Part shown: positions 1-64,000 of the stretch, piece by piece | Position numbering within the stretch: position 1 is the stretch's first letter | Layout: each line of letters opens with the position of its first letter | DNA from: Dickeya chrysanthemi NCPPB 402 | GTDB lineage: Bacteria > Pseudomonadota > Gammaproteobacteria > Enterobacterales > Enterobacteriaceae | Assembly (NCBI RefSeq): GCF_000406105.1 | Contig: NZ_CM001974.1 | Location: 984,835-1,048,834 of the forward strand | Reading direction: 5' to 3' | DNA length: 64,000 nucleotides | Notes under the pieces: model-generated | Database searches by the model: none | Told to the model about the DNA's origin: nothing | What the model saw: only the letters and a program-made list of their open reading frames with translations | Program-made: the position numbers and the translations under genes

Positions 1-352
1 GTAATTTCTGAGTATTGTTTCTGAATAACTTCATATCTTGATGTGTGAAATCCGACCGTACAAGGCACGTTTTGGCAGGGATATAATTTCTCTGCCCGGG
101 TGGCGATATTATTGTACTCCTGTGATACCAGGATAATAATTATATATGGGCCATTTTATCTGATGATAGGGGTAATTATGTTAATTCCAGTCTGGAAAAC
201 ATCGCAGATATAAATACGGTGTAACATCCCTGGTTGTATATTGCGCGGCGAGTGAAAATCTAATATATATAGATGATGGCTTTTTTATTTCACAATGAAT
301 ACTGCTAATATTTATCTCGCTAATTAATTCATGTGTCAAGGATGAGTGTTTC
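1..352. other. AT-rich upstream region, no gene seen
   Basis: No convincing coding frame is visible. The stretch is AT-rich and probably holds the promoter of the downstream four-gene operon. An AAGGATG ribosome-binding sequence lies at its end, just ahead of the ATG at 353. More genes of the same island may lie left of the window edge. Confidence 0.5.
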
Positions 353-1312
353 ATGGCAACAAACAGTAACGGCTCTGCTCCATCCAGACAGCCTTTATCT
401 TCACTTGAGCGAGTTGAAGATAGTCGAGTGTTTTCAGATATCAACATGATAAAAAACCCTCGTTTTACCCTTGATAAAGACGTCATTTTATCTCAATCCA
501 CCCGAACAGCATTAGATGAGTGTCTGGCTCGATTACGCTTTCATAAAACTATCTATGAGCAATGGAATTTTGCTTGTGTTGACCCTATGGGGGTGACAGC
601 CATTCTCAATTTTTATGGTCCGCCGGGAACGGGAAAAACCCTGTGTGCTGAAGCGTTGGCAGGACAACTTCGTATGCCTTTTATTGCGCTAGGGATTGCT
701 GAACTGGAAAGTAAATTTATGGGGGAGACAGCCAAGAATATCCAATTAGCGTTTGCCAAAGCAAAAGAAACAGGCGCATTACTTTTTTTTGATGAAGCAG
801 ACACACTACTTGGTAAACGACTCTCTTCTGTTACACAAGGTGTCGATAATGAAGTGAACGCGATGCGTTCTACCTTACTGATTGAGTTGGAACGCTTTGA
901 AGGTATTGTGATTTTTGCCACTAATTTTGCCCGAAATTACGATGAAGCGTTTCGTAGCCGTATTGGTTATCACGTTGAGTTTACCTTGCCTGATCTTGCT
1001 GCGCGCCAACAGCTATGGAACAAATTTTTGGTTGCGGAGATTCCGTTATCTCAGGCGCGAGAAACGCTGGTAGAGGCTGTCAGCGCTCTTTCTGCAGGGC
1101 TTGCCGGTCGTGAAATTCGTACTTGTATGCGCCTTGCCCTACCTAAGGTTTTGCTGGAAGCCGAACAAGAAGGGATAACGCCACAACTCAGTATCAATCA
1201 CTTACGTAGTGCTATCGAACAAGTTTTTGCTTCTCATCAAGCGATTGCCACGCATTCAGGGCGTACATCGAGTGAAGTCAGCACAGCAAAAAAATTATTA
1301 GGTATCCAATAA
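353..1312 (+). CDS. AAA+ ATPase, first gene of Zorya-like operon
   Basis: A 319-residue AAA+ ATPase of the FtsH/SpoVK-like class with a single ATPase module. Walker A GPPGTGKT is at residues 89-96, Walker B LLFFDEAD at 143-150, sensor-1 IFATN at 187-191, and a candidate arginine finger FRSR at 200-203. An alpha-helical lid follows to about residue 285. No nuclease, protease or membrane domain is seen. The ATG has a good AAGGATG site. The gene starts a tightly packed operon with a helical protein and a MotAB/ZorAB-like pair, so it probably powers assembly or remodelling of a partner. That role is inference; the ATPase assignment is firm. Confidence 0.85.
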   Translation: MATNSNGSAPSRQPLSSLERVEDSRVFSDINMIKNPRFTLDKDVILSQSTRTALDECLARLRFHKTIYEQWNFACVDPMGVTAILNFYGPPGTGKTLCAEALAGQLRMPFIALGIAELESKFMGETAKNIQLAFAKAKETGALLFFDEADTLLGKRLSSVTQGVDNEVNAMRSTLLIELERFEGIVIFATNFARNYDEAFRSRIGYHVEFTLPDLAARQQLWNKFLVAEIPLSQARETLVEAVSALSAGLAGREIRTCMRLALPKVLLEAEQEGITPQLSINHLRSAIEQVFASHQAIATHSGRTSSEVSTAKKLLGIQ

Positions 1313-1331
1313 AAAATAATAGGAGAGAAAA

Positions 1332-2603
1332 ATGGGTTTTTTGTCAAGCGTCAAGAGTTTGTTCAGTAGCGCAAAAAGTTCTGTGACGAGCACGGCTGGA
1401 CGGGCCTGGGATGCAGTTAAAGAAACCGCAGCTAAAGCTGTTTCCTGGATGGCAGAGAAAGCGGAAACCTTTGTAGGAAGTGTAAAAAGCGTTTGGGAGA
1501 AGGTGAAGCCGTTTATCAGTAATGTGATTCGCCCTATCGTGCAGAATGCAGCAAAACTGGCTGGGAAAGCGTTACCGCAATTCCCGTGGATTGGTGGTGC
1601 ATTGCAAGCGTTGGATAAAGCGCTTGGTCTGTTAGTTGAATGGGACAAAAGTGAGTTGGCGAAACGTATTGGTAAAGCCATTGAATGGGCTATACAAAAA
1701 GCCAAACAGCTTAAAGACCTGTTCCTCACGCCGGAAGAAATGGACAAAGCGCGTGAGCATGAAGAAGTGCTACGCGAAGCCCGTAGCCAAATGCGTGGCG
1801 AAGCAGCCAGTGCCGTTGATCTCGCTAGCCTGATAATCCTCTATGCTCAACTTTCCACAAAAATTAAGGATGTAGTGGAGAATATTCAAATCAATGATTT
1901 TGAGCATTATCTTCGTTTGCGTGCCTCTCAAAAGCTGCTGAAAGATACCGAACAACATCTGACTCGTGCGCAGGACATTAATGCGATAACGGATGACGAT
2001 TTGTTCCTGATTGAAACGGGTAACGAATTGTTGAATCCCAATCCACAATTGAGCGATGAAACGGCACAGCGCCTTGATCGCGTTGTGATGGCGCGTTTTG
2101 GTAAGAAACTCATTCCTTTTGTCTTTGAAGAAATGATCATGGCTTGGGGCTATAACCTCCAGGATATGGAAAATGAGTGGAAATCGTTAAATGACGGCCT
2201 TTCCAAAGAGCAGGTATTGCTGCGCCGTTTACAGATCGGTCAGCGCCTTGGGGATCTCCAAGGAGAAGAGGTGGTGATGCTTAGTTCGCTGGAAGCTCGC
2301 TTACCTGAGTTACAGGCTGCGATGGAGGCAAAACGTAAACGTACCAATGAAATGCGCAACTATGTTTTTGCCGCAGAAGGCTTTTTACAGATGTTGGAAA
2401 AAGAACCGGAAGAATTTGCCGGTCAGGAATACCTGATGGAAGACAGCAGCACAGTCGGTATGGTGATTATTGAATGTGCGCAGTTTGGTAAACGTTGGGA
2501 AGATCTTGATAGTGAACAGCAAAGCTTGATTATCGATTTTGCCAACATCTTTGAAAAAGCCAGCCGTGAACGTGCCAGTAAACTAGTTGAGGTGGCAGCA
2601 TGA
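1332..2603 (+). CDS. Amphipathic helix-rich protein of Zorya-like operon
   Basis: A 423-residue protein not matched to any family I can name. The first 130 residues are Lys, Ala, Ser and Trp rich and read as successive amphipathic helices, as in proteins that lie on or insert into membranes. No classical signal peptide or clear transmembrane segment is seen. Residues about 140-415 are charged helices with coiled-coil character. It starts 20 bases after the ATPase gene behind AGGAGAG, and its stop overlaps the start of the MotA-like gene by four bases, so the genes are probably translationally coupled. By position it could be the effector or the client of the ATPase, but this is inference only. 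Confidence 0.6.
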   Translation: MGFLSSVKSLFSSAKSSVTSTAGRAWDAVKETAAKAVSWMAEKAETFVGSVKSVWEKVKPFISNVIRPIVQNAAKLAGKALPQFPWIGGALQALDKALGLLVEWDKSELAKRIGKAIEWAIQKAKQLKDLFLTPEEMDKAREHEEVLREARSQMRGEAASAVDLASLIILYAQLSTKIKDVVENIQINDFEHYLRLRASQKLLKDTEQHLTRAQDINAITDDDLFLIETGNELLNPNPQLSDETAQRLDRVVMARFGKKLIPFVFEEMIMAWGYNLQDMENEWKSLNDGLSKEQVLLRRLQIGQRLGDLQGEEVVMLSSLEARLPELQAAMEAKRKRTNEMRNYVFAAEGFLQMLEKEPEEFAGQEYLMEDSSTVGMVIIECAQFGKRWEDLDSEQQSLIIDFANIFEKASRERASKLVEVAA

Positions 2604-4348
2604 CATTTCATGAGTTCCTTGCGTTCCTGTTACCGGATGTTGAAATTATCCAATTGATGTTCGGTGGAGTGATGTTGTTTCTGGTTCTCATGACGATCGT
2701 ACAGCTTTCACGTCAGGCTAATGTTCAGTTTTGGGAAAATAAATGGCAGGGTAACGTATCCGCAGAATCTACAGACGCGATTGATGTTGAACATGGTTCA
2801 GTGAATGAAATCAGTACGGTCGTTGCTAGTCCGGCAGAGAAAATGGCTGATGTTATGCCTGGGATTTTGTTGATTCTAGGGCTTCTGGGAACGTTCCTTG
2901 GCCTAGGAATCGCACTTAACAAGGCATCGAACATATTGATTGATGCGAATTCCGCAGGAATGGATAGCGCCATGTCCAACCTAATGGGAATGATGGAAGG
3001 GTTAGGGACAAAATTTAAGACCTCTACGTGGGGGATCAGTGCATTCCTGATACTAAAAACTTGGGTTGCCGTAAAAGGCTATGATGAGAAACGCTTGCGC
3101 TGGTGTACACAAAAGATGAAAGCCGCGTTTGAACTCTCTCGCCAAAATAAACGTATCGAACATGAACAAACTCACCAGCGGCTGCTTGATGCATTACAGG
3201 GAGTGGGGGTTTGCACTCAAATTGAGGGGGAAGCAACACGCCAATCGCTACAAATGCTGCACTCTGGGCTAGAGCCTTTATTAAAGATTCTGGTAGAGCA
3301 AGGCCATGAGGCATCGTTACAAGATAAGAACCGAGAAAATCACTTGGCAAAACTCAGCGATGTGTTGCAATCCACACTGCAACTGTTAGTCGCAAGCGAC
3401 CAGGCTCAATCGGAACAGAATCAGCAGCAACTGGCTGAACTGACAACGACGCGTGAATCACTGCAACGTTTTATTGACGCCAATAGCGATAATCTTGTCG
3501 CCATACAACAATCAGCAGGAAAAATGGCTCATGCTGCGCAGGAAATGGGTGATTCAGCAGGAGACTTGCAAGCAGCAATTGGTGATTTCCGTACAGGTAT
3601 TACCGATATGTTGGGAACGGTTAAAAACGATCTTGGTTCAACTATTAATCAAATGGGTGAAAGCTTTAGCCAGAATATGGGCTCGATATCCGCCAGTATG
3701 GCAAATGCGACGGATGGTATTTCCCATGCTGTTTCCGATCTCTCGCAGAACGTTGGCACCACTATGAGTGAAGTGCGCGTTTCTATCGACCAATCTATGA
3801 AAACTCAGCGTGATGCCCAGCGTGAGTTCATGATAACCAGTGAAACATTGAACGAGAAAGTGATCGCCATGACAAAACTGGTTGATGATTTGCGTGAGCA
3901 AATTGTTAATGGGCTTACTGCGGTATCCAACAGCAATCGGCAGGTCGCAAGCCTGAATAACCGCTATGCGGGGATGACGGAGTCTGGCGAGAAAAGTGCA
4001 CTTGCGATCGAAGCGCTGGTTAGTCAACTACAAGTGATGCAACAACATAGTCCCTTGCAATCAGGCATGGACATCATTAATGCAGGTATCAGTCAATTGG
4101 TACGCAGTATTGAATCATTACGTGATGAGATGTTGAGCAGTGCGGATGCATTTACAGCTATCTCTTCGCTGGATAACAGGCTGATTGATGGACTCAAAGA
4201 ATTGAGCGTTATTCGTGAAATACTTTCTTCGCCTGAGCGAGATCGCATAACTCAACAAATTGAACAAAGCCTAAAACCGCTGGCCGCTACGTTACAAAGC
4301 CTTGACCAAACCTTGGTGACACTACACACGGTTAACGACGCCGCCTGA
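2600..4348 (+). CDS. MotA/ZorA-like proton channel subunit with long coiled-coil tail
   Basis: A 582-residue MotA/TolQ/ExbB-type protein with the ZorA layout. Hydrophobic segments lie at about 17-37, 86-106 (including GLLGTFLGL) and 142-158. A very long, mostly helical cytoplasmic tail runs from about 165 to the C terminus. In Zorya, ZorA forms a pentamer around a ZorB dimer and its tail extends into the cytoplasm to signal to effectors. Here the tail of about 415 residues is typical of ZorA rather than flagellar MotA. The start overlaps the previous stop (ATGA) and the ZorB-like gene follows after 11 bases. No zorC, zorD or zorE gene lies next to it. Confidence 0.8.
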   Translation: MTFHEFLAFLLPDVEIIQLMFGGVMLFLVLMTIVQLSRQANVQFWENKWQGNVSAESTDAIDVEHGSVNEISTVVASPAEKMADVMPGILLILGLLGTFLGLGIALNKASNILIDANSAGMDSAMSNLMGMMEGLGTKFKTSTWGISAFLILKTWVAVKGYDEKRLRWCTQKMKAAFELSRQNKRIEHEQTHQRLLDALQGVGVCTQIEGEATRQSLQMLHSGLEPLLKILVEQGHEASLQDKNRENHLAKLSDVLQSTLQLLVASDQAQSEQNQQQLAELTTTRESLQRFIDANSDNLVAIQQSAGKMAHAAQEMGDSAGDLQAAIGDFRTGITDMLGTVKNDLGSTINQMGESFSQNMGSISASMANATDGISHAVSDLSQNVGTTMSEVRVSIDQSMKTQRDAQREFMITSETLNEKVIAMTKLVDDLREQIVNGLTAVSNSNRQVASLNNRYAGMTESGEKSALAIEALVSQLQVMQQHSPLQSGMDIINAGISQLVRSIESLRDEMLSSADAFTAISSLDNRLIDGLKELSVIREILSSPERDRITQQIEQSLKPLAATLQSLDQTLVTLHTVNDAA

Positions 4349-4359
4349 GGGGATTGCTC

Positions 4360-5004
4360 ATGAAAGACAAACCTAATGAGTGGGTCTCCATCTCGGATCT
4401 GATGTCTGGTGTGATGGCGGTTGTGATGTTGCTGTTGGTGATGTCGGTTTTACAAAAGACGTGGTCGGATATCAAACATAAGCAAGAGATGGAGCAAGGG
4501 GCTAATGCACAGCACGCTAAAGTTGGTGAGATGCTAGGTAATATCAAAGCATCGCTTAATGGTACAGAGAATGAAGGCTTAGTGGCACTGGATGTGAATT
4601 TACAAAAAATCACGCTACGTGATGGTGTTTTTAATCGAGGGAGTGCTTGTATTGCCTCACAAGCGAGTCAGGCTTTTACCACAATCGAAATACAGGTAGT
4701 CAAGTTTCTTAACGAGTTCAGTACCGGGCAGGTGTTTATTGAAGGGTATACCGATAACTCGCCCGTCATACGACCGGTAACGAATTTTGAAAGTTTTTGC
4801 ACTGTGTATGACGACAATTTCACGCTATCGGCAGCTCGTGCGAGAGAAGCGCGTAAATTTATCGTGGGCGATCTTGCCCCAGCCATTGCACGTCGGGTGA
4901 TCGTTGCTGGATACGGTGATTCTCAGCCTATCCCGGGTATCCCACCAGAGGATGCTCGTCAGCGGCGTATTGAAGTACGTTTTGTCCTGCCAGAAAGACC
5001 CTAA
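4360..5004 (+). CDS. MotB/ZorB-like protein, OmpA peptidoglycan-binding domain
   Basis: A 214-residue MotB-type stator partner. It has a short cytoplasmic start and one transmembrane helix at about 13-32, beginning WVSISDLMSGVM. Asp13 is placed like the proton-carrying Asp of MotB and ZorB. A periplasmic OmpA-like domain covers about 125-214, with IEGYTD at 127-132, LSAARAREARKF at 156-167 and RQRRIEVRF at 200-208. I chose the ATG at 4360, behind GAGGGG, over a TTG two codons upstream. With the preceding gene it should form an ion-driven membrane motor anchored to peptidoglycan. It is the last gene of the operon; 480 bases without a gene follow. Confidence 0.82.
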   Translation: MKDKPNEWVSISDLMSGVMAVVMLLLVMSVLQKTWSDIKHKQEMEQGANAQHAKVGEMLGNIKASLNGTENEGLVALDVNLQKITLRDGVFNRGSACIASQASQAFTTIEIQVVKFLNEFSTGQVFIEGYTDNSPVIRPVTNFESFCTVYDDNFTLSAARAREARKFIVGDLAPAIARRVIVAGYGDSQPIPGIPPEDARQRRIEVRFVLPERP

Positions 5005-5484
5005 TTTATTGGGTTAATTTAAATGATATTGAGTAATTTCGACTGTAGCCGAGGATAATTTATTTTTACAGCAATGGCCTTTCTTATGGATGGAAAGGCC
5101 AATTATTCCTATATCAAGATAATGGCAAGCGAGAAGATATTATTTTCAAGTAATTATCTGTTTGAATCACCACGGTTTTAACAGACTTGGCTGTTGTCAT
5201 CTTTGTGCCAGATGTCGTCGCCGCTCAAGCGGCAATCGTTGGGCAAAATTTATTCCCTGAATCGGTAATTTTAGGGGCACATGATCTGGACTAGCATGAA
5301 TTATATACGGCCAGTAATTGGCGAGAAATACTATACTCATGGCCGGTTATAGCCTTGGTTATTGTTAATAAGTTACCTGCTCTCTAAAATTTTTCAGACA
5401 TATATCATTTCCCTGAACGCAACATCATTACGGCGAATCTCTCAAGGATTCGCCTTTTTTGTTTTATGTGTCTCAGGAGATGTC
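5005..5484. other. Intergenic region after Zorya-like operon
   Basis: No complete gene is visible. A 27-bp hairpin with 9-bp arms lies at 5075-5101 and may end the Zorya-like transcript, though no T-run follows it. A 42-codon open frame at 5166-5294 ends in a plausible protein-like stretch but has no start or ribosome-binding site, so it is at most a remnant. The last 60 bases contain a strong terminator. Confidence 0.5.
5432..5462 (+). terminator. Rho-independent terminator
   Basis: An inverted repeat GGCGAATC/GGATTCGCC is followed by a run of six T. It sits about 25 bases ahead of the GTPase gene, so it ends either a short transcript from the preceding intergenic region or an attenuated leader. 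A small RNA starting near 5340 is possible. Confidence 0.7.
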
Positions 5485-6351
5485 ATGAGAAATCAGGAAG
5501 GCCTACATTTGTTGCAGGCCTCACTCACGGACTTACCAGAATGGGCCTCAGAACGAGTCATGCAGCATATCCGGCAGTTGACCCACTACGAGCCGGTTAT
5601 CGGCATTATGGGCAAGACCGGTGCAGGCAAGAGCAGCCTGTGTAATGCGCTGTTCGCCGGTGAGGTGTCGCCGGTCAGTGATGTGTCGGCCTTTACCCGT
5701 GAGCCGTTGCGCTTGCGCCTTAACGTGGGTGAGCGTTGCATGACGCTGGTAGACCTGCCCGGTGTCGGTGAAAGTGAACGGCGTGATATTGAGTATGCCG
5801 CGATGTATCGCCAGCAACTTCCGCATCTCGATCTGGTGCTGTGGCTAATCAAGGCCGATGACCGGGCGCTGGCAGTGGACGAGCACTTTTACCATCAGGT
5901 GATTGGCGAAGCCTGGCGGCACAAGGTGTTGTTTGTGGTCAGTCAGGCGGACAAGATTGAACCCACTGAGGGTGGCGTGAAGGCGTTGTCTGCCAAACAA
6001 CGGCAAAGCCTTGCGCGCAAAATCGCCCTGCTGCACACCCTGTTTTTGCCGGTGCACCCGGTCTGCGCGGTTTCGGTGCGGCTGCGCTGGGGGCTGTCGC
6101 ACATGGCGGCGCTGATGGTGGCAAGCCTGCCACGCGAAGCCAGCAGCCCGCTGGTCACACAGCTACAGCCGCCCCTTCGTAGCGAACGCGTTACTCAAAA
6201 AGCCCGTGATGATTTTGCCGATACGGTGGGCAGCACGCTCGATACCGTCAGCCGTCTGCCGCTGATACCGGCCACGGTGCGCACGCTTATTCAGACGCTG
6301 CGCGATACCGTGGTGTCCGTGGCCCGCGCTTTGTGGGCGGTGTTCTTCTAA
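5485..6351 (+). CDS. yfjP: YfjP/YeeP-family GTPase
   Basis: A 288-residue P-loop GTPase (50S ribosome-binding-like superfamily) of the YfjP/YeeP/YkfA group carried by CP4-type islands. G1 is GKTGAGKS at 43-50, a G2 Thr lies near 71, G3 is DLPG at 90-93 and G4-like SQADK is at 153-157. The C-terminal third is hydrophobic enough for membrane association. The ATG at 5485 follows CAGGAGA; longer upstream readings run through the terminator at 5432-5462 and were rejected. Length and position ahead of a DUF932 gene match the yfjP-yfjQ order of CP4-57. The cellular function in these islands is not established. Confidence 0.85.
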   Translation: MRNQEGLHLLQASLTDLPEWASERVMQHIRQLTHYEPVIGIMGKTGAGKSSLCNALFAGEVSPVSDVSAFTREPLRLRLNVGERCMTLVDLPGVGESERRDIEYAAMYRQQLPHLDLVLWLIKADDRALAVDEHFYHQVIGEAWRHKVLFVVSQADKIEPTEGGVKALSAKQRQSLARKIALLHTLFLPVHPVCAVSVRLRWGLSHMAALMVASLPREASSPLVTQLQPPLRSERVTQKARDDFADTVGSTLDTVSRLPLIPATVRTLIQTLRDTVVSVARALWAVFF

Positions 6352-6380
6352 GTCGATTACCCATCCATTTTCGTTTTCCG

Positions 6381-6414
6381 AGCCCGGTCGCCTGTGCGAC
6401 CGGGCTTTTTATTT
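6381..6414 (+). terminator. Terminator between GTPase and DUF932 genes
   Basis: The arms AGCCCGGTCG and CGACCGGGCT form a stable GC-rich hairpin followed by TTTTTATTTT. It lies 30 bases after the GTPase stop and 24 bases before the next start, so the two genes are probably separate transcripts or linked by readthrough. Confidence 0.85.
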
Positions 6415-6437
6415 TCAGCCATCTCAAGGAGTCTGCC

Positions 6438-7271
6438 ATGACCCGTCTGGCCTCGCGCTTTGGCGCAGCAAACCTTATCCGCCGTGACCGTCCGTTAACC
6501 CGCGAAGAGCTGTTTCGCACCGTACCCAGTGTGTTCAGTGAGGAAAAGCATGAGTCCCGCAGCGATCGATACACTTACATTCCGACGATTACCCTTCTGG
6601 ATAATTTACAACGTGAAGGCTTCCAGCCGTTCTTTGCCTGCCAGACCCGCGTGCGCGACGACAGCCGTCGCGAGCACACCAAACACATGCTGCGCCTGCG
6701 TCGGGAAGGGCAAATCACCGGCCATCAGGTGCCGGAAATCATCCTGCTCAACAGCCATGACGGCTCCAGCAGCTACCAGATGCTGCCGGGGCTGTTCCGA
6801 CAGGTGTGCCAGAACGGGCTGATTTGTGGCGAAAGTTTTGGCGAGGTGCGGGTACCCCATAAAGGCGATGTGGTGGGCCGGGTGATTGAAGGCGCGTATG
6901 AGGTGCTGGATACCTTTGAGCGCATCGAGGAAAAGCGCGATGCCATGCAGTCGTTGCTGTTGCCGCCTCCGGTGCAATCCGCGCTGGCAAACGCCGCCCT
7001 GACGTACCGTTTTGGTGAGGCGCATCAGCCGGTGACGGCAGCGCAAATCCTGACGCCGCGCCGCTGGCAGGACGACCGGCAAGACCTGTGGACTACCTTT
7101 CAGCGTATTCAGGAGAACCTGATAAAGGGCGGGCTGCCCGGTCGCAACCCGCAGGGGAAACGGGCCCGCACCCGTGCCGTCAGCAGCATCGACAACGATG
7201 TGCGGCTCAACCGGGCGCTGTGGGTGCTGGCGGAAAGTCTGCTGACGCAGTGTCAGGGGGGAGCATGTTAA
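6438..7271 (+). CDS. yfjQ: DUF932 protein, YfjQ/YafZ family
   Basis: A 277-residue DUF932 protein like YfjQ, YafZ and YeeP-adjacent proteins of CP4 islands and many plasmids. The recognisable core is about residues 45-200, including the segments YIPTITLLDNL, LLNSHDGSSSYQM and CQNGLICGES. These are characteristic of the family, which is related to plasmid and phage proteins of unknown biochemical role. I chose the ATG at 6438 with AAGGA seven bases upstream, after the terminator at 6381-6414. No membrane or export signal is seen. The order GTPase, DUF932, WYL regulator matches yfjP-yfjQ-yfjR. Confidence 0.85.
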   Translation: MTRLASRFGAANLIRRDRPLTREELFRTVPSVFSEEKHESRSDRYTYIPTITLLDNLQREGFQPFFACQTRVRDDSRREHTKHMLRLRREGQITGHQVPEIILLNSHDGSSSYQMLPGLFRQVCQNGLICGESFGEVRVPHKGDVVGRVIEGAYEVLDTFERIEEKRDAMQSLLLPPPVQSALANAALTYRFGEAHQPVTAAQILTPRRWQDDRQDLWTTFQRIQENLIKGGLPGRNPQGKRARTRAVSSIDNDVRLNRALWVLAESLLTQCQGGAC

Positions 7272-7472
7272 CCGCGAGTTAAAATTGGACACACCCTGTC
7301 CGTTTCACTTTGGTTTGAAGGTCTGTTTCTTCACCAACATCAACGGAAACCTGCATGATATCTGTGTTTATCCGTAAGTGAAAAATAGTCGTTGAACTGT
7401 CCATATCCTGTCCGCCCCCCTCTTTAGAATCACCTTCATATTCTGTCGGTTAATCATCACGGAGATTTACAT
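7272..7472 (+). promoter_or_regulatory. Promoter region with two CCTGTCCG repeats
   Basis: This region lies ahead of the WYL-type regulator. The octamer CCTGTCCG occurs twice in the same orientation, at 7295-7302 and 7407-7414, with a further CTGTCC at 7397. Spaced direct repeats ahead of a regulator suggest its own operators, but this is inference. CGGAGA at 7460-7465 serves the next gene. Confidence 0.4.
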
Positions 7473-8183
7473 ATGACACAGGCAGAGCGCCGCCATGACC
7501 GGCTTGCTGTCAGGCTGTCACTGATAATCAGCCGCCTGGTTGCCGGTGAAACGCTGAATGTGGCCCGGCTGGCTGCCGAGTTTGGCGTGTCAACCCGCAC
7601 CTTGCGGCGGGATTTTCGCGAGCGGCTGATGTATCTGGACTTGGAATACAGTCAGGGACATTGCCGCCTGCGCACCCTGGGTGGTGGAGTACAGGGGGCG
7701 CTGGATGCCCTGACCTTTGCACACCGGGCCGGACTTGCCGATATTTTTCCGGGGCTGGACCGGCGTCTGGCAGGTACGTTACTGACTGCCGGAGGGATGC
7801 CCTGCCTGGTTTGGCAGCCACCCCAGGCAATATCCCCCGGCAGCGCACTGGTGTTTTATCGGCTGGTCAGTGCCATTATCGCGTTTCAGCGGGTTCTGCT
7901 TCTGGCCGACGGGGAACGCTGTGACGGACTGGCACCGTACCGCCTGATATCCCTCGATGGTCGCTGGTATCTGACCGGCGAACTGAACGGGCATATCACG
8001 GTTCACCTGCTGACGGCCATTCATGCTGTAACGGTATTGAACACCACCTTTATCCCACGAAAGCGCCTGAGCCACTTAACCACACAAGCGGGCTTTATCC
8101 AGGCACTTCCGCACTTTGGCTTTATTCGTACCGTTCTATCACCAGCACCATCTGAAAAAATCAAAGAGGATTCAGCCAGTTAA
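7473..8183 (+). CDS. yfjR: HTH and WYL-domain transcriptional regulator (YfjR-like)
   Basis: A 236-residue regulator with an N-terminal DeoR-type winged helix at about 20-70. The recognition helix region reads FGVSTRTLRRDF. A WYL domain follows, with the diagnostic PYRLISLDGRWYL near residues 150-165. WYL domains sense nucleic acid or nucleotide ligands in several phage-defence and DNA-damage regulators. YfjR of CP4-57 has the same position and build. The ATG at 7473 follows GGAGA. It may control the exported proteins downstream or the whole block, and two CCTGTCCG repeats upstream are candidate sites. Confidence 0.8.
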   Translation: MTQAERRHDRLAVRLSLIISRLVAGETLNVARLAAEFGVSTRTLRRDFRERLMYLDLEYSQGHCRLRTLGGGVQGALDALTFAHRAGLADIFPGLDRRLAGTLLTAGGMPCLVWQPPQAISPGSALVFYRLVSAIIAFQRVLLLADGERCDGLAPYRLISLDGRWYLTGELNGHITVHLLTAIHAVTVLNTTFIPRKRLSHLTTQAGFIQALPHFGFIRTVLSPAPSEKIKEDSAS

Positions 8184-8250
8184 GTCTGAATTCTCATTGG
8201 GGTATATCTGTAGATGATAATAAAAGTTAATACATTTTAAGGATGTCACA

Positions 8251-8817
8251 ATGAAGAAAATACTGGGTACGATGATACTGGCCGGTAGCCTGATATTAAC
8301 TGGCAACACTCATGCCTACGATATTACGGGTAATGTGAAACACTGGATGGCAATGAAAGAGAGCGGCTGGACTTCCGCTGACGGTTATGACGATGACAGG
8401 ATGATGAATGCACTGGGTTTTAATGCCGCCATGATTGGTTATTATCCGTGGACTCATACATTTTTAATCCGCAGGGACTACGATACAGCGTTGTTCCTGG
8501 CTGACAAAAAAAGCAAAACTGTTCGCCGCCTGAATCTCAAAACGGCCAGTGGTTATAATTCTGACCTTGATGTGGTGTATCAGGGAGAGGATAACGGCAA
8601 AGGCTGCTATGTCAGCATTATAGATACTCAAGTTCAGCTTGAGCTCATCAATCAAAAAGCAACCCCCCAGGTGTTAATGGTCCTTCCCGAACAGTGTATT
8701 GATAAAAAACAACTGGCAGCCATTAAAGCCCGACAATCAGAAAGGGATCGCCAGTTACAGCAATGGGTAGCACAACAGAGTATGAAAGAACTCTGTCGTC
8801 GTAACGGAAATTGTTGA
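8251..8817 (+). CDS. Exported protein, YfjS-like
   Basis: A 188-residue predicted exported protein. A Lys-Lys start and a hydrophobic core at about 7-20 form a signal peptide, followed by LILTGNTHA with likely cleavage after THA. The mature part has no motif I recognise. It holds two Cys near 114 and 149 and two more at the C terminus (CRRNGNC), which could form disulfides in the periplasm. It sits between the YfjR-like regulator and a YfjT-like gene, as yfjS does in CP4-57. Related proteins there are annotated as lipoproteins, but no lipobox Cys is present here. Function unknown. Confidence 0.6.
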   Translation: MKKILGTMILAGSLILTGNTHAYDITGNVKHWMAMKESGWTSADGYDDDRMMNALGFNAAMIGYYPWTHTFLIRRDYDTALFLADKKSKTVRRLNLKTASGYNSDLDVVYQGEDNGKGCYVSIIDTQVQLELINQKATPQVLMVLPEQCIDKKQLAAIKARQSERDRQLQQWVAQQSMKELCRRNGNC

Positions 8818-8845
8818 TGTTAGTTTTTTCAACTCTGGGGGAAAT

Positions 8846-9313
8846 ATGAAATATAAACATCACGCGCTGCTGTTTGCATTATCTTGTATTGCCACAACGG
8901 CTCAGGCCATACCGAATATGTGGACCAGCGGCTTTGGCATGGGTGTCTCCGAATACATGATCACCAGCCCGGAAAAGGTCGTTTTTAATCTCAACTGTAC
9001 GACTAATCCAGACAACCAAAAGGTATTACAACACCATGTACTTATCACGCTGCCTGATGGTAGAGGGGCGGATTCGCATGACGAGAAAACGGTTATAACC
9101 GTGGTGGTGGACTCTCGGCAATTTCCACTCCCTTCTTCTCTGGGGTGGCGTAACGCAGATAATGCATGGGAACGATTTATTACCGCGTTAAGTCATGCCG
9201 CAACGTTTGATGTTTACGTTAATGACCAAAAAGTAGGCCACTTTAATCCTGGGCTTAAAAATACACAGCAGGAGCTGGAGGGTATTCACCACTGTATCAA
9301 TACTGCCGCTTAA
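8846..9313 (+). CDS. yfjT: Exported protein, YfjT-like
   Basis: A 155-residue predicted periplasmic protein. A signal peptide covers about 1-22 (hydrophobic core ALLFALSCIATTAQA, cleavage after AQA). The mature part is beta-rich, with Cys near 51 and 150 that could pair. Length and position fit YfjT of CP4-57, also 155 residues. It starts 28 bases after the previous gene behind GGGGGAA and is followed by a terminator, so the two exported proteins probably form one unit. No function is known for the family. Confidence 0.6.
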   Translation: MKYKHHALLFALSCIATTAQAIPNMWTSGFGMGVSEYMITSPEKVVFNLNCTTNPDNQKVLQHHVLITLPDGRGADSHDEKTVITVVVDSRQFPLPSSLGWRNADNAWERFITALSHAATFDVYVNDQKVGHFNPGLKNTQQELEGIHHCINTAA

Positions 9314-9336
9314 ACCTTACTTGCCTATTCCGATGG

Positions 9337-9374
9337 TGCCCTTGTTGCTTATGCAACAGGGGCATTTTGTTTTT
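9337..9374 (+). terminator. Terminator after exported-protein pair
   Basis: TGCCCTTGTTGC pairs with GCAACAGGGGCA across a TTAT loop, with one mismatch, followed by TTTTGTTTTT. It lies 24 bases after the preceding stop and ends just before the RadC-like gene. Confidence 0.85.
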
Positions 9375-9386
9375 AAGGATCACGTT

Positions 9387-9860
9387 ATGTCTGAATTCTC
9401 ACCGAGTTCGCCGTTGTCTGAGCACGAACAACGGATTATCCGCCGGGCCCAGCGCCTGCTGGAGCGCCACCTGCGCCAGCCGGGCGAGCAGTTTACCGCC
9501 TCATCCTATACCCGAATGTGGCTGCAACTGCATCTGGCCCCGCTGGAGCGGGAGGTGTTCATGGTGCTGTTTCTCGATAACCAGCATCGCCTGATAGACC
9601 GGGAAACCATGTCGCTGGGCAGCATCAACCATGTCGATATTCCCATCAGAGAAATCGTCAAGGCGGCCCTGCGCCACAACGCGGCGGCGGTGATCCTGGC
9701 GCACAATCACCCATCCGGCCATGCCGAACCGAGCACGCCAGACCGGGCGCTTACCGAACGGCTAAAAAGCGCTCTTGAGCTGGTGGATATCCGCACGCTG
9801 GATCATCTGGTCATTGGCGGCAGTCAGGTGGTGTCGTTCGCCGAACGCGGCTGGCTGTAA
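9387..9860 (+). CDS. RadC-like JAB domain protein (YfjY/YeeS)
   Basis: A 157-residue RadC/MPN (JAB) domain protein of the YfjY/YeeS/YkfG group. The metal-binding JAMM motif is intact: HNHPSG at 106-111 with the downstream Asp at 119 (PSTPD). A glutamate near residue 55 (PLEREVF) fits the upstream acidic residue of the motif. The helix-hairpin-helix region of long chromosomal RadC is absent, as usual in island versions. The ATG at 9387 follows AAGGA; upstream in-frame ATGs overlap the terminator and were rejected. The gene lies immediately upstream of a CbeA/CbtA pair, the standard arrangement. The true function of RadC proteins is unresolved. Confidence 0.88.
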   Translation: MSEFSPSSPLSEHEQRIIRRAQRLLERHLRQPGEQFTASSYTRMWLQLHLAPLEREVFMVLFLDNQHRLIDRETMSLGSINHVDIPIREIVKAALRHNAAAVILAHNHPSGHAEPSTPDRALTERLKSALELVDIRTLDHLVIGGSQVVSFAERGWL

Positions 9861-9904
9861 GGCCTTTCGCTGTCATTCCATTAACCTGTCAGGAGAAAAG
9901 TACC

Positions 9905-10261
9905 TTGTCATTATCGGATGCCCCGGAATGGGGGCTTGAACACACCCTGAAACCGCGCTTTGGAGCCCGGCTGGTACAGGAAGGGTGTCACCTGCATTTT
10001 CTCGCCGATCGTGCCGGTGTGACTGGCACCTTCAGTGCAACCGTGGCCTGCCATCTGGAACACCGTTTCCCACTGATGGTGAAACAACTGGAGCAAAAGC
10101 TTGTGACCGGTGAGCTCGATCCCTACCGACAGCAACGCGTCACGCTGCATGACGGCGTACTGACCTGCGAGGCCGATACACTGGGCAGTGCGGGCTACGT
10201 CTATATCACGATTTACCCGACCACGGCGGCCACACCGGCAACTGCATTCCCTTCACCTTAA
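9905..10261 (+). CDS. cbeA: Antitoxin of CbeA/YeeU/YfjZ family
   Basis: A 118-residue YeeU/YfjZ/YafW-type antitoxin. Typical landmarks are WGLEHTLKPRFGARLVQEG at 9-27, HFLADRAGVTGTF near 30-42 and the C-terminal LTCEADTLGSAGYVYI. In type IV systems CbeA does not bind the toxin but promotes bundling of the toxin targets FtsZ and MreB. A TTG start at 9905 is chosen because AGGAG lies ten bases upstream and the family begins here. It precedes the toxin gene by 25 bases and follows the RadC-like gene. Confidence 0.88.
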   Translation: MSLSDAPEWGLEHTLKPRFGARLVQEGCHLHFLADRAGVTGTFSATVACHLEHRFPLMVKQLEQKLVTGELDPYRQQRVTLHDGVLTCEADTLGSAGYVYITIYPTTAATPATAFPSP

Positions 10262-10286
10262 GCATTTATCTTAAGAGAGCCTATCC

Positions 10287-10607
10287 ATGGAAACACCATC
10301 CCCATCCCCGGCGCGGGAGGCATCATCATGCCTGTCACCTGTAAATGTCTGGCAACAGTTATTAACTTACCTGCTGGACAAGCACTACGGGCTGACGCTC
10401 AACGACACGCCGTTTTGCGAGGAAGCCGAGATCCAGGCCCACCTCGACGCCGGAGTTTCGCTGCCGGACGCCGTGAACTTTCTGGTGGAGCGCTATGAGC
10501 TGGTGCGTATCGATCGCAGCGGTTTTATCTGGCAGGAACAACAACCGTTTCTGAACGCGGTCGATATTCTCCGCGCCAGACGCGCCACCGGCCTGCTCAA
10601 GCCATAA
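10287..10607 (+). CDS. cbtA: Toxin of CbtA/YeeV/YpjF family
   Basis: A 106-residue CbtA/YpjF/YkfI-type toxin that inhibits polymerisation of FtsZ and MreB in studied members. Family landmarks are [15 protein letters not shown] at about 29-43, [18 protein letters not shown] at 53-70 and [11 protein letters not shown] near the end. It ends soon after RATGL, about 18 residues shorter than E. coli YeeV, which is a common short form. It is cotranscribed with the antitoxin and followed by a terminator hairpin at 10669-10698. Confidence 0.88.
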
Positions 10608-10668
10608 AGACTGCGAGCCGCTTTCCAGTCACACAACGCCAAACCGATTAATCCTTCCCCCCGATGCA

Positions 10669-10698
10669 TAATACGCCAGCCTTACCGGCTGGCGTATT
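10669..10698 (+). terminator. Hairpin after toxin gene
   Basis: AATACGCCAGC pairs with GCTGGCGTATT to form a long stable stem, 62 bases after the toxin stop. No long T-run follows. It falls inside the longest upstream reading of the DUF4942 gene, which argues for that gene starting later, at 10724. Confidence 0.6.
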
Positions 10699-10723
10699 GG
10701 CTGTTATGTATGGACAACACACT

Positions 10724-11557
10724 ATGCACACTGAACCCGAGGTGTTAACCGACCACACCGAACTGATTGGCTCGACCAACATTGCGCGTATCGTCACTGG
10801 ACATGATGCCGCGCTGCAACAGATAGAACAGCTCATTACCCAGTTACAGGCTATTTCAACGCTAACGGCGACTATCGGTGGCGGCACCGCTGAAGACTGG
10901 GCATTGAAGCCAGGGCATCGCTATGATTGCTGGCTGACAGAAACGCCTGACAAGGCGATGCCAGCCATTATCCGCACGCTGGACAGCCATATCTGGCGCA
11001 ACCTGATGCTGAAATCCGGCATGTTGTCATTGATGGACGCACAAGCCCGCAGCCAGTGGCATAAGAATCTGGACGAGGGCGACCTGCCGACCATCAGCGA
11101 AGCCAATATTCTCAGCACGTTTGAACAACTTCACCAGAGTAAGCGGGAGGTATTCGAACGCGGGGTGATTAATGTATTCAAGGGGCTATCGTGGGATTAT
11201 AAAACCAACCATCCTTGCTACTTTGGCAAGAAAATCATCATCAGCAATCTGGTGACGTACCACCGTTGGGGCTTTGGCCTGAACTGGGGCTGGCGACGCG
11301 ATCAACTGGCCGATCTGGAGCGGATGCTGTCCTTGCTGGATGGCAAACCCATTCCTGATAACCGGGGCGATGTGACTATCCGGCTAATGAACCATATCCG
11401 TGATAATCCTCATCAGCAAGAATACGAAGATGCGTATTTTAGTGTGCGTTACTTTCAGAAAGGCACCGGGCATCTCATCTTTAAACGCCCTGACTTGATC
11501 GATCAGATGAACGACATTATCGCCAAACATTATCCGGGGATGTTGGCGGCGAGGTAG
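10724..11557 (+). CDS. DUF4942 protein
   Basis: A 277-residue DUF4942 protein of the kind often found as third gene after CbeA/CbtA pairs. The recognisable C-terminal part, about residues 120-277, includes SKREVFERGVINVFKGLSWD and YFSVRYFQKGTGHLIFKRPD. No catalytic motif is obvious. I start it at the ATG at 10724 because the longer frame runs through the hairpin at 10669-10698, though no strong ribosome-binding site is seen. Function unknown; the association with the toxin-antitoxin pair is recurrent in CP4-type islands. Confidence 0.75.
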   Translation: MHTEPEVLTDHTELIGSTNIARIVTGHDAALQQIEQLITQLQAISTLTATIGGGTAEDWALKPGHRYDCWLTETPDKAMPAIIRTLDSHIWRNLMLKSGMLSLMDAQARSQWHKNLDEGDLPTISEANILSTFEQLHQSKREVFERGVINVFKGLSWDYKTNHPCYFGKKIIISNLVTYHRWGFGLNWGWRRDQLADLERMLSLLDGKPIPDNRGDVTIRLMNHIRDNPHQQEYEDAYFSVRYFQKGTGHLIFKRPDLIDQMNDIIAKHYPGMLAAR

Positions 11558-11628
11558 TCATTTCCTTTCTGGTAATCTTAGGATTCGTGCCTATTTCCTC
11601 CCTCAGAATTTGTTATTATTGCGGCAGG

Positions 11629-11646
11629 TTAGCATTGAATTGCTAA
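11629..11646 (+). promoter_or_regulatory. Palindrome ahead of darTG
   Basis: A perfect inverted repeat TTAGCA-N6-TGCTAA lies 16 bases upstream of the darT start and downstream of an AT-rich segment resembling a -10 box. Toxin-antitoxin operons are often autoregulated from such sites, so this is a candidate operator, by inference. Confidence 0.4.
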
Positions 11647-11661
11647 AAGGAGCTGGTTTGT

Positions 11662-12309
11662 ATGCCGATCCCTGAGCGTCCCAAGATTTACCACATCCTT
11701 CACATCGATCGACTTCGTTCGATCATTGCCCAAGGGTTGTTGTCTGACGAGCAAATCTCGGTTCGTCATGGTGCCGGTACAATGATAGGTATGAGTAGCA
11801 TTAAGCAGCGTCGGCTCCATGAGTTGACGCTCACAAACTATCCCAATCTGTATGTGGGACAATGTGTGCCTTTTTATTTTTGTCCCCGCTCTGTCATGCT
11901 ATACCTGATATACAAGTCCAATCATCCAGAGTTGGCTTACCGTGGTGGTCAGGAACCTATTTTGCATCTTGAAGCTGACCTCTATACAACCATTGCATGG
12001 GCGGAGCAACATCGCCAACGCTGGGCGTTTACATTATCTAATGCCGGTTCACTTTACTTCGAAGATCGTTGTCAACAATCCCAGCTTGGAGAACTGAACT
12101 GGGAAGCGATACAAAGCAATCAGTGGAGCGGCGGTAATGGAACTAAAGAGGCGAAACAGGCTGAGTTTTTGATTGAGCGCTGTTTCCCTTGGCATTTAAT
12201 TGAGCGCATCGGTGTTCATTCACCTTTGATTTATCAGCAGGTTGCTAACATGATCCCGCTTGGCGGGCATCGTCCTCCTGTTGAGGTGAAACGAGAATGG
12301 TACTACTGA
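11662..12309 (+). CDS. darT: DarT DNA ADP-ribosyltransferase toxin
   Basis: A 215-residue DarT (DUF4433) toxin, which uses NAD+ to ADP-ribosylate thymidine in single-stranded DNA in characterised members. The NAD-binding start is IYHILHIDRLRSII at 9-22. Downstream are VPFYFCPRSVMLY at 69-81 and the ADP-ribosylating-turn-loop region with KEAKQAEFLIER, where Glu168 fits the catalytic glutamate. Length is normal. It follows AAGGAGC and precedes darG by 13 bases. DarTG acts as a toxin-antitoxin pair and as anti-phage defence, in keeping with the island setting. Confidence 0.93.
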   Translation: MPIPERPKIYHILHIDRLRSIIAQGLLSDEQISVRHGAGTMIGMSSIKQRRLHELTLTNYPNLYVGQCVPFYFCPRSVMLYLIYKSNHPELAYRGGQEPILHLEADLYTTIAWAEQHRQRWAFTLSNAGSLYFEDRCQQSQLGELNWEAIQSNQWSGGNGTKEAKQAEFLIERCFPWHLIERIGVHSPLIYQQVANMIPLGGHRPPVEVKREWYY

Positions 12310-12322
12310 TGAGGATTTCATA

Positions 12323-13372
12323 ATGATTGAATACAGACAGGGCGATATCCTCCAGGCAGAGACTGAAGCTATCATCAATACCGTTAATTGCGTCGGCGTA
12401 ATGGGGCGAGGCATTGCATTGCAATTTAAAAATGCCTACCCGGATAACTTCAAAGCTTATGCTGCATCCTGTAAAGCAAAACAAGTTGTTCCGGGCAAAA
12501 TGTTCGTCTTTGAGACCGGGCAGTTAACAAACCCTCGTTATATCATTAACTTTCCGACCAAACGCCACTGGAAAGGGAAAAGTCGTCTTGAAGATATTGT
12601 TGCAGGATTGGACGATTTGGTCGCCGTTATCCGGCAACATGATATTCGCTCCATTGCCATTCCCCCATTAGGGAGTGGCTTAGGCGGCCTGGACTGGCAA
12701 GATGTTAAGCCCCTGATTGAGTCTGCCGTTCAACCGCTTGAGTCCGTACAAATTGCGATTTACGATCCCAACGGCGCACCATCATCGGAACGTATGGTAC
12801 ATAAAACAGAAGTGCCAAAGATGACAGCAGGGCGAGCCGCATTGGTTGAACTGATGCAGCGTTATCTTAATGGGTTGTTAGATCCGTTCATCTCTTTACT
12901 AGAATTACATAAGCTGATGTATTTCATGCAAGAATCCGGGGAACCATTACGCCTTAAGTATCAGAAAGCGCATTATGGGCCTTATGCGGAAAACCTACGG
13001 CATGTGCTTAACGCGATCGAGGGGCATATGATCTCAGGGTATTCGGATGGCGGTGATATGCCTGATAAGCAACTCGCGCTGGTTCCCGGTGTGGCAGAGG
13101 AAGCAAAAGCGTTTCTTGAGCAGCAAGAAGAGACTTACCGCCGCTTTCAGAAAGTATCTGATTTGGTAGAAGGTTTCGAATCGCCTTTTGGTTTGGAACT
13201 CCTTTCAACGGTTCACTGGACAATGCAATATGAATCGCTGACGTCCCCGGAAGATGTTACTGATTTTATCTATGCCTGGAATGAAAGAAAGCGGCAATTC
13301 ACACCACGTCAGATATCTTTAGCCGTAGATACATTGCATCGTAAGGGGTGGTTAACTTCAAACGTTGCTTAA
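12323..13372 (+). CDS. darG: DarG macrodomain antitoxin
   Basis: A 349-residue DarG. The N-terminal macrodomain, about 1-155, removes ADP-ribose from DNA. It shows INTVNCVGVMGRGIALQFK near 18-36, the GKSRLEDI segment near 88-95 and the phosphate-binding loop PPLGSGLGGLDW near 113-124. The C-terminal half, about 165-349, is the YwqJ-unrelated helical domain that in DarG proteins blocks the toxin directly. It contains LHKLMYFMQESGE, resembling the SocA/Panacea-type antitoxin fold. The start follows GAGGA. It is the second gene of the darTG operon. Confidence 0.92.
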   Translation: MIEYRQGDILQAETEAIINTVNCVGVMGRGIALQFKNAYPDNFKAYAASCKAKQVVPGKMFVFETGQLTNPRYIINFPTKRHWKGKSRLEDIVAGLDDLVAVIRQHDIRSIAIPPLGSGLGGLDWQDVKPLIESAVQPLESVQIAIYDPNGAPSSERMVHKTEVPKMTAGRAALVELMQRYLNGLLDPFISLLELHKLMYFMQESGEPLRLKYQKAHYGPYAENLRHVLNAIEGHMISGYSDGGDMPDKQLALVPGVAEEAKAFLEQQEETYRRFQKVSDLVEGFESPFGLELLSTVHWTMQYESLTSPEDVTDFIYAWNERKRQFTPRQISLAVDTLHRKGWLTSNVA

Positions 13373-13395
13373 GTTCAGTCCTTGCTTAATGACTC

Positions 13396-13434
13396 GCATG
13401 GCTCTTGCTGCCCACACTGCGCTCAGAGCCATGC
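13396..13434. terminator. Bidirectional hairpin between darG and integrase
   Basis: GCATGGCTCT pairs with AGAGCCATGC across a 19-base loop between two convergent genes. It could end both transcripts; on the plus strand CTTATTTG follows. Confidence 0.55.
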
Positions 13435-13444
13435 ACCTTATTTG

Positions 13445-14764
13445 TTACTTACCACCAAACTGAACTTTAACGACATTATCTGGCATCGCCCCTGATGGGT
13501 TAATGATTTCCTGCTGAATAAAATCACCCCAGCGTAGAAATAGCTTTTTCAGTTTGTCCGCTTGTTGCCCAACTTGATAAGTCCGAATTAATCGATCTTT
13601 AGGAACGTGGTTCAGCAGAAGTTCTATCAAGCGTTCTGGTGCATCCAAATATTCTGCACAACCAGTGGCCACGCTGCGACGTAAGTCATGAGGAGAGAAG
13701 GGCGTAAGTTCCGCAAGATATTTAGATCTCACACGTTCCAGAGCACGTGTGAGGGCATCACCGGTTATAGGAAATCCAGACTTGCTGGTGGAGCCGAAAA
13801 CATACGCCCCTTCAGTGATCACGCGCTGTTCTTGAATGAGGGATAAGGCGTGGGGATGTAGTGTGACAATGTGGCTTTTGCCATTTTTTGTAGCAGGAAT
13901 AGTCCAACGATCACCGTTAATTTGATCCCAACGCATTTCTGCTGCTTCTGACCGGCGAACACCCGTGAATATGATCAGGCGAAGTGCATTCGCAACGGAT
14001 AATGACATCACCACGCTCGATGCTATTCCTCGACCACCTGCTGCAATGGAGCCACCACCAACAGAGGCTTCATCAAGTGCTTTCCAAAGCATGTGGAGTT
14101 CGTTTTGTGGTAACCAACGTTCACGAGGTTTACCCATTGATGCGCCAAACATGGCAGGTTTGAGTAGACGAGCAGGGTTATGTTCAATCAGTCCTTGTAA
14201 CGTGGCATGATCAAGGGCCAGATTCAGGATGATTAATCCTTTGCGAACCCCTTCTGAGCTTTCCTTTCTCACGCGGCTGAGATGCTCGAAAATGACAGAG
14301 CGTGAAAGATCGTTAACGCGTATATTGCCCAAAGCTTTTTCAAGATGACGGCGATAGGTTCCTTCATAGTCAGCAATGGTGCGGGCGCTGAGGGGTTTAC
14401 TCTCAGTTCTGAATGCCAACCAGTTTTGCCACAAGTCAGCGAATATTGGCATTTGCTCGTTTTGCTGTTTCTCATTTTTTTTGACGTAACGAGGATCAAT
14501 GCCTTTCTTCACCAGCTCTGCTGCGTCGGCATGGGCCTGACGAGCCTGAGCCAAGCTCATAGCAGGGTAGCTACCCAATGTCAGTTTGATTTGCTTTTGT
14601 GCGATCCTGTAACGATAAATCCAGCTTTTACTCTCGCTGCCATAGCGTACGCGAACGTAGAGGCCTCCACCCGCTTTTGATTTGACTGAGACAACGTTTT
14701 CTTTCTCTTCTTCAGTGACTGAAAGGGATGCCAACTGTCGATCCTGAGTGATGATGATTGTCAT
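13445..14764 (-). CDS. int: P4-type tyrosine integrase
   Basis: A 439-residue tyrosine recombinase of the island/P4 type. An Arm-binding DUF4102-like region covers about 30-95 (YRYRIAQKQIKLTLGSYP and an A-R-x-x-A pattern). A SAM-like core-binding domain covers 105-205 and the catalytic domain 215-415. The catalytic Arg is in TGVRRSE (Arg270), HDLRR is at 359-363 and the Tyr nucleophile is probably Tyr396 in RTYQVG. All key residues are present, so it looks functional. It faces the tRNA-derived attachment repeat 165 bases upstream of its start and probably integrated this island. It is convergent with darG. Confidence 0.92.
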   Translation of the reverse strand: MTIIITQDRQLASLSVTEEEKENVVSVKSKAGGGLYVRVRYGSESKSWIYRYRIAQKQIKLTLGSYPAMSLAQARQAHADAAELVKKGIDPRYVKKNEKQQNEQMPIFADLWQNWLAFRTESKPLSARTIADYEGTYRRHLEKALGNIRVNDLSRSVIFEHLSRVRKESSEGVRKGLIILNLALDHATLQGLIEHNPARLLKPAMFGASMGKPRERWLPQNELHMLWKALDEASVGGGSIAAGGRGIASSVVMSLSVANALRLIIFTGVRRSEAAEMRWDQINGDRWTIPATKNGKSHIVTLHPHALSLIQEQRVITEGAYVFGSTSKSGFPITGDALTRALERVRSKYLAELTPFSPHDLRRSVATGCAEYLDAPERLIELLLNHVPKDRLIRTYQVGQQADKLKKLFLRWGDFIQQEIINPSGAMPDNVVKVQFGGK

Positions 14765-14928
14765 AATAGGTCCTTTCTGGGGTACACTCTCGGGTACACA
14801 CTTAGCATGATATCAGGGGAAACGACAGCGAACGAGTGGAAACCTAAATGTTGATTAATTATTTGATTTTAAAAAATAAAAAATCAATTTTGAACAGGAG
14901 AAACAGAGGGAAACATCAGTCTGTTGAG

Positions 14929-14973
14929 TTCGTAATGCGAAGGTCGTAGGTTCGACTCCTATTATCGGCACCA
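14929..14973 (+). repeat. Attachment site: 3' part of tRNA-Thr (thrW type)
   Basis: Forty-five bases identical, as far as I recall the gene, to the 3' part of E. coli thrW, from the CGT anticodon loop through the T arm (GGTTCGACTCC) to CCA. The 5' half of the tRNA is absent, so this is the distal attachment core. The intact tRNA should lie to the left, beyond the window. It marks the right end of the island. Confidence 0.85.
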
Positions 14974-15138
14974 TCTAAATCAATAAGTTACACGAATTAT
15001 TCCACGATTCATTTTCGTTGCTGTGCCGTATTTGCGCCATTACCCTGAACCGCTCTATTAATTCTCCAGGGTTACAGACCCTATTAATCGCTATTTACCG
15101 GGCGGGCTGTATGCGCTGATCCGTTGCCGAGGGTAAGC

Positions 15139-15387
15139 TTAACTCAATGGCTTGAGCCTGAAAGGGATGCTGTTAAGCACCTGAGCGGGGTCAAGCGCCA
15201 GCAGACGAGCCAGTTGAACAAACTCCACCACATCCAGTCTGCGTTCCCCGTTTTCGACCTTGGCAATAAACGATTGCGGGCGTTCCAGCGCCTGCGCCAG
15301 CATTTCCTGTGTGATGCCTTTGGCGATACGCGCTTCACGCAGCGTTTTGATAACGAGTTGATATTCAGCGGTGTAGGTGGAAGCCAT
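15139..15387 (-). CDS. Xre-family HTH regulator (copy 1)
   Basis: An 82-residue single-domain Xre/Cro-type helix-turn-helix protein. The fold covers about 13-68, with recognition helix region RPQSFIAKVENGERRL. It is a close paralog of the protein encoded at 15489-15722, with most of the first 70 residues the same. The start ATG at 15387 lies just downstream of an operator-like sequence at 15439-15453. It sits just outside the island end and probably descends from another mobile element. Confidence 0.8.
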   Translation of the reverse strand: MASTYTAEYQLVIKTLREARIAKGITQEMLAQALERPQSFIAKVENGERRLDVVEFVQLARLLALDPAQVLNSIPFRLKPLS

Positions 15388-15438
15388 GCGTTGAGTCTCG
15401 AAAGCGGGTCTGGTGCACTATCGGTGATAGTTCGCTTT

Positions 15439-15453
15439 ATCCCAAAAAAGGAT
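15439..15453. promoter_or_regulatory. Operator-like site upstream of Xre copy 1
   Basis: ATCCCAAAAAAGGAT is an inverted repeat (ATCC/GGAT) of the same type as the sites at 15742-15760 and 15776-15794. It lies 52 bases upstream of the first Xre-type gene, so it is a likely operator for one of these regulators. Confidence 0.45.
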
Positions 15454-15488
15454 TTTTAACGTTGTCTGGAAAAGGGGACTCGCTGTGA

Positions 15489-15722
15489 CTAGCTGTTCAG
15501 TAGCAGGTGCAAGAGCGCGATAGGATCGAGTGAAAGCAGGCGGCTGATGTGTATGAATTCCACAATATCAAGCCTGCGCTCGCCGTTCTCGATTTTGGCA
15601 ATGAAGGATTGTGGTTTACCGAGAGCTTGTGCCAGTGTTGTCTGAGTCACGCCTTGAGCGATTCTGGCTGCGCGCAGGGCTTTGATAATGCGCTGGTACT
15701 CGGCTGAATAAGTTGATGCCAT
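15489..15722 (-). CDS. Xre-family HTH regulator (copy 2)
   Basis: A 77-residue Xre-type helix-turn-helix protein and a paralog of the copy at 15139-15387, sharing the starts MASTYSAEYQ and MASTYTAEYQ and the ENGERRLD segment. It is divergent from the Ner-like gene at 15822. Two operator-like palindromes lie between them, an arrangement like a small phage lysogeny switch. No toxin partner with a recognisable motif is seen. Confidence 0.8.
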   Translation of the reverse strand: MASTYSAEYQRIIKALRAARIAQGVTQTTLAQALGKPQSFIAKIENGERRLDIVEFIHISRLLSLDPIALLHLLLNS

Positions 15723-15741
15723 AACATGATGTTCTTGACGA

Positions 15742-15760
15742 ATATCCTAAAATCGAATAT
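15742..15760. promoter_or_regulatory. Imperfect operator-like palindrome
   Basis: ATATCCTAAAATCGAATAT, an imperfect copy of the palindrome at 15776-15794, starts 34 bases away from it. It lies in the divergent promoter region between the second Xre-type gene and the Ner-like gene. Confidence 0.45.
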
Positions 15761-15775
15761 CTGTCATGTTTCGAT

Positions 15776-15794
15776 ATATCCCAAAATGGGATAT
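15776..15794. promoter_or_regulatory. Perfect operator-like palindrome
   Basis: ATATCCCAAAATGGGATAT has perfect 7-bp arms, ATATCCC and GGGATAT. It lies 27 bases upstream of the Ner-like start and 53 bases from the Xre copy 2 start. It is the best site of a group of three and a likely regulator binding site. Confidence 0.55.
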
Positions 15795-15821
15795 CTGGTT
15801 GCAGGCAAAAGGAGAGCAGTA

Positions 15822-16070
15822 ATGGAAACAGGTGACTGGCATCCGGCAGATATCATTGCCGCATTAAGAAAACGGGGAACCACGCTGGCGGCACTATCAC
15901 GCCAGCATGGGCTGGCCTCGTCAACGCTGGCGAATGCGTTATCCCGACATTGGCCGAAAGGGGAAAGACTGATCGCGCAGGCAGTAGAAAAAACACCGCA
16001 AGAAATCTGGCCGTCGCGCTATCGGCGCGTGACACAGCAACGACAGGGAAAAGACATTAACGGCGATTAA
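15822..16070 (+). CDS. Ner/Nlp-like DNA-binding protein
   Basis: An 82-residue winged-helix protein of the Ner/SfsB (Nlp) family related to the Mu phage Ner repressor. Landmarks are WHPADIIAALRKRGTTLAAL at 6-25, the recognition segment HGLASSTLANALSRHWPKGE and the C-terminal PQEIWPSRY. The ATG at 15822 has AAAGGAGA eight bases upstream. It is divergent from the second Xre-type gene, with shared operator-like sites between them, which supports a phage-type switch origin. Confidence 0.8.
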   Translation: METGDWHPADIIAALRKRGTTLAALSRQHGLASSTLANALSRHWPKGERLIAQAVEKTPQEIWPSRYRRVTQQRQGKDINGD

Positions 16071-16101
16071 AGCCAGGCTATAACCGAAAAATGCCACCGT
16101 A

Positions 16102-16395
16102 GTGCGGTGGCAGAATGAATTGAGTTGTGATAACCCCACGTCCGTAGGGAAGATCACTTCGTGGCACTGCAATGCAGTACCACCACCTGCGAGGAACACC
16201 CCTGCAAACGCACGGACATTTATCGTAATGGCCGCTGCAAATACCACTGTGCACGCATCCTTACTCCGCGCACTGTTATCTTTTGTTCGTGTATTTCCTG
16301 CCTCGTCCAGTCCTAAACATTCAGCCTGCTGTAAGGTAGACCAATTGCGCAGTGTCATCCTACGCTTTTATAACTATGGAAAACCTGAGTTTTAA
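16102..16395 (+). CDS. Possible prophage-type small ORF
   Basis: A 97-codon frame following a small hairpin (CCACCG/CGGTGG at 16093-16109). Its middle (NAVPPPARNTPANARTF, then MAAANTTVHASLLRALLSF) looks like short prophage-associated proteins I vaguely recall from enterobacteria. The ribosome-binding site is weak and the frame is uncertain. It may be a degraded phage gene, and I assign no function. Confidence 0.25.
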   Translation: MRWQNELSCDNPTSVGKITSWHCNAVPPPARNTPANARTFIVMAAANTTVHASLLRALLSFVRVFPASSSPKHSACCKVDQLRSVILRFYNYGKPEF

Positions 16396-16636
16396 GAGCG
16401 ATAAATGTGCGATTGCGCAGTCTGAATTGTGAGCTACGCAGCAACAGTGTGCAAAACGAAACCGAACGTTAATAATGCATAAAAATGTAGGATTTGTTAT
16501 TTGAAGTTAAAAAACGATCTGATTATCCCAGTTTTAAATGTCACTTTTTTGCACTCTATCAAGGATCTTTATGAGCCAGTTTTGTATAATAAAATAGTTG
16601 ACTGACTATTTCAGTGATTATTACAAAGGAAAAAAA

Positions 16637-17056
16637 ATGGCTGACATTGTATCGATTACTGCTGGGTTAAACGCAGTCAAACTAGCCGTCAATATTGCCA
16701 AAGAACTGAAGGAGGCTACTGCAGCATTCAATGAAGCAGAGTTTCGTTTAAAACTGAGTGAGCTATATTTAAGCCTAAGTGAGGCAAAGATTAATCTAGC
16801 TGAGGCTCAGCAAGAAATAATTTCACTCCAGGCCGAGATTACTTCTCTCAAAGCTCAATTGAATGCTGTGGATGAGTTGGATTTTCGGGATGGTTTCTAC
16901 TATCGACTAAACCCCGTAGAAGGGAAACCGAATGGACCGTTTTGTCCTAAATGCTATGAAGGCTCACCTAAAAAACTATCCACTGTTATGGCTGCAACAG
17001 GAATACATTCTCATTTCGGTAGTAAATATTGTCACTCATGCCAGAGTTATTATTAA
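16637..17056 (+). CDS. Coiled-coil protein with C-terminal zinc ribbon
   Basis: A 139-residue protein of no family I can name. Residues 1-20 are mildly hydrophobic, about 20-75 form a regular heptad-like coiled coil (AEFRLKLSELYLSLSEAKIN), and the C terminus carries two CxxC knuckles (CPKC and CHSC) with a His-rich linker, fitting a zinc ribbon. The ATG at 16637 follows AAAGGAAA. It is preceded by about 200 bases of AT-rich sequence and followed by transposase debris, so it is probably an accessory cargo gene. Similar coiled-coil plus zinc-ribbon proteins occur in phage-related regions, but I claim no function. Confidence 0.65.
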   Translation: MADIVSITAGLNAVKLAVNIAKELKEATAAFNEAEFRLKLSELYLSLSEAKINLAEAQQEIISLQAEITSLKAQLNAVDELDFRDGFYYRLNPVEGKPNGPFCPKCYEGSPKKLSTVMAATGIHSHFGSKYCHSCQSYY

Positions 17057-17091
17057 CCAAAATAAAGGGAAGGAGCCTGCTAACGTTTAAC

Positions 17092-17740
17092 GTGTTAGAT
17101 AATCTTAATCGTGAAATACTGGCGAGAGAAATCGATCTTAATATCCCGGCATAACGCATAGTTCGGGTGATCTACTCCCCAGAGATTAAACACTATGATA
17201 TTCAATGCAATGAGCCTGAAAACACAAGGCTATGTTCCGGTGATAATTCACTGTGGGTTCAAATGCAATAATAATCATTCCCTCTGATCTCTGGGCTATA
17301 CTGATTAATCTGTTGTACCTAGTGCGTGAGTTTTCGAAACGAAGGTAAACAGCTCAGCCATTCGGGGGGTTTAATCTTTTCATCATGATGCCTTTTCGTA
17401 AATCTAGGGTAATCAGTATTCTGGCGTACCGTTCTTTGAGGCTGTATCAGTCATGATTTTTTCCACTGGCTAAACTTATACAAAGCGTAGAAAACCTATG
17501 CTGTACTGGCCTGCAAACCATTAGTTAGCTATTACACAGGTTCCATAGTCCTAAGTTTGTATCGCTCACATTAGCACAATCGACAGAAGATCATTGTGTG
17601 ACATTGGAATTTATTAAGCCTGGCAAGCCAACGCAGAATGCGTTTACCGAACACTTTGACTGGACGTACCGAACAGAAATACTGGATTTTACTTGTTTAG
17701 AACACTGAATGAAGTGAAAGAAATTACAAAGCGCGTGGAG
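17092..17740 (+). pseudogene. Broken IS3-family transposase (orfB remnants)
   Basis: Two pieces of an IS3-family integrase-core transposase. The first, 17092-17175, reads NREILAREIDLNIPA, then an internal stop, then RIVRV. The second, 17583-17735, reads VTLEFIKPGKPTQNAF, then a one-base frameshift near 17683 and FRTLNEVKEITKR. In an intact element these blocks are about 30-40 residues apart. Here about 405 bases of unrelated sequence separate them, and the expected RMDNGPE segment is missing. The frame of the last piece continues into unrelated sequence to 17884, giving a chimeric tail. It is non-functional. Confidence 0.8.
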
Positions 17741-17884
17741 CTAAAAGGGGATACTTACATTCCCAACGGGCGACTCAGTGCGGAAAGTGATTTATCTGGC
17801 GATACAGTCGGCATCAAAAAAATGGAGTATGCCTATCCAGAACTGGCGGCTGGCGATGAGCCGTTTTATTATCGAGTTCGGTGA
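17736..17884 (+). pseudogene. Gene fragment fused to transposase remnant
   Basis: About 49 codons (from VELKGDTYIPNGRL to FYYRVR) continue in frame from the truncated transposase but are not transposase sequence. They read like the C-terminal end of an unrelated protein cut by the insertion element. No parent family was recognised. A terminator directly follows the stop. Confidence 0.45.
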
Positions 17885-17905
17885 TCGCCTGAGCGATCAC
17901 TTTTA
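17881..17905 (+). terminator. Terminator overlapping end of gene fragment
   Basis: GTGATCG pairs with CGATCAC across a CCTGAG loop, followed by TTTTAAT. It overlaps the stop of the fragment, suggesting the fragment's parent was the last gene of a transcript. Confidence 0.65.
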
Positions 17906-18045
17906 ATACGGTATCATTTACACAGAGCTATTTACAGGGCTGTCGAGACTAATACAATTCAGTATTAAACCGACTCATTCTGCATTCTTTTAAGTGTGTA
18001 ATATTTTGTATTGAGGTTTATTATGTGAGCCTTCCAAAATTAAAT

Positions 18046-18513
18046 TTAATTTATTGTTTTTATTAATGTTCTTGTCTCCGAGATGATTTTATTCTCTGCC
18101 TTGCCGTGGAATGTCGACATGCCCACCATTGTTTTACCATCATTATAAACAGTAAATACATAGGTTCCGGTATCAAAACCAATTCCTCGTGCATCTTCGA
18201 AAATCAACGTTATCTGATTGCCACTAATTGAACCGTGGTAATTGAATTTTCTATCTGATTCTTTACCGTCACGAGTCTTTGTTCTGGTACTTGTACCGCT
18301 TAGACGGCATCCTTGCTGTTTTAGGTTGAGCTGACCTACAGTTGCACTATCACCATTACGCTCTTCTATTACGTCCCATGCTCCTTCAACACGAATACCC
18401 CTGTACAGGCACGTATCACTAAAGTTTGGCCAAACCAACTTGGTAATAAGGGTTATCACGGCTGCTGCGATGATGCTCCCGAGAATCCCCACAAAAAGAC
18501 TCATCATATCCAT
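18046..18513 (-). CDS. Membrane-anchored protein with probable small beta-barrel domain
   Basis: A 155-residue protein with one N-terminal transmembrane helix at about 4-29 (SLFVGILGSIIAAAVITLIT). A soluble domain of about 115 residues follows. It begins GAWDVIEE and alternates short strands: GQLNLKQQGCRLSGT, KFNYHGSISGNQITLIFED, GTYVFTVYNDGKTMVGM. The pattern suggests a lipocalin-like small beta barrel, as in the Cap15-type effectors of CBASS, although those have two helices and a cyclase neighbour, and neither is seen here. The ATG at 18513 has only a weak site. It stands alone in a region of mobile debris. Function unknown. Confidence 0.65.
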   Translation of the reverse strand: MDMMSLFVGILGSIIAAAVITLITKLVWPNFSDTCLYRGIRVEGAWDVIEERNGDSATVGQLNLKQQGCRLSGTSTRTKTRDGKESDRKFNYHGSISGNQITLIFEDARGIGFDTGTYVFTVYNDGKTMVGMSTFHGKAENKIISETRTLIKTIN

Positions 18514-18997
18514 CTGACATTCCTGTTATGAAGTATATAAACCCAAAATTGTAGCTTTCAAAGCATCGCGTGCTTTGTCATTATATTATCAGTTTGTATC
18601 TATTATCAAAAATACAATGAAGCCAACACGTTCTTGTTTTGAGGTTTGATTCCTTTTCAACGAAAAATGCATCCATGACAATAGATGTAGTTTCTTCTTC
18701 CTGAGTTTTTGTAAGAGTGAACAGTCAAGTGTTCACTAATGGTGGGTAAGATCAGGGTGTATACCGCTGCGCGTTTTCGTCCAACCGCTGAACGGTTAAG
18801 CGAGATTGCGCAGAATGGGCAGACACTGCTGCAAAACGCCTCTGACAAGGATCTGACCGAGTTCACGGAATGAGCATCAGGGTTTTCAAGTCAGAACTGA
18901 TTCACTAGCAATTAATCCAATCGGTCTGTTGCTGTTTTTCCCCCATCGAAAGAAACATGATGTTAAACAAACACGCTGGCCCACCTGTCAGCGCCGG
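18514..18997. other. Intergenic region with possible small remnant
   Basis: No confident gene. A 44-codon frame at 18739-18873 on the plus strand (start VGKIRVYTAARFRP) looks protein-like and ends at a clear stop, but has no good ribosome-binding site and no family I recognise. It may be the end of a deleted gene. Confidence 0.35.
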
Positions 18998-19825
18998 CTA
19001 CTCATACCGTGCCGATTCCCAGGCGTGAAGCGCGTGTTTTCGGGTTTCTCCCCAGTGGTAGCCGCCGATTTTTCCGCTCTGTTGGATGACGCGGTGGCAA
19101 GGTATCAGGAAGGCGACCGGATTGGCGCCGACGGCCAGGCCAACGGCTCTTGCTGCATTGTGATGCCCGACGGCGGCGGCCACCTGGGAATAGCTCACGA
19201 CGGTTGCCGGGGGGATTTTCAACAGCGCTTTCCAGACGCTAATCTGAAAGTTGGTGCCGGTAACATGTAACGAGATTGGGCGGTCCGGCGGCTTTTTTAC
19301 CGCGAACATCGTTTCTATCACCGTTCGTATCCGTGGCTGATTTTCATGCAGCAAGGCATGTGGCCACATGTTATGTAATTCTGCCCGTTGCTCGCCTGCG
19401 TCTGCGTTGTCCAGAAAGGAAAGGCTACAGATACCCCGGGGGGTGACGGCAATAAACGCGTTGCCGAACGGCGTATCGTGAACCGCGTATTCGATCACCA
19501 AGCCTGCACCCTGTTGTTGGTATTCCCCCGGTGTTACCGCTTCCAGATGAACGAAGTGGTCGTACAACCGTGAGCCGCTGCTTAACCCCACCGAGTCGGC
19601 CACGTCGAGTAGCGGCCTTGACTCGCGCAGCAACGCCTTGGCCCGTTCAAGGGTCAGCACTTGCAGGAAGCGTTTCGGTGTGACGCCGGCCCAGCGACTA
19701 AACAGCCGCTGGAAGTGGAAGGGGCTTAAGTGCACGTGTGCGGCAATTTCGTCGAGCGTCGGCTGGCGGTTGACCCGGCTGGCGATAAATGTGATGGCAT
19801 CGGCTATGCGTGCGTAGTCTGACAT
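18998..19825 (-). CDS. AraC-type HTH fused to O6-methylguanine-DNA methyltransferase
   Basis: A 275-residue Ada-like protein without the N-terminal zinc-binding methylphosphotriester domain. An AraC helix-turn-helix domain covers about 1-105 (LSPFHFQRLFSRWAGVTPKRF). An Ogt-type domain follows, with the ribonuclease-like part at 110-185 and the active site at 190-265. The methyl-acceptor motif PCHRV is at 242-246 (Cys243), preceded by the helix-turn-helix RAVGLAVGANP. It should transfer alkyl groups from O6-alkylguanine to itself. Without the Ada N-terminal switch its transcriptional control must differ from that of E. coli Ada. No alkylation-repair neighbour is present. Confidence 0.88.
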   Translation of the reverse strand: MSDYARIADAITFIASRVNRQPTLDEIAAHVHLSPFHFQRLFSRWAGVTPKRFLQVLTLERAKALLRESRPLLDVADSVGLSSGSRLYDHFVHLEAVTPGEYQQQGAGLVIEYAVHDTPFGNAFIAVTPRGICSLSFLDNADAGEQRAELHNMWPHALLHENQPRIRTVIETMFAVKKPPDRPISLHVTGTNFQISVWKALLKIPPATVVSYSQVAAAVGHHNAARAVGLAVGANPVAFLIPCHRVIQQSGKIGGYHWGETRKHALHAWESARYE

Positions 19826-20707
19826 CGTAATGCTTTCTCCCTTTATCGGTCGTTATTCGGGTGCGGCAGACTGGTTGCGATAAAGGTTACCGCCAGTCTC
19901 CCCTGTGGCAAACCATCTTGCTGTTTCATCACCGGATGCGTGTGTGGGTGAGGGCGGGGTTGGGACAAGTATGGGAAGTTACGCGCCTTGTGGCGACCCG
20001 GATCTTGCTGTTTTTGCGCCGCCATAAAGCCCGATGCCGATGTCTTAACGTTGAGAGGGGCGGATTCCGTGCGTTTGTTGATGCAGGATAATCGCCTGGT
20101 GAAGGAGAGCGCTTATCATGGCGCGCGCAGATCAATCCGCGGTGAACCGCCGGTAGACATCAGGCATGTCTGATACGGTGTGGCGAAGATTGCGGCGTCA
20201 ACGCAGGAGGGTGAGCGGCAAGTATGTGAATGGCGAGTTGATGTCACGTTTGATCTGAGTCTTTGACTTTTTTGAAAATAAAGTGAAAGAGTCTCGATTA
20301 TAAGGTGTTTGTCATTAGTTCGTCGGATGATGGGTATGAGCCTGTTCTTTTTTAAAAAAAAGCCCTTTTTATTATGGTGATGACTGATTTTTTTCTGCAG
20401 TTTGATAACGGTTCGATGTCTTTGATTACGTGCCTGCAAGCCTTGCAACCGGTACACTGAACCGAAAAAGCATCGCGGGGCGCTAATGGCAGTGATGCCG
20501 TCTTCCTTACTTTTTTAGCGTTCGCCTTCGTGTTGGTATGTAATCTATCATTAAGGCAAACTAAACACTGTACATACCGTTACACAGCAACGCTCATCAT
20601 AGAAGATTAGCCTGGTATATAGTATCGGAAAAAAACAGTGGTTGAGTGGCTGTGAAGATAAAAATTAACAAACTCCAAACAAATTGATGTGATGTAGTTT
20701 TACTTTT
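19826..20707. other. 880-bp region without supported gene
   Basis: Several short open frames exist on both strands, but none has a good start, codon pattern or recognisable product. The right part is AT-rich and should hold the promoter of the dlt operon; TATATAGTAT near 20616 is a candidate -10 region. Nothing else is supported. Confidence 0.45.
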
Positions 20708-21847
20708 ATGATGAAAATCAAAAATACTCTCTGCCTACATATCATGATGGCGACCCTTGCCGTCTTGTTTCTTAGTGTTCCCCCGCTGGTGACAAGCTTT
20801 GATCCGCCGCTAAAATTTCAGCCGTTGATTAGAACCCTGGAAGGAACGCCAAAAGAGCTGAAAGAAAAAATAGCCGCCATTTCCCATGCGTTGCAGGGTA
20901 ATGCCATCTTCTTCATCGGAGCCTCCGAGGTTTCTACGTCCGAAGATGAATATTACGCGGTGTATAATTACTTTAATAACCAGCTGCAGCGGCCGGTGGT
21001 CGCTTATGGTGATATTTATATCGATAATATCACGCATTTTTTACTTCTGGCACGTTTTAAAAACGACCTGAACGCGAGCAGCAAGGTCGTGTTGCAACTG
21101 GCACCCGATAGTTTTTACGGTGATGGTATCCCACCGGCGGTTTTTGCCGATAATTTCCCAGCGCCGATTTTTAACCCGCTGATGGAAGATGAGCAGGCAC
21201 GTCCTTTACTGGTTGATTATTTACAGCATATTAATGAGGACGAGATCAGTCATTTAACGTTTGGTCAAATGAAGATTTATGGCTGGCGTCCGACTATTAT
21301 TTGGCAAGCGGTGAGTTATCAGTTTGCAAATTTCTGCGAAATGATAAAAAAGTATTGGCTGGACGTGTTGCAGATTGTTCCTCAACCGGAAAGACCGTGG
21401 CCTCGCCAGCCCAATAACGCGATTACGCCGGATTGGGATCGTGAATTGGCGCATGCTCAGGAACTGAATAAATCCCGCCAGCAAAGCGCAGAAACGTTGT
21501 GGATGGATAAGTCTGTTTTCGACGACGACCCAACGCAGGATGAATGGGATAACGCGCCGCTATTTCCCACGCAAATGGAGACGTTTGAAGCGACGATAAA
21601 ACTGCTGAAAGCGCGTAACGTCCAGGTGGTGGTGATTATGGATGCAGTCAATCCGTGGGCGATTAAAAATCACGAGAAATTTCAGTCGGTTGATAAACAA
21701 ATCAAGGCGATTTTGGATGAACATCAGGTGCCTTATCTGGATATGTACGCACTGCCTTATCAGAATGGCTGGAACTGGGACCGGTTGCATCCAACAGACC
21801 CGGCATGGGTGGTGATGGACCGTTTTATTGCTGAGAGTTTTAAATGA
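20708..21847 (+). CDS. dltD: DltD-like acyltransferase of dlt operon
   Basis: A 379-residue DltD protein anchored by one N-terminal helix (about 8-30), with the catalytic domain outside the inner membrane. The SGNH-type nucleophile is in GASEVS (Ser73). The Asp-His end of the triad is in DRLHPTDPAW near residues 358-367. In Gram-positive bacteria DltD takes D-Ala delivered through DltB and puts it on teichoic acid. In Gram-negatives the acceptor differs and is unknown here. It is the first gene of the operon, and its stop overlaps the DltX start (ATGA), so translation is coupled. Confidence 0.88.
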   Translation: MMKIKNTLCLHIMMATLAVLFLSVPPLVTSFDPPLKFQPLIRTLEGTPKELKEKIAAISHALQGNAIFFIGASEVSTSEDEYYAVYNYFNNQLQRPVVAYGDIYIDNITHFLLLARFKNDLNASSKVVLQLAPDSFYGDGIPPAVFADNFPAPIFNPLMEDEQARPLLVDYLQHINEDEISHLTFGQMKIYGWRPTIIWQAVSYQFANFCEMIKKYWLDVLQIVPQPERPWPRQPNNAITPDWDRELAHAQELNKSRQQSAETLWMDKSVFDDDPTQDEWDNAPLFPTQMETFEATIKLLKARNVQVVVIMDAVNPWAIKNHEKFQSVDKQIKAILDEHQVPYLDMYALPYQNGWNWDRLHPTDPAWVVMDRFIAESFK

Positions 21848-21966
21848 TGAAATACGCGATTCGCCTTTTTTTTATTTATCTCTTGCTGGCGGTAACCATC
21901 GTCGCGTGGACTTCTGTTGATGACAGCATGAGTTTACAAGTGCATTTTGAATATCAAAAGTTCTGA
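21844..21966 (+). CDS. dltX: DltX-like membrane micropeptide
   Basis: A 40-residue peptide with one transmembrane helix at about 7-22 and a short outside tail ending VHFEYQKF. The end fits the F-x-Y-x-x-F-type C-terminal motif of DltX peptides, which in Gram-positive systems carry the D-alanyl group on the conserved Tyr between DltB and DltD. The start overlaps the dltD stop by four bases and the stop is eight bases before dltB. Size, topology, tail and position agree, so this is very likely the DltX of this operon. Confidence 0.82.
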   Translation: MMKYAIRLFFIYLLLAVTIVAWTSVDDSMSLQVHFEYQKF

Positions 21967-21973
21967 AGGATGA

Positions 21974-23095
21974 ATGATGTATAGCTCCGGAACATTTTTT
22001 TTCTGCCTGTTTTCATTAGCACTGTTGTTCGTGCTGGTTAATCGGCTATGGCATTACCGGCTGACTTATTTATCCGGCATTTCTGTGTTGGTGTTATTAG
22101 GCTGGGGATATATTTTCCAGGGTGATTATATTATCCCCGTGGTAGTTTTCCTGAGCTTTTATATTATTGTGACGCTGAAAGAAAAAGGCTGGTTAAAGAC
22201 CTGGCAGGCCGTTACCCTGACGCTGCTGCCGTTGTTGTTGGTGAAATTACACCTGAACAACCATTGGGGAATGATTGGCTTATCATTTATGACGTTTCGC
22301 GCCATTGATGTATTACTGTATCGGACTCAAAAAGACGGCCGGAATTTCCTGCATTACTTCTGCTATCTCTTTATGCCGCTGGTGATCCAGGCCGGCCCGA
22401 TGTACCGCTGGCGGTCGTGGATAACGGATATTAAGAAGCCGGATTTTCGGCTTACCCGTGAGCAGTTTTTACCTGCCATGGAGCAAATTTTTATCGGTAT
22501 TATCCAGAAGTTCTTGTTTGCGATGCTGATAGATAACCTGGTTATTCAGTCGTGGAGCCATCGCCCGTTTACGTTGAGCGTCGGCGTGGTGATGTCGGCG
22601 GCTTACAGTGCGTATCTCTATTTTGATTTTGCCGGTTACAGCAATATGGCCATCGGTGCCGGGCGCTTATTCGGCCTGTCTCTTCCGGCAAACTTCAATA
22701 TGCCTATTCTGGCTAAAAACCCGCAGGATTTCTGGCGCCGCTTCCACATTAGTTTGTCTGAGTGGCTAAGGGATGTGGTTTTTATGCCGATTTATATGAA
22801 TCTGATGAAGATCGATTTTTTCCGACAAAATAAAACGCTGGCACAAAACATCGGTATATTTTGCACCCTGTTTTGTATGGGAGCATGGAACGGACTTGAA
22901 CGGCACTATATCATCAGCGGCGCGCTGTTTGGCGCCATTTCGGTTGCACATAACATGTTGCAGTGGTCAGCCAAACGCAGTCCAACGCTCAGCAACTGGT
23001 TACATTATCCAGTGATTGTGTTTCTGGGACGAATGTTGACGCTGGCCAGCGCCGCTGTCTCCCTTTACATCTTTAGCGGAATGTCTCCACTATGA
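21974..23095 (+). CDS. dltB: DltB, MBOAT-family acyl transporter
   Basis: A 373-residue MBOAT protein with about ten membrane segments. Typical landmarks are YRWRSWI near 140, DFAGYSNMAIGAGRLFGL near 218-235, NPQDFWRRFHISLSEWLRDVVF near 253-274 and the catalytic-His region GLERHYIISG near 308-317. DltB moves the activated acyl group from the carrier DltC across the membrane to DltX/DltD. Start at 21974 or 21977; GAAGGA is better spaced for 21977. It overlaps dltA by four bases. Confidence 0.9.
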   Translation: MMYSSGTFFFCLFSLALLFVLVNRLWHYRLTYLSGISVLVLLGWGYIFQGDYIIPVVVFLSFYIIVTLKEKGWLKTWQAVTLTLLPLLLVKLHLNNHWGMIGLSFMTFRAIDVLLYRTQKDGRNFLHYFCYLFMPLVIQAGPMYRWRSWITDIKKPDFRLTREQFLPAMEQIFIGIIQKFLFAMLIDNLVIQSWSHRPFTLSVGVVMSAAYSAYLYFDFAGYSNMAIGAGRLFGLSLPANFNMPILAKNPQDFWRRFHISLSEWLRDVVFMPIYMNLMKIDFFRQNKTLAQNIGIFCTLFCMGAWNGLERHYIISGALFGAISVAHNMLQWSAKRSPTLSNWLHYPVIVFLGRMLTLASAAVSLYIFSGMSPL

Positions 23096-24528
23096 ACTAC
23101 CTCTCCGAGCTTAAGGAACTGCAAGATTTCTTGCACACAGCATTACTCGAGCCCGCGAACCCACGGCAACTGGCGATTAGCGGCAGCGACGAAGCATTGA
23201 CCTGGCAACAGCTTTCCGTAGCCGTTACCGACTGGCTGCAGCGTTATCAGGATTGCCAGCAGCCTGCCGGTACTCCGGTAGTTCTATACGGGCATCAGCA
23301 GGCGGAATTTGCCGTAGCGATTTATAGCTGCCTGCTGCATAACATTCCCTACGTCCCGGTGGACTGTATCTATCCGCAGGAACGGCTCAACGAGATTTGC
23401 CGGCAGGCGAAAGCGCCTTACTACTATGATGTGGCGACACGGCAGTTTATGACCACCGGCGAGGCGGGGCAGGTGTTGGCCGAGCAGGATCTGGCTTATA
23501 TCATGTTCACTTCCGGCAGTACCGGAAAGCCCAAAGGCGTTCAGATCGGGCGTGAAAGCCTGTGGCATTTCATGAAGTGGGTTCGTCAGGACTTTGCACT
23601 GCCTGAGTTGCCGGTGTTGATGAATCATGCGGTATTCAGCTTTGATCTGTCGTTGATTCCGTTACTGGCGAATCTGGCGACCGGGGGGCACATTGTCCTG
23701 AATGCGAAAGAGGATATCGCCGCGGAAAACTGGCTGGATCGGCTGAAAAGCAACGGCGTTTCCGTTTGGGTTTCCACGCCGTCTTTTGCCTACCAGCGGC
23801 TGCTTTCCCCGCAGTTCAACAGCGACTATTTGCCTGATCTCGGCGTTTTCGTGTTTATCGGTGAAGTATTAAACAAAGCGCTGGTCAAACAACTGCGCCG
23901 CCGCTTCCCGCACGCTAAAATTCTCAACTCCTATGGTCCAACCGAAGCGACCATCGCCACCACCGTCATCGACATTACCGATGAGATACTGAACAGTGAG
24001 AACGACCTGCTGCCGGTGGGGGCGATGATGCCGGACTCCAGAATGGAGATCACCGCAGAGGGTGAGCTGATTATCTGGGGTAAAAACGTGATGCGTGGTT
24101 ACCTTGGGCTTGCGCAGGAGAACGCGGCGAAATTGCTGCACCGGGAGAGCGAGGCGTTCCGGGGTTATAAAACCGGCGATCTGGGCTACGAGGTTGACGG
24201 CATTCTGTATTGTCAGGGCCGCAACGACAGCCAGATCAAGCTGAATGGTTACCGCATTGAAATCAACGAGATTGAAAATCGTCTGCTGGCGATGCCGGAC
24301 ATTAGCGAAGCGGTAGTGTTGCCGTTAATGAAATCAGGGGGCGGCGTGTTGCGTATTGCGGCCTTCTGCGTGACGAAAATGGCCCCTGATGCGATTAAGA
24401 CCTCACTTTCGCAGGTGATCCCGCACTACATGGTGCCCTCTCAAATTATTATTAAAGATGCGTTACCGCTGAATCCTAACGGTAAAATAGATCGTAAACT
24501 GCTGGATACTCATGCCCGCACTAATTAA
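23092..24528 (+). CDS. dltA: DltA-like adenylating enzyme
   Basis: A 478-residue adenylation enzyme that should load an amino acid, by family D-alanine, onto the carrier DltC using ATP. The P-loop MFTSGSTGKPKGV is at 138-150, SYGPTEAT at 280-287, YKTGDLGY at about 363-370 and the catalytic Lys465 in NPNGKIDRK. The DltA-typical segment FxFCGEVLP reads FVFIGEVLN here, so the Cys thought to guide D-Ala selection is Ile256. The start overlaps dltB (ATGA). Overall similarity to DltA is strong, but the substrate could be altered. Confidence 0.88.
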   Translation: MNYLSELKELQDFLHTALLEPANPRQLAISGSDEALTWQQLSVAVTDWLQRYQDCQQPAGTPVVLYGHQQAEFAVAIYSCLLHNIPYVPVDCIYPQERLNEICRQAKAPYYYDVATRQFMTTGEAGQVLAEQDLAYIMFTSGSTGKPKGVQIGRESLWHFMKWVRQDFALPELPVLMNHAVFSFDLSLIPLLANLATGGHIVLNAKEDIAAENWLDRLKSNGVSVWVSTPSFAYQRLLSPQFNSDYLPDLGVFVFIGEVLNKALVKQLRRRFPHAKILNSYGPTEATIATTVIDITDEILNSENDLLPVGAMMPDSRMEITAEGELIIWGKNVMRGYLGLAQENAAKLLHRESEAFRGYKTGDLGYEVDGILYCQGRNDSQIKLNGYRIEINEIENRLLAMPDISEAVVLPLMKSGGGVLRIAAFCVTKMAPDAIKTSLSQVIPHYMVPSQIIIKDALPLNPNGKIDRKLLDTHARTN

Positions 24529-24546
24529 TTACTCCAGGAAAATATG

Positions 24547-24768
24547 ATGGAACAAGAAATACTCGCCCTGTTTGAAAAGGTCTTATCCCGTAAAGTGGGG
24601 TTTAACGATGAGCTGATCGAGTCCGACATCCTCGACTCGATTCTGGCGGTCGATCTGGTGATGGAAGTGCAGGACGTGTACGGCTGCATGATCCCGCCGA
24701 CTGAAGTCGCTAACGTTCTGAAGACCCCGGCGGATTTGGCTCGTTACATCGAAGAGCATCGCGGTTAA
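24547..24768 (+). CDS. dltC: DltC, D-alanyl carrier protein
   Basis: A 73-residue carrier protein. The phosphopantetheine site is Ser31 in DILDSILAV, matching the DSL/DSI pattern, and the helix after it (DLVMEVQDVYGCMIPPTEV) fits the DltC fold. An ATG one codon earlier (24544) is possible, but 24547 has better spacing from AGGA. It ends the dlt operon and is followed by a terminator. Confidence 0.9.
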   Translation: MEQEILALFEKVLSRKVGFNDELIESDILDSILAVDLVMEVQDVYGCMIPPTEVANVLKTPADLARYIEEHRG

Positions 24769-24815
24769 GAAGAACTTCGCGGTTAAGCCTGAAACGGCGA
24801 TTGTTTTTTGTCTTG

Positions 24816-24849
24816 AAGACCCCGGATGTTGCCATTCGGGGTCTTTTGT
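24816..24849 (+). terminator. Terminator of dlt operon
   Basis: AAGACCCCG pairs with CGGGGTCTT around a 12-base loop, followed by TTGTTTT. It lies 47 bases after dltC and ends the five-gene operon. Confidence 0.85.
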
Positions 24850-24970
24850 TTTAGGAAACGGGTATACAAATAAGTGAATCTCGTCAAGGTAACCTCGTGA
24901 GTTTGTGTTAGGGTATGCTCCTCGGGGGATCGTCCGATTCCCGGTTTTTTTGCCCGTCTGAGTTTTTATC

Positions 24971-26656
24971 ATGTATGAGTTCAAACTGGTTTTACTGTTG
25001 CTCCAGCAGATGTGCGTCTATCTGGTAATCGCCTATTTGCTCAGTAAAACGCCGCTGTTCATCCCGCTGATGCAGGTCACGGTCCGGTTGCCGCATAAGC
25101 TGCTGTGCTATGCCATGTTTTCCATGTTCTGCATTATGGGCACCTATTTTGGCCTGCATGTGCAGGACTCCATCGCCAATACCCGTGCGATTGGCGCGGT
25201 GCTCGGCGGGCTGCTGGGTGGCCCTGGCGTCGGCATTCTGGTGGGAATGACCGGCGGGTTGCATCGCTATTCGCTGGGGGGGATGACCGCATTCAGTTGT
25301 ATGGTGTCGACCATTGTCGAGGGGCTGCTGGGCGGCATGGCGCACCGCTTGCTGATGCGCCGGGGGCGGGTTGACCGGTTGTTTAACCCGTTTACCGTGG
25401 CAGGGGTGACCTTTATCGCTGAACTGCTGCAAATGGCGATCATTCTGTTGCTGGCCCGGCCGTTTGATGACGCGCTGACGTTGGTGAAAGACATTGCGGC
25501 ACCGATGATCGTCACCAACAGTATCGGCGCGGCGATGTTCATGCGCATCCTGTTGGACCGGCGCGCCATGTTTGAAAAATATACCTCGGCATTTTCCGCC
25601 CGGGCGTTAAAAATCGCCGCCTGTACCGAAGGTATCCTGCATCAGGGGTTTAATGAAGAAAACAGTATGCGGGTGGCGCAGGTTATCTATCAGGAGATGG
25701 ATATCGGCGCGGTGGCGATCACCGATCGTGAGAAACTGCTGGCTTTTATCGGCATCGGCGACGATCACCACCTGCCGGGAACGCCCATCGCCTCGGGCCA
25801 TACCCGGCGCGCCATCGAACATAACGAGGTGGTCTACGCCGACGGCAACGAGACGCCGTATCAGTGCTCGCTGCAATCTACCTGTCGTCTCGGGTCGACG
25901 CTGGTGATCCCGCTGTGCGGCGAAAATCAGCAGGTGATCGGCACCATCAAGCTGTATGAGGCCAAAAACCGCCTGTTCAGCTCCATCAACCGCACCTTCG
26001 GCGAAGGCATCGCCAGCCTGCTGGCGGCACAAATCCTGGCCGGACAGTATGAGCGCAGCAAGCAGATGCTGACGCAATCGGAAATCAAACTACTGCATGC
26101 CCAGGTCAATCCACACTTTCTGTTTAACGCGCTCAATACACTGTTGGCGGTGATCCGCCGCGATAGTGACCAGGCGGGCAAGCTGGTGCAGTCGTTGTCG
26201 ACGTTTTTCCGCAAAAACCTCAAACGTTCAGAAGAAGTCGTGACGCTGGCTGATGAGGTAGAGCATGTGAATGCTTACCTGCAAATCGAAAAGGCGCGCT
26301 TTCAGGAGCGGCTACAGATCCGTTTTGACCTGCCGGCGGAATTCATGTCGATGCGATTACCGGCATTTTCATTGCAGCCGCTGGTGGAAAATGCGATTAA
26401 ACACGGAACCGCTCACCTGTTGGGCACCGGGATCATCACCATCAGCGCCAGTCGGCTTGGGGAGCGTCTGTTGTTAAGCATTGAAGATAACGCCGGTTTA
26501 TACCAGCCGGGCACCAACTGCACCGGGCTGGGAATGAATCTGGTGGATAAACGTATCCGCATCCGCTACGGCAATGAATATGGTCTGAACGTGGAATGCG
26601 AGCCGGACCGTTATACCCATGTCCATCTGACGTTGCCCTGCGAGGAAAGCCACTGA
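24971..26656 (+). CDS. btsS: BtsS (YehU) pyruvate-sensing histidine kinase
   Basis: A 561-residue LytS-type sensor kinase. The N-terminal 5TM-LytS domain covers about 1-190 and holds the pyruvate-sensing membrane part in BtsS. A GAF-like domain follows at about 220-355. The His_kinase region carries the phospho-acceptor in [13 protein letters not shown] (His382), and the HATPase has [17 protein letters not shown] and the glycine-rich [11 protein letters not shown]. It should phosphorylate BtsR when pyruvate is present outside the cell. Its TGA overlaps the ATG of btsR by one base. Confidence 0.92.
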
Positions 26657-27381
26657 TGTTGAGCGTGCTGATTGTTGATGATGAACCGCTGGCGCGAGAC
26701 AACCTGCGTTGCCTGCTGGAGCAGGATGACGGCCTGGAGCTGGTGGGAGAGTGTGCCAACGCGGTAGAGGCGATCGGCGCCATTCACCGGCTGCACCCTG
26801 ATGTGGTATTTCTGGATATTCAGATGCCGCGCATCAGCGGGCTGGAGATGATCGGCATGATCGATCCGGACAATATGCCCTACATCGTGTTCATTACCGC
26901 TTACGATGAGTACGCGATTAAAGCGTTTGAAGAACAGGCGTTCGACTATCTGCTTAAACCGATTGATCCGCAGCGGCTGGCGAAAACCTTGCGTAATCTG
27001 CACCGGGAGCGTCCCGCGCAGAATATCGACACATTGTCCGACCATCAGCGCGGGTTGGATTATATTCCCTGTACCGGCCACAGCCGAATCTACCTGATGA
27101 AAAGCAGCGAAGTCCAATTCGCCAGCTCGCGTCAAAGCGGTGTCTATGTGACCGGGCCGCAGGGTGAAGAGTGCTTTACCGAATTAACCCTGAAAACGCT
27201 GGAAAGCCGTACCCCGCTGGTGCGTTGTCACCGGCAGTATCTGGTCAATATGGACCACTTGCGTGAAATCCGGCTGGAGGAGAGCGGTCAGGCGGAGATC
27301 CTGCTGAAAAGCGGCCAGGCGTTGCCGGTGAGCCGCCGCTATCTGAAAACTCTCAAGCAACTGCTTGGTCTTAAAGGCTAA
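26656..27381 (+). CDS. btsR: BtsR (YehT) LytTR response regulator
   Basis: A 241-residue response regulator. The receiver domain covers about 1-115 with phospho-acceptor Asp54 (VFLDIQMPR), Lys near 104 in DYLLKPID. A LytTR DNA-binding domain covers about 140-240, including [14 protein letters not shown] and PVSRRYLK. LytTR proteins bind spaced direct repeats. Three ACCG-type repeats lie 146 bases downstream, ahead of btsT. Translation is coupled to btsS. Confidence 0.92.
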
Positions 27382-27526
27382 TGCCGACCCGCGTGTGTGC
27401 GGGCGGCGTATTTCCCGTTCCTTTCATCCTGTCTCTTGTGTTGTTCATGACACGGCAACGGCATCGTTACTGCGGCTGCAACGTTGGCCGCAGGGCGCAT
27501 TTCGTCAATTTAAGTAAAAATCTGTC

Positions 27527-27574
27527 ACCGCTTATCCCGGTATGCGACCGGTCATCCGCTTATCCGACCGCTGA
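27527..27574 (+). promoter_or_regulatory. Three BtsR-like direct repeats
   Basis: The octamers ACCGCTTA (27527), ACCGGTCA (27547) and ACCGCTGA (27567) are spaced exactly 20 bases apart. The E. coli BtsR site at yjiY, as I recall, is two direct repeats of ACC(G/A)CT(C/T)A with about 13 bases between them. Here there are three, on one face of the helix, between btsR and btsT. The first copy matches that pattern best; the other two differ at one or two positions. Confidence 0.65.
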
Positions 27575-27644
27575 CCCAAATTCAACTATCACCTGACGAA
27601 TAGCCTGACTACAGTCACATTACGTGACTACATCATTAGTAATG

Positions 27645-27770
27645 ATACCCGTCATACTTCACGTTGCAGGTGTGTTGGCTGCGTTCGTTCACCCGAATCA
27701 CTTACCTGAGTAAGCTCATCGGGGTTCACTCGCTTGCCGCCGTCCTGCAACTCGAATTATTTAGGGTATA
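27645..27770 (+). repeat. ERIC element, 126 bp
   Basis: An enterobacterial repetitive intergenic consensus element. It has terminal inverted ATACCC/GGGTAT ends, the GTTGCAGGTG and CTGCAACTCGAATTATTT arms, and the central GAGTAAGCTCATCGGGG matching the usual ERIC core. The length is that of the standard form. It lies between the BtsR repeats and btsT, so it is transcribed in the btsT leader or interrupts it. Confidence 0.88.
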
Positions 27771-27793
27771 CACAAATAAGAAGAGTAAACGCT

Positions 27794-29941
27794 ATGAAAG
27801 ATAAACTTCTCAGGCATCTTCCCTGGGCTTTACTGGGGTTCATCGGGGCTTGCTGTCTTGGCGTGGTTGCACTGCGCCGCGGCGAACATGTCAGCGCCAT
27901 GTGGGTAGTCGTCGCTTCGGTGGCGGTCTATCTGGTCGCTTACCGTTACTACAGTCTGTATATCGCGCGTAAGGTGATGCAACTTGACGCTAACCGCGCC
28001 ACACCCGCCGTAGTCAACAACGACGGGCTCAACTATGTGCCGACCAACCGCAATGTGTTGTTCGGCCACCACTTTGCCGCCATCGCCGGTGCCGGTCCGC
28101 TGGTGGGGCCGGTGCTGGCCGCCCAGATGGGCTACCTGCCCGGCACCCTGTGGCTGCTGGCCGGTGTGGTACTGGCGGGCGCCGTGCAGGATTTTATGGT
28201 GCTGTTCATGTCGACCCGCCGCAATGGGGTGTCGCTGGGGGAAATGATCAAAGAGGAAATGGGGCCGATACCCGGCACCATCGCGCTGTTCGGCTGCTTC
28301 CTGATTATGATCATCATTCTGGCGGTGCTGGCGTTGATCGTGGTGAAAGCACTGGCGGAAAGCCCGTGGGGCGTATTTACCGTCTGCTCCACCGTACCGA
28401 TTGCGCTGTTCATGGGCATCTATATGCGCTTCCTGCGCCCCGGCCGGGTGGGGGAAGTGTCTGTCATCGGTATCGTGCTGTTGTTGTTGTCCATCTGGTT
28501 CGGCGGTGTTATCGCGCATGATCCGTACTGGGGCCCGGCGCTGACGTTCAAAGACACCACCATCACCTTTGCGCTGATTGGTTATGCGTTTATCTCTGCG
28601 CTGCTGCCGGTGTGGCTGATTCTGGCACCGCGCGACTACCTGGCGACGTTCCTGAAGATCGGGGTGATCGTCGGTCTGGCGATCGGCATCGTCATCATCA
28701 ACCCTGAGCTGAAAATGCCGTCCATGACGCAGTTTATCGACGGCACCGGCCCGGTGTGGAAAGGCGCACTGTTCCCGTTCCTGTTTATTACCATCGCCTG
28801 TGGCGCGGTATCCGGTTTCCATGCGCTGATCGCGTCCGGTACCACACCGAAGCTGCTGGCGAACGAAACAGATGCCCGGTTTATCGGTTACGGCGCAATG
28901 CTGATGGAGTCCTTCGTCGCCATCATGGCGCTGGTCGCGGCGTCGATTATCGAACCGGGTTTGTATTTCGCCATGAACACCCCGCCGGTAGGGTTAGGCA
29001 TCACCATGCCTAACCTGCACGAGCTGGGTGGCGCCAACGCGCCCGCCATCATGACGCAGTTGCATGATGTCACCACCGTGGCGGCGGCGACCATCAGTTC
29101 CTGGGGCTTTGTGATTTCGCCGGAGCAGATCCTGCAAACCGCGAAAGACATCGGCGAACCGTCGGTACTGAACCGTGCCGGTGGCGCACCGACGCTGGCG
29201 GTGGGTATCGCTTATGTGTTCCACCAAATCATCCCGAGCGCCAACATGGGCTTCTGGTATCACTTCGGTATCCTGTTTGAAGCGCTGTTCATTCTGACCG
29301 CGCTGGATGCCGGCACCCGCTCCGGGCGCTTTATGCTGCAGGATCTGCTGGGTAACTTCGTACCCTTCCTGAAGAAAACCGACTCGCTGATCGCCGGTAT
29401 CGTCGGTACTGCCGGTTGCGTCGGTCTGTGGGGCTACCTGTTGTATCAGGGCGTGGTCGATCCGCTGGGCGGCGTCAAGAGCCTGTGGCCGCTGTTCGGC
29501 ATCTCCAACCAGATGTTGGCCGCCGTGGCGCTGGTGCTGGGCACCGTGGTACTGATCAAGATGAAACGTACGCGCTATATTTGGGTAACGATGCTGCCGG
29601 CGATTTGGTTGCTGATTTGCACCACCTGGGCGTTGGGGCTGAAGCTGTTTAGCAATAACCCGCAGATGGAAGGCTTCCTGTATCTGGCGCGTGTTTACAA
29701 ACAGCGGATTGCCGAAGGCACGGATTTGAGTGCGCAGCAGATTGCCAACATGCATCACATCGTGGTGAACAATTACACCAATGCCGTGCTGAGCGTTTTG
29801 TTCCTGGTGGTGGTGTATAGCATAATCTTCTATGGTATTCGCACGGCGTTGCAGGGGCGTCAGCAGGCGGAACGTTCCGATCGCGAAACACCGTATGTGC
29901 CGGTGCCGGAAGGCGGCGTGAAGATCTCCTCTCACCACTAA
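27794..29941 (+). CDS. btsT: BtsT pyruvate/H+ symporter (CstA family)
   Basis: A 715-residue CstA-family carrier with about 16 to 18 membrane segments. Landmarks are NVLFGHHFAAIAGAGPLVGPVLAAQMGY near 90-117, VQDFMVLFMSTRRNG, ILAPRDYLATFLK near 280, and GFHALIASGTTPKLL near 344. BtsT takes up pyruvate with high specificity in E. coli. The ATG at 27794 follows AAGAAGAG; an upstream in-frame start runs through the ERIC repeat. It sits directly downstream of its regulator pair, and yjiX and yjiA follow as in E. coli. Confidence 0.92.
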   Translation: MKDKLLRHLPWALLGFIGACCLGVVALRRGEHVSAMWVVVASVAVYLVAYRYYSLYIARKVMQLDANRATPAVVNNDGLNYVPTNRNVLFGHHFAAIAGAGPLVGPVLAAQMGYLPGTLWLLAGVVLAGAVQDFMVLFMSTRRNGVSLGEMIKEEMGPIPGTIALFGCFLIMIIILAVLALIVVKALAESPWGVFTVCSTVPIALFMGIYMRFLRPGRVGEVSVIGIVLLLLSIWFGGVIAHDPYWGPALTFKDTTITFALIGYAFISALLPVWLILAPRDYLATFLKIGVIVGLAIGIVIINPELKMPSMTQFIDGTGPVWKGALFPFLFITIACGAVSGFHALIASGTTPKLLANETDARFIGYGAMLMESFVAIMALVAASIIEPGLYFAMNTPPVGLGITMPNLHELGGANAPAIMTQLHDVTTVAAATISSWGFVISPEQILQTAKDIGEPSVLNRAGGAPTLAVGIAYVFHQIIPSANMGFWYHFGILFEALFILTALDAGTRSGRFMLQDLLGNFVPFLKKTDSLIAGIVGTAGCVGLWGYLLYQGVVDPLGGVKSLWPLFGISNQMLAAVALVLGTVVLIKMKRTRYIWVTMLPAIWLLICTTWALGLKLFSNNPQMEGFLYLARVYKQRIAEGTDLSAQQIANMHHIVVNNYTNAVLSVLFLVVVYSIIFYGIRTALQGRQQAERSDRETPYVPVPEGGVKISSHH

Positions 29942-29960
29942 GCGGGAGCGAGGACAATAC

Positions 29961-29992
29961 CGCCGACAGGTGCCTGCACGGGCCTGTCGGCG
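29961..29992 (+). terminator. Hairpin between btsT and yjiX
   Basis: CGCCGACAGG pairs with CCTGTCGGCG around a 12-base loop, 20 bases after the btsT stop. There is no T-run, so it may stabilise the btsT messenger or damp expression of yjiX-yjiA rather than end transcription. Confidence 0.5.
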
Positions 29993-30046
29993 TTCATGTC
30001 TGTCGATGCTCATATCTGTCAGGCGCTCACACAAAGAGAGGGCGAT

Positions 30047-30250
30047 ATGTTCGGAAACCTTGGGAAAGCGGGAAAATATCTGGGGCAGGCCGCCAGAATG
30101 CTGGTGGGTATCCCGGATTATGATAACTACGTGCAGCATATGCAGACCAACCACCCGGACCAGGATGTGATGAGCTACGAGGAGTTTTTCCGCGAGCGCC
30201 AGCAGGCCCGCTATGGCGGCAGCGGCAAGGGCGGTTTCCGATGCTGTTGA
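30047..30250 (+). CDS. yjiX: YjiX/YbdD-family small protein
   Basis: A 67-residue DUF466 (YbdD/YjiX) protein. Family landmarks are [18 protein letters not shown] at about 15-32 and [21 protein letters not shown] near 36-56. It normally follows CstA or BtsT carriers and may assist them; no biochemical role is established. The ATG at 30047 follows GAGAGGG. Confidence 0.9.
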
Positions 30251-30278
30251 ACGTCTGGGCGCGACAAGGAGTTTTTTG

Positions 30279-31244
30279 ATGATGGCTAACGTATTACCCG
30301 CGACGATTCTCACCGGTTTTCTCGGTGCCGGTAAAACGACTCTGTTGCGGCATCTGCTGCATGCCGATCACGGTGAGAAGATCGCGGTGATTGAAAATGA
30401 ATTCGGCGCGGTGGCGATTGATGATGCCTTGCTGGGCGACCGGGCGACGCGTATCACCACCCTGAGTAACGGCTGCATCTGTTGCAGCAGCGCCAATGAA
30501 CTGTCGGATGCGCTGCATGATCTGCTGGATGGGGTCGACAGCGGCGAGCTGATATTCGAGCGGCTGGTGATCGAGTGTACCGGCATGGCTGATCCGGGGC
30601 CGGTGATTCAAACCTTTTTTTCCGACGAACGCCTGAGCCAGCGTTTCCTGCTGGACGGGGTAATCGCGCTGGTCGATGCGGTCCATGCCGACGATCAACT
30701 GAACCGGCATACCGTGGCGCAGGCGCAGGTAGGCTACGCCGACCGGATTTTGCTGACCAAGACCGATCTGGCGGGGGATACCCAGGCGCTGGAAGCGAGA
30801 CTGGCACGAATCAATGCGCGTGCCACGCTGCATCGGGTGGTCAACGGCGAGATCGACCACCGTCAGATCTTCGGGGTGGACGGTTTCATGCTCAACGACC
30901 GGTTGCCGGTATCTCTGCCGCGTTTCCGGCCGTTGATTGAACAGGATAACGCCATCACCTCGCTGGTGGTGCAACTGACGCGCCCGGTGGAGATGGCGGC
31001 AGTATCGGCGGTGATGGAGCAACTGCTGGTGAACTGTGCCGACAACCTGTTGCGTTATAAAGGCGTGCTGGCGATCGCCGATGATGATCGCCGCTTGTTG
31101 TTTCAGGGGGTACAACGGCTCTACAGCGCCGATTGGGATCGCCCGTGGAACGCGGACGAACCGCGCGAAAGCGTGATGGTATTTATCGGCATCCGGCTGC
31201 CGGAAGACGAGATCCGCCGCGCATTTGATGCGCTGAATGCGTAA
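30279..31244 (+). CDS. yjiA: YjiA, COG0523/CobW GTPase
   Basis: A 321-residue G3E-family GTPase related to metal chaperones. Walker A GFLGAGKTT is at about 11-19, the metal-binding CxCC in SNGCICCSS near 65-73, the switch-II ECTGMADPG near 106 and the guanine-specificity LTKTDL near 163. A C-terminal CobW domain covers about 215-320. E. coli YjiA binds zinc and other transition metals and hydrolyses GTP slowly. The ATG at 30279 or 30282 follows AAGGA. It ends the btsT-yjiX-yjiA group. Confidence 0.9.
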   Translation: MMANVLPATILTGFLGAGKTTLLRHLLHADHGEKIAVIENEFGAVAIDDALLGDRATRITTLSNGCICCSSANELSDALHDLLDGVDSGELIFERLVIECTGMADPGPVIQTFFSDERLSQRFLLDGVIALVDAVHADDQLNRHTVAQAQVGYADRILLTKTDLAGDTQALEARLARINARATLHRVVNGEIDHRQIFGVDGFMLNDRLPVSLPRFRPLIEQDNAITSLVVQLTRPVEMAAVSAVMEQLLVNCADNLLRYKGVLAIADDDRRLLFQGVQRLYSADWDRPWNADEPRESVMVFIGIRLPEDEIRRAFDALNA

Positions 31245-31251
31245 TGAATGC

Positions 31252-31277
31252 TTGCCGGGTGATAACGCATCCGGCAA
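31252..31277. terminator. Hairpin between convergent yjiA and eutR
   Basis: TTGCCGG pairs with CCGGCAA around a 12-base loop. It lies between two convergent genes and resembles a REP-like palindrome or bidirectional terminator. Confidence 0.5.
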
Positions 31278-31316
31278 CACCCACCTTCCTTGATTCAGCC
31301 TATCGCTGTTTTTTCC

Positions 31317-32360
31317 TTACCTTGCCAGCCGTGATTTCAACGTCACCGATGGCTTTTCATTGAACAGCCGCTGGTAGTCGCAGGCGAACTGGCTCAGGTG
31401 CCAGAACCCCCATTGCATGGCGGCGTCTTGCACGGTGTGGTGACGGGAGTAGGGGCTGACCAGCTCGCGGCGAACCGCATTAAGGCGGATCATCTTCAGC
31501 CAGGCGTTGGGACCACACCCCATGACATCGCAGAAGGCATTTTGCAACGTGCGGCGGCTGACGTGCAGGCGGCGGCACAGATCGAGCACCGTGACCGGCT
31601 CCGACTGCTGGCTGAGTACGTATTCCCTGGCGCGGCCGATCAGGCTGCGATAGCCGATGCGTTTATCGGTATGTGCGGAGCTGGCGTCGGCCGGCTGGGC
31701 GCTTTCCAGAAACGAGATCACCGTGGTCAGCAGGTTGTGCTTCATCACCTTGGCCGTGTTGCTATGCTTGAGACGTTGCGGCTCGTTGCAGCCATACCAC
31801 AGCGCTTCGCGTACGAATGACCAGAGGATTTCCCGCCTGTGCGGTTCCACCAGCAAGGTGGCGCTCTGCGCCAGCAGCCGGGTGAGTTGTTCCGGCTCTT
31901 CGAGCACATCGGTGTACTGCAACAGTTCATCGCGGGAGATAGCCACGCCCAGAATGGCGTAATCATCCGGCGTGTTCAGTTCGAATTCTTTGCCGCCGGG
32001 GCTGACGGCAATCGCGCCGTTGCTGATGGGCTGAGAACCGATGAAGCCGGTGCCGGCATGGCGAGCGGGAATGCCGAACCAGAAAGAGTCCGGCCATATC
32101 ATGCAGGACTGGCGCAACGCTAGATTGGTGTATTCGTGGCAAAGCTGGATACCGTCGAGCAGGATTTCGCGTAATTCCCCCTGAAAGTGGCCCGGCGAAA
32201 CCTGATCGTAAATCTGTTGCCAGGCGGTGATGGTGCGGGACTGGGCATAGACATCCTGTGTCTGTCGCTGATGGACGTTATCGTCCGGCGATACCGCCGT
32301 TGTCGCCGGGAAACGGCGTTCTGCATCCAGATGATGCAGGTTGACCGGATTGTGTTTCAT
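31317..32360 (-). CDS. eutR: EutR-like AraC-family activator
   Basis: A 347-residue AraC/XylS regulator strongly like EutR, the ethanolamine-operon activator. Shared segments are DNVHQRQTQDVY near 27-38, ITAWQQIYDQ near 44-53, LALRQSCMIWPDSFWFGIPA near 80-99 and the C-terminal HTH (LCRRLHVSRRTLQNAF, GPNAWLKMIRLNAVRREL). EutR responds to ethanolamine with adenosylcobalamin. No eutBC or shell genes are in the window, only eutE just upstream on the same strand, so it may have been redirected to the neighbouring decarboxylase-peptidase-EutE genes. Confidence 0.88.
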   Translation of the reverse strand: MKHNPVNLHHLDAERRFPATTAVSPDDNVHQRQTQDVYAQSRTITAWQQIYDQVSPGHFQGELREILLDGIQLCHEYTNLALRQSCMIWPDSFWFGIPARHAGTGFIGSQPISNGAIAVSPGGKEFELNTPDDYAILGVAISRDELLQYTDVLEEPEQLTRLLAQSATLLVEPHRREILWSFVREALWYGCNEPQRLKHSNTAKVMKHNLLTTVISFLESAQPADASSAHTDKRIGYRSLIGRAREYVLSQQSEPVTVLDLCRRLHVSRRTLQNAFCDVMGCGPNAWLKMIRLNAVRRELVSPYSRHHTVQDAAMQWGFWHLSQFACDYQRLFNEKPSVTLKSRLAR

Positions 32361-32588
32361 CGTCAGCTCACCTCCGTGACAATGTCGGGCAGGGTCTGCA
32401 AAGCATCACCCGTTATACGGCATTCGGTTTTGGAGGAACAGGCGCTAAAGCACACTTTACCTTCTCGCTGGCAGGCCCGTCCTCTTATCACTTCCTTGGT
32501 TTATCTCCCTTGTGGCTGTGGCGGGTGGTATTGCCGTCGGCGATTCACCAACGGCAATTCACCAACGGCAATAACGAGATGAACGTAT

Positions 32589-33968
32589 TCAGGCGATGCG
32601 GAACATGTCCACCAGCACACAGCGACGCAGGCGTACAAAGGTGCGCGCCGAAGTAACGCCTTCGCCGGTCGGCGTCGAAATCGTCATGGAAGTCCAGCCT
32701 TCGCCGCCCAATCCCAGACCGGCGATACAAGGGCCGTTTTTCACGAAAATACTGGTATTGATGGCATTGGCCATGCGGTTCAGGTTTCTGATATTGGTGG
32801 AATGCATCGCGGCGGTGTGGCGACAACCGCCCTCCAGCTTCACTGCCAGCGCGATGGCGTCATCCACGTTCTTCACCCTGATCACCGGCAGCACCGGCAT
32901 CATCAGTTCGGTGACGGCAAACGGGTGGTCGGCGTCGGTTTCCGCCAACAGCAAGCGAGTGTACTCGCTGACGTCCAGACCGATGGCGGCGGCCAATTTA
33001 GCGGCATCGCGCCCGACATAGTCGCGGTTGACGCGGCCTTTCCCCTGCTCGTCAATGTCGCTCAACAGTGCCGGCAGCAAGCGTTCGGTTTGCTCCGGCG
33101 TGAGCAGCACGGCGTTGTTGCGCTGCATTTCCGCCAACAGCGCATCGGCTATGCGGTCTACCACGATCAGCACTTTCTCATCGGCACAGATAATGTTGTT
33201 GTCGAATGACGCGCCTTTAACGATGGCGCGGGCTGCTTTCGGAATATCCGCCGTTTCATCCACCACTACCGGCGGGTTGCCTGCGCCGGCGGCGATCAGC
33301 CGTTTGTCGGTGTGCTTGCGTGCCGCTTCCACCACCGCTTCGCCGCCGGTCACCACCAGCAGGCCGATGCCGGGGTAGCGAAACAGGCGTTGTGCGGTTT
33401 CAATGTTGGGATCCGCGACGCTGACCAGCAGGTTTTCCGGGCCGCCGGTGGCGACGATGGCTTTATTCAGCAGACTGATGGTGCGTAATGACACATTTTT
33501 CGCCGACGGATGGGGCGCGAACACCACGCTGTTGCCGGCGGCGATCATGCTGATGGCGTTGTTGATCACCGTCGCCGCCGGGTTGGTCGAGGGCGTGACC
33601 GACGCAACGACGCCCCAGGGCGCGTTTTCAATTAACGTCAGACCATTGTCGCCGGTCAGCACTTCCGCCGACAGGCATTCGATGCCGGGGGTATGGCGCG
33701 CCTGCGACACGTTTTTGATGTATTTGTCGACCACGCGGCCCATGCCGGTTTCGGCGACCGCCATTTCCGCCAGCACTTGTGCATAGCGTTCGCCGGCGAC
33801 CCGAATGGCCTTAATGACCTGTTGGCGCAATTCGACGCTGCTCAGTTGCTGTTGCGCCAGCGTCGCGGCCTGAACGGCGTCGTCAAGCGAGTCGAAAATA
33901 CCGCTCGGCGCGTCAAACATCGCTGGCAGGGGCATCGGTACTGTCGGTTCGATCACGGAGTGTTCCAT
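32589..33968 (-). CDS. eutE: EutE-like CoA-acylating aldehyde dehydrogenase
   Basis: A 459-residue CoA-dependent aldehyde dehydrogenase, near identical in large blocks to EutE, which turns acetaldehyde into acetyl-CoA. The catalytic Cys261 is in DNNIICADEK, and cofactor and core regions (TPSTNPAATVINNAIS, GIGLLVVTGGEAVVEAARKH) are conserved. The first 20 residues are unlike EutE: the amphipathic helix that directs EutE into microcompartments is replaced by Pro-rich sequence, so the enzyme is probably free in the cytosol. It follows the C69 peptidase gene after about 440 bases. Confidence 0.9.
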   Translation of the reverse strand: MEHSVIEPTVPMPLPAMFDAPSGIFDSLDDAVQAATLAQQQLSSVELRQQVIKAIRVAGERYAQVLAEMAVAETGMGRVVDKYIKNVSQARHTPGIECLSAEVLTGDNGLTLIENAPWGVVASVTPSTNPAATVINNAISMIAAGNSVVFAPHPSAKNVSLRTISLLNKAIVATGGPENLLVSVADPNIETAQRLFRYPGIGLLVVTGGEAVVEAARKHTDKRLIAAGAGNPPVVVDETADIPKAARAIVKGASFDNNIICADEKVLIVVDRIADALLAEMQRNNAVLLTPEQTERLLPALLSDIDEQGKGRVNRDYVGRDAAKLAAAIGLDVSEYTRLLLAETDADHPFAVTELMMPVLPVIRVKNVDDAIALAVKLEGGCRHTAAMHSTNIRNLNRMANAINTSIFVKNGPCIAGLGLGGEGWTSMTISTPTGEGVTSARTFVRLRRCVLVDMFRIA

Positions 33969-34407
33969 AGGGCTTATCCTCTAGTTGTGTCACCTGGTTA
34001 CGCGTCGTTGATCACCGGTCTGGAGCGGATTGATCAAACGTGCAGTGGTCAAAAGTACGGATGCGGATTCAGTGTCTTATGCAGGTCGGGCCGTGTGTGG
34101 CTCGGTATGCGCAGAGGCGTATGCCGGCATGGCTGGCTGCGTCGCGACGGGGGAATCTCATCCTTGAGAGAACCCTTCCATTATTCATGCCGCGCCAGTA
34201 CGGATGGCGGCGGCCCGGTGTTTCCTGTGTTGACTTGCGGTTCCTGTGTTGACTTGCGGTTATTGTGGCAACGGCTCGCCAAAGCGAATAACAAAATTCG
34301 GCAAGTCGACATAAAGGGTGAAAGAGATCACGAAAAAAAAACGCCTGATTAACAGAATGGAAATCGTCAGGATGAGACGGGGGCGGAGCGACACCCCCGT
34401 AGCGCCG
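33969..34407. other. Region between C69 peptidase and eutE
   Basis: About 440 bases without a supported gene. It probably contains the eutE promoter on the minus strand. It holds a perfect tandem duplication of 19 bases and, next to the peptidase stop, a stable hairpin at 34377-34400 (ACGGGGG/CCCCCGT) that may end the peptidase transcript. Confidence 0.5.
34222..34259. repeat. Perfect 19-bp tandem duplication
   Basis: TTCCTGTGTTGACTTGCGG occurs twice head to tail with no mismatch. It lies upstream of eutE and could be a recent replication slip or a doubled regulator site. Confidence 0.8.
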
Positions 34408-36096
34408 TCATCGGCGGGTTGCCGCCAGGGTGACCGGCATGTCGTAGCTTATCGGCCCGTCGCGATAGTTGGTGATGCTCAACCAGTCGGCCGGGTAACC
34501 GATGGGAATGGCGGGCGGGTTTTGCGGGCGCAGCGGCGGCGGATTGATATAACCATCGGAATATTTGGCGATCAGCCTATCCGCCAATGCCCACCAGCGG
34601 GCGAGTACCTCGTTGGCGTTCTGTTCGCACAGCCGGGCCAGTTGCGCCGCATCCGGCTGCTGCGCCATGGCGTTGTCCCACTGTGCCACGCGCGCGTCTT
34701 GCTGCGCTTCCAGCGTGTGCTGCAACGGCTGGATATCCACGTGGTACATCCGCTGATAATTGAGTCGGGCCCAGTTGGCAACGAAATCGAACGCCCACCA
34801 TGCCGCCCGGCGATCAAACTGCTGGGGATCGCCGCTCTGGTAGGCGGCGGGCAGGTCGGGGAGTTTGGCCGGGAAGGGGGCAAAACAGGTCGTGTAAGCC
34901 ACGTCCGGGCCAAACCAGACAATGCCGCGGGTCAGATCCGGCGCCGCGGGGCGGGTTTGCGCCACGTAGGTATAGCCCTGATAGAACACCGAAATGGCGC
35001 GCTCCCAGGCGCCGAACAGCGTACGGTCAGCGGAGACATTGTTCTGGTTGCCGTCGTAGGGGCCGACGTAGCGGTTGGGATCGCCATAGGGTCCGGCCGC
35101 GACGCCTTTGGTCAGGTCGAACGGGGTGCCTTCGTAGTGGTCGCGGTACAGCGCGAACAGGTCGCGAGCGACCAGCGGGGTTTTGGGGGTAACCGAGAAC
35201 GGGTAGTCGGTAGTGTAACTGCCGCCGTTCACCCACGGGCTGAGGCCGAGATCCGGATTGATGCGATCGAAGATGCGCCAGACGCGGCGCAGCGAATAGT
35301 AGGGGTGGTTGTATTCCCCCCAACTGACCGATTTCAGCCAGTCGACCGGGCCTTGTTCCGGCGTTGCCCAGCCGACTTTTTTCAACCCGGGCAGTAAGTT
35401 GTGGGAAAACAGCTGATCCGGCGAGTCCTGCCGGATTTCCCGGATCCGGAATTCGTTCGCCGCTACGAAGACGGTGCCGTCCGGGACGCGCTGCGCGACC
35501 CAGGCCGAGTGGTAGATTTCATCCGGCAGCGCGCACATTTCAAATACCCAGCCTTCGTTTTCATCCGCAACCAACAAGGTTTCACCGGTGGAGAAATAAC
35601 CGTATTCGTCAATCAACGCCCCCATCAATTCCACCGATTCCCGAGCGGTTTTGCAGCGTTCCAACGCAATGCGCGACAACTCGGCGCTGTAGAACAGGCG
35701 GCAGTGGGTGTTGTTTTCGGCGGCCTGCTGCATTGTGACGTGCGCCGGTTCGTACCTGGCACCGTTGGTGCATTCGCCGAACATTAGATTATGTTCGTTC
35801 ATGATGCCGTAGTTGCCGTCGAAGTAGGCGTAGGTGTGCTCAACCTGCGCAATAGTGCCGATTATCGGTGTTTCCGGCCAACCGGGCGTCTGGTAGCCGG
35901 CGCCCCGGTCCTGGCTGACGATGCGCGGATAGCTGACGTTGGTGCCGTCGATGATCCCGCGCAGGCTGCCCGGCGCATGATGCTGTGCCGGTACATGGAT
36001 AAAGCGCTGATCCGACAGTTCGTCATCGTCCGAATGGGTCACCATCGTGGAGCCATCGGCGGTGGCGCCGCGGGTGATAATCATTGTGGTACACAT
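34408..36096 (-). CDS. C69/U34-family peptidase
   Basis: A 562-residue member of peptidase family C69 (dipeptidase A/U34), N-terminal-nucleophile hydrolases. Cys2 in MCTTMIITRG would be the nucleophile after Met removal. Other family segments are DGSTMVTHSDDDE near 14-26, GNYGIMNEHNLMFGECTNGA near 95-114 and LLVADENEGWVFEM near 170. No signal peptide is seen, so it acts in the cytosol. Known members cleave dipeptides. It follows the PsiD-like decarboxylase gene after 98 bases on the same strand, so it may supply that enzyme's amino acid or act on an amide product. The substrate is unknown. Confidence 0.85.
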   Translation of the reverse strand: MCTTMIITRGATADGSTMVTHSDDDELSDQRFIHVPAQHHAPGSLRGIIDGTNVSYPRIVSQDRGAGYQTPGWPETPIIGTIAQVEHTYAYFDGNYGIMNEHNLMFGECTNGARYEPAHVTMQQAAENNTHCRLFYSAELSRIALERCKTARESVELMGALIDEYGYFSTGETLLVADENEGWVFEMCALPDEIYHSAWVAQRVPDGTVFVAANEFRIREIRQDSPDQLFSHNLLPGLKKVGWATPEQGPVDWLKSVSWGEYNHPYYSLRRVWRIFDRINPDLGLSPWVNGGSYTTDYPFSVTPKTPLVARDLFALYRDHYEGTPFDLTKGVAAGPYGDPNRYVGPYDGNQNNVSADRTLFGAWERAISVFYQGYTYVAQTRPAAPDLTRGIVWFGPDVAYTTCFAPFPAKLPDLPAAYQSGDPQQFDRRAAWWAFDFVANWARLNYQRMYHVDIQPLQHTLEAQQDARVAQWDNAMAQQPDAAQLARLCEQNANEVLARWWALADRLIAKYSDGYINPPPLRPQNPPAIPIGYPADWLSITNYRDGPISYDMPVTLAATRR

Positions 36097-36158
36097 GGTT
36101 TACCTGACCTTACTGAAGCCGATGCACGCAGGAGCGGGCGTCGGCCCGGGTTGATAAA

Positions 36159-36184
36159 CGGGCTCCGACCGTAGCCGGAGCCCG
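36159..36184 (-). terminator. GC-rich hairpin between decarboxylase and peptidase genes
   Basis: CGGGCTCCG pairs with CGGAGCCCG around an 8-base loop just after the decarboxylase stop. There is no long T-run; it may attenuate readthrough into the peptidase gene. Confidence 0.55.
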
Positions 36185-36194
36185 GAGCGGGCGC

Positions 36195-37619
36195 TTATTG
36201 GCCTTTGCTATCCAGCGCGGTGGCGATCACGCTGCCCAGCGGGACGGGATTTTTATCGTTGCGGTGACGGACGGCGTCGATAGCCCATTTTTCCAACGCC
36301 ACCCGATCTTTCTGGAAGATCATCATGTGAGTCGAGCCGCCGAATTCGAAGTGACCGATTTCGACGCCGCGAGTGATGCCGACCGGTTCGGCGCTCTCTT
36401 CAACGATAAAGGTGCTGGGTTCAATCACGCAGCTGGAGACTTCCACCATGCCGATGCAGATAAGCGCTACGTAGCCGCAGGTCTTGTGCTGGAAGATAAA
36501 CACCGCGCGCGCGGCCACATGGCCGAGGTACGGCTGCGACTCGGTGCCTTCCCAGGTGCCCTGATTTTCGCCCTGCCCGGGGCGCTGAGCGAAGTAAGTA
36601 CCCGGTTCAACCCAGGAACGCACCAGAAAACCGTCCAGCGGCGCGTTCCAGCGATGGTAATGGGTAGCGGAGAGGAAACCTTGATAGAGCTGCCCTCCCT
36701 CGAACAGTTTGGCCCATTGCCGCTGACCGCCGAACAGATCGAGCAGCGAATAGGGAATGTCTTTGACCCAGAACCGGCTCTCCAGTTGCAACTGGTCGGC
36801 ATAGCGCCACGGCGTGGTTTCACAGCCGATGTCTATCTGGGTATTCGGATCGCCCTGGAATGGGCGTGCGCCGGGGACGAACTGACGGATAAAGAAATCG
36901 TTCCAGCTGGCGAAACCGTAACCCGGCAGGTTGGGATCGTGCTGCATCTGGTTCCAGACGCCGGCCTGGTACGCGCCTTTGGAGATCCAGGAGCCGGGTT
37001 TTTCCGGCTGTGCGATATCGAGTTTGTCGAGCGAGGCGCTGCTTTTCAGGAAGCTGTTCCAGGCGTCCAGCACCTGACGGAACTGCTGGTTGAACGTCGC
37101 ATCGTGGAACAGCGCCACGCCTGCTTCTGTGCCCATTGCGACCGCCAGAAACGCATTCATCGGCGTCCCGACTTGTGCGGTGGTGTTGAACGACGGCGAG
37201 GTGGTGATGATTTCGTTGAGGATCTCGAAGAAGCTGTCGTAGCTGTCTATCCAGGTTGCGTCGCCATCGTCGCTGATCTCCTTACGGGTGGATTCGGGCA
37301 GCGAAGCCACATAAGCGTTGGATTGTTCGATCATGCTATTGAGCCACATACGGTAGACGCTATGGTTGGTGACCCAGTTTTTAAAGTTCTGGAGCACCGG
37401 CTGCATCGGCGTCAGGGTATTGGTCTGTTTTTTGTTGGCGATATGTTCGCGCAGTGGCATCAGGAATTTGGCGGTAGCCCATACCCGGTTGGGCACCCAA
37501 AATCCCATTTGGATCGGCCCGGCGTTATCCAGAGTCAGCAGGCTATGCCCGCTGCTTTCGTAATGTGGCGACTGCTCTGCTTCAGGTGTGCTTGCTGTGT
37601 GGCTTTTGGTGTGAGTCAT
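36195..37619 (-). CDS. PsiD-like pyruvoyl-dependent decarboxylase
   Basis: A 474-residue member of the phosphatidylserine decarboxylase superfamily. A PsiD-type N-terminal domain (about 40-200) precedes the decarboxylase core (about 230-460). The self-cleavage site is FGGSTH, with Ser429 becoming the pyruvoyl group. Shared segments with fungal PsiD, from memory, are WNDFFIRQF at 239-247, YHRWNAPLDG at 321-330 and GTYFAQ at 340-345. PsiD decarboxylates tryptophan and others act on phosphatidylserine, so the substrate here may be a free amino acid. There is no membrane anchor. The normal psd gene is elsewhere. It leads the group decarboxylase, C69 peptidase, eutE, eutR. Confidence 0.85.
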   Translation of the reverse strand: MTHTKSHTASTPEAEQSPHYESSGHSLLTLDNAGPIQMGFWVPNRVWATAKFLMPLREHIANKKQTNTLTPMQPVLQNFKNWVTNHSVYRMWLNSMIEQSNAYVASLPESTRKEISDDGDATWIDSYDSFFEILNEIITTSPSFNTTAQVGTPMNAFLAVAMGTEAGVALFHDATFNQQFRQVLDAWNSFLKSSASLDKLDIAQPEKPGSWISKGAYQAGVWNQMQHDPNLPGYGFASWNDFFIRQFVPGARPFQGDPNTQIDIGCETTPWRYADQLQLESRFWVKDIPYSLLDLFGGQRQWAKLFEGGQLYQGFLSATHYHRWNAPLDGFLVRSWVEPGTYFAQRPGQGENQGTWEGTESQPYLGHVAARAVFIFQHKTCGYVALICIGMVEVSSCVIEPSTFIVEESAEPVGITRGVEIGHFEFGGSTHMMIFQKDRVALEKWAIDAVRHRNDKNPVPLGSVIATALDSKGQ

Positions 37620-37805
37620 AGCATTTCCTCTCGATAGAACGTGTCAATCTCGAACCATGAATGTGTCGCCACCCGGAAAAGACCGTTGCACAGGCTAACT
37701 GCCGTGCTGACGGTAGCCTCGTCTCGTTATGTTCGAACAACGTACAACCTGGTGGTGTGAAGAAAGGAAAGCGAAGGGTGGCAAGGGGGAAAAGCGCTGT
37801 GGGTA
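37620..37805. other. Upstream region of decarboxylase gene
   Basis: Short gene-free segment that should hold the decarboxylase promoter on the minus strand. GAGGAAATGCT ahead of the start at 37619 gives a good ribosome-binding site. Confidence 0.45.
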
Positions 37806-37931
37806 TATACCCTAAATAATTCAAGTTGCAGGAAGGCGGCAACAGAGCGAATCCCCAGGAGCTTACTCAAGTAAGTGACCGGGGTGAGCGAGGGCAGCCA
37901 ACGCACCTGCAACTTGAAGTATGACGGGTAT
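37806..37931 (-). repeat. ERIC element, 126 bp, reverse orientation
   Basis: TATACCC...GGGTAT ends, with the standard ERIC core AAGTAAGTGACCGGGGTGAGCG on the plus strand. It is the reverse orientation of the copy at 27645-27770 and of the same length. It lies between the yjfF stop and the decarboxylase promoter region. Confidence 0.9.
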
Positions 37932-38030
37932 GATATCGGGTCGTTGCCCGATGACAACATGCGCTATCCCTGTATTCAAACATAGGCGTATTCCCGCCGA
38001 TGGCAAGTTTGCCGCCGGCGGGCGCTGCCG

Positions 38031-39023
38031 TTATCCGTGCGGGGCGATACGGCGCACCGGCGCATTCTGGCGGTTTTCCCACAGCGCGGTCAGGCCGCGT
38101 TGCAGGGCGATGAACACAAACAACAACACGCCGATGGCGATCTTGGTCCACCAGGAACTCAGCGTGCCGTCGAAATTGATATAGGTCTGGATCAGCCCCT
38201 GAATCGCCACGCCGAACAGCGTGCCGAGCACGGTACCGACGCCGCCGCTCAGCAGCGTACCGCCGATCACCACCGAGGCGATGGCATCCAGCTCGACGCC
38301 GACCCCAGCCAGCGCATACCCCGCCGAGGTATAAATGGAAAATACGATCCCGGCGAGGGTCGCCAGCCCGGTGGACAGCATATAAATGCGAAGGGTGGTG
38401 CTGCGGGTGGAAATGCCCATCAGATTGGCGGAGGTGCTGTTGCCGCCGATGGCGTAAACCTGATTGCCGAAGCGGGTATGGCGTGCCAGCACGATGCCGA
38501 CGGCGACCACCATTAGCATCAGCAGCCCCATGGCGCTAAGCCGACCGCCGCCGGGGATGGTCCACGCCAGGCTGGAGAGCGTTTCATAGATCGGGTGGTT
38601 GATCGGCAGCGATTCTTTCGACACCAGATAACTGGCGCCGCGCAGAAAGAACATCCCCGCCAGCGTGATAATAAACGCCGGGATTTTTAACGCATCGATG
38701 AGTAGCCCCATGAACGCACCAAAAGCGCATCCCATCACTAAAATCAGCGGGAACGCCACCAGCGGCGACAGCCCCCACACGCCGATAGCTTTGGCGAGAA
38801 ACACGCCGGTGAAGGCGATCACCGACCCGACGGACAGGTCGATACCGCCGGAGAGGATCACAAAGGTCATGCCGACGGCGATGATGCCAAGAAAGGCGTT
38901 ATCGGTAAGAATGTTGCAAATCACCCGGGTGGAGGCAAAGCCCGGAAATTGCGTCAGGCAGTACAGGTAACCCAGCACGAACACCGCCAGTGTGATCATC
39001 AGCGGCAGATTACGCTTTATCAT
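38031..39023 (-). CDS. yjfF: YjfF, galactofuranose ABC transporter permease
   Basis: A 330-residue inner-membrane permease of the sugar ABC class (RbsC type), nearly colinear with E. coli YjfF. Landmarks are TDNAFLGIIAVGMTFVILSGGIDLSVGS near 41-68, GISTRSTTLRIYMLSTGLATLAG near 200-222 and GVGTVLGTLFGVAIQGLIQTYINFDGTLSSWW near 268-300. With YtfT it forms the membrane channel of the galactofuranose importer. The gene overlaps the end of ytfT by 14 bases and is last in the operon. Confidence 0.93.
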   Translation of the reverse strand: MIKRNLPLMITLAVFVLGYLYCLTQFPGFASTRVICNILTDNAFLGIIAVGMTFVILSGGIDLSVGSVIAFTGVFLAKAIGVWGLSPLVAFPLILVMGCAFGAFMGLLIDALKIPAFIITLAGMFFLRGASYLVSKESLPINHPIYETLSSLAWTIPGGGRLSAMGLLMLMVVAVGIVLARHTRFGNQVYAIGGNSTSANLMGISTRSTTLRIYMLSTGLATLAGIVFSIYTSAGYALAGVGVELDAIASVVIGGTLLSGGVGTVLGTLFGVAIQGLIQTYINFDGTLSSWWTKIAIGVLLFVFIALQRGLTALWENRQNAPVRRIAPHG

Positions 39024-40047
39024 GATGGCCAGCTCCTTTCAGCAAGGTCATGAAACGCGGCGACTGGACGATCAAGACGCACAGCACCACGATAGCTTTC
39101 ACTACCTGATTCAGCTCCGGCGGAAAGCCGGACAGTAGAATGCCGGTGTTCATGCCCTGAATAATCAGCGCACCCACCACCGACAGCGCCAGATTGAAGC
39201 GCCCGCCCATCAGCGAGCCGCCACCGATCACCACCGCGAGAATGGCGTCCAACTCCAGCCACAGACCGGCGTTGTTGGCGTCGGCTCCGCGGATATCGGC
39301 GGTGACGATCACCCCGGCGATGGCGGCACACAGCCCGCTCAGCATGTAAGTCATCGTGACCATGGCGCGGGTGCTGACCCCGGCGTTTTTCGCCGCCCGA
39401 ATATTGATACCCACCGATTCGATGAACAATCCCAGCGCGGTGCGCCGCACCAGCAGCCAGAACAGAATCAAGGTGACCAACGCGATGATGATAGGCGTTG
39501 GAAACCAGAACAGCGCACCGCTGCCGAGCCAGGCCAGCGGTGGTGAGTTGAACGTGACGATCTGCCCGGCGGTGATCAACTGAGCGATACCACGCCCGGC
39601 CACCATCAGGATCAAGGTCGCGACGAACGGCTGGATCTTCAGAACCGCCACCAGAATACCGTTCCACAGCCCGGCCAGCATACCGACGCCGAGTGCGGCC
39701 AGCAGCACTATCCCCAGACTGTAGCCCTGCACGGTGAGCGACGCCGCCACCGCGCCGGCGATCGCCATAATGGCGCCGACCGACAGGTCAATCCCACCGG
39801 TGGCGATCACCAGCGTCATGCCGATCGCCAGCAACGCCACCGGCGCTGCCCGGTTGAGAATATCGATGGGGCTGCCGAACAGGCGGCCATCCTGCACCAC
39901 GATTTGGAAAAAGTGGCTGGCGACCAGGCTGTCTACCAGCAACACCAGCACCAGCGCGGCAATCTGCGGCGTACCTTGTGATAACCGCAGCGCCGGCCAG
40001 CGAAACGGGCGCTTATCGGAGCCCGGCTTGATCAGTGATCGAGGCAT
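39010..40047 (-). CDS. ytfT: YtfT, galactofuranose ABC transporter permease
   Basis: A 345-residue permease like E. coli YtfT. Landmarks are LVASHFFQIVVQDGRLFGSPIDILNRAAPVALLAIGMTL in the first quarter, GGIDLSVGAIMAIAG, QPFVATLILMVAGRG and DIRGADANNAGLWLELDAILAVVIGGGSLMGGRFNL. The start is set at 40047 because AAGGAGGG is too close to the upstream ATG at 40053. It overlaps yjfF. Confidence 0.92.
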   Translation of the reverse strand: MPRSLIKPGSDKRPFRWPALRLSQGTPQIAALVLVLLVDSLVASHFFQIVVQDGRLFGSPIDILNRAAPVALLAIGMTLVIATGGIDLSVGAIMAIAGAVAASLTVQGYSLGIVLLAALGVGMLAGLWNGILVAVLKIQPFVATLILMVAGRGIAQLITAGQIVTFNSPPLAWLGSGALFWFPTPIIIALVTLILFWLLVRRTALGLFIESVGINIRAAKNAGVSTRAMVTMTYMLSGLCAAIAGVIVTADIRGADANNAGLWLELDAILAVVIGGGSLMGGRFNLALSVVGALIIQGMNTGILLSGFPPELNQVVKAIVVLCVLIVQSPRFMTLLKGAGHHDKA

Positions 40048-40060
40048 CACCATGCCCTCC

Positions 40061-41563
40061 TTATGCCGCGATGGCATTCATGATGGCGGAAACGGATAGC
40101 TGGTCGAGCGGGATTTCCGCCACCTGCTGCCGGTCACGCATAATCAGCACCCGGTCGGCGTACCCCACCAATTCCTCCAGTTCGGATGAGATCACCAGCA
40201 GCGCCAGCCCGTTGGCGCACAGGCTTTCGATCAACCGGATGATTTCGGCGTGGGCGCCGACGTCGATGCCGCGCGTCGGTTCATCGAGGATCAGGAATTG
40301 CGGTTTGGTCAGCAGCCAGCGAGATAGCAGCACTTTCTGTTGATTGCCGCCGGACAGTAATTCGATGGGTTGCTCGGTACCCGGCGTGCGGATGCCAAGC
40401 TGGCGGATGAACCGCTCGGCGATGGCTATCTGTTCCCGGCGCGGGATCGGCCGTAGCCAGCCGCGCTGCGCCTGCAACGCCAGAATAATATTTTCCCGCA
40501 CCGAGGCGGCGGCGATGATGCCGTCGGTTTTGCGATCTTCCGGGCAAAAACCGATGCCAAGGCAGGAAGCCTGATGTGGCGATCGCAGCGTCTGTGGTTT
40601 TCCCTTGATCACCGCTTCGCCGCGATCGGCCGGTTTGATGCCGAAGATCACTTCGGCGGTTTCCGTGCGCCCGGATCCCAGCAACCCGGCGAGGCCGACG
40701 ATTTCACCCGGTCGTACCGCCAGTTCAAACGGTTCAATCACGCCTTTTTTGCCGTAGCCTGTGAATTCCACCACTGGCTTGTCGCTCAGCAGCGTGCGCC
40801 CGGCGCGTTGCAGCGCGTTTTGTTCCAGTTCGCGCCCCAGCATCATTTTCACCAGTTCTATTTGCAGCAGTGAGGCGGTATCGCGGGTGCCGACGAACGC
40901 GCCGTTGCGCAGCACGGTGATGCGGTCGGTCACCTGATAAACCTGGTCGAGAAAATGGGTGACGAAGATCAGGCTGACGCCCTGATCGCGCAACTGACGC
41001 ATCAGGGTGAACAGCATCTCCACTTCCTGCGTGTCGAGGCTGGCGGTGGGCTCATCAAGGATCAATACCTTGGCGGAAAGATCGATGGTGCGGCAGATGG
41101 CGACGATTTGCTGCATTGCGACCGAAAAGCGGTTCAGCGGTTCGCGTACATCCAGTTCGAAACCGTAGGAAGACATCAGCGCCGCCGCGCGTTTTTCCAT
41201 CTCGGCGCGTTGCAATAATCCGAAGCGCCGGGGTTCGCGGCCGATAAACAGGTTATCCGCCACCGACAAATTGGGCAGCAGATTCACTTCCTGATACACC
41301 GTGCCGATCCCCAGTTGCTGGGCGTGAGCGGTATTTTTCGGCGAGATAGACTGTCCTTCAAGGTAAATCGCGCCGGCATCCCGTTGATACACCCCAGTGA
41401 GCGTTTTGATCAATGTGGATTTCCCTGCGCCGTTTTCCCCCAGCAACGCCATGATTTCACCACGCCGCAGGCTGAAATCGACGTTGTCGAGCGCTTTTAC
41501 GCCGGGAAAAAATTTGCTCAGCCCTTCCGTACGCAGGATCTCCTGGTTATCGAAATCGTTCAT
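40061..41563 (-). CDS. ytfR: YtfR, galactofuranose ABC transporter ATPase
   Basis: A 500-residue tandem ABC ATPase of the monosaccharide-importer type. The first domain has Walker A GENGAGKST near 42-50 and Walker B VLILDEPTASLD. The second domain keeps the signature LSGGNQQKV and LILDEPTRGIDVGA, with a degenerate Walker A (GLLGSGRTE), normal for this class. The start is the ATG at 41563 behind GAGGGAG, 12 codons inside the longest frame. It follows ytfQ. Confidence 0.93.
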   Translation of the reverse strand: MNDFDNQEILRTEGLSKFFPGVKALDNVDFSLRRGEIMALLGENGAGKSTLIKTLTGVYQRDAGAIYLEGQSISPKNTAHAQQLGIGTVYQEVNLLPNLSVADNLFIGREPRRFGLLQRAEMEKRAAALMSSYGFELDVREPLNRFSVAMQQIVAICRTIDLSAKVLILDEPTASLDTQEVEMLFTLMRQLRDQGVSLIFVTHFLDQVYQVTDRITVLRNGAFVGTRDTASLLQIELVKMMLGRELEQNALQRAGRTLLSDKPVVEFTGYGKKGVIEPFELAVRPGEIVGLAGLLGSGRTETAEVIFGIKPADRGEAVIKGKPQTLRSPHQASCLGIGFCPEDRKTDGIIAAASVRENIILALQAQRGWLRPIPRREQIAIAERFIRQLGIRTPGTEQPIELLSGGNQQKVLLSRWLLTKPQFLILDEPTRGIDVGAHAEIIRLIESLCANGLALLVISSELEELVGYADRVLIMRDRQQVAEIPLDQLSVSAIMNAIAA

Positions 41564-41639
41564 GGGATTCTCCCTCACAAAACCGGCGATGTCCTCCATC
41601 CTGCCGTCGCGGTGGCAGGACGGAGATGACGATAAACGA

Positions 41640-42596
41640 TCAATATCCCATGTTCTTTTTCTTATCGAGCTCGGTCTGTGCGCTGTCAGGTTTGAACAGG
41701 GTGGACGGCGTCAGAATCAGTTTGGGCGGCAATGTACCCTCCTTTTTATATTTTTCCAGCGCGTCAAACGCCGGTCCTGCCATATTGGGCGTCAGTTCGA
41801 CCGAGACATTAGCTTCGCCCGCCAGCATGGCGCGAAAAATATCCGGTACGCCGTCAATCGAACCGGTCAGAATATCTTTTCCCGGTTTTAACCCGGCTTC
41901 CTTAATAGCCTGAATAGCACCGATCACCATATCGTCGTTATGGGCGAAAACCATGCAGATATTCTTGCCGTTATTTTCTGACTTAATAAAACTTTCCATT
42001 ACCTGCTTGCCGCCGCTACGGGTAAAGTCGCCGGACTGGGAACGGATAATTTTAATATTGGGTGTTTTGGCGATAGCGTTTTCAAAGCCTTTTTTACGGT
42101 CAATGGCGACGCTGGCGCCGACGGTGCCTTCTAACTGCACGACATTACAGTTTTTACCGTTTTCATTGTTAATCAGCCACTCGCCAATTAATGCCCCTTC
42201 CTTGATATTGTCGGCACGTACGGTGGTGAGATACAGCGAGTCATCTTTGACGTCGATACCGCGGTCCAGCAGGATCACCGGGATTTTGGCTTCTTTGGCT
42301 TCTTTCAGCACCGGCTCCCAGCCGGTCGCCACGACGGGGGCAATGAAAATAGCATCCACCCCTTGTGCGATAAAGGAACGTACCGCCTTGATCTGGTTTT
42401 CCTGTTTTTGCTGAGCATCGGCTATTTTCAGGTTAATACCGCGCGCTTTTGCCTGTTCTTTCGCGACTGTGGTTTCCGCCGCGCGCCAGCCTGATTCCGA
42501 GCCGACTTGAGAAAATCCCACCGTTAACGGCGCGGCCAGCGCGACCGATGACAAGGACGCACACACAGCTGAAGCTAACATGACGCGTTTCCACAT
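41640..42596 (-). CDS. ytfQ: YtfQ, galactofuranose-binding periplasmic protein
   Basis: A 318-residue periplasmic sugar-binding protein (type I fold). A signal peptide covers about 1-21, with cleavage after ALA in SSVALAAPLT. The mature start PLTVGFSQVGSESGWRAAET and the loops DRGIDVKDDSLYLTTVRADN and FAHNDDMVIGAIQAIKEAG match YtfQ, which binds galactofuranose in E. coli. The ATG at 42596 follows AGAGGAC. It is the first gene of the importer operon. Confidence 0.93.
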   Translation of the reverse strand: MWKRVMLASAVCASLSSVALAAPLTVGFSQVGSESGWRAAETTVAKEQAKARGINLKIADAQQKQENQIKAVRSFIAQGVDAIFIAPVVATGWEPVLKEAKEAKIPVILLDRGIDVKDDSLYLTTVRADNIKEGALIGEWLINNENGKNCNVVQLEGTVGASVAIDRKKGFENAIAKTPNIKIIRSQSGDFTRSGGKQVMESFIKSENNGKNICMVFAHNDDMVIGAIQAIKEAGLKPGKDILTGSIDGVPDIFRAMLAGEANVSVELTPNMAGPAFDALEKYKKEGTLPPKLILTPSTLFKPDSAQTELDKKKNMGY

Positions 42597-43161
42597 AAAA
42601 GTGTCCTCTCTGGTTATCATTGGCTATCGGTTTTTCATTCTTGGGGACAACGGTATTATTCGGTATTCAGGATTGCCCCGATCCTGGGGTACGACAGGCG
42701 GGGGGATTTTTCCTCTGCTAAACGCTCATAACAAAACAGTAGTTTTTGCCGCGGGAAGAGGGTCAGGGCGTATTCGCTGATCTTATGGATAAAATAGCCG
42801 TCAGCGAAGAATCTGTGACCCCACGCAAATATTGTTTTAGGTCATTTTTTCACAACGGGAGAGGACGGCCTGGCTTTCTATTAACGACGTCATTTTTTTA
42901 ATAATTGGATTGATTAAGACTGAAGAAATATAACGACCATCGGCTTATTTTTCGATGGTCTGTTTTATTTTTCAGGAATGCATCCGGAATATGGATATTT
43001 AAGGTGTCCCTGATGGTCCGTTCCAGCATCAGGTAAAGCATACGTCATACGAATAGTGTATTTTTCTTGTATCTGCTGACAATAAATATAGGTTTTTATT
43101 ATTATCAATAAAATTCATTACACTATTTTTATATATGCTCGCGTATAATTCCCTTCGTGAC
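42597..43161. other. 565-bp promoter region upstream of ytfQ
   Basis: No gene is supported. It should hold the ytfQ promoter on the minus strand at its left end. The right part, about 43040-43140, is strongly AT-rich. No clear operator was picked out. Confidence 0.45.
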
Positions 43162-43355
43162 TATACCCGTCATACTTCAAGTTGCAGGTTCGTTGGCTTT
43201 CCTCGCTCACCCCAGTCACTTACTGATGTAAGCTCCCGGGGATTCACTGCGTCGCCGCGTTACAAGGCTCAATGAGCCTTGCCCTGACGGGCCAACGCTT
43301 TGCGTTGTTCAACACGCGAGCGTGTTGTCCTGCAACTCGAATTATTTTGGGTATA
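43162..43355 (+). repeat. Long ERIC element, 194 bp
   Basis: An ERIC element with the usual ends and core (ATGTAAGCTCCCGGGGATTC) but about 68 extra bases inserted between GCGTCGCCGC and CCTGCAACTCG, roughly 43260-43328. The insert contains the small inverted repeats AAGGCTCA/TGAGCCTT and AACACGCG/CGCGTGTT. Long ERIC forms with insertions at fixed points are known in enterobacteria. Confidence 0.88.
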
Positions 43356-43637
43356 AAGGTGATTAGGTTTTTAAAAACAAGTGGTTATTGTTTTTTGTGG
43401 TGTACATCAGGATGTGGCTCACTGAAAGTGGTGGTTGGGAGAGGCGAGAGTAGGGTTGTTTTGGGGCTTTCGTCCTGGTCCGATTTTTTAATGTTCAATA
43501 AAACGTTAATGTTTGCTTAACTTTCGGACGATAAAATCTGCATGTAATGAGTGAATGTCTGATTGTGTGAATGTCTGATCGTATGAATGTGCGGTGGAAC
43601 CATGAGGTTGCTTTACATGTTGACGTAGGAGGTTGTT

Positions 43638-43733
43638 ATGTTCGAACAGATTACTGTGTATTTGGCGATTCTGGCCGTGATTGTTGTACCGGGATTTCTG
43701 GCCGCATTTCTAAGCCCCAAATGGGATGACTGA
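43638..43733 (+). CDS. mgtS: MgtS membrane micropeptide
   Basis: A 31-residue peptide behind a strong TAGGAGG site. One transmembrane helix covers about 5-25. The C-terminal end GFLAAFLSPKWDD closely matches the end of E. coli MgtS (GFLAAYFSHKWDD), which has the same length. MgtS binds and protects the Mg2+ importer MgtA and raises internal Mg2+ under low-magnesium stress. It is a monocistronic unit with its own terminator. The 280-base leader may carry regulation, but I could not place a PhoP box with confidence. Confidence 0.88.
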   Translation: MFEQITVYLAILAVIVVPGFLAAFLSPKWDD

Positions 43734-43758
43734 ATCCATGCTAACCCAGTCTGATATC

Positions 43759-43805
43759 ACACGCCCCGCCTGAATATCATGGCTTCATGCGGGGCGTGTC
43801 GTTTT
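43759..43805 (+). terminator. Terminator of mgtS
   Basis: ACACGCCCCGC pairs with GCGGGGCGTGT, a perfect 11-bp stem with a 19-base loop, followed by CGTTTT. It also lies near the end of the convergent ankyrin gene and could serve both. Confidence 0.85.
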
Positions 43806-43821
43806 AGTCGGCTCGTTTTGG

Positions 43822-44415
43822 CTACTGCCCTTTTACTTCACCTTTTCCAAGCGCCTGCACGCTATTACCCAGCGCATCGGTCGCGTTCATATCCGCCCCT
43901 TTTTCCTGCAACGCTTTGAGAATTTCCGTGCGCTGAAACAGCGATGCATACATTGCCGCCGTTTGCCCGACGTTATTGCGGGTATCCGGATTACATGTTG
44001 CATTCAGCAATAAGTGGGCAATCTTCAGTTCACCTTTAAATACGGCGCCCATCAGTGCGGTATTACCGCGATTATCTTGCAGGCAAGGGTCGGCGCCGCG
44101 GTTGAGCAACAGCGATACGGTATCGTAATAGCCGTGATAAGCCGCCAGAATAACGGCGGTGTAGCCTTTTTCATCCCGGGCGTTGAGGTTGTAGCCCGCG
44201 TCGGCAAATTCCTGAATGACGGCGTTGTTGCCGGTGCGGGCGGCATCCCATAAATATTGGTTGAGCTGGCTTTTTATCTGCTGCTCACTCGCCGTTGGCG
44301 GTGTGGCTGTCGCGATGTGCGAGGCCGGCGGCGTTACCGGCACCGCCGCTGGCTGTGCCTGCGCGGTTGCCTGAGTGAACGCCAGCAAGCAAAAAAGAAC
44401 ATGAATCGGTTTCAT
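43822..44415 (-). CDS. Exported ankyrin-repeat protein, catalase partner (AnkB-like)
   Basis: A 197-residue exported protein. A signal peptide covers about 1-20 (LFCLLAFTQATAQA). Four to five ankyrin repeats follow from about 50 to 190, with typical segments GYTAVILAAYHGYYDTVSLLLNRGAD and GNTALMGAVFKGELKIAHLLLNA. It lies 60 bases after the periplasmic catalase gene on the same strand. In Pseudomonas the ankyrin protein AnkB next to KatB is needed for full catalase activity, so a similar helper role is likely. Confidence 0.85.
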   Translation of the reverse strand: MKPIHVLFCLLAFTQATAQAQPAAVPVTPPASHIATATPPTASEQQIKSQLNQYLWDAARTGNNAVIQEFADAGYNLNARDEKGYTAVILAAYHGYYDTVSLLLNRGADPCLQDNRGNTALMGAVFKGELKIAHLLLNATCNPDTRNNVGQTAAMYASLFQRTEILKALQEKGADMNATDALGNSVQALGKGEVKGQ

Positions 44416-44475
44416 GACGACGACTCCCTTGTCATTATCGCCGCCCGGATGAAGGTGCCGGGCGGCGATATTCCC

Positions 44476-46023
44476 TTAGTCGGCCAGTTTGCCGGCCAGT
44501 GACTGTACTTTGCTCAGGTCGCCTTTGGCGACGCTGGTCAGGCGAGTACCGTAGGTTGCATCAGCCTTATAGAAGTAAGAAAGCATGATGGTTTTACTTT
44601 CGGTATCGGCCATCGCCAGTGCGGACCCAAGGCTTTGTACCAGATCATCCTGATCTTTTTTACTGTACGAGCGATACAGTTCGCCGGTCTGTTTGAAATT
44701 CTGCTCTTTCTGGATTTTACGCTGCTGCGTGGTGCCGTTCAGCGGCGTCTGGCTGTAGCGGGCGGAAACCAGCTCTTCGCGCGGATACAGCCGGCTTGGC
44801 TGGTAGTTAACGCCTTTGTCTTGCGTATGACCGCTATTCAGGCTGCCATCCTGATTGATATTGTTGGCTTTTTTCAGCGGAGCATTGATAGGCAAGCTCA
44901 GGCCGTTAGCGCCCAGACGGTACATCTGGGTATCGGCGTAGGAGAACAGGCGACCTTGCAGCAGCCGATCTTCAGACGGTTCGATACCCGGAACCAGGTT
45001 GGCCGGCGCCATGGCAACTTGCTCGGTTTCCTGGAAGAAGTTGTCCGGATTCTTGTTCAGCACCATCTGGCCGATTTTACGCTCCGGTACGCCAGGCCAG
45101 ATTTTGGTGGCATCCAGCGGGTTGAAATCAAATTTAGCCAGATCGTCCGGCGTCAGCACCTGGATGTAAAGATCCCACTTCGGATAGTCGCTACGGTTGA
45201 TAGCAGCAACCAGATCGTTGGTCATGTGGCTGTAATCCTTGCCCTGAACTTCCTCTACCTGTTTGGGATCGAGATTTTTCACGCCTTGCAGCGTCTTCCA
45301 GTGGAACTTGACGTAATGCACTTCACCTTTGGCATTAACCAGCTTGTAGGCATGAACGCCGTTGCCGTCCATGTTGCGATAACTGGCCGGCGTGCCTTCG
45401 TTGGAGTAGAGCAAGGTCAGGGTACGAATAGATTCCGGAACGTGAGAGAAGAAATCAAACCGGCGTCCGTCATTATCCTGATTGGTACGCGGGTCGGGTT
45501 TGAACGCGTGCACCATATCCGGGAATTTAATGGCGTCGCGAATGAAGAAGGTCGGGAAATTATTGCCTACCAGATCCCAGTTGCCTTGTGCGGTATAGAA
45601 CTTGGTGGCGAAGCCGCGTGGGTCACGCAGGGTTTCCGGAGAGTGATTGCCGTGCACTACGCTTGAGAAACGTACGAATACGGGGGTTTCGCTGCCTTTT
45701 TTGAACACCTGGGCGATAGTCAGATCCGAAATATCTTCCGTCGCGGTGAATGACCCATGTGCGCCGGTGCCGCGGGCATGTACCACGCGTTCCGGAATAC
45801 GTTCACGATCAAAACGTTGCAGCTTCTGCAACAACTGGACATCTTGCAGTAAAACCGGGCCGTTGGGACCCGCGGTTTGCGAGTTTTGGTTGTCGCCCAC
45901 CGGTGCGCCATTATCGCGGGTCAGGGTATCTGCCAATACCGGGGAGGCCATTAAGAGTGAAATGATGATCGCCAGCGGTTTTTTCCAGCCGGGGACACGA
46001 TATATGGAGGTGCGATTGCTCAT
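44476..46023 (-). CDS. katB: Periplasmic clade-III-type monofunctional catalase
   Basis: A 515-residue haem catalase with a signal peptide (about 1-31, cleavage after VLA). The distal His82 is in VVHARGTGAHGSF, the distal Asn in LVGNNFPTFFIRD near 150-160, and the proximal haem Tyr in RLFSYADTQMYRLG near 360. It degrades hydrogen peroxide in the periplasm. The start is the ATG at 46023 behind GAGGAAAG; the longer frame lacks a signal peptide at its N terminus. It is followed by the ankyrin partner gene. A GATAATAATCAT upstream is only weakly Fur-like. Confidence 0.9.
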   Translation of the reverse strand: MSNRTSIYRVPGWKKPLAIIISLLMASPVLADTLTRDNGAPVGDNQNSQTAGPNGPVLLQDVQLLQKLQRFDRERIPERVVHARGTGAHGSFTATEDISDLTIAQVFKKGSETPVFVRFSSVVHGNHSPETLRDPRGFATKFYTAQGNWDLVGNNFPTFFIRDAIKFPDMVHAFKPDPRTNQDNDGRRFDFFSHVPESIRTLTLLYSNEGTPASYRNMDGNGVHAYKLVNAKGEVHYVKFHWKTLQGVKNLDPKQVEEVQGKDYSHMTNDLVAAINRSDYPKWDLYIQVLTPDDLAKFDFNPLDATKIWPGVPERKIGQMVLNKNPDNFFQETEQVAMAPANLVPGIEPSEDRLLQGRLFSYADTQMYRLGANGLSLPINAPLKKANNINQDGSLNSGHTQDKGVNYQPSRLYPREELVSARYSQTPLNGTTQQRKIQKEQNFKQTGELYRSYSKKDQDDLVQSLGSALAMADTESKTIMLSYFYKADATYGTRLTSVAKGDLSKVQSLAGKLAD

Positions 46024-46092
46024 AACTTTCCTCATCTTCCGTATGATTATTATCAACAATAGGGTTTGGTTATTGCTGTGATTCCATTGCAC

Positions 46093-46577
46093 TGCTCGAA
46101 GCTATAAGCAGAGAAGATTCTCCATCAGAGACCTTGATAATACCGATGCCCTGTTGGTGAATGCGGTTTATCTATCGTTCGTTCCCTGTCGTCATGACGG
46201 GGTGTGAGAGGTTTCCGCTCATGGTCGGCCGTCTGGTTAACCGCCGCTGTTACTGGAGAGTCTCAACGCCTACAGCAACAGTGGCTACTTTACCGTTTTT
46301 GACAAAATGGATAACGGCAGTTGTTTCTATCGAATTAATAGGCATACCCTGAGTAGGGAGTCGCTAAAAGGGTGAAGGTCGCCATAGACAAGGTTGAAAA
46401 ACCGTTATAGCACCGGCCGTGATGGTGTTCTGCTGTTTGCATTACGCACGGGTCAGAAGAGGAGGAAGGGAAGAAACACCCCTCGCCGTATGGCGAGAAG
46501 TGTTGAAGCCTGCCGGCGTAACGGTATAAAGCGCACGACGAGCCATGCCGTCGTGCACATTGAGTGAAATACCCTAT
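46093..46577. other. 485-bp region without supported gene
   Basis: No convincing gene. The left end holds the katB promoter on the minus strand. A hairpin at about 46482-46497 (CTCGCC/GGCGAG) near the budC stop may be its terminator. Nothing else stands out. Confidence 0.45.
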
Positions 46578-47685
<1,108 letters not shown>

Positions 47686-48339
47686 ATGAGCTACATCGAT
47701 ACCATCAAACACGAACTGGTTGGTTTTCTGAACGGATTGCCAATCTATCATCCGCTGGAGGACGTGACGGATTCTCCCTGGGGAGCGGATGATTTTTCAT
47801 GTACGCCAGACAATTTGATTATCGGCGGCGGTGCGGGTGAGCACCCGGCGCTGGTGATCCATGAGTTAGGGGCGCTGGTTGCATCCTACCTGTTGCTATG
47901 CCTGCAAAAGCACAATGAGTTTTTTCCCGAACAGCCTGATCCGTTGCCGGAAATTTCGGTAGATCGACTGTATGAAATGGCGGAACGGCCGCGTTCGCTG
48001 GAGTTTTGCGGCTGGTCGATGAATCACGTCAAAGAGTTTGTCGATCTGGCCCGTTCACCGTTGCACCCTAACGCGCTAGCGGAATTGGGCAGTGCCGAAG
48101 AGTGGATTGAACACTCTATTGGTGAATTCGTTTACTACTCGCTACCTGAGCTGAATCCGTTCGATACGCAAATAGCGCTGTTACCCGGCATGGAGGGCTG
48201 GTTTCCCGGCTACTGGATGTGCAACGTAACCTGCCCGCCGCCAAACTATGTCAAAACGCGAAAGCAGTCGTTACAGTCTGGTTCGTTTCAGGATCACGGT
48301 TTTTTCCGCTGGGATTATCACTATCCTCCGGAGGAGTGA
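47686..48339 (+). CDS. Hypothetical protein
   Basis: A 217-residue acidic protein of no family I recognise. It has a short hydrophobic stretch near residues 58-72 (HELGALVASYLLLCL) but no signal peptide and no clear membrane helix. Aromatic and Pro-rich patches near the C terminus (GWFPGYWMCNVTCPPPNY) suggest a compact globular fold. The start at 47686 has no strong site. Its stop abuts the truncated LysE gene. It could be an immunity or housekeeping protein; no function is assigned. Confidence 0.6.
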   Translation: MSYIDTIKHELVGFLNGLPIYHPLEDVTDSPWGADDFSCTPDNLIIGGGAGEHPALVIHELGALVASYLLLCLQKHNEFFPEQPDPLPEISVDRLYEMAERPRSLEFCGWSMNHVKEFVDLARSPLHPNALAELGSAEEWIEHSIGEFVYYSLPELNPFDTQIALLPGMEGWFPGYWMCNVTCPPPNYVKTRKQSLQSGSFQDHGFFRWDYHYPPEE

Positions 48340-48603
48340 GTGGTTGCGTCTGCGATTGCTTTAGGTCTGGTGCTGACACCCGGCCCGAATATGATTTACC
48401 TGCTCTCGCGCACGGTGTGCCAGGGGCGCAGAGCCGGTCTGGTGTCGTTGTCTGGCGTGGTGCTGGGTTTTTTGTTCTATATGACCGCTGCTTCATACTT
48501 GCACGTAGCCGTGACTTTGCGGCCTTTTCCCGCTGATTTCCCTCTGTCAGGTGATGTTATCCGCACCAAATTCGACTTACATCCTGCCAATCAACCTTAC
48601 TGA
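48340..48603 (+). pseudogene. Truncated LysE/RhtB-family exporter
   Basis: The first 55 codons read ASAIALGLVLTPGPNMIYLL and SLSGVVLGFLFYMTAAS, the unmistakable start of a LysE/RhtB amino-acid exporter. The remaining 130 or so residues are missing; unrelated sequence follows to a stop at 48603. The gene is a remnant. Confidence 0.75.
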
Positions 48604-48693
48604 CGGATGACAGTTCTATACACTGGGGCTGGTAATGTTTGTCTCAACCCTTGTTGATGTTGTGTTATTCATCCCTGTCAGAGAGTAGTTTTT

Positions 48694-48723
48694 CCCGCCT
48701 TCGCTTAAGGCGGGATTTTTTTG
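48694..48723 (+). terminator. Rho-independent terminator
   Basis: CCCGCCTT pairs with AAGGCGGG around a short loop, followed by ATTTTTTTG. It ends transcription from the upstream hypothetical/LysE region. Confidence 0.85.
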
Positions 48724-48770
48724 TCCGCAGTACAGTATAGAAGGAGTGGAGTCTGACTAAAAAGTCGCTT

Positions 48771-48791
48771 AAAACTAAGGTTGGCTTAATA
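48771..48791 (+). promoter_or_regulatory. Copy of TAAG-N5-CTTA box upstream of cytochrome b561 gene
   Basis: ACTAAGGTTGGCTTAATA is nearly repeated ahead of small-RNA-like unit 3 (CCTAATGTTGGCTTAATA) and resembles boxes ahead of units 2 and 4. The imperfect dyad TAAG/CTTA suggests a shared regulator. It lies about 70 bases ahead of the cytochrome b561 start. Confidence 0.4.
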
Positions 48792-48858
48792 GAGTGACGT
48801 TAGGCTGTATGCGTCCTATATTCACATTGATTGTATGTCCATACAGAGAAGGAATTCC

Positions 48859-49392
48859 ATGAAGACTAAGTATCATTCATCTCAGATAGCCTTGCACTGG
48901 CTGGCATTACTGCTGGTCGCAGTCACTTACGCCGCGATGGAACTGCGTGGTTTTGCTCCGCGTGGAAGCAGTGCACGAGCATTAATGTTGACGATTCACT
49001 ACAGCTGTGGTGTTTCCGTATGGGTGCTGATGATCCTGAGAGTGGTGCAGCGCTTTCGTTATCCGACCCCTCCCATCACCCCACGACCAGCTCGGTTGCT
49101 GGTGATCGCTTCCCATGCCGTACATGGCTTTCTGTATCTGATGTTTTTGGCGCTGCCGATATTAGGTGTGGTGGGAATGTACTACCGTGGCGCTGACTGG
49201 TCAGTATTCGGTATTGCGATGCCGATAGCGGCAGAGCCGAACGAAGACATGAAACAAATTTTACTGAACATCCATGAGCTGATTGCCAATGCCGGCTATT
49301 TCCTGGTGGGGTTCCATGCCGTCGCTGCGCTGTATCATCACTATGTGGTGCGTGACGATACGCTGTTGCGCATGATGCCTGACAAAAAATAA
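48859..49392 (+). CDS. Cytochrome b561
   Basis: A 177-residue b561/YodB-type di-haem membrane protein with four transmembrane segments. Haem-ligand His residues lie in SQIALHWLALLL (about residue 13), LTIHYSCGVSVW (about 47), the third helix and HELIANAGYFLVGFHAVAALYHHY near 140-163. These proteins move electrons from quinol within the inner membrane, often to superoxide. The ATG at 48859 follows AGAAGGA. It has its own terminator. Confidence 0.88.
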   Translation: MKTKYHSSQIALHWLALLLVAVTYAAMELRGFAPRGSSARALMLTIHYSCGVSVWVLMILRVVQRFRYPTPPITPRPARLLVIASHAVHGFLYLMFLALPILGVVGMYYRGADWSVFGIAMPIAAEPNEDMKQILLNIHELIANAGYFLVGFHAVAALYHHYVVRDDTLLRMMPDKK

Positions 49393-49411
49393 TATCGTCG
49401 ATATAACGACG

Positions 49412-49447
49412 ACGGGCGGTAGGGCTTTCCTGCCGCCCGTTTTTTTA
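49412..49447 (+). terminator. Terminator of cytochrome b561 gene
   Basis: ACGGGCGG pairs with CCGCCCGT and the inner bases extend the stem, followed by TTTTTTT. It lies 20 bases after the stop. Confidence 0.9.
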
Positions 49448-49457
49448 TGCACCAGAG

Positions 49458-49943
49458 CTAAGATTCAGGATGTTCCGCCATCTGTTTAAAGCGTAGTAAC
49501 GTCTTGTTTAACATCTCTTTGGGTAGCAGTTGAAACACCTGGCTGAGTGTTCTTCCCAGAATGCCGCCGGGGGGATTGAACCGAATGCTGAGGGTGACTT
49601 CGGTACTCTCGCTGTTCGGGAGCGGCCGAAACGAGAGACGACCTTCATTAGGAATTCTGGCGCCCGGCAATGAACGCCAGTAGATAAACTCGCCCGGCTG
49701 TTCATCCTCGATGCGTGCCTTCCATTCAATATACTGGCCGAAGGGGGCCTTCATGCGCCATAAAGAATCCGTACGGTTAATGATGTCAATATGGGCGACA
49801 TGGTTCATCAATACGGGCAATGTTTGGGGATTACGCCACAAATCAAATAGCACGTCAGCCGATCGGTGAATGATCAACGAACTGCTAAGCCGATCGGTGT
49901 GGTTATCCATCATGCCAGGTCCGCGTAAAAATGATGATGGCAC
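49458..49943 (-). CDS. SRPBCC-fold protein (polyketide cyclase-like)
   Basis: A 161-residue SRPBCC/START-like protein: LIIHRSADVLFDLWRNPQTLPVLMNHV near the start, then WRMKAPFGQYIEWKARIEDEQPG and EVTLSIRFNPPGG, ending in the long C-terminal helix typical of the fold. Relatives such as YndB or coenzyme-Q-binding proteins bind hydrophobic ligands; the ligand here is unknown. A GTG start at 49943 is preferred because AAGGGAGA lies seven bases upstream; the alternative ATG at 49973 has no site. It stands alone. Confidence 0.75.
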   Translation of the reverse strand: MPSSFLRGPGMMDNHTDRLSSSLIIHRSADVLFDLWRNPQTLPVLMNHVAHIDIINRTDSLWRMKAPFGQYIEWKARIEDEQPGEFIYWRSLPGARIPNEGRLSFRPLPNSESTEVTLSIRFNPPGGILGRTLSQVFQLLPKEMLNKTLLRFKQMAEHPES

Positions 49944-50199
49944 GTTGTCTTCTCCCTTTAATGCCGAATGCAACAGACAATACCCCGCTATTGCCGTTAG
50001 TCATTACGGTACTGAACGTTTATCTGCAGCCGATTGTAGAGCGAGGTCTCGTTATCTCTTCTGGCGAGTGTACGTGATGGCCGTGGAAACCTGCAAATGT
50101 GAGGAAATAAAAATCTGCTCAGGCAGCAGGATAGGGGGCACTGGCGCATCCGGGAGATTGCGCGCATTCACAAAAACAAAGAATAGTGGCTGATTTTTG

Positions 50200-50326
50200 G
50201 GCAGTCTGGCGGGTTTCTGTTACACTTTAACTTAGTGTTAATTGACTGCTGTGCCATGTTATTAGAGTAAGGAATTTTATTTTCGATGTTCATTCTTTTT
50301 TAGCCCATCTTTCTGATGGGCTTTTT
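50200..50326 (+). ncRNA. Candidate small RNA unit 1
   Basis: Promoter-like AT-rich sequence (TTAGTGTTAATTGACT), then GTGCCA and a short spacer, then a terminator GCCCATC-TTTCT-GATGGGC followed by TTTTTG at 50303-50326. No coding frame fits. It is the first of four similar units in this intergenic region. Exact 5' ends are not known. Confidence 0.4.
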
Positions 50327-50416
50327 GTTCATCATGATGGTCACGGCAAGTATTATTATTTGTGTTTGATTTTTTTCTGTTGTCATTATCACAGAAAAAA
50401 TAGATTGCATTCGTTT

Positions 50417-50542
50417 TATTAAGGTTAATTTAATCTCTCTGGTGTAATTTTGTTTTCAGTCAATCTCATTGTAGTGCCAAACACCAGGGTTTATTTATTA
50501 TAAAGATGTTCTTTTTGCCCACCACTCGGTGGGCTTTCCTTT
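50417..50542 (+). ncRNA. Candidate small RNA unit 2
   Basis: Upstream box TTAAGGTTAATTTAATC, then CAGTCAATCTC and TAGTGCCA, then a terminator GCCCACC-ACTC-GGTGGGC with TTTCCTTTT at 50517-50542. The segment CAGTCAAT...GTGCCA recurs in unit 4. No coding frame fits. Confidence 0.42.
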
Positions 50543-50660
50543 TCATGCGTCCGAACGGTTAATTCGTAAGAGTACATATTGTTTATTCACTGTGTGTTTC
50601 ATTTTCACAAAATGAAAAACTGTTCTCCAAAAAATTTTAGCGATTTAGGTGTTTTTTGGT

Positions 50661-50793
50661 TTTCCTAATGTTGGCTTAATATTAATGTCGTAGAATTTTT
50701 TTCAGGCGGAGGAAAACCGCCAACCTGTGTCTTCAGGATGCTTCATGCCAGAGAATAGTGTTTTTTGCCCACCTTGATGGTGGGCTTTTTTTT
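50661..50793 (+). ncRNA. Candidate small RNA unit 3
   Basis: Upstream box CCTAATGTTGGCTTAATA with TAGAAT as a -10 candidate. An internal hairpin GGCGG/CCGCC lies near 50704-50721, then CATGCCA, then a strong terminator GCCCACC-TTGAT-GGTGGGC with eight T at 50767-50793. No coding frame fits. An ERIC element follows directly. Confidence 0.45.
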
Positions 50794-50801
50794 GAGAGTG
50801 A

Positions 50802-51000
50802 TATACCCGTCATACTTCACGTTGCAGGTGCGTTGGCTTTATTACTCGGCCCATCCTGGGGCCTCGCCCTACGGCCGCAGCGCGCTGCGTTCAAATCTGC
50901 TCCCGGCAGATTTGTCGCTCACCCCAGTCACTTACTTGAGTAAGCTCCCGGGGATTCTCTGCGTCGCCGTCTTCCTGCAACTCGAATTATTTTGGGTATA
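50802..51000 (+). repeat. Long ERIC element, 199 bp
   Basis: Standard ERIC ends and core with about 72 extra bases inserted near the left side, between GCGTTGGCT and TCGCTCACCCC, roughly 50832-50903. The insertion point differs from that of the long copy at 43162-43355. It separates small-RNA-like units 3 and 4. Confidence 0.88.
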
Positions 51001-51047
51001 AATGTGATTTCATCATAGTGTTTTAATTAAATTCCGTTAGCGGCGAT

Positions 51048-51183
51048 AAAACTAAGGTTGTTTTAAGAAAAGAAAGCTAATTTATAACCAGGCAGTCAAT
51101 GGATAACTGTCGTGCCAGTACTACTAAACCCTTGCTGTTGAGAAAACCAATAGCTTAGCCCACCCGTCGGTGGGCTTTTTTTT
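51048..51183 (+). ncRNA. Candidate small RNA unit 4
   Basis: Upstream box AAACTAAGGTTGTTTTAAG and TATAAC as a -10 candidate, then CAGTCAATGGATAAC and GTCGTGCCA, then a terminator GCCCACC-CGTC-GGTGGGC with eight T at 51158-51183. It shares the CAGTCAAT and GTGCCA segments with unit 2. No coding frame fits. Confidence 0.45.
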
Positions 51184-51657
51184 AGTATCACCGGTTCGCT
51201 TTGCAATTTAAATAATTTAGCAGGGTACAATCATGCAGGGAAGTAAAAATATTTTTTCATCGGAGGTAATGTTAAGGCAATTATTTCCGATAAATAAAAC
51301 AGACGTAATTGGTTTCGTTCCAGGGCTTTAAAAATGAATGGGAAATAGAATAACGTGAAAAATGAAAGGGAAAACGTCGCGCTAATAACTCGCCAGGGAT
51401 GAGACACGCATAACAGGATTTTTCCGCCGCTGTATGCTTTCGGGTTGACGGGCAGGTGGCTGCCCTTGGGGCTGGCGTTAATTCCGCTCCAGGATCACCG
51501 CCGCGTCTTACTTAACTGAAAGTATCGGAGGTACGTAACGTTAACTCGCTTGATGCGTTAATCCACCCTGTAGCCAGGGGTTTTGCGTAACAAGAGTGTT
51601 ATTTCCTTCTGGGATGCCGTTCCCATCAGGCCTGTCGGCTCAACTGACAGGCCTGCA
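51184..51657. other. 474-bp region without supported gene
   Basis: No gene is supported. The only structure noted is a hairpin AGGCCTGTC/GACAGGCCT at about 51636-51655 next to the acetyltransferase stop, which may stabilise or end that transcript. Confidence 0.4.
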
Positions 51658-52126
51658 TTATTTTAGCTTCAAATACCATTGTTGAAGTGCACTGTCGCCT
51701 GCCGGCGATGACGGAAGAGCGGCCCTGTGTACAAACCCCAGGTGTCGGTAAAGCTGTATTGCCGGAGCATTATTATTCATGACGGTCAATGTCAGGCGGG
51801 ATAAGCGAAGACGAGCGTCATTAATCAATGCACTCATTAGCGGGTAAGACGCACCGGTGCCGCGTAGCGATTCGGCAACGTAAACACCCCAGATCGTGCC
51901 TTCTTCATCATCGTTTACGCTGTAAGCGGCAATGCCGCCTAATTCATGTGCAGACGTACACACCCCATATATGGTTATGTTCCAGTCGGGCCAGGAACAG
52001 GCTATCGGGTTCGGCCTGCTCTTTTTGCCAATTGCTGCCGAAAGCGTAAGCTGCGTTCAGCAAGCCTTCCAGTCTGATGCGCCGAAATTCAGCAAGGTCG
52101 TCGGGGATTAGCTTACGGATAATCAT
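51658..52126 (-). pseudogene. Frameshifted GNAT acetyltransferase
   Basis: Two overlapping frames together make one GNAT protein of about 155 residues. The N-terminal part starts at the ATG at 52126 (IIRKLIPDDLAEFRRIRLEG) and breaks near 51950. The rest (GGIAAYSVNDDEEGTIWGVYV, acetyl-CoA loop RGTGAS, NNAPAIQLYRHLGF) continues in another frame to 51658. A one-base change near 51945-51965 explains the break. It is a pseudogene unless the base is a sequencing error. Confidence 0.75.
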
Positions 52127-52151
52127 TGCGGTGTTCTGCAGTTGTACCAAT

Positions 52152-52172
52152 AAAAAAGCCCCGAGGCGGGGC
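52152..52172 (-). terminator. Terminator or attenuator in acetyltransferase leader
   Basis: On the minus strand GCCCCG pairs with CGGGGC around CCT, followed by TTTTTTATTGG. It lies 26 bases upstream of the acetyltransferase start, so it would end a short leader transcript or act as an attenuator. No leader peptide rich in one amino acid was found. Confidence 0.6.
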
Positions 52173-52393
52173 ATGCATGTCGTAAAAAACGCTATCACCG
52201 TTATTATTGTGTGTCGAGCATATACCGATACGGTGACAATAATACGACAGTCTGTTGCGTTATGTTGCGTGCGACTTCGCATTCCTGTGATGCAAGAACG
52301 TGGAGAAAGGAAAAATACTACCCCGAGGAAGACGGCGACCATTACTATTGAGCGGTGATGAATGAGGTGCGATAGATAAAACGGGATACCGTA

Positions 52394-52882
52394 ATGACAG
52401 AAACAGACATATTGCGACTGAGCGAACAGTTAGGCGAGCGCCTGAAGGCGCGTCAGGCAAAAATAACCTGTGCTGAATCTTGCACCGGTGGCTGGCTGGC
52501 AAAGGCTATTACCGATGTCGCGGGAAGCTCGGCATGGTTTGATTATGGCTTTGTCACTTACAGCAATCAGGCGAAGCAAATGCTTATCGGCGTACAGGAA
52601 AAGACGCTGGCCGAATTTGGTGCGGTGAGCCGCGAAGTGGTCGCTGAAATGGCAACGGGGGCGCTGAGTCGCGCCGGTGCGGATATCGCCGTATCCGTCA
52701 GCGGGATTGCAGGGCCCGACGGAGGATCGCCAGATAAACCGGTCGGCACCGTATGGTTCGGTTTTTGTGATAAAGCGGGCAACCGTGCAGCCCTGCGTAT
52801 GCAGTTTGAGGGCGATCGCCGCGATGTTCGTCTGCAGGCCGTCGCTTTTGCTCTGCAGACGCTGCTGGAGAGATTTTTATAA
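52394..52882 (+). CDS. pncC: PncC, nicotinamide-nucleotide amidase
   Basis: A 162-residue CinA C-terminal-domain protein (YgaD), which deamidates nicotinamide mononucleotide in NAD recycling. Landmarks are TCAESCTGGWLAKAITDVAGSS near 28-49, the loop FVTYSNQAK near 57-65, AVSREVVAEMA and SVSGIAGPDGGSPDKPVGTVW near 99-119. Full length for the stand-alone form. It lies 109 bases before recA, the usual place in Enterobacterales. Confidence 0.93.
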   Translation: MTETDILRLSEQLGERLKARQAKITCAESCTGGWLAKAITDVAGSSAWFDYGFVTYSNQAKQMLIGVQEKTLAEFGAVSREVVAEMATGALSRAGADIAVSVSGIAGPDGGSPDKPVGTVWFGFCDKAGNRAALRMQFEGDRRDVRLQAVAFALQTLLERFL

Positions 52883-52889
52883 AATAGGC

Positions 52890-52917
52890 TTGATGCTGTA
52901 TGAGTATACAGTATAAT
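52890..52917 (+). promoter_or_regulatory. recA promoter with LexA (SOS) box
   Basis: A -35 TTGATG and a -10 TATAAT are 16 bases apart. The spacer is exactly the SOS box CTGTATGAGTATACAG at 52896-52911, with ideal CTGT and ACAG ends. LexA binding would block this promoter until DNA damage. Confidence 0.92.
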
Positions 52918-52991
52918 GCGTGCATCGGTTCGGTGAATCATGAATAAGCAACGGCGTAGAGGCAGCGGCAGGCTGCGCGACAGGAGTAAAA

Positions 52992-54068
52992 ATGGCTATT
53001 GATGAGAACAAACAAAAGGCACTGGCGGCGGCGCTGGGCCAGATCGAAAAACAATTCGGTAAAGGTTCTATCATGCGTTTGGGCGAAGATCGCTCAATGG
53101 ATGTTGAAACGATCTCCACAGGCTCCTTGTCGCTCGATATCGCACTGGGTGTTGGCGGTCTGCCAATGGGGCGTATTGTCGAAATCTATGGTCCGGAATC
53201 TTCCGGAAAAACGACGCTGACACTGCAGGTTATTGCCGCAGCGCAGCGTGAAGGCAAAACCTGTGCATTCATTGATGCGGAACATGCTCTGGATCCTATC
53301 TACGCCAAGAAACTGGGCGTTGATATCGATAATCTGCTGTGTTCTCAGCCTGATACCGGCGAACAGGCGTTGGAAATTTGTGATGCGCTGGCTCGTTCCG
53401 GTGCAGTGGATGTGATTATCGTCGACTCTGTCGCTGCGTTGACACCAAAAGCAGAGATCGAAGGGGAGATCGGTGATTCACACATGGGGCTGGCTGCGCG
53501 CATGATGAGCCAGGCGATGCGTAAATTGGCCGGTAACCTGAAGCAATCTAATACTCTGTTGATTTTCATCAACCAGATCCGCATGAAAATTGGCGTGATG
53601 TTCGGTAATCCGGAAACCACAACCGGTGGTAATGCCCTGAAATTCTACGCTTCCGTCCGTCTCGATATTCGTCGTATCGGTTCAATCAAGGAAGGCGAAG
53701 AAGTCGTCGGGAGTGAAACCCGGGTTAAGGTTGTGAAGAACAAAGTGGCTGCTCCGTTCAAACAGGCCGAGTTCCAGATTCTGTATGGCGAAGGGATTAA
53801 TACCTTCGGTGAACTGGTAGACTTGGGCGTGAAATACAAACTGATTGAGAAAGCAGGCGCCTGGTACAGCTATAACGGCGACAAGATTGGTCAGGGTAAG
53901 GCGAATGCCTGTAATTTCCTGAAAGAAAATCCGGCTATTTCCGCTGAGCTGGATAAGAAGTTGCGCGAATCACTGTTGCATAAAGACAATGACGCGGTGC
54001 CGACTATCAGTGGTGAAAGCGCTGAGTACAAAGAAGCTGCGGCAGGTGAACTTAACGACGACTTTTAA
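52992..54068 (+). CDS. recA: RecA recombinase
   Basis: A 358-residue RecA, which forms filaments on single-stranded DNA, exchanges strands and triggers LexA cleavage. Walker A is GPESSGKTT near 67-75, Walker [11 protein letters not shown] near 140-149, the L1 and L2 DNA loops are present ([33 protein letters not shown]) and the acidic tail ends ELNDDF. The ATG follows GACAGGAG. It is controlled by the SOS box upstream. Confidence 0.98.
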
Positions 54069-54110
54069 TCGTCGGCGTTGTGCAGGCAGCATATTCTCAG
54101 GATAACAGGT

Positions 54111-54599
54111 ATGCCTAACATACTCCGCTATGTAATGAATGTGCTGGTTGTACGGGATCACAGTGAAATGGAATTACGTCGCAAAATTGCGACGTATTTG
54201 CAAGCAAATCCTGAGTGCGATGGTGCAGACGCCTGTTCTGCGCCATCCGAAATTCATACCCAAATCGAGCAGGCGATAGCAAGCTGCAAACAACAAGGGT
54301 GGCTGGATGATGGGCGCTATGCCCAGCGTTATATCAGCAGTCGCTGTCGTAAAGGATACGGTTCTCAGCGTATCTGTGCCGAACTCAGCCAGCGCGGTAT
54401 TGATAAATCCATCCAGCGTATGGCGCTTCAGTCTTGTGATATTGACTGGTATTCGCAGGCGAAGACAGTCGCGGACCGTAAATTCGGTTCCCCTTTGCCG
54501 ACGAATTGGCAGGAGCGAGCCAAAGTTCAGCGCTATTTGCTTTATCGCGGCTTTTCCCACGACGAAATTCAGTCGGTATATATGAATTTTTCCGATTGA
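54111..54599 (+). CDS. recX: RecX, regulator of RecA
   Basis: A 162-residue RecX, which caps RecA filaments and limits their activity. It has the usual three-helix repeats, with MNVLVVRDHSEMELRRKI near the start, QQGWLDDGRYAQRYISSR near 61-78, RICAELSQRGI and YRGFSHDEI near the end. I start it at the ATG at 54111 rather than 54078, which matches the family start. It is 42 bases after recA and probably made by readthrough. Confidence 0.93.
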   Translation: MPNILRYVMNVLVVRDHSEMELRRKIATYLQANPECDGADACSAPSEIHTQIEQAIASCKQQGWLDDGRYAQRYISSRCRKGYGSQRICAELSQRGIDKSIQRMALQSCDIDWYSQAKTVADRKFGSPLPTNWQERAKVQRYLLYRGFSHDEIQSVYMNFSD

Positions 54600-54736
54600 A
54601 CGCATACGGGATTTTACTTCCCCCCGAAGAAAATTTATCTTATTCCCACTTTTTTGTTCGCGTTTGGCTCGGTCACGTCCGTATGTTGCACCCACCTTGC
54701 CCGCGACTGTTCTTTTAGCTTGATTTCAGGACAATT

Positions 54737-57364
<2,628 letters not shown>

Positions 57365-57425
57365 ATACTAAATACGTGTTATCTAGGCAAAAACGTCATG
57401 ACTAAGAGTAGTTTTGGCGTTTTTG

Positions 57426-57450
57426 GTTTGCGGTAAGGATTGCCGCAAAC
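57426..57450 (+). terminator. Strong hairpin after alaS
   Basis: GTTTGCGG pairs with CCGCAAAC around a 9-base loop, 61 bases after alaS. No T-run. Together with the next hairpin it lies between alaS and csrA. Confidence 0.55.
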
Positions 57451-57463
57451 AAGACTGATGAAT

Positions 57464-57496
57464 AGGCCATCTGTGGCGTGTCGTAGATGGCCTTTA
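57464..57496 (+). terminator. Second hairpin between alaS and csrA
   Basis: AGGCCATCT pairs with AGATGGCCT around a 12-base loop, followed by TTAA. Either an alaS terminator with a short tail or part of the csrA leader. Confidence 0.5.
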
Positions 57497-57683
57497 ACGC
57501 GTCTGGTTGTGATAACAAAAAGCGCAAGCTGTCTTATATCGACTAAACTGAACACTAGTAACAAACAATGAGTGCGATGATGAGACATTTTCGTCATCCA
57601 GGTTTACGTCTTCCCTAACCATGATGGATAATGACGGGAAAACGGAGAGACCTGACTCTTTATAATCTTTCAAGGAGCAAAGA

Positions 57684-57869
57684 ATGCTTATTTTAACTCG
57701 TCGAGTTGGCGAAACCCTCATGATCGGCGATGAGGTCACGGTTACCGTACTAGGAGTAAAGGGCAATCAGGTCCGTATCGGTGTGAATGCGCCGAAAGAA
57801 GTATCTGTACATCGTGAAGAGATTTACCAGCGTATTCAGGCAGAGAAGTCTCAGCCTACCTCCTACTGA
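57684..57869 (+). CDS. csrA: CsrA carbon storage regulator
   Basis: A 61-residue RNA-binding dimer (RsmA in soft-rot bacteria), which binds GGA sites near start codons and represses or stabilises messengers, including those for plant-cell-wall enzymes. The sequence is that of the enterobacterial family: [20 protein letters not shown], then [25 protein letters not shown]. The start follows CAAGGAGC, itself a possible CsrA site. It has its own hairpin downstream. Confidence 0.98.
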
Positions 57870-57876
57870 ATTGAAT

Positions 57877-57900
57877 AGCGTCTCGTATCGGCGAGGCGCT
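57877..57900 (+). terminator. Hairpin after csrA
   Basis: AGCGTCTCG pairs with CGAGGCGCT, with one G-T pair, around a 6-base loop, followed by GTTGTTCGTATTTTTTA. It lies 7 bases after the csrA stop. Confidence 0.7.
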
Positions 57901-58172
57901 GTTGTTCGTATTTTTTATCTGCTCCCGTGTTTCTGTTTTCTGCCAGTAAATGGTTGCCCTGATGTTTGTTGTTGTGAATGGGAATAACTGGTTGTTTTAT
58001 TGGCGATAAAGCAGGCTTTTTGTCGTTAATCTGTTCTGGTTGGGTGCGAAGTGTTCAAACGGAACTGATATCGGAAAAATTGTTTGACTTATAAGACCGG
58101 GAAAGTAATATGTGCGCCACGCAGACAGGTGAGCGCTGAATGAGAAAAAATTCAGTGATTACAGGTCGGCAA

Positions 58173-58265
58173 GGTGAGGTGGCCGAGAGGCTGAAGGCGC
58201 TCCCCTGCTAAGGGAGTATGCGGTCAAAAGCTGCATCGAGGGTTCGAATCCCTCCCTCACCGCCA
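58173..58265 (+). tRNA. serV: tRNA-Ser (GCT)
   Basis: A 93-base tRNA with CCA encoded. The anticodon loop reads CTGCTAA (GCT), the long variable arm (GTATGCGGTC...GCTGCATC) marks a serine tRNA, and the T arm GGGTTCGAATCCC is perfect. It is the first of a four-tRNA cluster between csrA and yqaB, as in E. coli. Confidence 0.95.
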
Positions 58266-58272
58266 TTAATAT

Positions 58273-58349
58273 GCATCCGTAGCTCAGCTGGATAGAGTAC
58301 TCGGCTACGAACCGAGCGGTCGGAGGTTCGAATCCTCCCGGATGCACCA
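58273..58349 (+). tRNA. tRNA-Arg (ACG), copy 1
   Basis: A 77-base tRNA with anticodon ACG (GGCTACGAACC) and CCA encoded. The acceptor stem GCATCCG/CGGATGC is perfect. It is one of three identical copies, matching the argV/Y/Z/Q group of E. coli. Confidence 0.95.
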
Positions 58350-58406
58350 TTAATGTGATGTTTTCAGTAATACAATTTAAGAGAAGTTTTCAGTAAGTCT
58401 TGATAT

Positions 58407-58483
58407 GCATCCGTAGCTCAGCTGGATAGAGTACTCGGCTACGAACCGAGCGGTCGGAGGTTCGAATCCTCCCGGATGCACCA
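58407..58483 (+). tRNA. tRNA-Arg (ACG), copy 2
   Basis: Identical in all 77 bases to copy 1. The spacer to copy 1 is 57 bases. Confidence 0.95.
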
Positions 58484-58540
58484 TTCTCCTGATGCTGTTT
58501 CCTCTTGTTGTAACCGTATAGTCTGCATAGTTTCCGAAAT

Positions 58541-58617
58541 GCATCCGTAGCTCAGCTGGATAGAGTACTCGGCTACGAACCGAGCGGTCGGAGGTTCGAA
58601 TCCTCCCGGATGCACCA
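58541..58617 (+). tRNA. tRNA-Arg (ACG), copy 3
   Basis: Identical in all 77 bases to copies 1 and 2. The spacer to copy 2 is 57 bases. It ends the tRNA cluster. Confidence 0.95.
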
Positions 58618-58796
58618 TTCTGATTGTCATATCCTCCTCGTCTTCATTCAGTGTTAATCAATCTGTTACAGAAACTCGCGTATTGCTGTTGTGTTGTAAA
58701 TCTATTTCACTGTTTTTTATAAGGTTATTGAGTAAGCGACAACGTTTTTACTTTGCGCTAAAGTAATCGTCTCTTTTCGATGGGTACGGAATCATG

Positions 58797-59363
58797 ATGT
58801 ACGATCGCTATCAAGGCCTCATATTTGACATGGATGGCACCATTCTTGATACGGAACCAACCCATAGCAAGGCCTGGCGGCAGGTGCTGGCAAGGTATGG
58901 TATGAGTTATGACAGCGATGCCATGGCCGCACTGAATGGTGCACCGACCTGGCGTATTGCTGAGGTCATTATCAATCAGCACCAGTCTGATCTTGATCCT
59001 CATGCGCTGGCGGCAGAAAAAGCCTCTCTGACTGAAACCATGCTAATGGATACGGTACAGCCGTTGCCCTTGATCGAGGTGGTCAAGGCATACCATGGCC
59101 GTCGACCGATGGCTGTTGGTACGGGAAGTACACACGGTCTGGCGGATCGTTTGTTACGCCATCTCGGCTTACGTGAGTATTTTTCTGCATTAGTCGGTGC
59201 CGATGATGTACAACGCCATAAGCCATTTCCTGATACGTTTCTGCGTTGTGCCACATTAATCCAGGTGGTTCCTGAGCATTGTATTGTGTTCGAAGATGCT
59301 GATTTTGGCATTCAGGCAGCTACCAGTGCAGGTATGGCAGTGGTTGACGTAAGAACATTGTGA
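58797..59363 (+). CDS. yqaB: YqaB, fructose-1-phosphatase-type HAD hydrolase
   Basis: A 188-residue HAD phosphatase. The catalytic DMDGTILDTEPTH is at about 11-23, motif II VGTGS near 108, the motif III Lys in RHKPFPDTF near 143 and motif IV FEDADFGIQAA near 164-174. E. coli YqaB removes phosphate from fructose-1-phosphate and 6-phosphogluconate. Start at 58797 matches the E. coli protein; 58794 is possible. It overlaps yqaA by four bases. Confidence 0.93.
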   Translation: MYDRYQGLIFDMDGTILDTEPTHSKAWRQVLARYGMSYDSDAMAALNGAPTWRIAEVIINQHQSDLDPHALAAEKASLTETMLMDTVQPLPLIEVVKAYHGRRPMAVGTGSTHGLADRLLRHLGLREYFSALVGADDVQRHKPFPDTFLRCATLIQVVPEHCIVFEDADFGIQAATSAGMAVVDVRTL

Positions 59364-59788
59364 ATGAGTTCTGGGCAGTATTTTCTTTGTTCTGGAGCAG
59401 CTTCCTGAGTGCTACGTTGTTGCCGGGCAGTTCGGAAGTTGTACTGGTGTCGTTATTATTAACCCACAGCGCCAGCCCGCTATTGCTGGTTTTTATTGCC
59501 TCTATCGGCAATACGCTAGGGGGAATGACCAATATTATTATTGGGCGTCTGGTGCCTGAAATTAAGCCGCAAAAAGGATTAAACACTGCACGTTACTGGC
59601 TGCAGCGTTATGGTACGGCTGCACTCTTGTTTAGCTGGGTGCCGGTAGTCGGCGATATATTGTGTGTCCTGGCCGGATGGCTGAGGATGCCGTGGGCCAG
59701 TTCAATAATCTGTATTTTTATCGGAAAAGCGGTGCGTTACCTGATAATCACAGGTGTGACGCTGAAATGGACGATGGGAGCCGGGTGA
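59360..59788 (+). CDS. yqaA: YqaA, DedA-family membrane protein
   Basis: A 142-residue inner-membrane protein of the YqaA/SNARE-associated (DedA-related) group. It has about four membrane segments, with FLSATLLPGSSEVVLVSLLL near 14-33, IGNTLGGMTNIIIGRL and the FSWVPVVGDILCVLAGWLRMPW stretch. DedA relatives are lipid transporters, but no role is proven for YqaA. Translation is coupled to yqaB. Confidence 0.9.
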   Translation: MNEFWAVFSLFWSSFLSATLLPGSSEVVLVSLLLTHSASPLLLVFIASIGNTLGGMTNIIIGRLVPEIKPQKGLNTARYWLQRYGTAALLFSWVPVVGDILCVLAGWLRMPWASSIICIFIGKAVRYLIITGVTLKWTMGAG

Positions 59789-59858
59789 GTTGTAATGACG
59801 ATAGTTGCCCCCATATACCTTAATTAACATAACTACATCTTCATAGCGGGAGGTCAAT

Positions 59859-61409
59859 TTGATCCCGGACGTATCAAAGGCGCTGTCCTGGCTGGAAAAA
59901 AATCCTCAGTCTGTAGCAGGGATCCAGCGTGGTATTGAGCGTGAAACACTGCGTGTGATGGCAAATGGGCATCTCGCGACTACTGGGCACCCGGAGAAAC
60001 TGGGGGCCGCGCTAACTCACCCCTGGATTACGACGGATTTTGCTGAGGCGCTACTGGAGTTCATTACGCCGGTTGATAAGGATGTCGATCACCTTCTCAC
60101 CTTTTTGCGTGATATTCATCGCTATGTCTCGCGTCATTTGGGTGATGAGCGTATGTGGCCGTTGAGTATGCCTTGCTTTATCGGAGCAGGGCAGGATATC
60201 GAATTGGCGCAGTATGGTTCATCGAATATTGGCCGCTTCAAAACGCTGTACCGTGAAGGCTTGAAGAATCGCTACGGAGCATTGATGCAGACCATTTCTG
60301 GTGTGCATTATAATTTTTCATTGCCGTTAGCATTCTGGCAAACCCGTGACGGTATTAGTGATGCCATCACCGGCAAGGAAGTGATTTCCACAGGTTATTT
60401 TCAACTGATTCGTAATTACTACCGCTTTGGCTGGGTGATTCCCTATCTATTTGGAGCATCTCCCGCCATCTGTTCTTCTTTCCTGCAAGAGAAAGAAACT
60501 CACCTGCCGTTTGAGCGTTCTAAAGGCATGCTTTATCTGCCGTATGCGACATCGTTACGCTTGAGCGATTTGGGGTATACCAATAAGTCGCAGAGCAATC
60601 TTGGGATTACCTTCAATAGCCTGGAAGGTTATGTTTCGGCACTGAAAAAAGCGATACGTACGCCTTCAGAAGAGTATGCCAACATTGGTCTCAAGAAAGA
60701 TGGGCGTTATCTGCAGTTGAATACCAATGTGCTGCAGATTGAAAACGAATTGTATGCGCCGATTCGTCCCAAGCGAGTGACCCGTCAGGGCGAATCGCCT
60801 TCTGATGCGCTGCTGCGTGGCGGTATTGAGTATATTGAAGTGCGCTCGCTGGATATCAATCCATTTTCGGCTACCGGGGTCAGCGCTGAGCAGGTTCGGT
60901 TCCTTGATCTGTTCCTTATTTGGTGCGCGCTGGCCGATGCGCCGGAAATGAGCGAAGCCGAATTGCTGTGTACACGTAAGAACTGGAACCAGGTCATTTT
61001 AGAAGGGCGCAAACCGGGGCAGACGATAGGAATGGGGTGTGATACGGCACGTCAGCCTATTGCTGAAGTTGGCCGAGCGCTATTTGCTGACTTAAGGCGT
61101 GTTGCAGAATTGTTGGATCAGGGACAGGCGAAGCCGTATTATCAGCAGGTCTGTGATCAGTTGGTTGAAGGATTTTATGATCCGGAAAAAACCTTCTCGG
61201 CCCGTATTCTGGCGATGATGCTGGAACATGGCAGCGGTGGCGTCGGTCTTCAGTTATCTGAACAATACCGCAAACAACTGCTGCAAGAGCCTCTGGAGGT
61301 ACTGTCTGAAACTCAATTTGCCCTGGAGTGTGAACGTTCATGGCAGCACCAGCGTCAGCTGGAATCTGAGGATACATTGAGTTTTGATGCTTATCTGGCC
61401 GGGCAGTGA
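59859..61409 (+). CDS. gshA: Glutamate-cysteine ligase
   Basis: A 516-residue GshA of the gamma-proteobacterial type, which joins glutamate and cysteine in the first step of glutathione synthesis. Landmarks are [17 protein letters not shown] near 21-37, [11 protein letters not shown] near 59-69, MWPLSMPCF, and [17 protein letters not shown] near 325-341. A TTG start at 59859 is chosen: GGGAGG is well placed and E. coli gshA also starts with TTG before the same IPDV residues. A rare start limits translation. Confidence 0.96.
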
Positions 61410-61428
61410 GTGCGATATAAAAGAAAAT

Positions 61429-61452
61429 GCCACCCGATTGTCACCGGGTGGC
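61429..61452 (+). terminator. Hairpin after gshA
   Basis: GCCACCCG pairs with CGGGTGGC around an 8-base loop, 19 bases after gshA. No T-run follows, so termination may be partial. Confidence 0.5.
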
Positions 61453-61577
61453 TAAAGAAACATCTCTGATAATAGGGATGATGATAATAAATGCGCGTCT
61501 TTCATATGTTATGACCGGTATCGGTAAAAAAAGTTTCCTGGAAACGAGAAATAAATTTTTCATGAGGAGGTGGCAAT

Positions 61578-62093
61578 ATGCCATTACTGGATAGTTTTAC
61601 TGTCGATCATACTCGTATGGCTGCACCTGCTGTTCGAGTGGCCAAAACCATGACAACCCCTCATGGTGATACGATTACCGTGTTTGATCTTCGTTTCTGT
61701 CGTCCTAACTATGAGATCATGCCTGAACGCGGTATTCATACGCTGGAGCATTTGTTTGCTGGCTTTATGCGTGATCACCTCAACGGAGAGGATGTGGAAA
61801 TTATTGATATTTCTCCTATGGGGTGCCGTACCGGCTTCTACATGAGCCTGATTGGTACGCCGGAAGAGCAACGCGTTGCCGATGCCTGGAAAGCGGCGAT
61901 GGCTGATGTCCTAAAAGTCACTGATCAGCGTAAAATTCCAGAGCTGAACGAATATCAGTGCGGTACCTATGAGATGCATTCCCTGACTGAAGCGCAGGAT
62001 ATTGCTCGCCATATTTTAGATAGTGATGTTCTCGTTAATAAAAACGACGATTTGGCCTTGCCGAAAGACAAACTGGCTGAGTTGCACATCTAA
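61578..62093 (+). CDS. luxS: LuxS, S-ribosylhomocysteine lyase
   Basis: A 171-residue LuxS, which splits S-ribosylhomocysteine into homocysteine and the autoinducer-2 precursor. The metal site HTLEH is intact (His54, Glu57, His58), and the third ligand Cys is in [15 protein letters not shown] near 128. The ATG at 61578 follows GAGGAGG. It has its own terminator. It lies next to gshA as in E. coli. Confidence 0.97.
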
Positions 62094-62115
62094 GTAACGC
62101 AAAGCCTATAGCTGT

Positions 62116-62143
62116 AAAAAAGAGAGCTTCGCTCTCTTTTTTT
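62116..62143 (+). terminator. Terminator of luxS
   Basis: AGAGAGC pairs with GCTCTCT around TTC, with flanking A and T runs extending the stem, then TTTTTTT. It lies 23 bases after the luxS stop. Confidence 0.9.
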
Positions 62144-62178
62144 GTGTCCGCAGTATTCCCGGCGTGAGATAGCGATCG

Positions 62179-62973
62179 TCATTGGGCCAGGAAGTTCTGG
62201 ATTACCCGGCTGCCAAAGTAGGAAAGCGTCAGCAGCAACGCGCCGATAAGGTTGAACCAGATAATCCGTCGTCCGCGCCAGCCTTCATGGTAGTGCCCCC
62301 AAAGCAGAAGAATGTAAACAAACCATGCCAGCAGCGAGAACAACGCTTTATGCAGATTCTCTTTATTGCTGAGCAAGTCATTCATATAGATTAGCCCGGT
62401 GCATAACGTTAACGTTAATAAAATGACGCCAACCTGGGTGATGTGGAACATCTTGCGCTCGATACCCAGTAATGGTGGCATGTCGGCGGCAAAACCCAGT
62501 TTCTTGGTTTTCAGCATGTAGTCCAGCAACGCCAGTTGCAGCGCATACAACGCGGCGATCATCAGTGTGGCATAAGCAAACAACGCCAGACCGATGTGTA
62601 CCATCAAGCCCGGTATCGCTTCGAGGTGGGTGATAAATTCGCCGGGCATGAAGCTGGCAAACGCCAGATTAATGAAGGCAAAGGTATAGACGATAGGCAA
62701 CAGGAACCAGCCGCGATTGCGCGATGCCACAACGGTCATCACGGTACAGATAATCAGGCTTATCAGAGAGCCAATATTCAACAGACTCAGGTTTTGACCG
62801 ACCTGCACATCGAAAATACGCTGATACAAGGCCACTGCATGGCAGGCCAGGGCGATCGTGGCGGATACTACTGCCAGACGGCGGTAGGTTCCGTTTTTTC
62901 GCACCAGACTGGGAATAATCAAGCCCAGACTGAGGAAATAGGCCGCTAAAGCTACAATGGCGAACACAGACAT
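62179..62973 (-). CDS. ypjD: YpjD, CcsA/HemX-like membrane protein
   Basis: A 264-residue inner-membrane protein with about eight segments, related to cytochrome-c-assembly (CcsA) and HemX proteins. A conserved His lies in GLMVHIGLALFAYATL near 123-138, and the C-terminal helices contain NKENLHKALFSLLAWFVY and HYHEGWRGRRIIWFN. The exact role in E. coli is unknown. It is divergent from ffh, as usual. Confidence 0.9.
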   Translation of the reverse strand: MSVFAIVALAAYFLSLGLIIPSLVRKNGTYRRLAVVSATIALACHAVALYQRIFDVQVGQNLSLLNIGSLISLIICTVMTVVASRNRGWFLLPIVYTFAFINLAFASFMPGEFITHLEAIPGLMVHIGLALFAYATLMIAALYALQLALLDYMLKTKKLGFAADMPPLLGIERKMFHITQVGVILLTLTLCTGLIYMNDLLSNKENLHKALFSLLAWFVYILLLWGHYHEGWRGRRIIWFNLIGALLLTLSYFGSRVIQNFLAQ

Positions 62974-63145
62974 AGCGATGGGTTATTCGATATCAACTGA
63001 GTAAAATGAGAGGTCAGTATAGCCGGAGTCGCCACCGTCACCAACCAGTTATCCGTGCCGTCGCACGCAGATTGGTCTGGCTTTCGTGTTATACTCTTCG
63101 CCATTCGCGTCGCGGTAGCGGCCAGTTTCACATTGAGCATGAGAT

Positions 63146-64000
63146 ATGTTTGAAAATTTAACCGATCGACTATCGCGCACTCTGCGCAATATCAGCGGCC
63201 GTGGGCGGCTGACGGAAGACAATATCAAGGATACGCTGCGTGAAGTTCGTATGGCGCTGCTGGAAGCTGATGTGGCGCTGCCGGTGGTGCGTGATTTCAT
63301 TAACCGTGTCAAAGAGCAGGCGGTAGGTCATGAAGTCAACAAGAGTCTGACGCCGGGGCAGGAATTCGTCAAGATTGTCCAGAATGAGCTGGTGGCCGCC
63401 ATGGGCGAGGTCAACCAGGCGCTTAATCTGGCTGCCCAGCCGCCAGCGGTAGTGCTGATGGCGGGTCTACAAGGGGCGGGTAAAACCACCAGCGTTGGTA
63501 AGTTGGGTAAGTTCCTGCGCGAAAAGCAGAGGAAGAAAGTGCTGGTTGTCTCGGCGGACGTGTATCGCCCGGCGGCGATTAAGCAGTTGGAAACGCTGGC
63601 GCAGACCGTCGGTGTTGACTTCTTTCCTTCGGAAGCACATGAAAAACCGATTGATATCGTCAATCGCGCGCTACAGCATGCCAAACTGAAGTTCTACGAT
63701 GTTCTGCTGGTGGATACCGCCGGTCGTCTGCATGTCGATGACGCCATGATGGACGAAATCAAGCAGGTGCATGCGTCGATCAATCCGGTAGAAACCCTGT
63801 TTGTGGTTGACGCCATGACCGGTCAGGATGCGGCGAATACGGCCAAAGCATTTAACGAAGCGCTGCCGTTGACCGGGGTGATTCTGACCAAAATCGATGG
63901 TGACGCTCGCGGCGGTGCTGCACTCTCCATCCGCCATATCACGGGTAAACCGATCAAGTTCTTAGGTGTCGGTGAGAAGACCGATGCGCTAGAGCCTTTC
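63146..64000 (+). CDS. ffh: Ffh, signal recognition particle protein (cut at window edge)
   Basis: The first 285 codons of Ffh, which binds 4.5S RNA and guides membrane proteins to FtsY and the Sec translocon. The N domain is about 1-90. The GTPase G domain starts with Walker A GLQGAGKTTSVGKL near 105-118, VSADVYRPAAIKQLE near 135, the DTAGR motif near 190 and the TKID specificity motif near 246. The frame is open to the last base; the M domain lies beyond the window. The ATG at 63146 follows TTGAGCATGAG. Confidence 0.97.
   Translation, partial: MFENLTDRLSRTLRNISGRGRLTEDNIKDTLREVRMALLEADVALPVVRDFINRVKEQAVGHEVNKSLTPGQEFVKIVQNELVAAMGEVNQALNLAAQPPAVVLMAGLQGAGKTTSVGKLGKFLREKQRKKVLVVSADVYRPAAIKQLETLAQTVGVDFFPSEAHEKPIDIVNRALQHAKLKFYDVLLVDTAGRLHVDDAMMDEIKQVHASINPVETLFVVDAMTGQDAANTAKAFNEALPLTGVILTKIDGDARGGAALSIRHITGKPIKFLGVGEKTDALEPF

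Follow-up and report, generated by a model that had tools for sequence, protein, structure and literature searches.

The Zorya systems of types I, II and III each combine a ZorA-like subunit with a long tail and a ZorB-like subunit with a transmembrane (TM) Asp and a peptidoglycan-binding domain, and their TM Thr/Ser residues are conserved. The partners are ZorC/ZorD, ZorE and ZorF/ZorG, respectively. These three types are the ones described in the available text of the literature searched. In the accessible part of PMC11890865, the described types act through DNA-directed effectors, and defence by Zorya I and II depends on three elements: the Asp of ZorB, its peptidoglycan-binding domain and the tail of ZorA.

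The window, the whole 64,000-nucleotide stretch of DNA analysed here, carries a related motor pair with other partners. By the ORF list and translations, four plus-strand ORFs lie at 353–5004 in the order ATP-HEL-ZA-ZB. ATP (353–1312, +) encodes a single-module classical AAA+ ATPase of 319 aa (PF00004, E-value 1.5e-26), and HEL (1332–2603, +) a helical protein of 423 aa with an amphipathic N-terminus, no TM segment above the threshold used and no named family. ZA (2600–4348, +) encodes a ZorA-like motor subunit of 582 aa that combines TM segments with a long helical tail. ZB (4360–5004, +) encodes a ZorB-like protein with one TM segment, Asp13 and an OmpA-type peptidoglycan-binding domain; its 214 aa are counted from the ATG at 4360, the start in the ORF list being the TTG at 4354.

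ATP and HEL are 19 nt apart, HEL and ZA overlap by 4 nt, and 11 nt separate ZA from the ZB ATG. A preliminary description, made from the letters and ORFs, had placed here a four-gene operon with genes overlapping or 11–20 bases apart, and had read the products as an AAA+ ATPase, an amphipathic helical protein, a ZorA-like stator and a ZorB-like OmpA partner with its Asp. All of this agrees with the present analysis. The set shares the motor subunits of Zorya I–III and differs from them in having the AAA+ ATPase and HEL instead of the known effectors.

ZA has the MotA/ExbB-type membrane domain, the TM Thr/Ser and the long cytoplasmic tail that characterize ZorA. Its match to the PADLOC ZorA models is weak, 1.8e-9 at best (ZorA1), and the NCBIfam scores of 25 bits for ZorA_1 and 14 bits for ZorA_2 stay under the curated cut-offs of 190 and 100. 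A profile of 18 ZA sequences found the solved ZorA chains 8vvn (3.9e-7), 8qyk (0.012) and, more weakly, 8qyh and 8qyy. These were the sole stator-type PDB chains in that search, the remaining rows being mostly coiled coils and helical bundles. The predicted ZA model is poor (pLDDT 58); the long tail is helical in this low-confidence model, whose best PDB matches are to chains of ExbB and ZorA, none better than E 0.05.

T98 in TM2 and T141-S142 in TM3 of ZA align with the GTFxG and TS positions in the ZorA proteins of Zorya loci, and these Thr/Ser positions align also with ExbB/TolQ-type proteins. T98, T141, S142 and T143 are invariant in all 26 sequences.

ZB has the TM Asp and the OmpA-type domain that characterize ZorB, though MotB chains score higher. 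It matches PADLOC ZorB models (2.1e-17 at best, ZorB1) and OmpA (Pfam, 1.8e-7), and Asp13 and the OmpA-type residues are invariant in the 15 aligned sequences. Against NCBIfam ZorB1 it reaches 22.4 bits under a cut-off of 400, and MotB-family models outscore the ZorB models there. Likewise, solved MotB or PomB chains outscore the ZorB chains; the ZB profile finds MotB 6ysf at 3.8e-14, and ZorB 8vvn and 8qyd at 1e-7 and 5.3e-6.

Given its conserved residues, the motor half is expected to function as in Zorya. It is also compatible with an ion-driven machine of the envelope whose service to the host or the island is other than phage defence, for example Tol-Pal-like maintenance, under the control of HEL and the ATPase. 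The motor fold of ZA-ZB is common to the MotAB, ExbBD and TolQR stators, ExbB and TolQ included, and ZB is near MotB in profile score. The window set differs from these stators in the long ZA tail, the AAA+ and HEL partners and the island setting.

As to the Zorya types, a ZB tree was built from 17 new ZBs and from 9, 9 and 8 ZorBs drawn with the ZorB1, ZorB2 and ZorB3 models, respectively. The new ZBs form a group of their own (support 100/99, and 97/98 without MotB) outside the ZorB1, ZorB2 and ZorB3 groups. The order of the groups is unsettled in this tree, in which the ZorB1 set is not one group and long branches meet. With a single non-Zorya stator included, the tree does not show ZB branching inside Zorya.

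The window ZB is 20.6–26.1% identical to ZorB1, 16.7–21.7% to ZorB2 and 20.0–23.5% to ZorB3, or 17–26% overall, and the best pairs between the ZorB1, ZorB2 and ZorB3 groups have 23.1–29.5% identity. It is as distant from the ZorB of Zorya I–III as these types are from one another.

The effectors were sought in the island ORFs by PADLOC, with all eleven ORFs of at least 100 aa in 5362–13372 scanned and six of them also scanned against Pfam. Between 353 and 13372, none of the ORFs that reach 100 aa matched a ZorC–ZorG, helicase or nuclease model, and the same holds for two of the three upstream island ORFs. None of the type-specific ZorC/D, ZorE and ZorF/G therefore stands beside ZA-ZB among the island ORFs so scanned. 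The preliminary description had likewise seen no helicase or HNH gene in the operon or the 6 kb after it. The profile search that it proposed, against ZorA–ZorG and MotAB, gave scores far below the ZorA and ZorB1 cut-offs and no ZorC–ZorG, and placed the set in no described Zorya subtype or other named system.

Conversely, relatives of ATP and HEL were sought around known Zorya genes. At E<=0.01 the 18 stretches centred on genes of the ZorB1 or ZorB2 type (5–18 kb) contain none, and the eight ZorB3 stretches of 3.6 kb contain none either. An ordinary Zorya that uses ATP and HEL as adaptors and leaves the DNA damage to nucleases encoded elsewhere would fit the Zorya motor features of ZA and ZB and the DNA-directed effectors of the described types, as given in the accessible part of PMC11890865. 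It sits poorly with the effector scan and with the 0/18 result, and we regard it as improbable.

The literature searched, with subscription journals and supplements largely outside it, holds no description of the ATP-HEL-ZA-ZB set, and one may exist elsewhere. The available portions of PMC12505986 and PMC13092281 give no account of it.

In the output half, ATP has the Walker A motif GPPGTGKT and the Walker B motif FFDEAD, and its G89, P91-T96, D147 and E148 are invariant in 17/17 sequences. The nearest solved chains are VCP/p97, Afg2, Rix7 and Cdc48, AAA proteins that remodel proteins. Judged from its sequence, ATP resembles AAA proteins of this protein-remodelling kind.

Among defence models, ATP is nearest to IetA (PADLOC, 4.3e-30). 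IetA is the ATPase of IetAS, whose other component is the serine protease IetS. On this ground ATP and HEL could be the working pair of an IetA-type system to which the motor is accessory, but ATP scores only 100.7 bits against the curated NCBIfam IetA cut-off of 510. Besides, the window set has motor genes and no protease gene: searches with HEL, ZA and ZB in PADLOC, Pfam and NCBIfam gave no protease model, HEL belongs to no other family, and the motor pair is kept as constantly as the ATP-HEL pair. We hold such a system to be the least probable of the alternatives considered, and quite doubtful.

HEL has no match in PADLOC or NCBIfam and none above the cut-off in Pfam, while 233 homologues were found among 7998 scored candidates. 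It is hence a conserved protein family that is nameless in the three databases. Its predicted model is all helical (pLDDT 74.6, pTM 0.65) and matches no solved fold at E<=0.001.

The N-terminus of HEL is strongly amphipathic. The mean hydrophobic moment of residues 1–80 is 0.417 versus 0.200 (sd 0.039) in shuffles, none of 500 being as high. Amphipathicity is lower elsewhere in HEL, with 8/500 shuffles as high for residues 85–184 and 16/500 for 185–423, and ATP is not amphipathic by the same test (269/500). Residues 1–58 are below pLDDT 50 in the model, so the membrane role proposed for HEL is drawn from its primary sequence only.

A classical AAA adjoining a helical amphipathic protein recalls Vps4 or CdvC with ESCRT-III, as a comparison of how they may work only. 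ATP matches the CdvC model at 5.8e-21. It differs from Vps4 in having no MIT domain in Pfam, and no ATP residue before L40 is invariant. Compared with the ESCRT-III fold, HEL gave weak matches to helical chains only.

The four genes are kept together elsewhere. With HEL as bait, a scan of 84,980 genomes, one for each species, gave at least 23 loci in 22 genomes, a lower bound under strict patterns. When the window and the loci from E. coli, a plasmid, a phage-labelled contig and IMG/VR are added, 25 fetched loci have a contig that spans the set, and all 25 keep ATP-HEL-ZA-ZB in the same order. In L014, L036 and the split L021/L026 a contig end truncates the set, and L026 has ZA as two ORFs. 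The carriers are Enterobacterales, Pseudomonas, Psychrobacter and Burkholderiales. In 24 of the 25 loci the end of HEL and the start of ZA share 1–4 nt, L009 being the exception under the ORF choice made.

The loci are partly non-independent, L004 of Dickeya oryzae being the same island as the window, and most were found by HEL, so the constant presence of HEL is conditional on the bait. The few loci baited with ATP, ZA or ZB agree with the HEL-bait result. ZA as bait in 369 class genomes found its own locus as the only strong match and five others at 19–25 bits, and a single record in plasmids. ATP as bait in plasmids found 20 records, among which only the Paraburkholderia one (60%) belongs to this ATP family. 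In viral contigs ATP found three loci, namely a known contig, L096 cut by the contig end, and L097 with a distant AAA (31%); ZB found the same two contigs.

The protein distances over 24 loci are correlated in each of the six pairs (r 0.929–0.969), with 0/2000 permutations as high. No constant fifth gene appeared among the window genes tested, and the set is complete at 25/25 loci, which argues further against ordinary Zorya. That the four genes are one functional unit, as first proposed, is thus upheld, and the suggested count of their co-occurrence in other genomes gave no spanning locus where they part.

A phage or plasmid gene set was considered and rejected, as the set was met in only one plasmid, one unverified 'Bacteriophage sp.' contig and two IMG/VR contigs.

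The set resides in an island. Left of the window are proA (8zok, 3.5e-200) and tRNA-Thr, and the island's right end has an integrase gene (13445–14764, −) whose product matches the solved N-terminal domains of 'Phage integrase' (2.3e-9) and 'CP4-like integrase' (5.8e-7). Just after it, an att repeat (14951–14973, +) reproduces without mismatch the final 23 bp of tRNA-Thr (L043:9687-9709; chance expectation 0.00). This repeat of the last 23 bases of tRNA-Thr delimits an island of about 20.1 kb. With the window integrase as query, L004 is the sole match at E<=1e-8, which implies different integrases in the islands elsewhere, or none close by.

The island also carries darTG (11662–13372, PADLOC), as the preliminary description had it. 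The link of darTG with the operon does not extend beyond this island type. Of the 28 loci searched, the sister island L004 is the single one in which the genes for the GTPase, DUF932, DUF4942 and darTG are met again, and darTG and the downstream GTPase were accordingly rejected as parts of the system.

The occurrence of the set is patchy (2/97 relatives, 2/9 within the genus and, at near-mode sensitivity, 1/5426 E. coli genomes). On the tree, the ZB of E. coli L002 is almost the same as that of Erwinia L005, which speaks for transfer. Both observations, the integrase island with its att repeat and the defence genes adjoining several loci count against the envelope machine, while metabolic genes surrounding several loci count for it. 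We consider such a machine unlikely, if the least so of the alternatives.

The defence neighbours at other loci include JukB (L009, L010), a JukA-like protein (L018), NERD-UvrD with SoFic (L015) and HNH (L024), and type I restriction is about 7 kb from the L002 set. The metabolic neighbours include genes for the transport of ammonium and amino acids, NRPS parts, TonB receptors and a diol-dehydratase reactivase. A pooled scan of 147 flanking ORFs from 27 loci in two pools gave 54 and 192 families at 1e-8, the best 25 of each being inspected. As a control, four 20-kb stretches were taken from the genome of the window; their 69 ORFs matched 24 families, each in one member.

In single scans of 30 flanking genes from 16 loci, 10 match PADLOC at 1e-8 and 20 do not, and 3 of the 10 are generic WYL regulators. 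The genes so scanned are the nearest ones of at least 150 aa per side, except L011 downstream, L017 downstream and L025 upstream. The defence genes near the relatives are no more than suggestive of an enrichment.

An antiphage role is our reading because the set is kept at 25/25 loci, the motor residues are conserved, the occurrence is patchy and defence neighbours are present. ATP-HEL-ZA-ZB is thus probably a conserved antiphage unit. We read its output as other than nuclease action because no helicase or nuclease is found in the island ORFs scanned, and tentatively, at somewhat under an even chance, it may be directed to the membrane. The whole, a mobile four-gene ZorAB-powered antiphage system of undescribed type with membrane output, is the best explanation and stands about evenly balanced, an estimate in which the motor and the defence role count most. 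The better MotB scores of ZB, the metabolic flanks and the 20/30 flanking genes without a PADLOC match count against it. The first suggestion of a possibly undescribed ion-driven defence or envelope machine is largely supported.

From these data we infer the defence role and each step of the following mechanism. By homology, ZA and ZB would assemble into a motor of the 5:2 type that is driven by ions and held in place by peptidoglycan. As in Zorya I and II, infection would disturb the envelope, ions would pass by Asp13, and movement of the long tail of ZA would follow. The tail may then act on HEL and the AAA+ ATPase, with no nuclease or helicase called in. HEL would dock on the inner membrane via its amphipathic N-terminal helix and assemble there, and the assembled HEL may block or break this membrane at the point of injection. 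The ATPase, putatively of the protein-remodelling kind, would load, activate or take apart HEL. That a ZorAB rotary motor drives AAA+/amphipathic-scaffold membrane remodelling, sealing or breaking the inner membrane at the injection site, is speculative and rather unlikely in this specific form.

A constant partner set without a DNA-directed effector would show ZorAB to be a general infection sensor and transducer. If so, ZorAB could be wired to different outputs. Module swapping would then make it testable how motor movement is turned into defence.

Distant relatives of ATP from the plasmid records (36–39% identity) were also inspected, five of the 20. Judged by eye, those at L100, L102 and L103 adjoin small proteins with hydrophobic stretches, which is no more than a lead, and L101 and L104 have no such small neighbours. 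L104 is a contractile-injection cluster.

The membrane domain of the ZorA-like motor subunit is well conserved across the protein encoded at window 2600-4348 and its relatives. The tail differs between relatives in both length and sequence while the other members of the four-gene set stay constant, and the subunit ranges from 520 to 732 aa at the loci spanning the whole set.

At three Pseudomonas loci, a Juk-type gene lies immediately downstream of the operon, encoding a JukB homologue at L009:14577-15710 and L010:14655-15551 and a JukA-like protein at L018:14201-16021. The four-gene set is also present on MT835507.1, a human faecal contig labelled 'Bacteriophage sp.', which is unverified and carries no annotation. 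This contig may be bacterial DNA, because its ZorB-like subunit is very close to that of another Pseudomonas locus, L017.

In the window, the operon is followed by a dynamin-like GTPase gene (5362-6351; MMR_HSR1 1.5e-14, Dynamin_N 7.3e-10), whose product matches LeoBC/LeoA weakly, and then by a DUF932 gene. Among the 28 loci searched, relatives of this GTPase recur solely at L004, the Dickeya oryzae sister island. The same island as the operon holds a complete-looking darTG pair at window 11662-13372 (PADLOC DarT 5.8e-65, DarG 1.1e-142). In this assembly an in-frame stop interrupts dinB, the DNA polymerase IV gene left of the window (L043:1112-2170), and the second part of the gene matches 4ir1 (1.9e-98).

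Distant relatives of the AAA+ ATPase were found with their neighbours on plasmids of Moraxella (L100:4010-6431), Comamonas (L102:2866-5145) and Synechococcus (L103:2442-4873). Three small ORFs adjoin these relatives, some with hydrophobic or amphipathic stretches, and one small ORF is common to the Moraxella and Comamonas plasmids at 33% identity.
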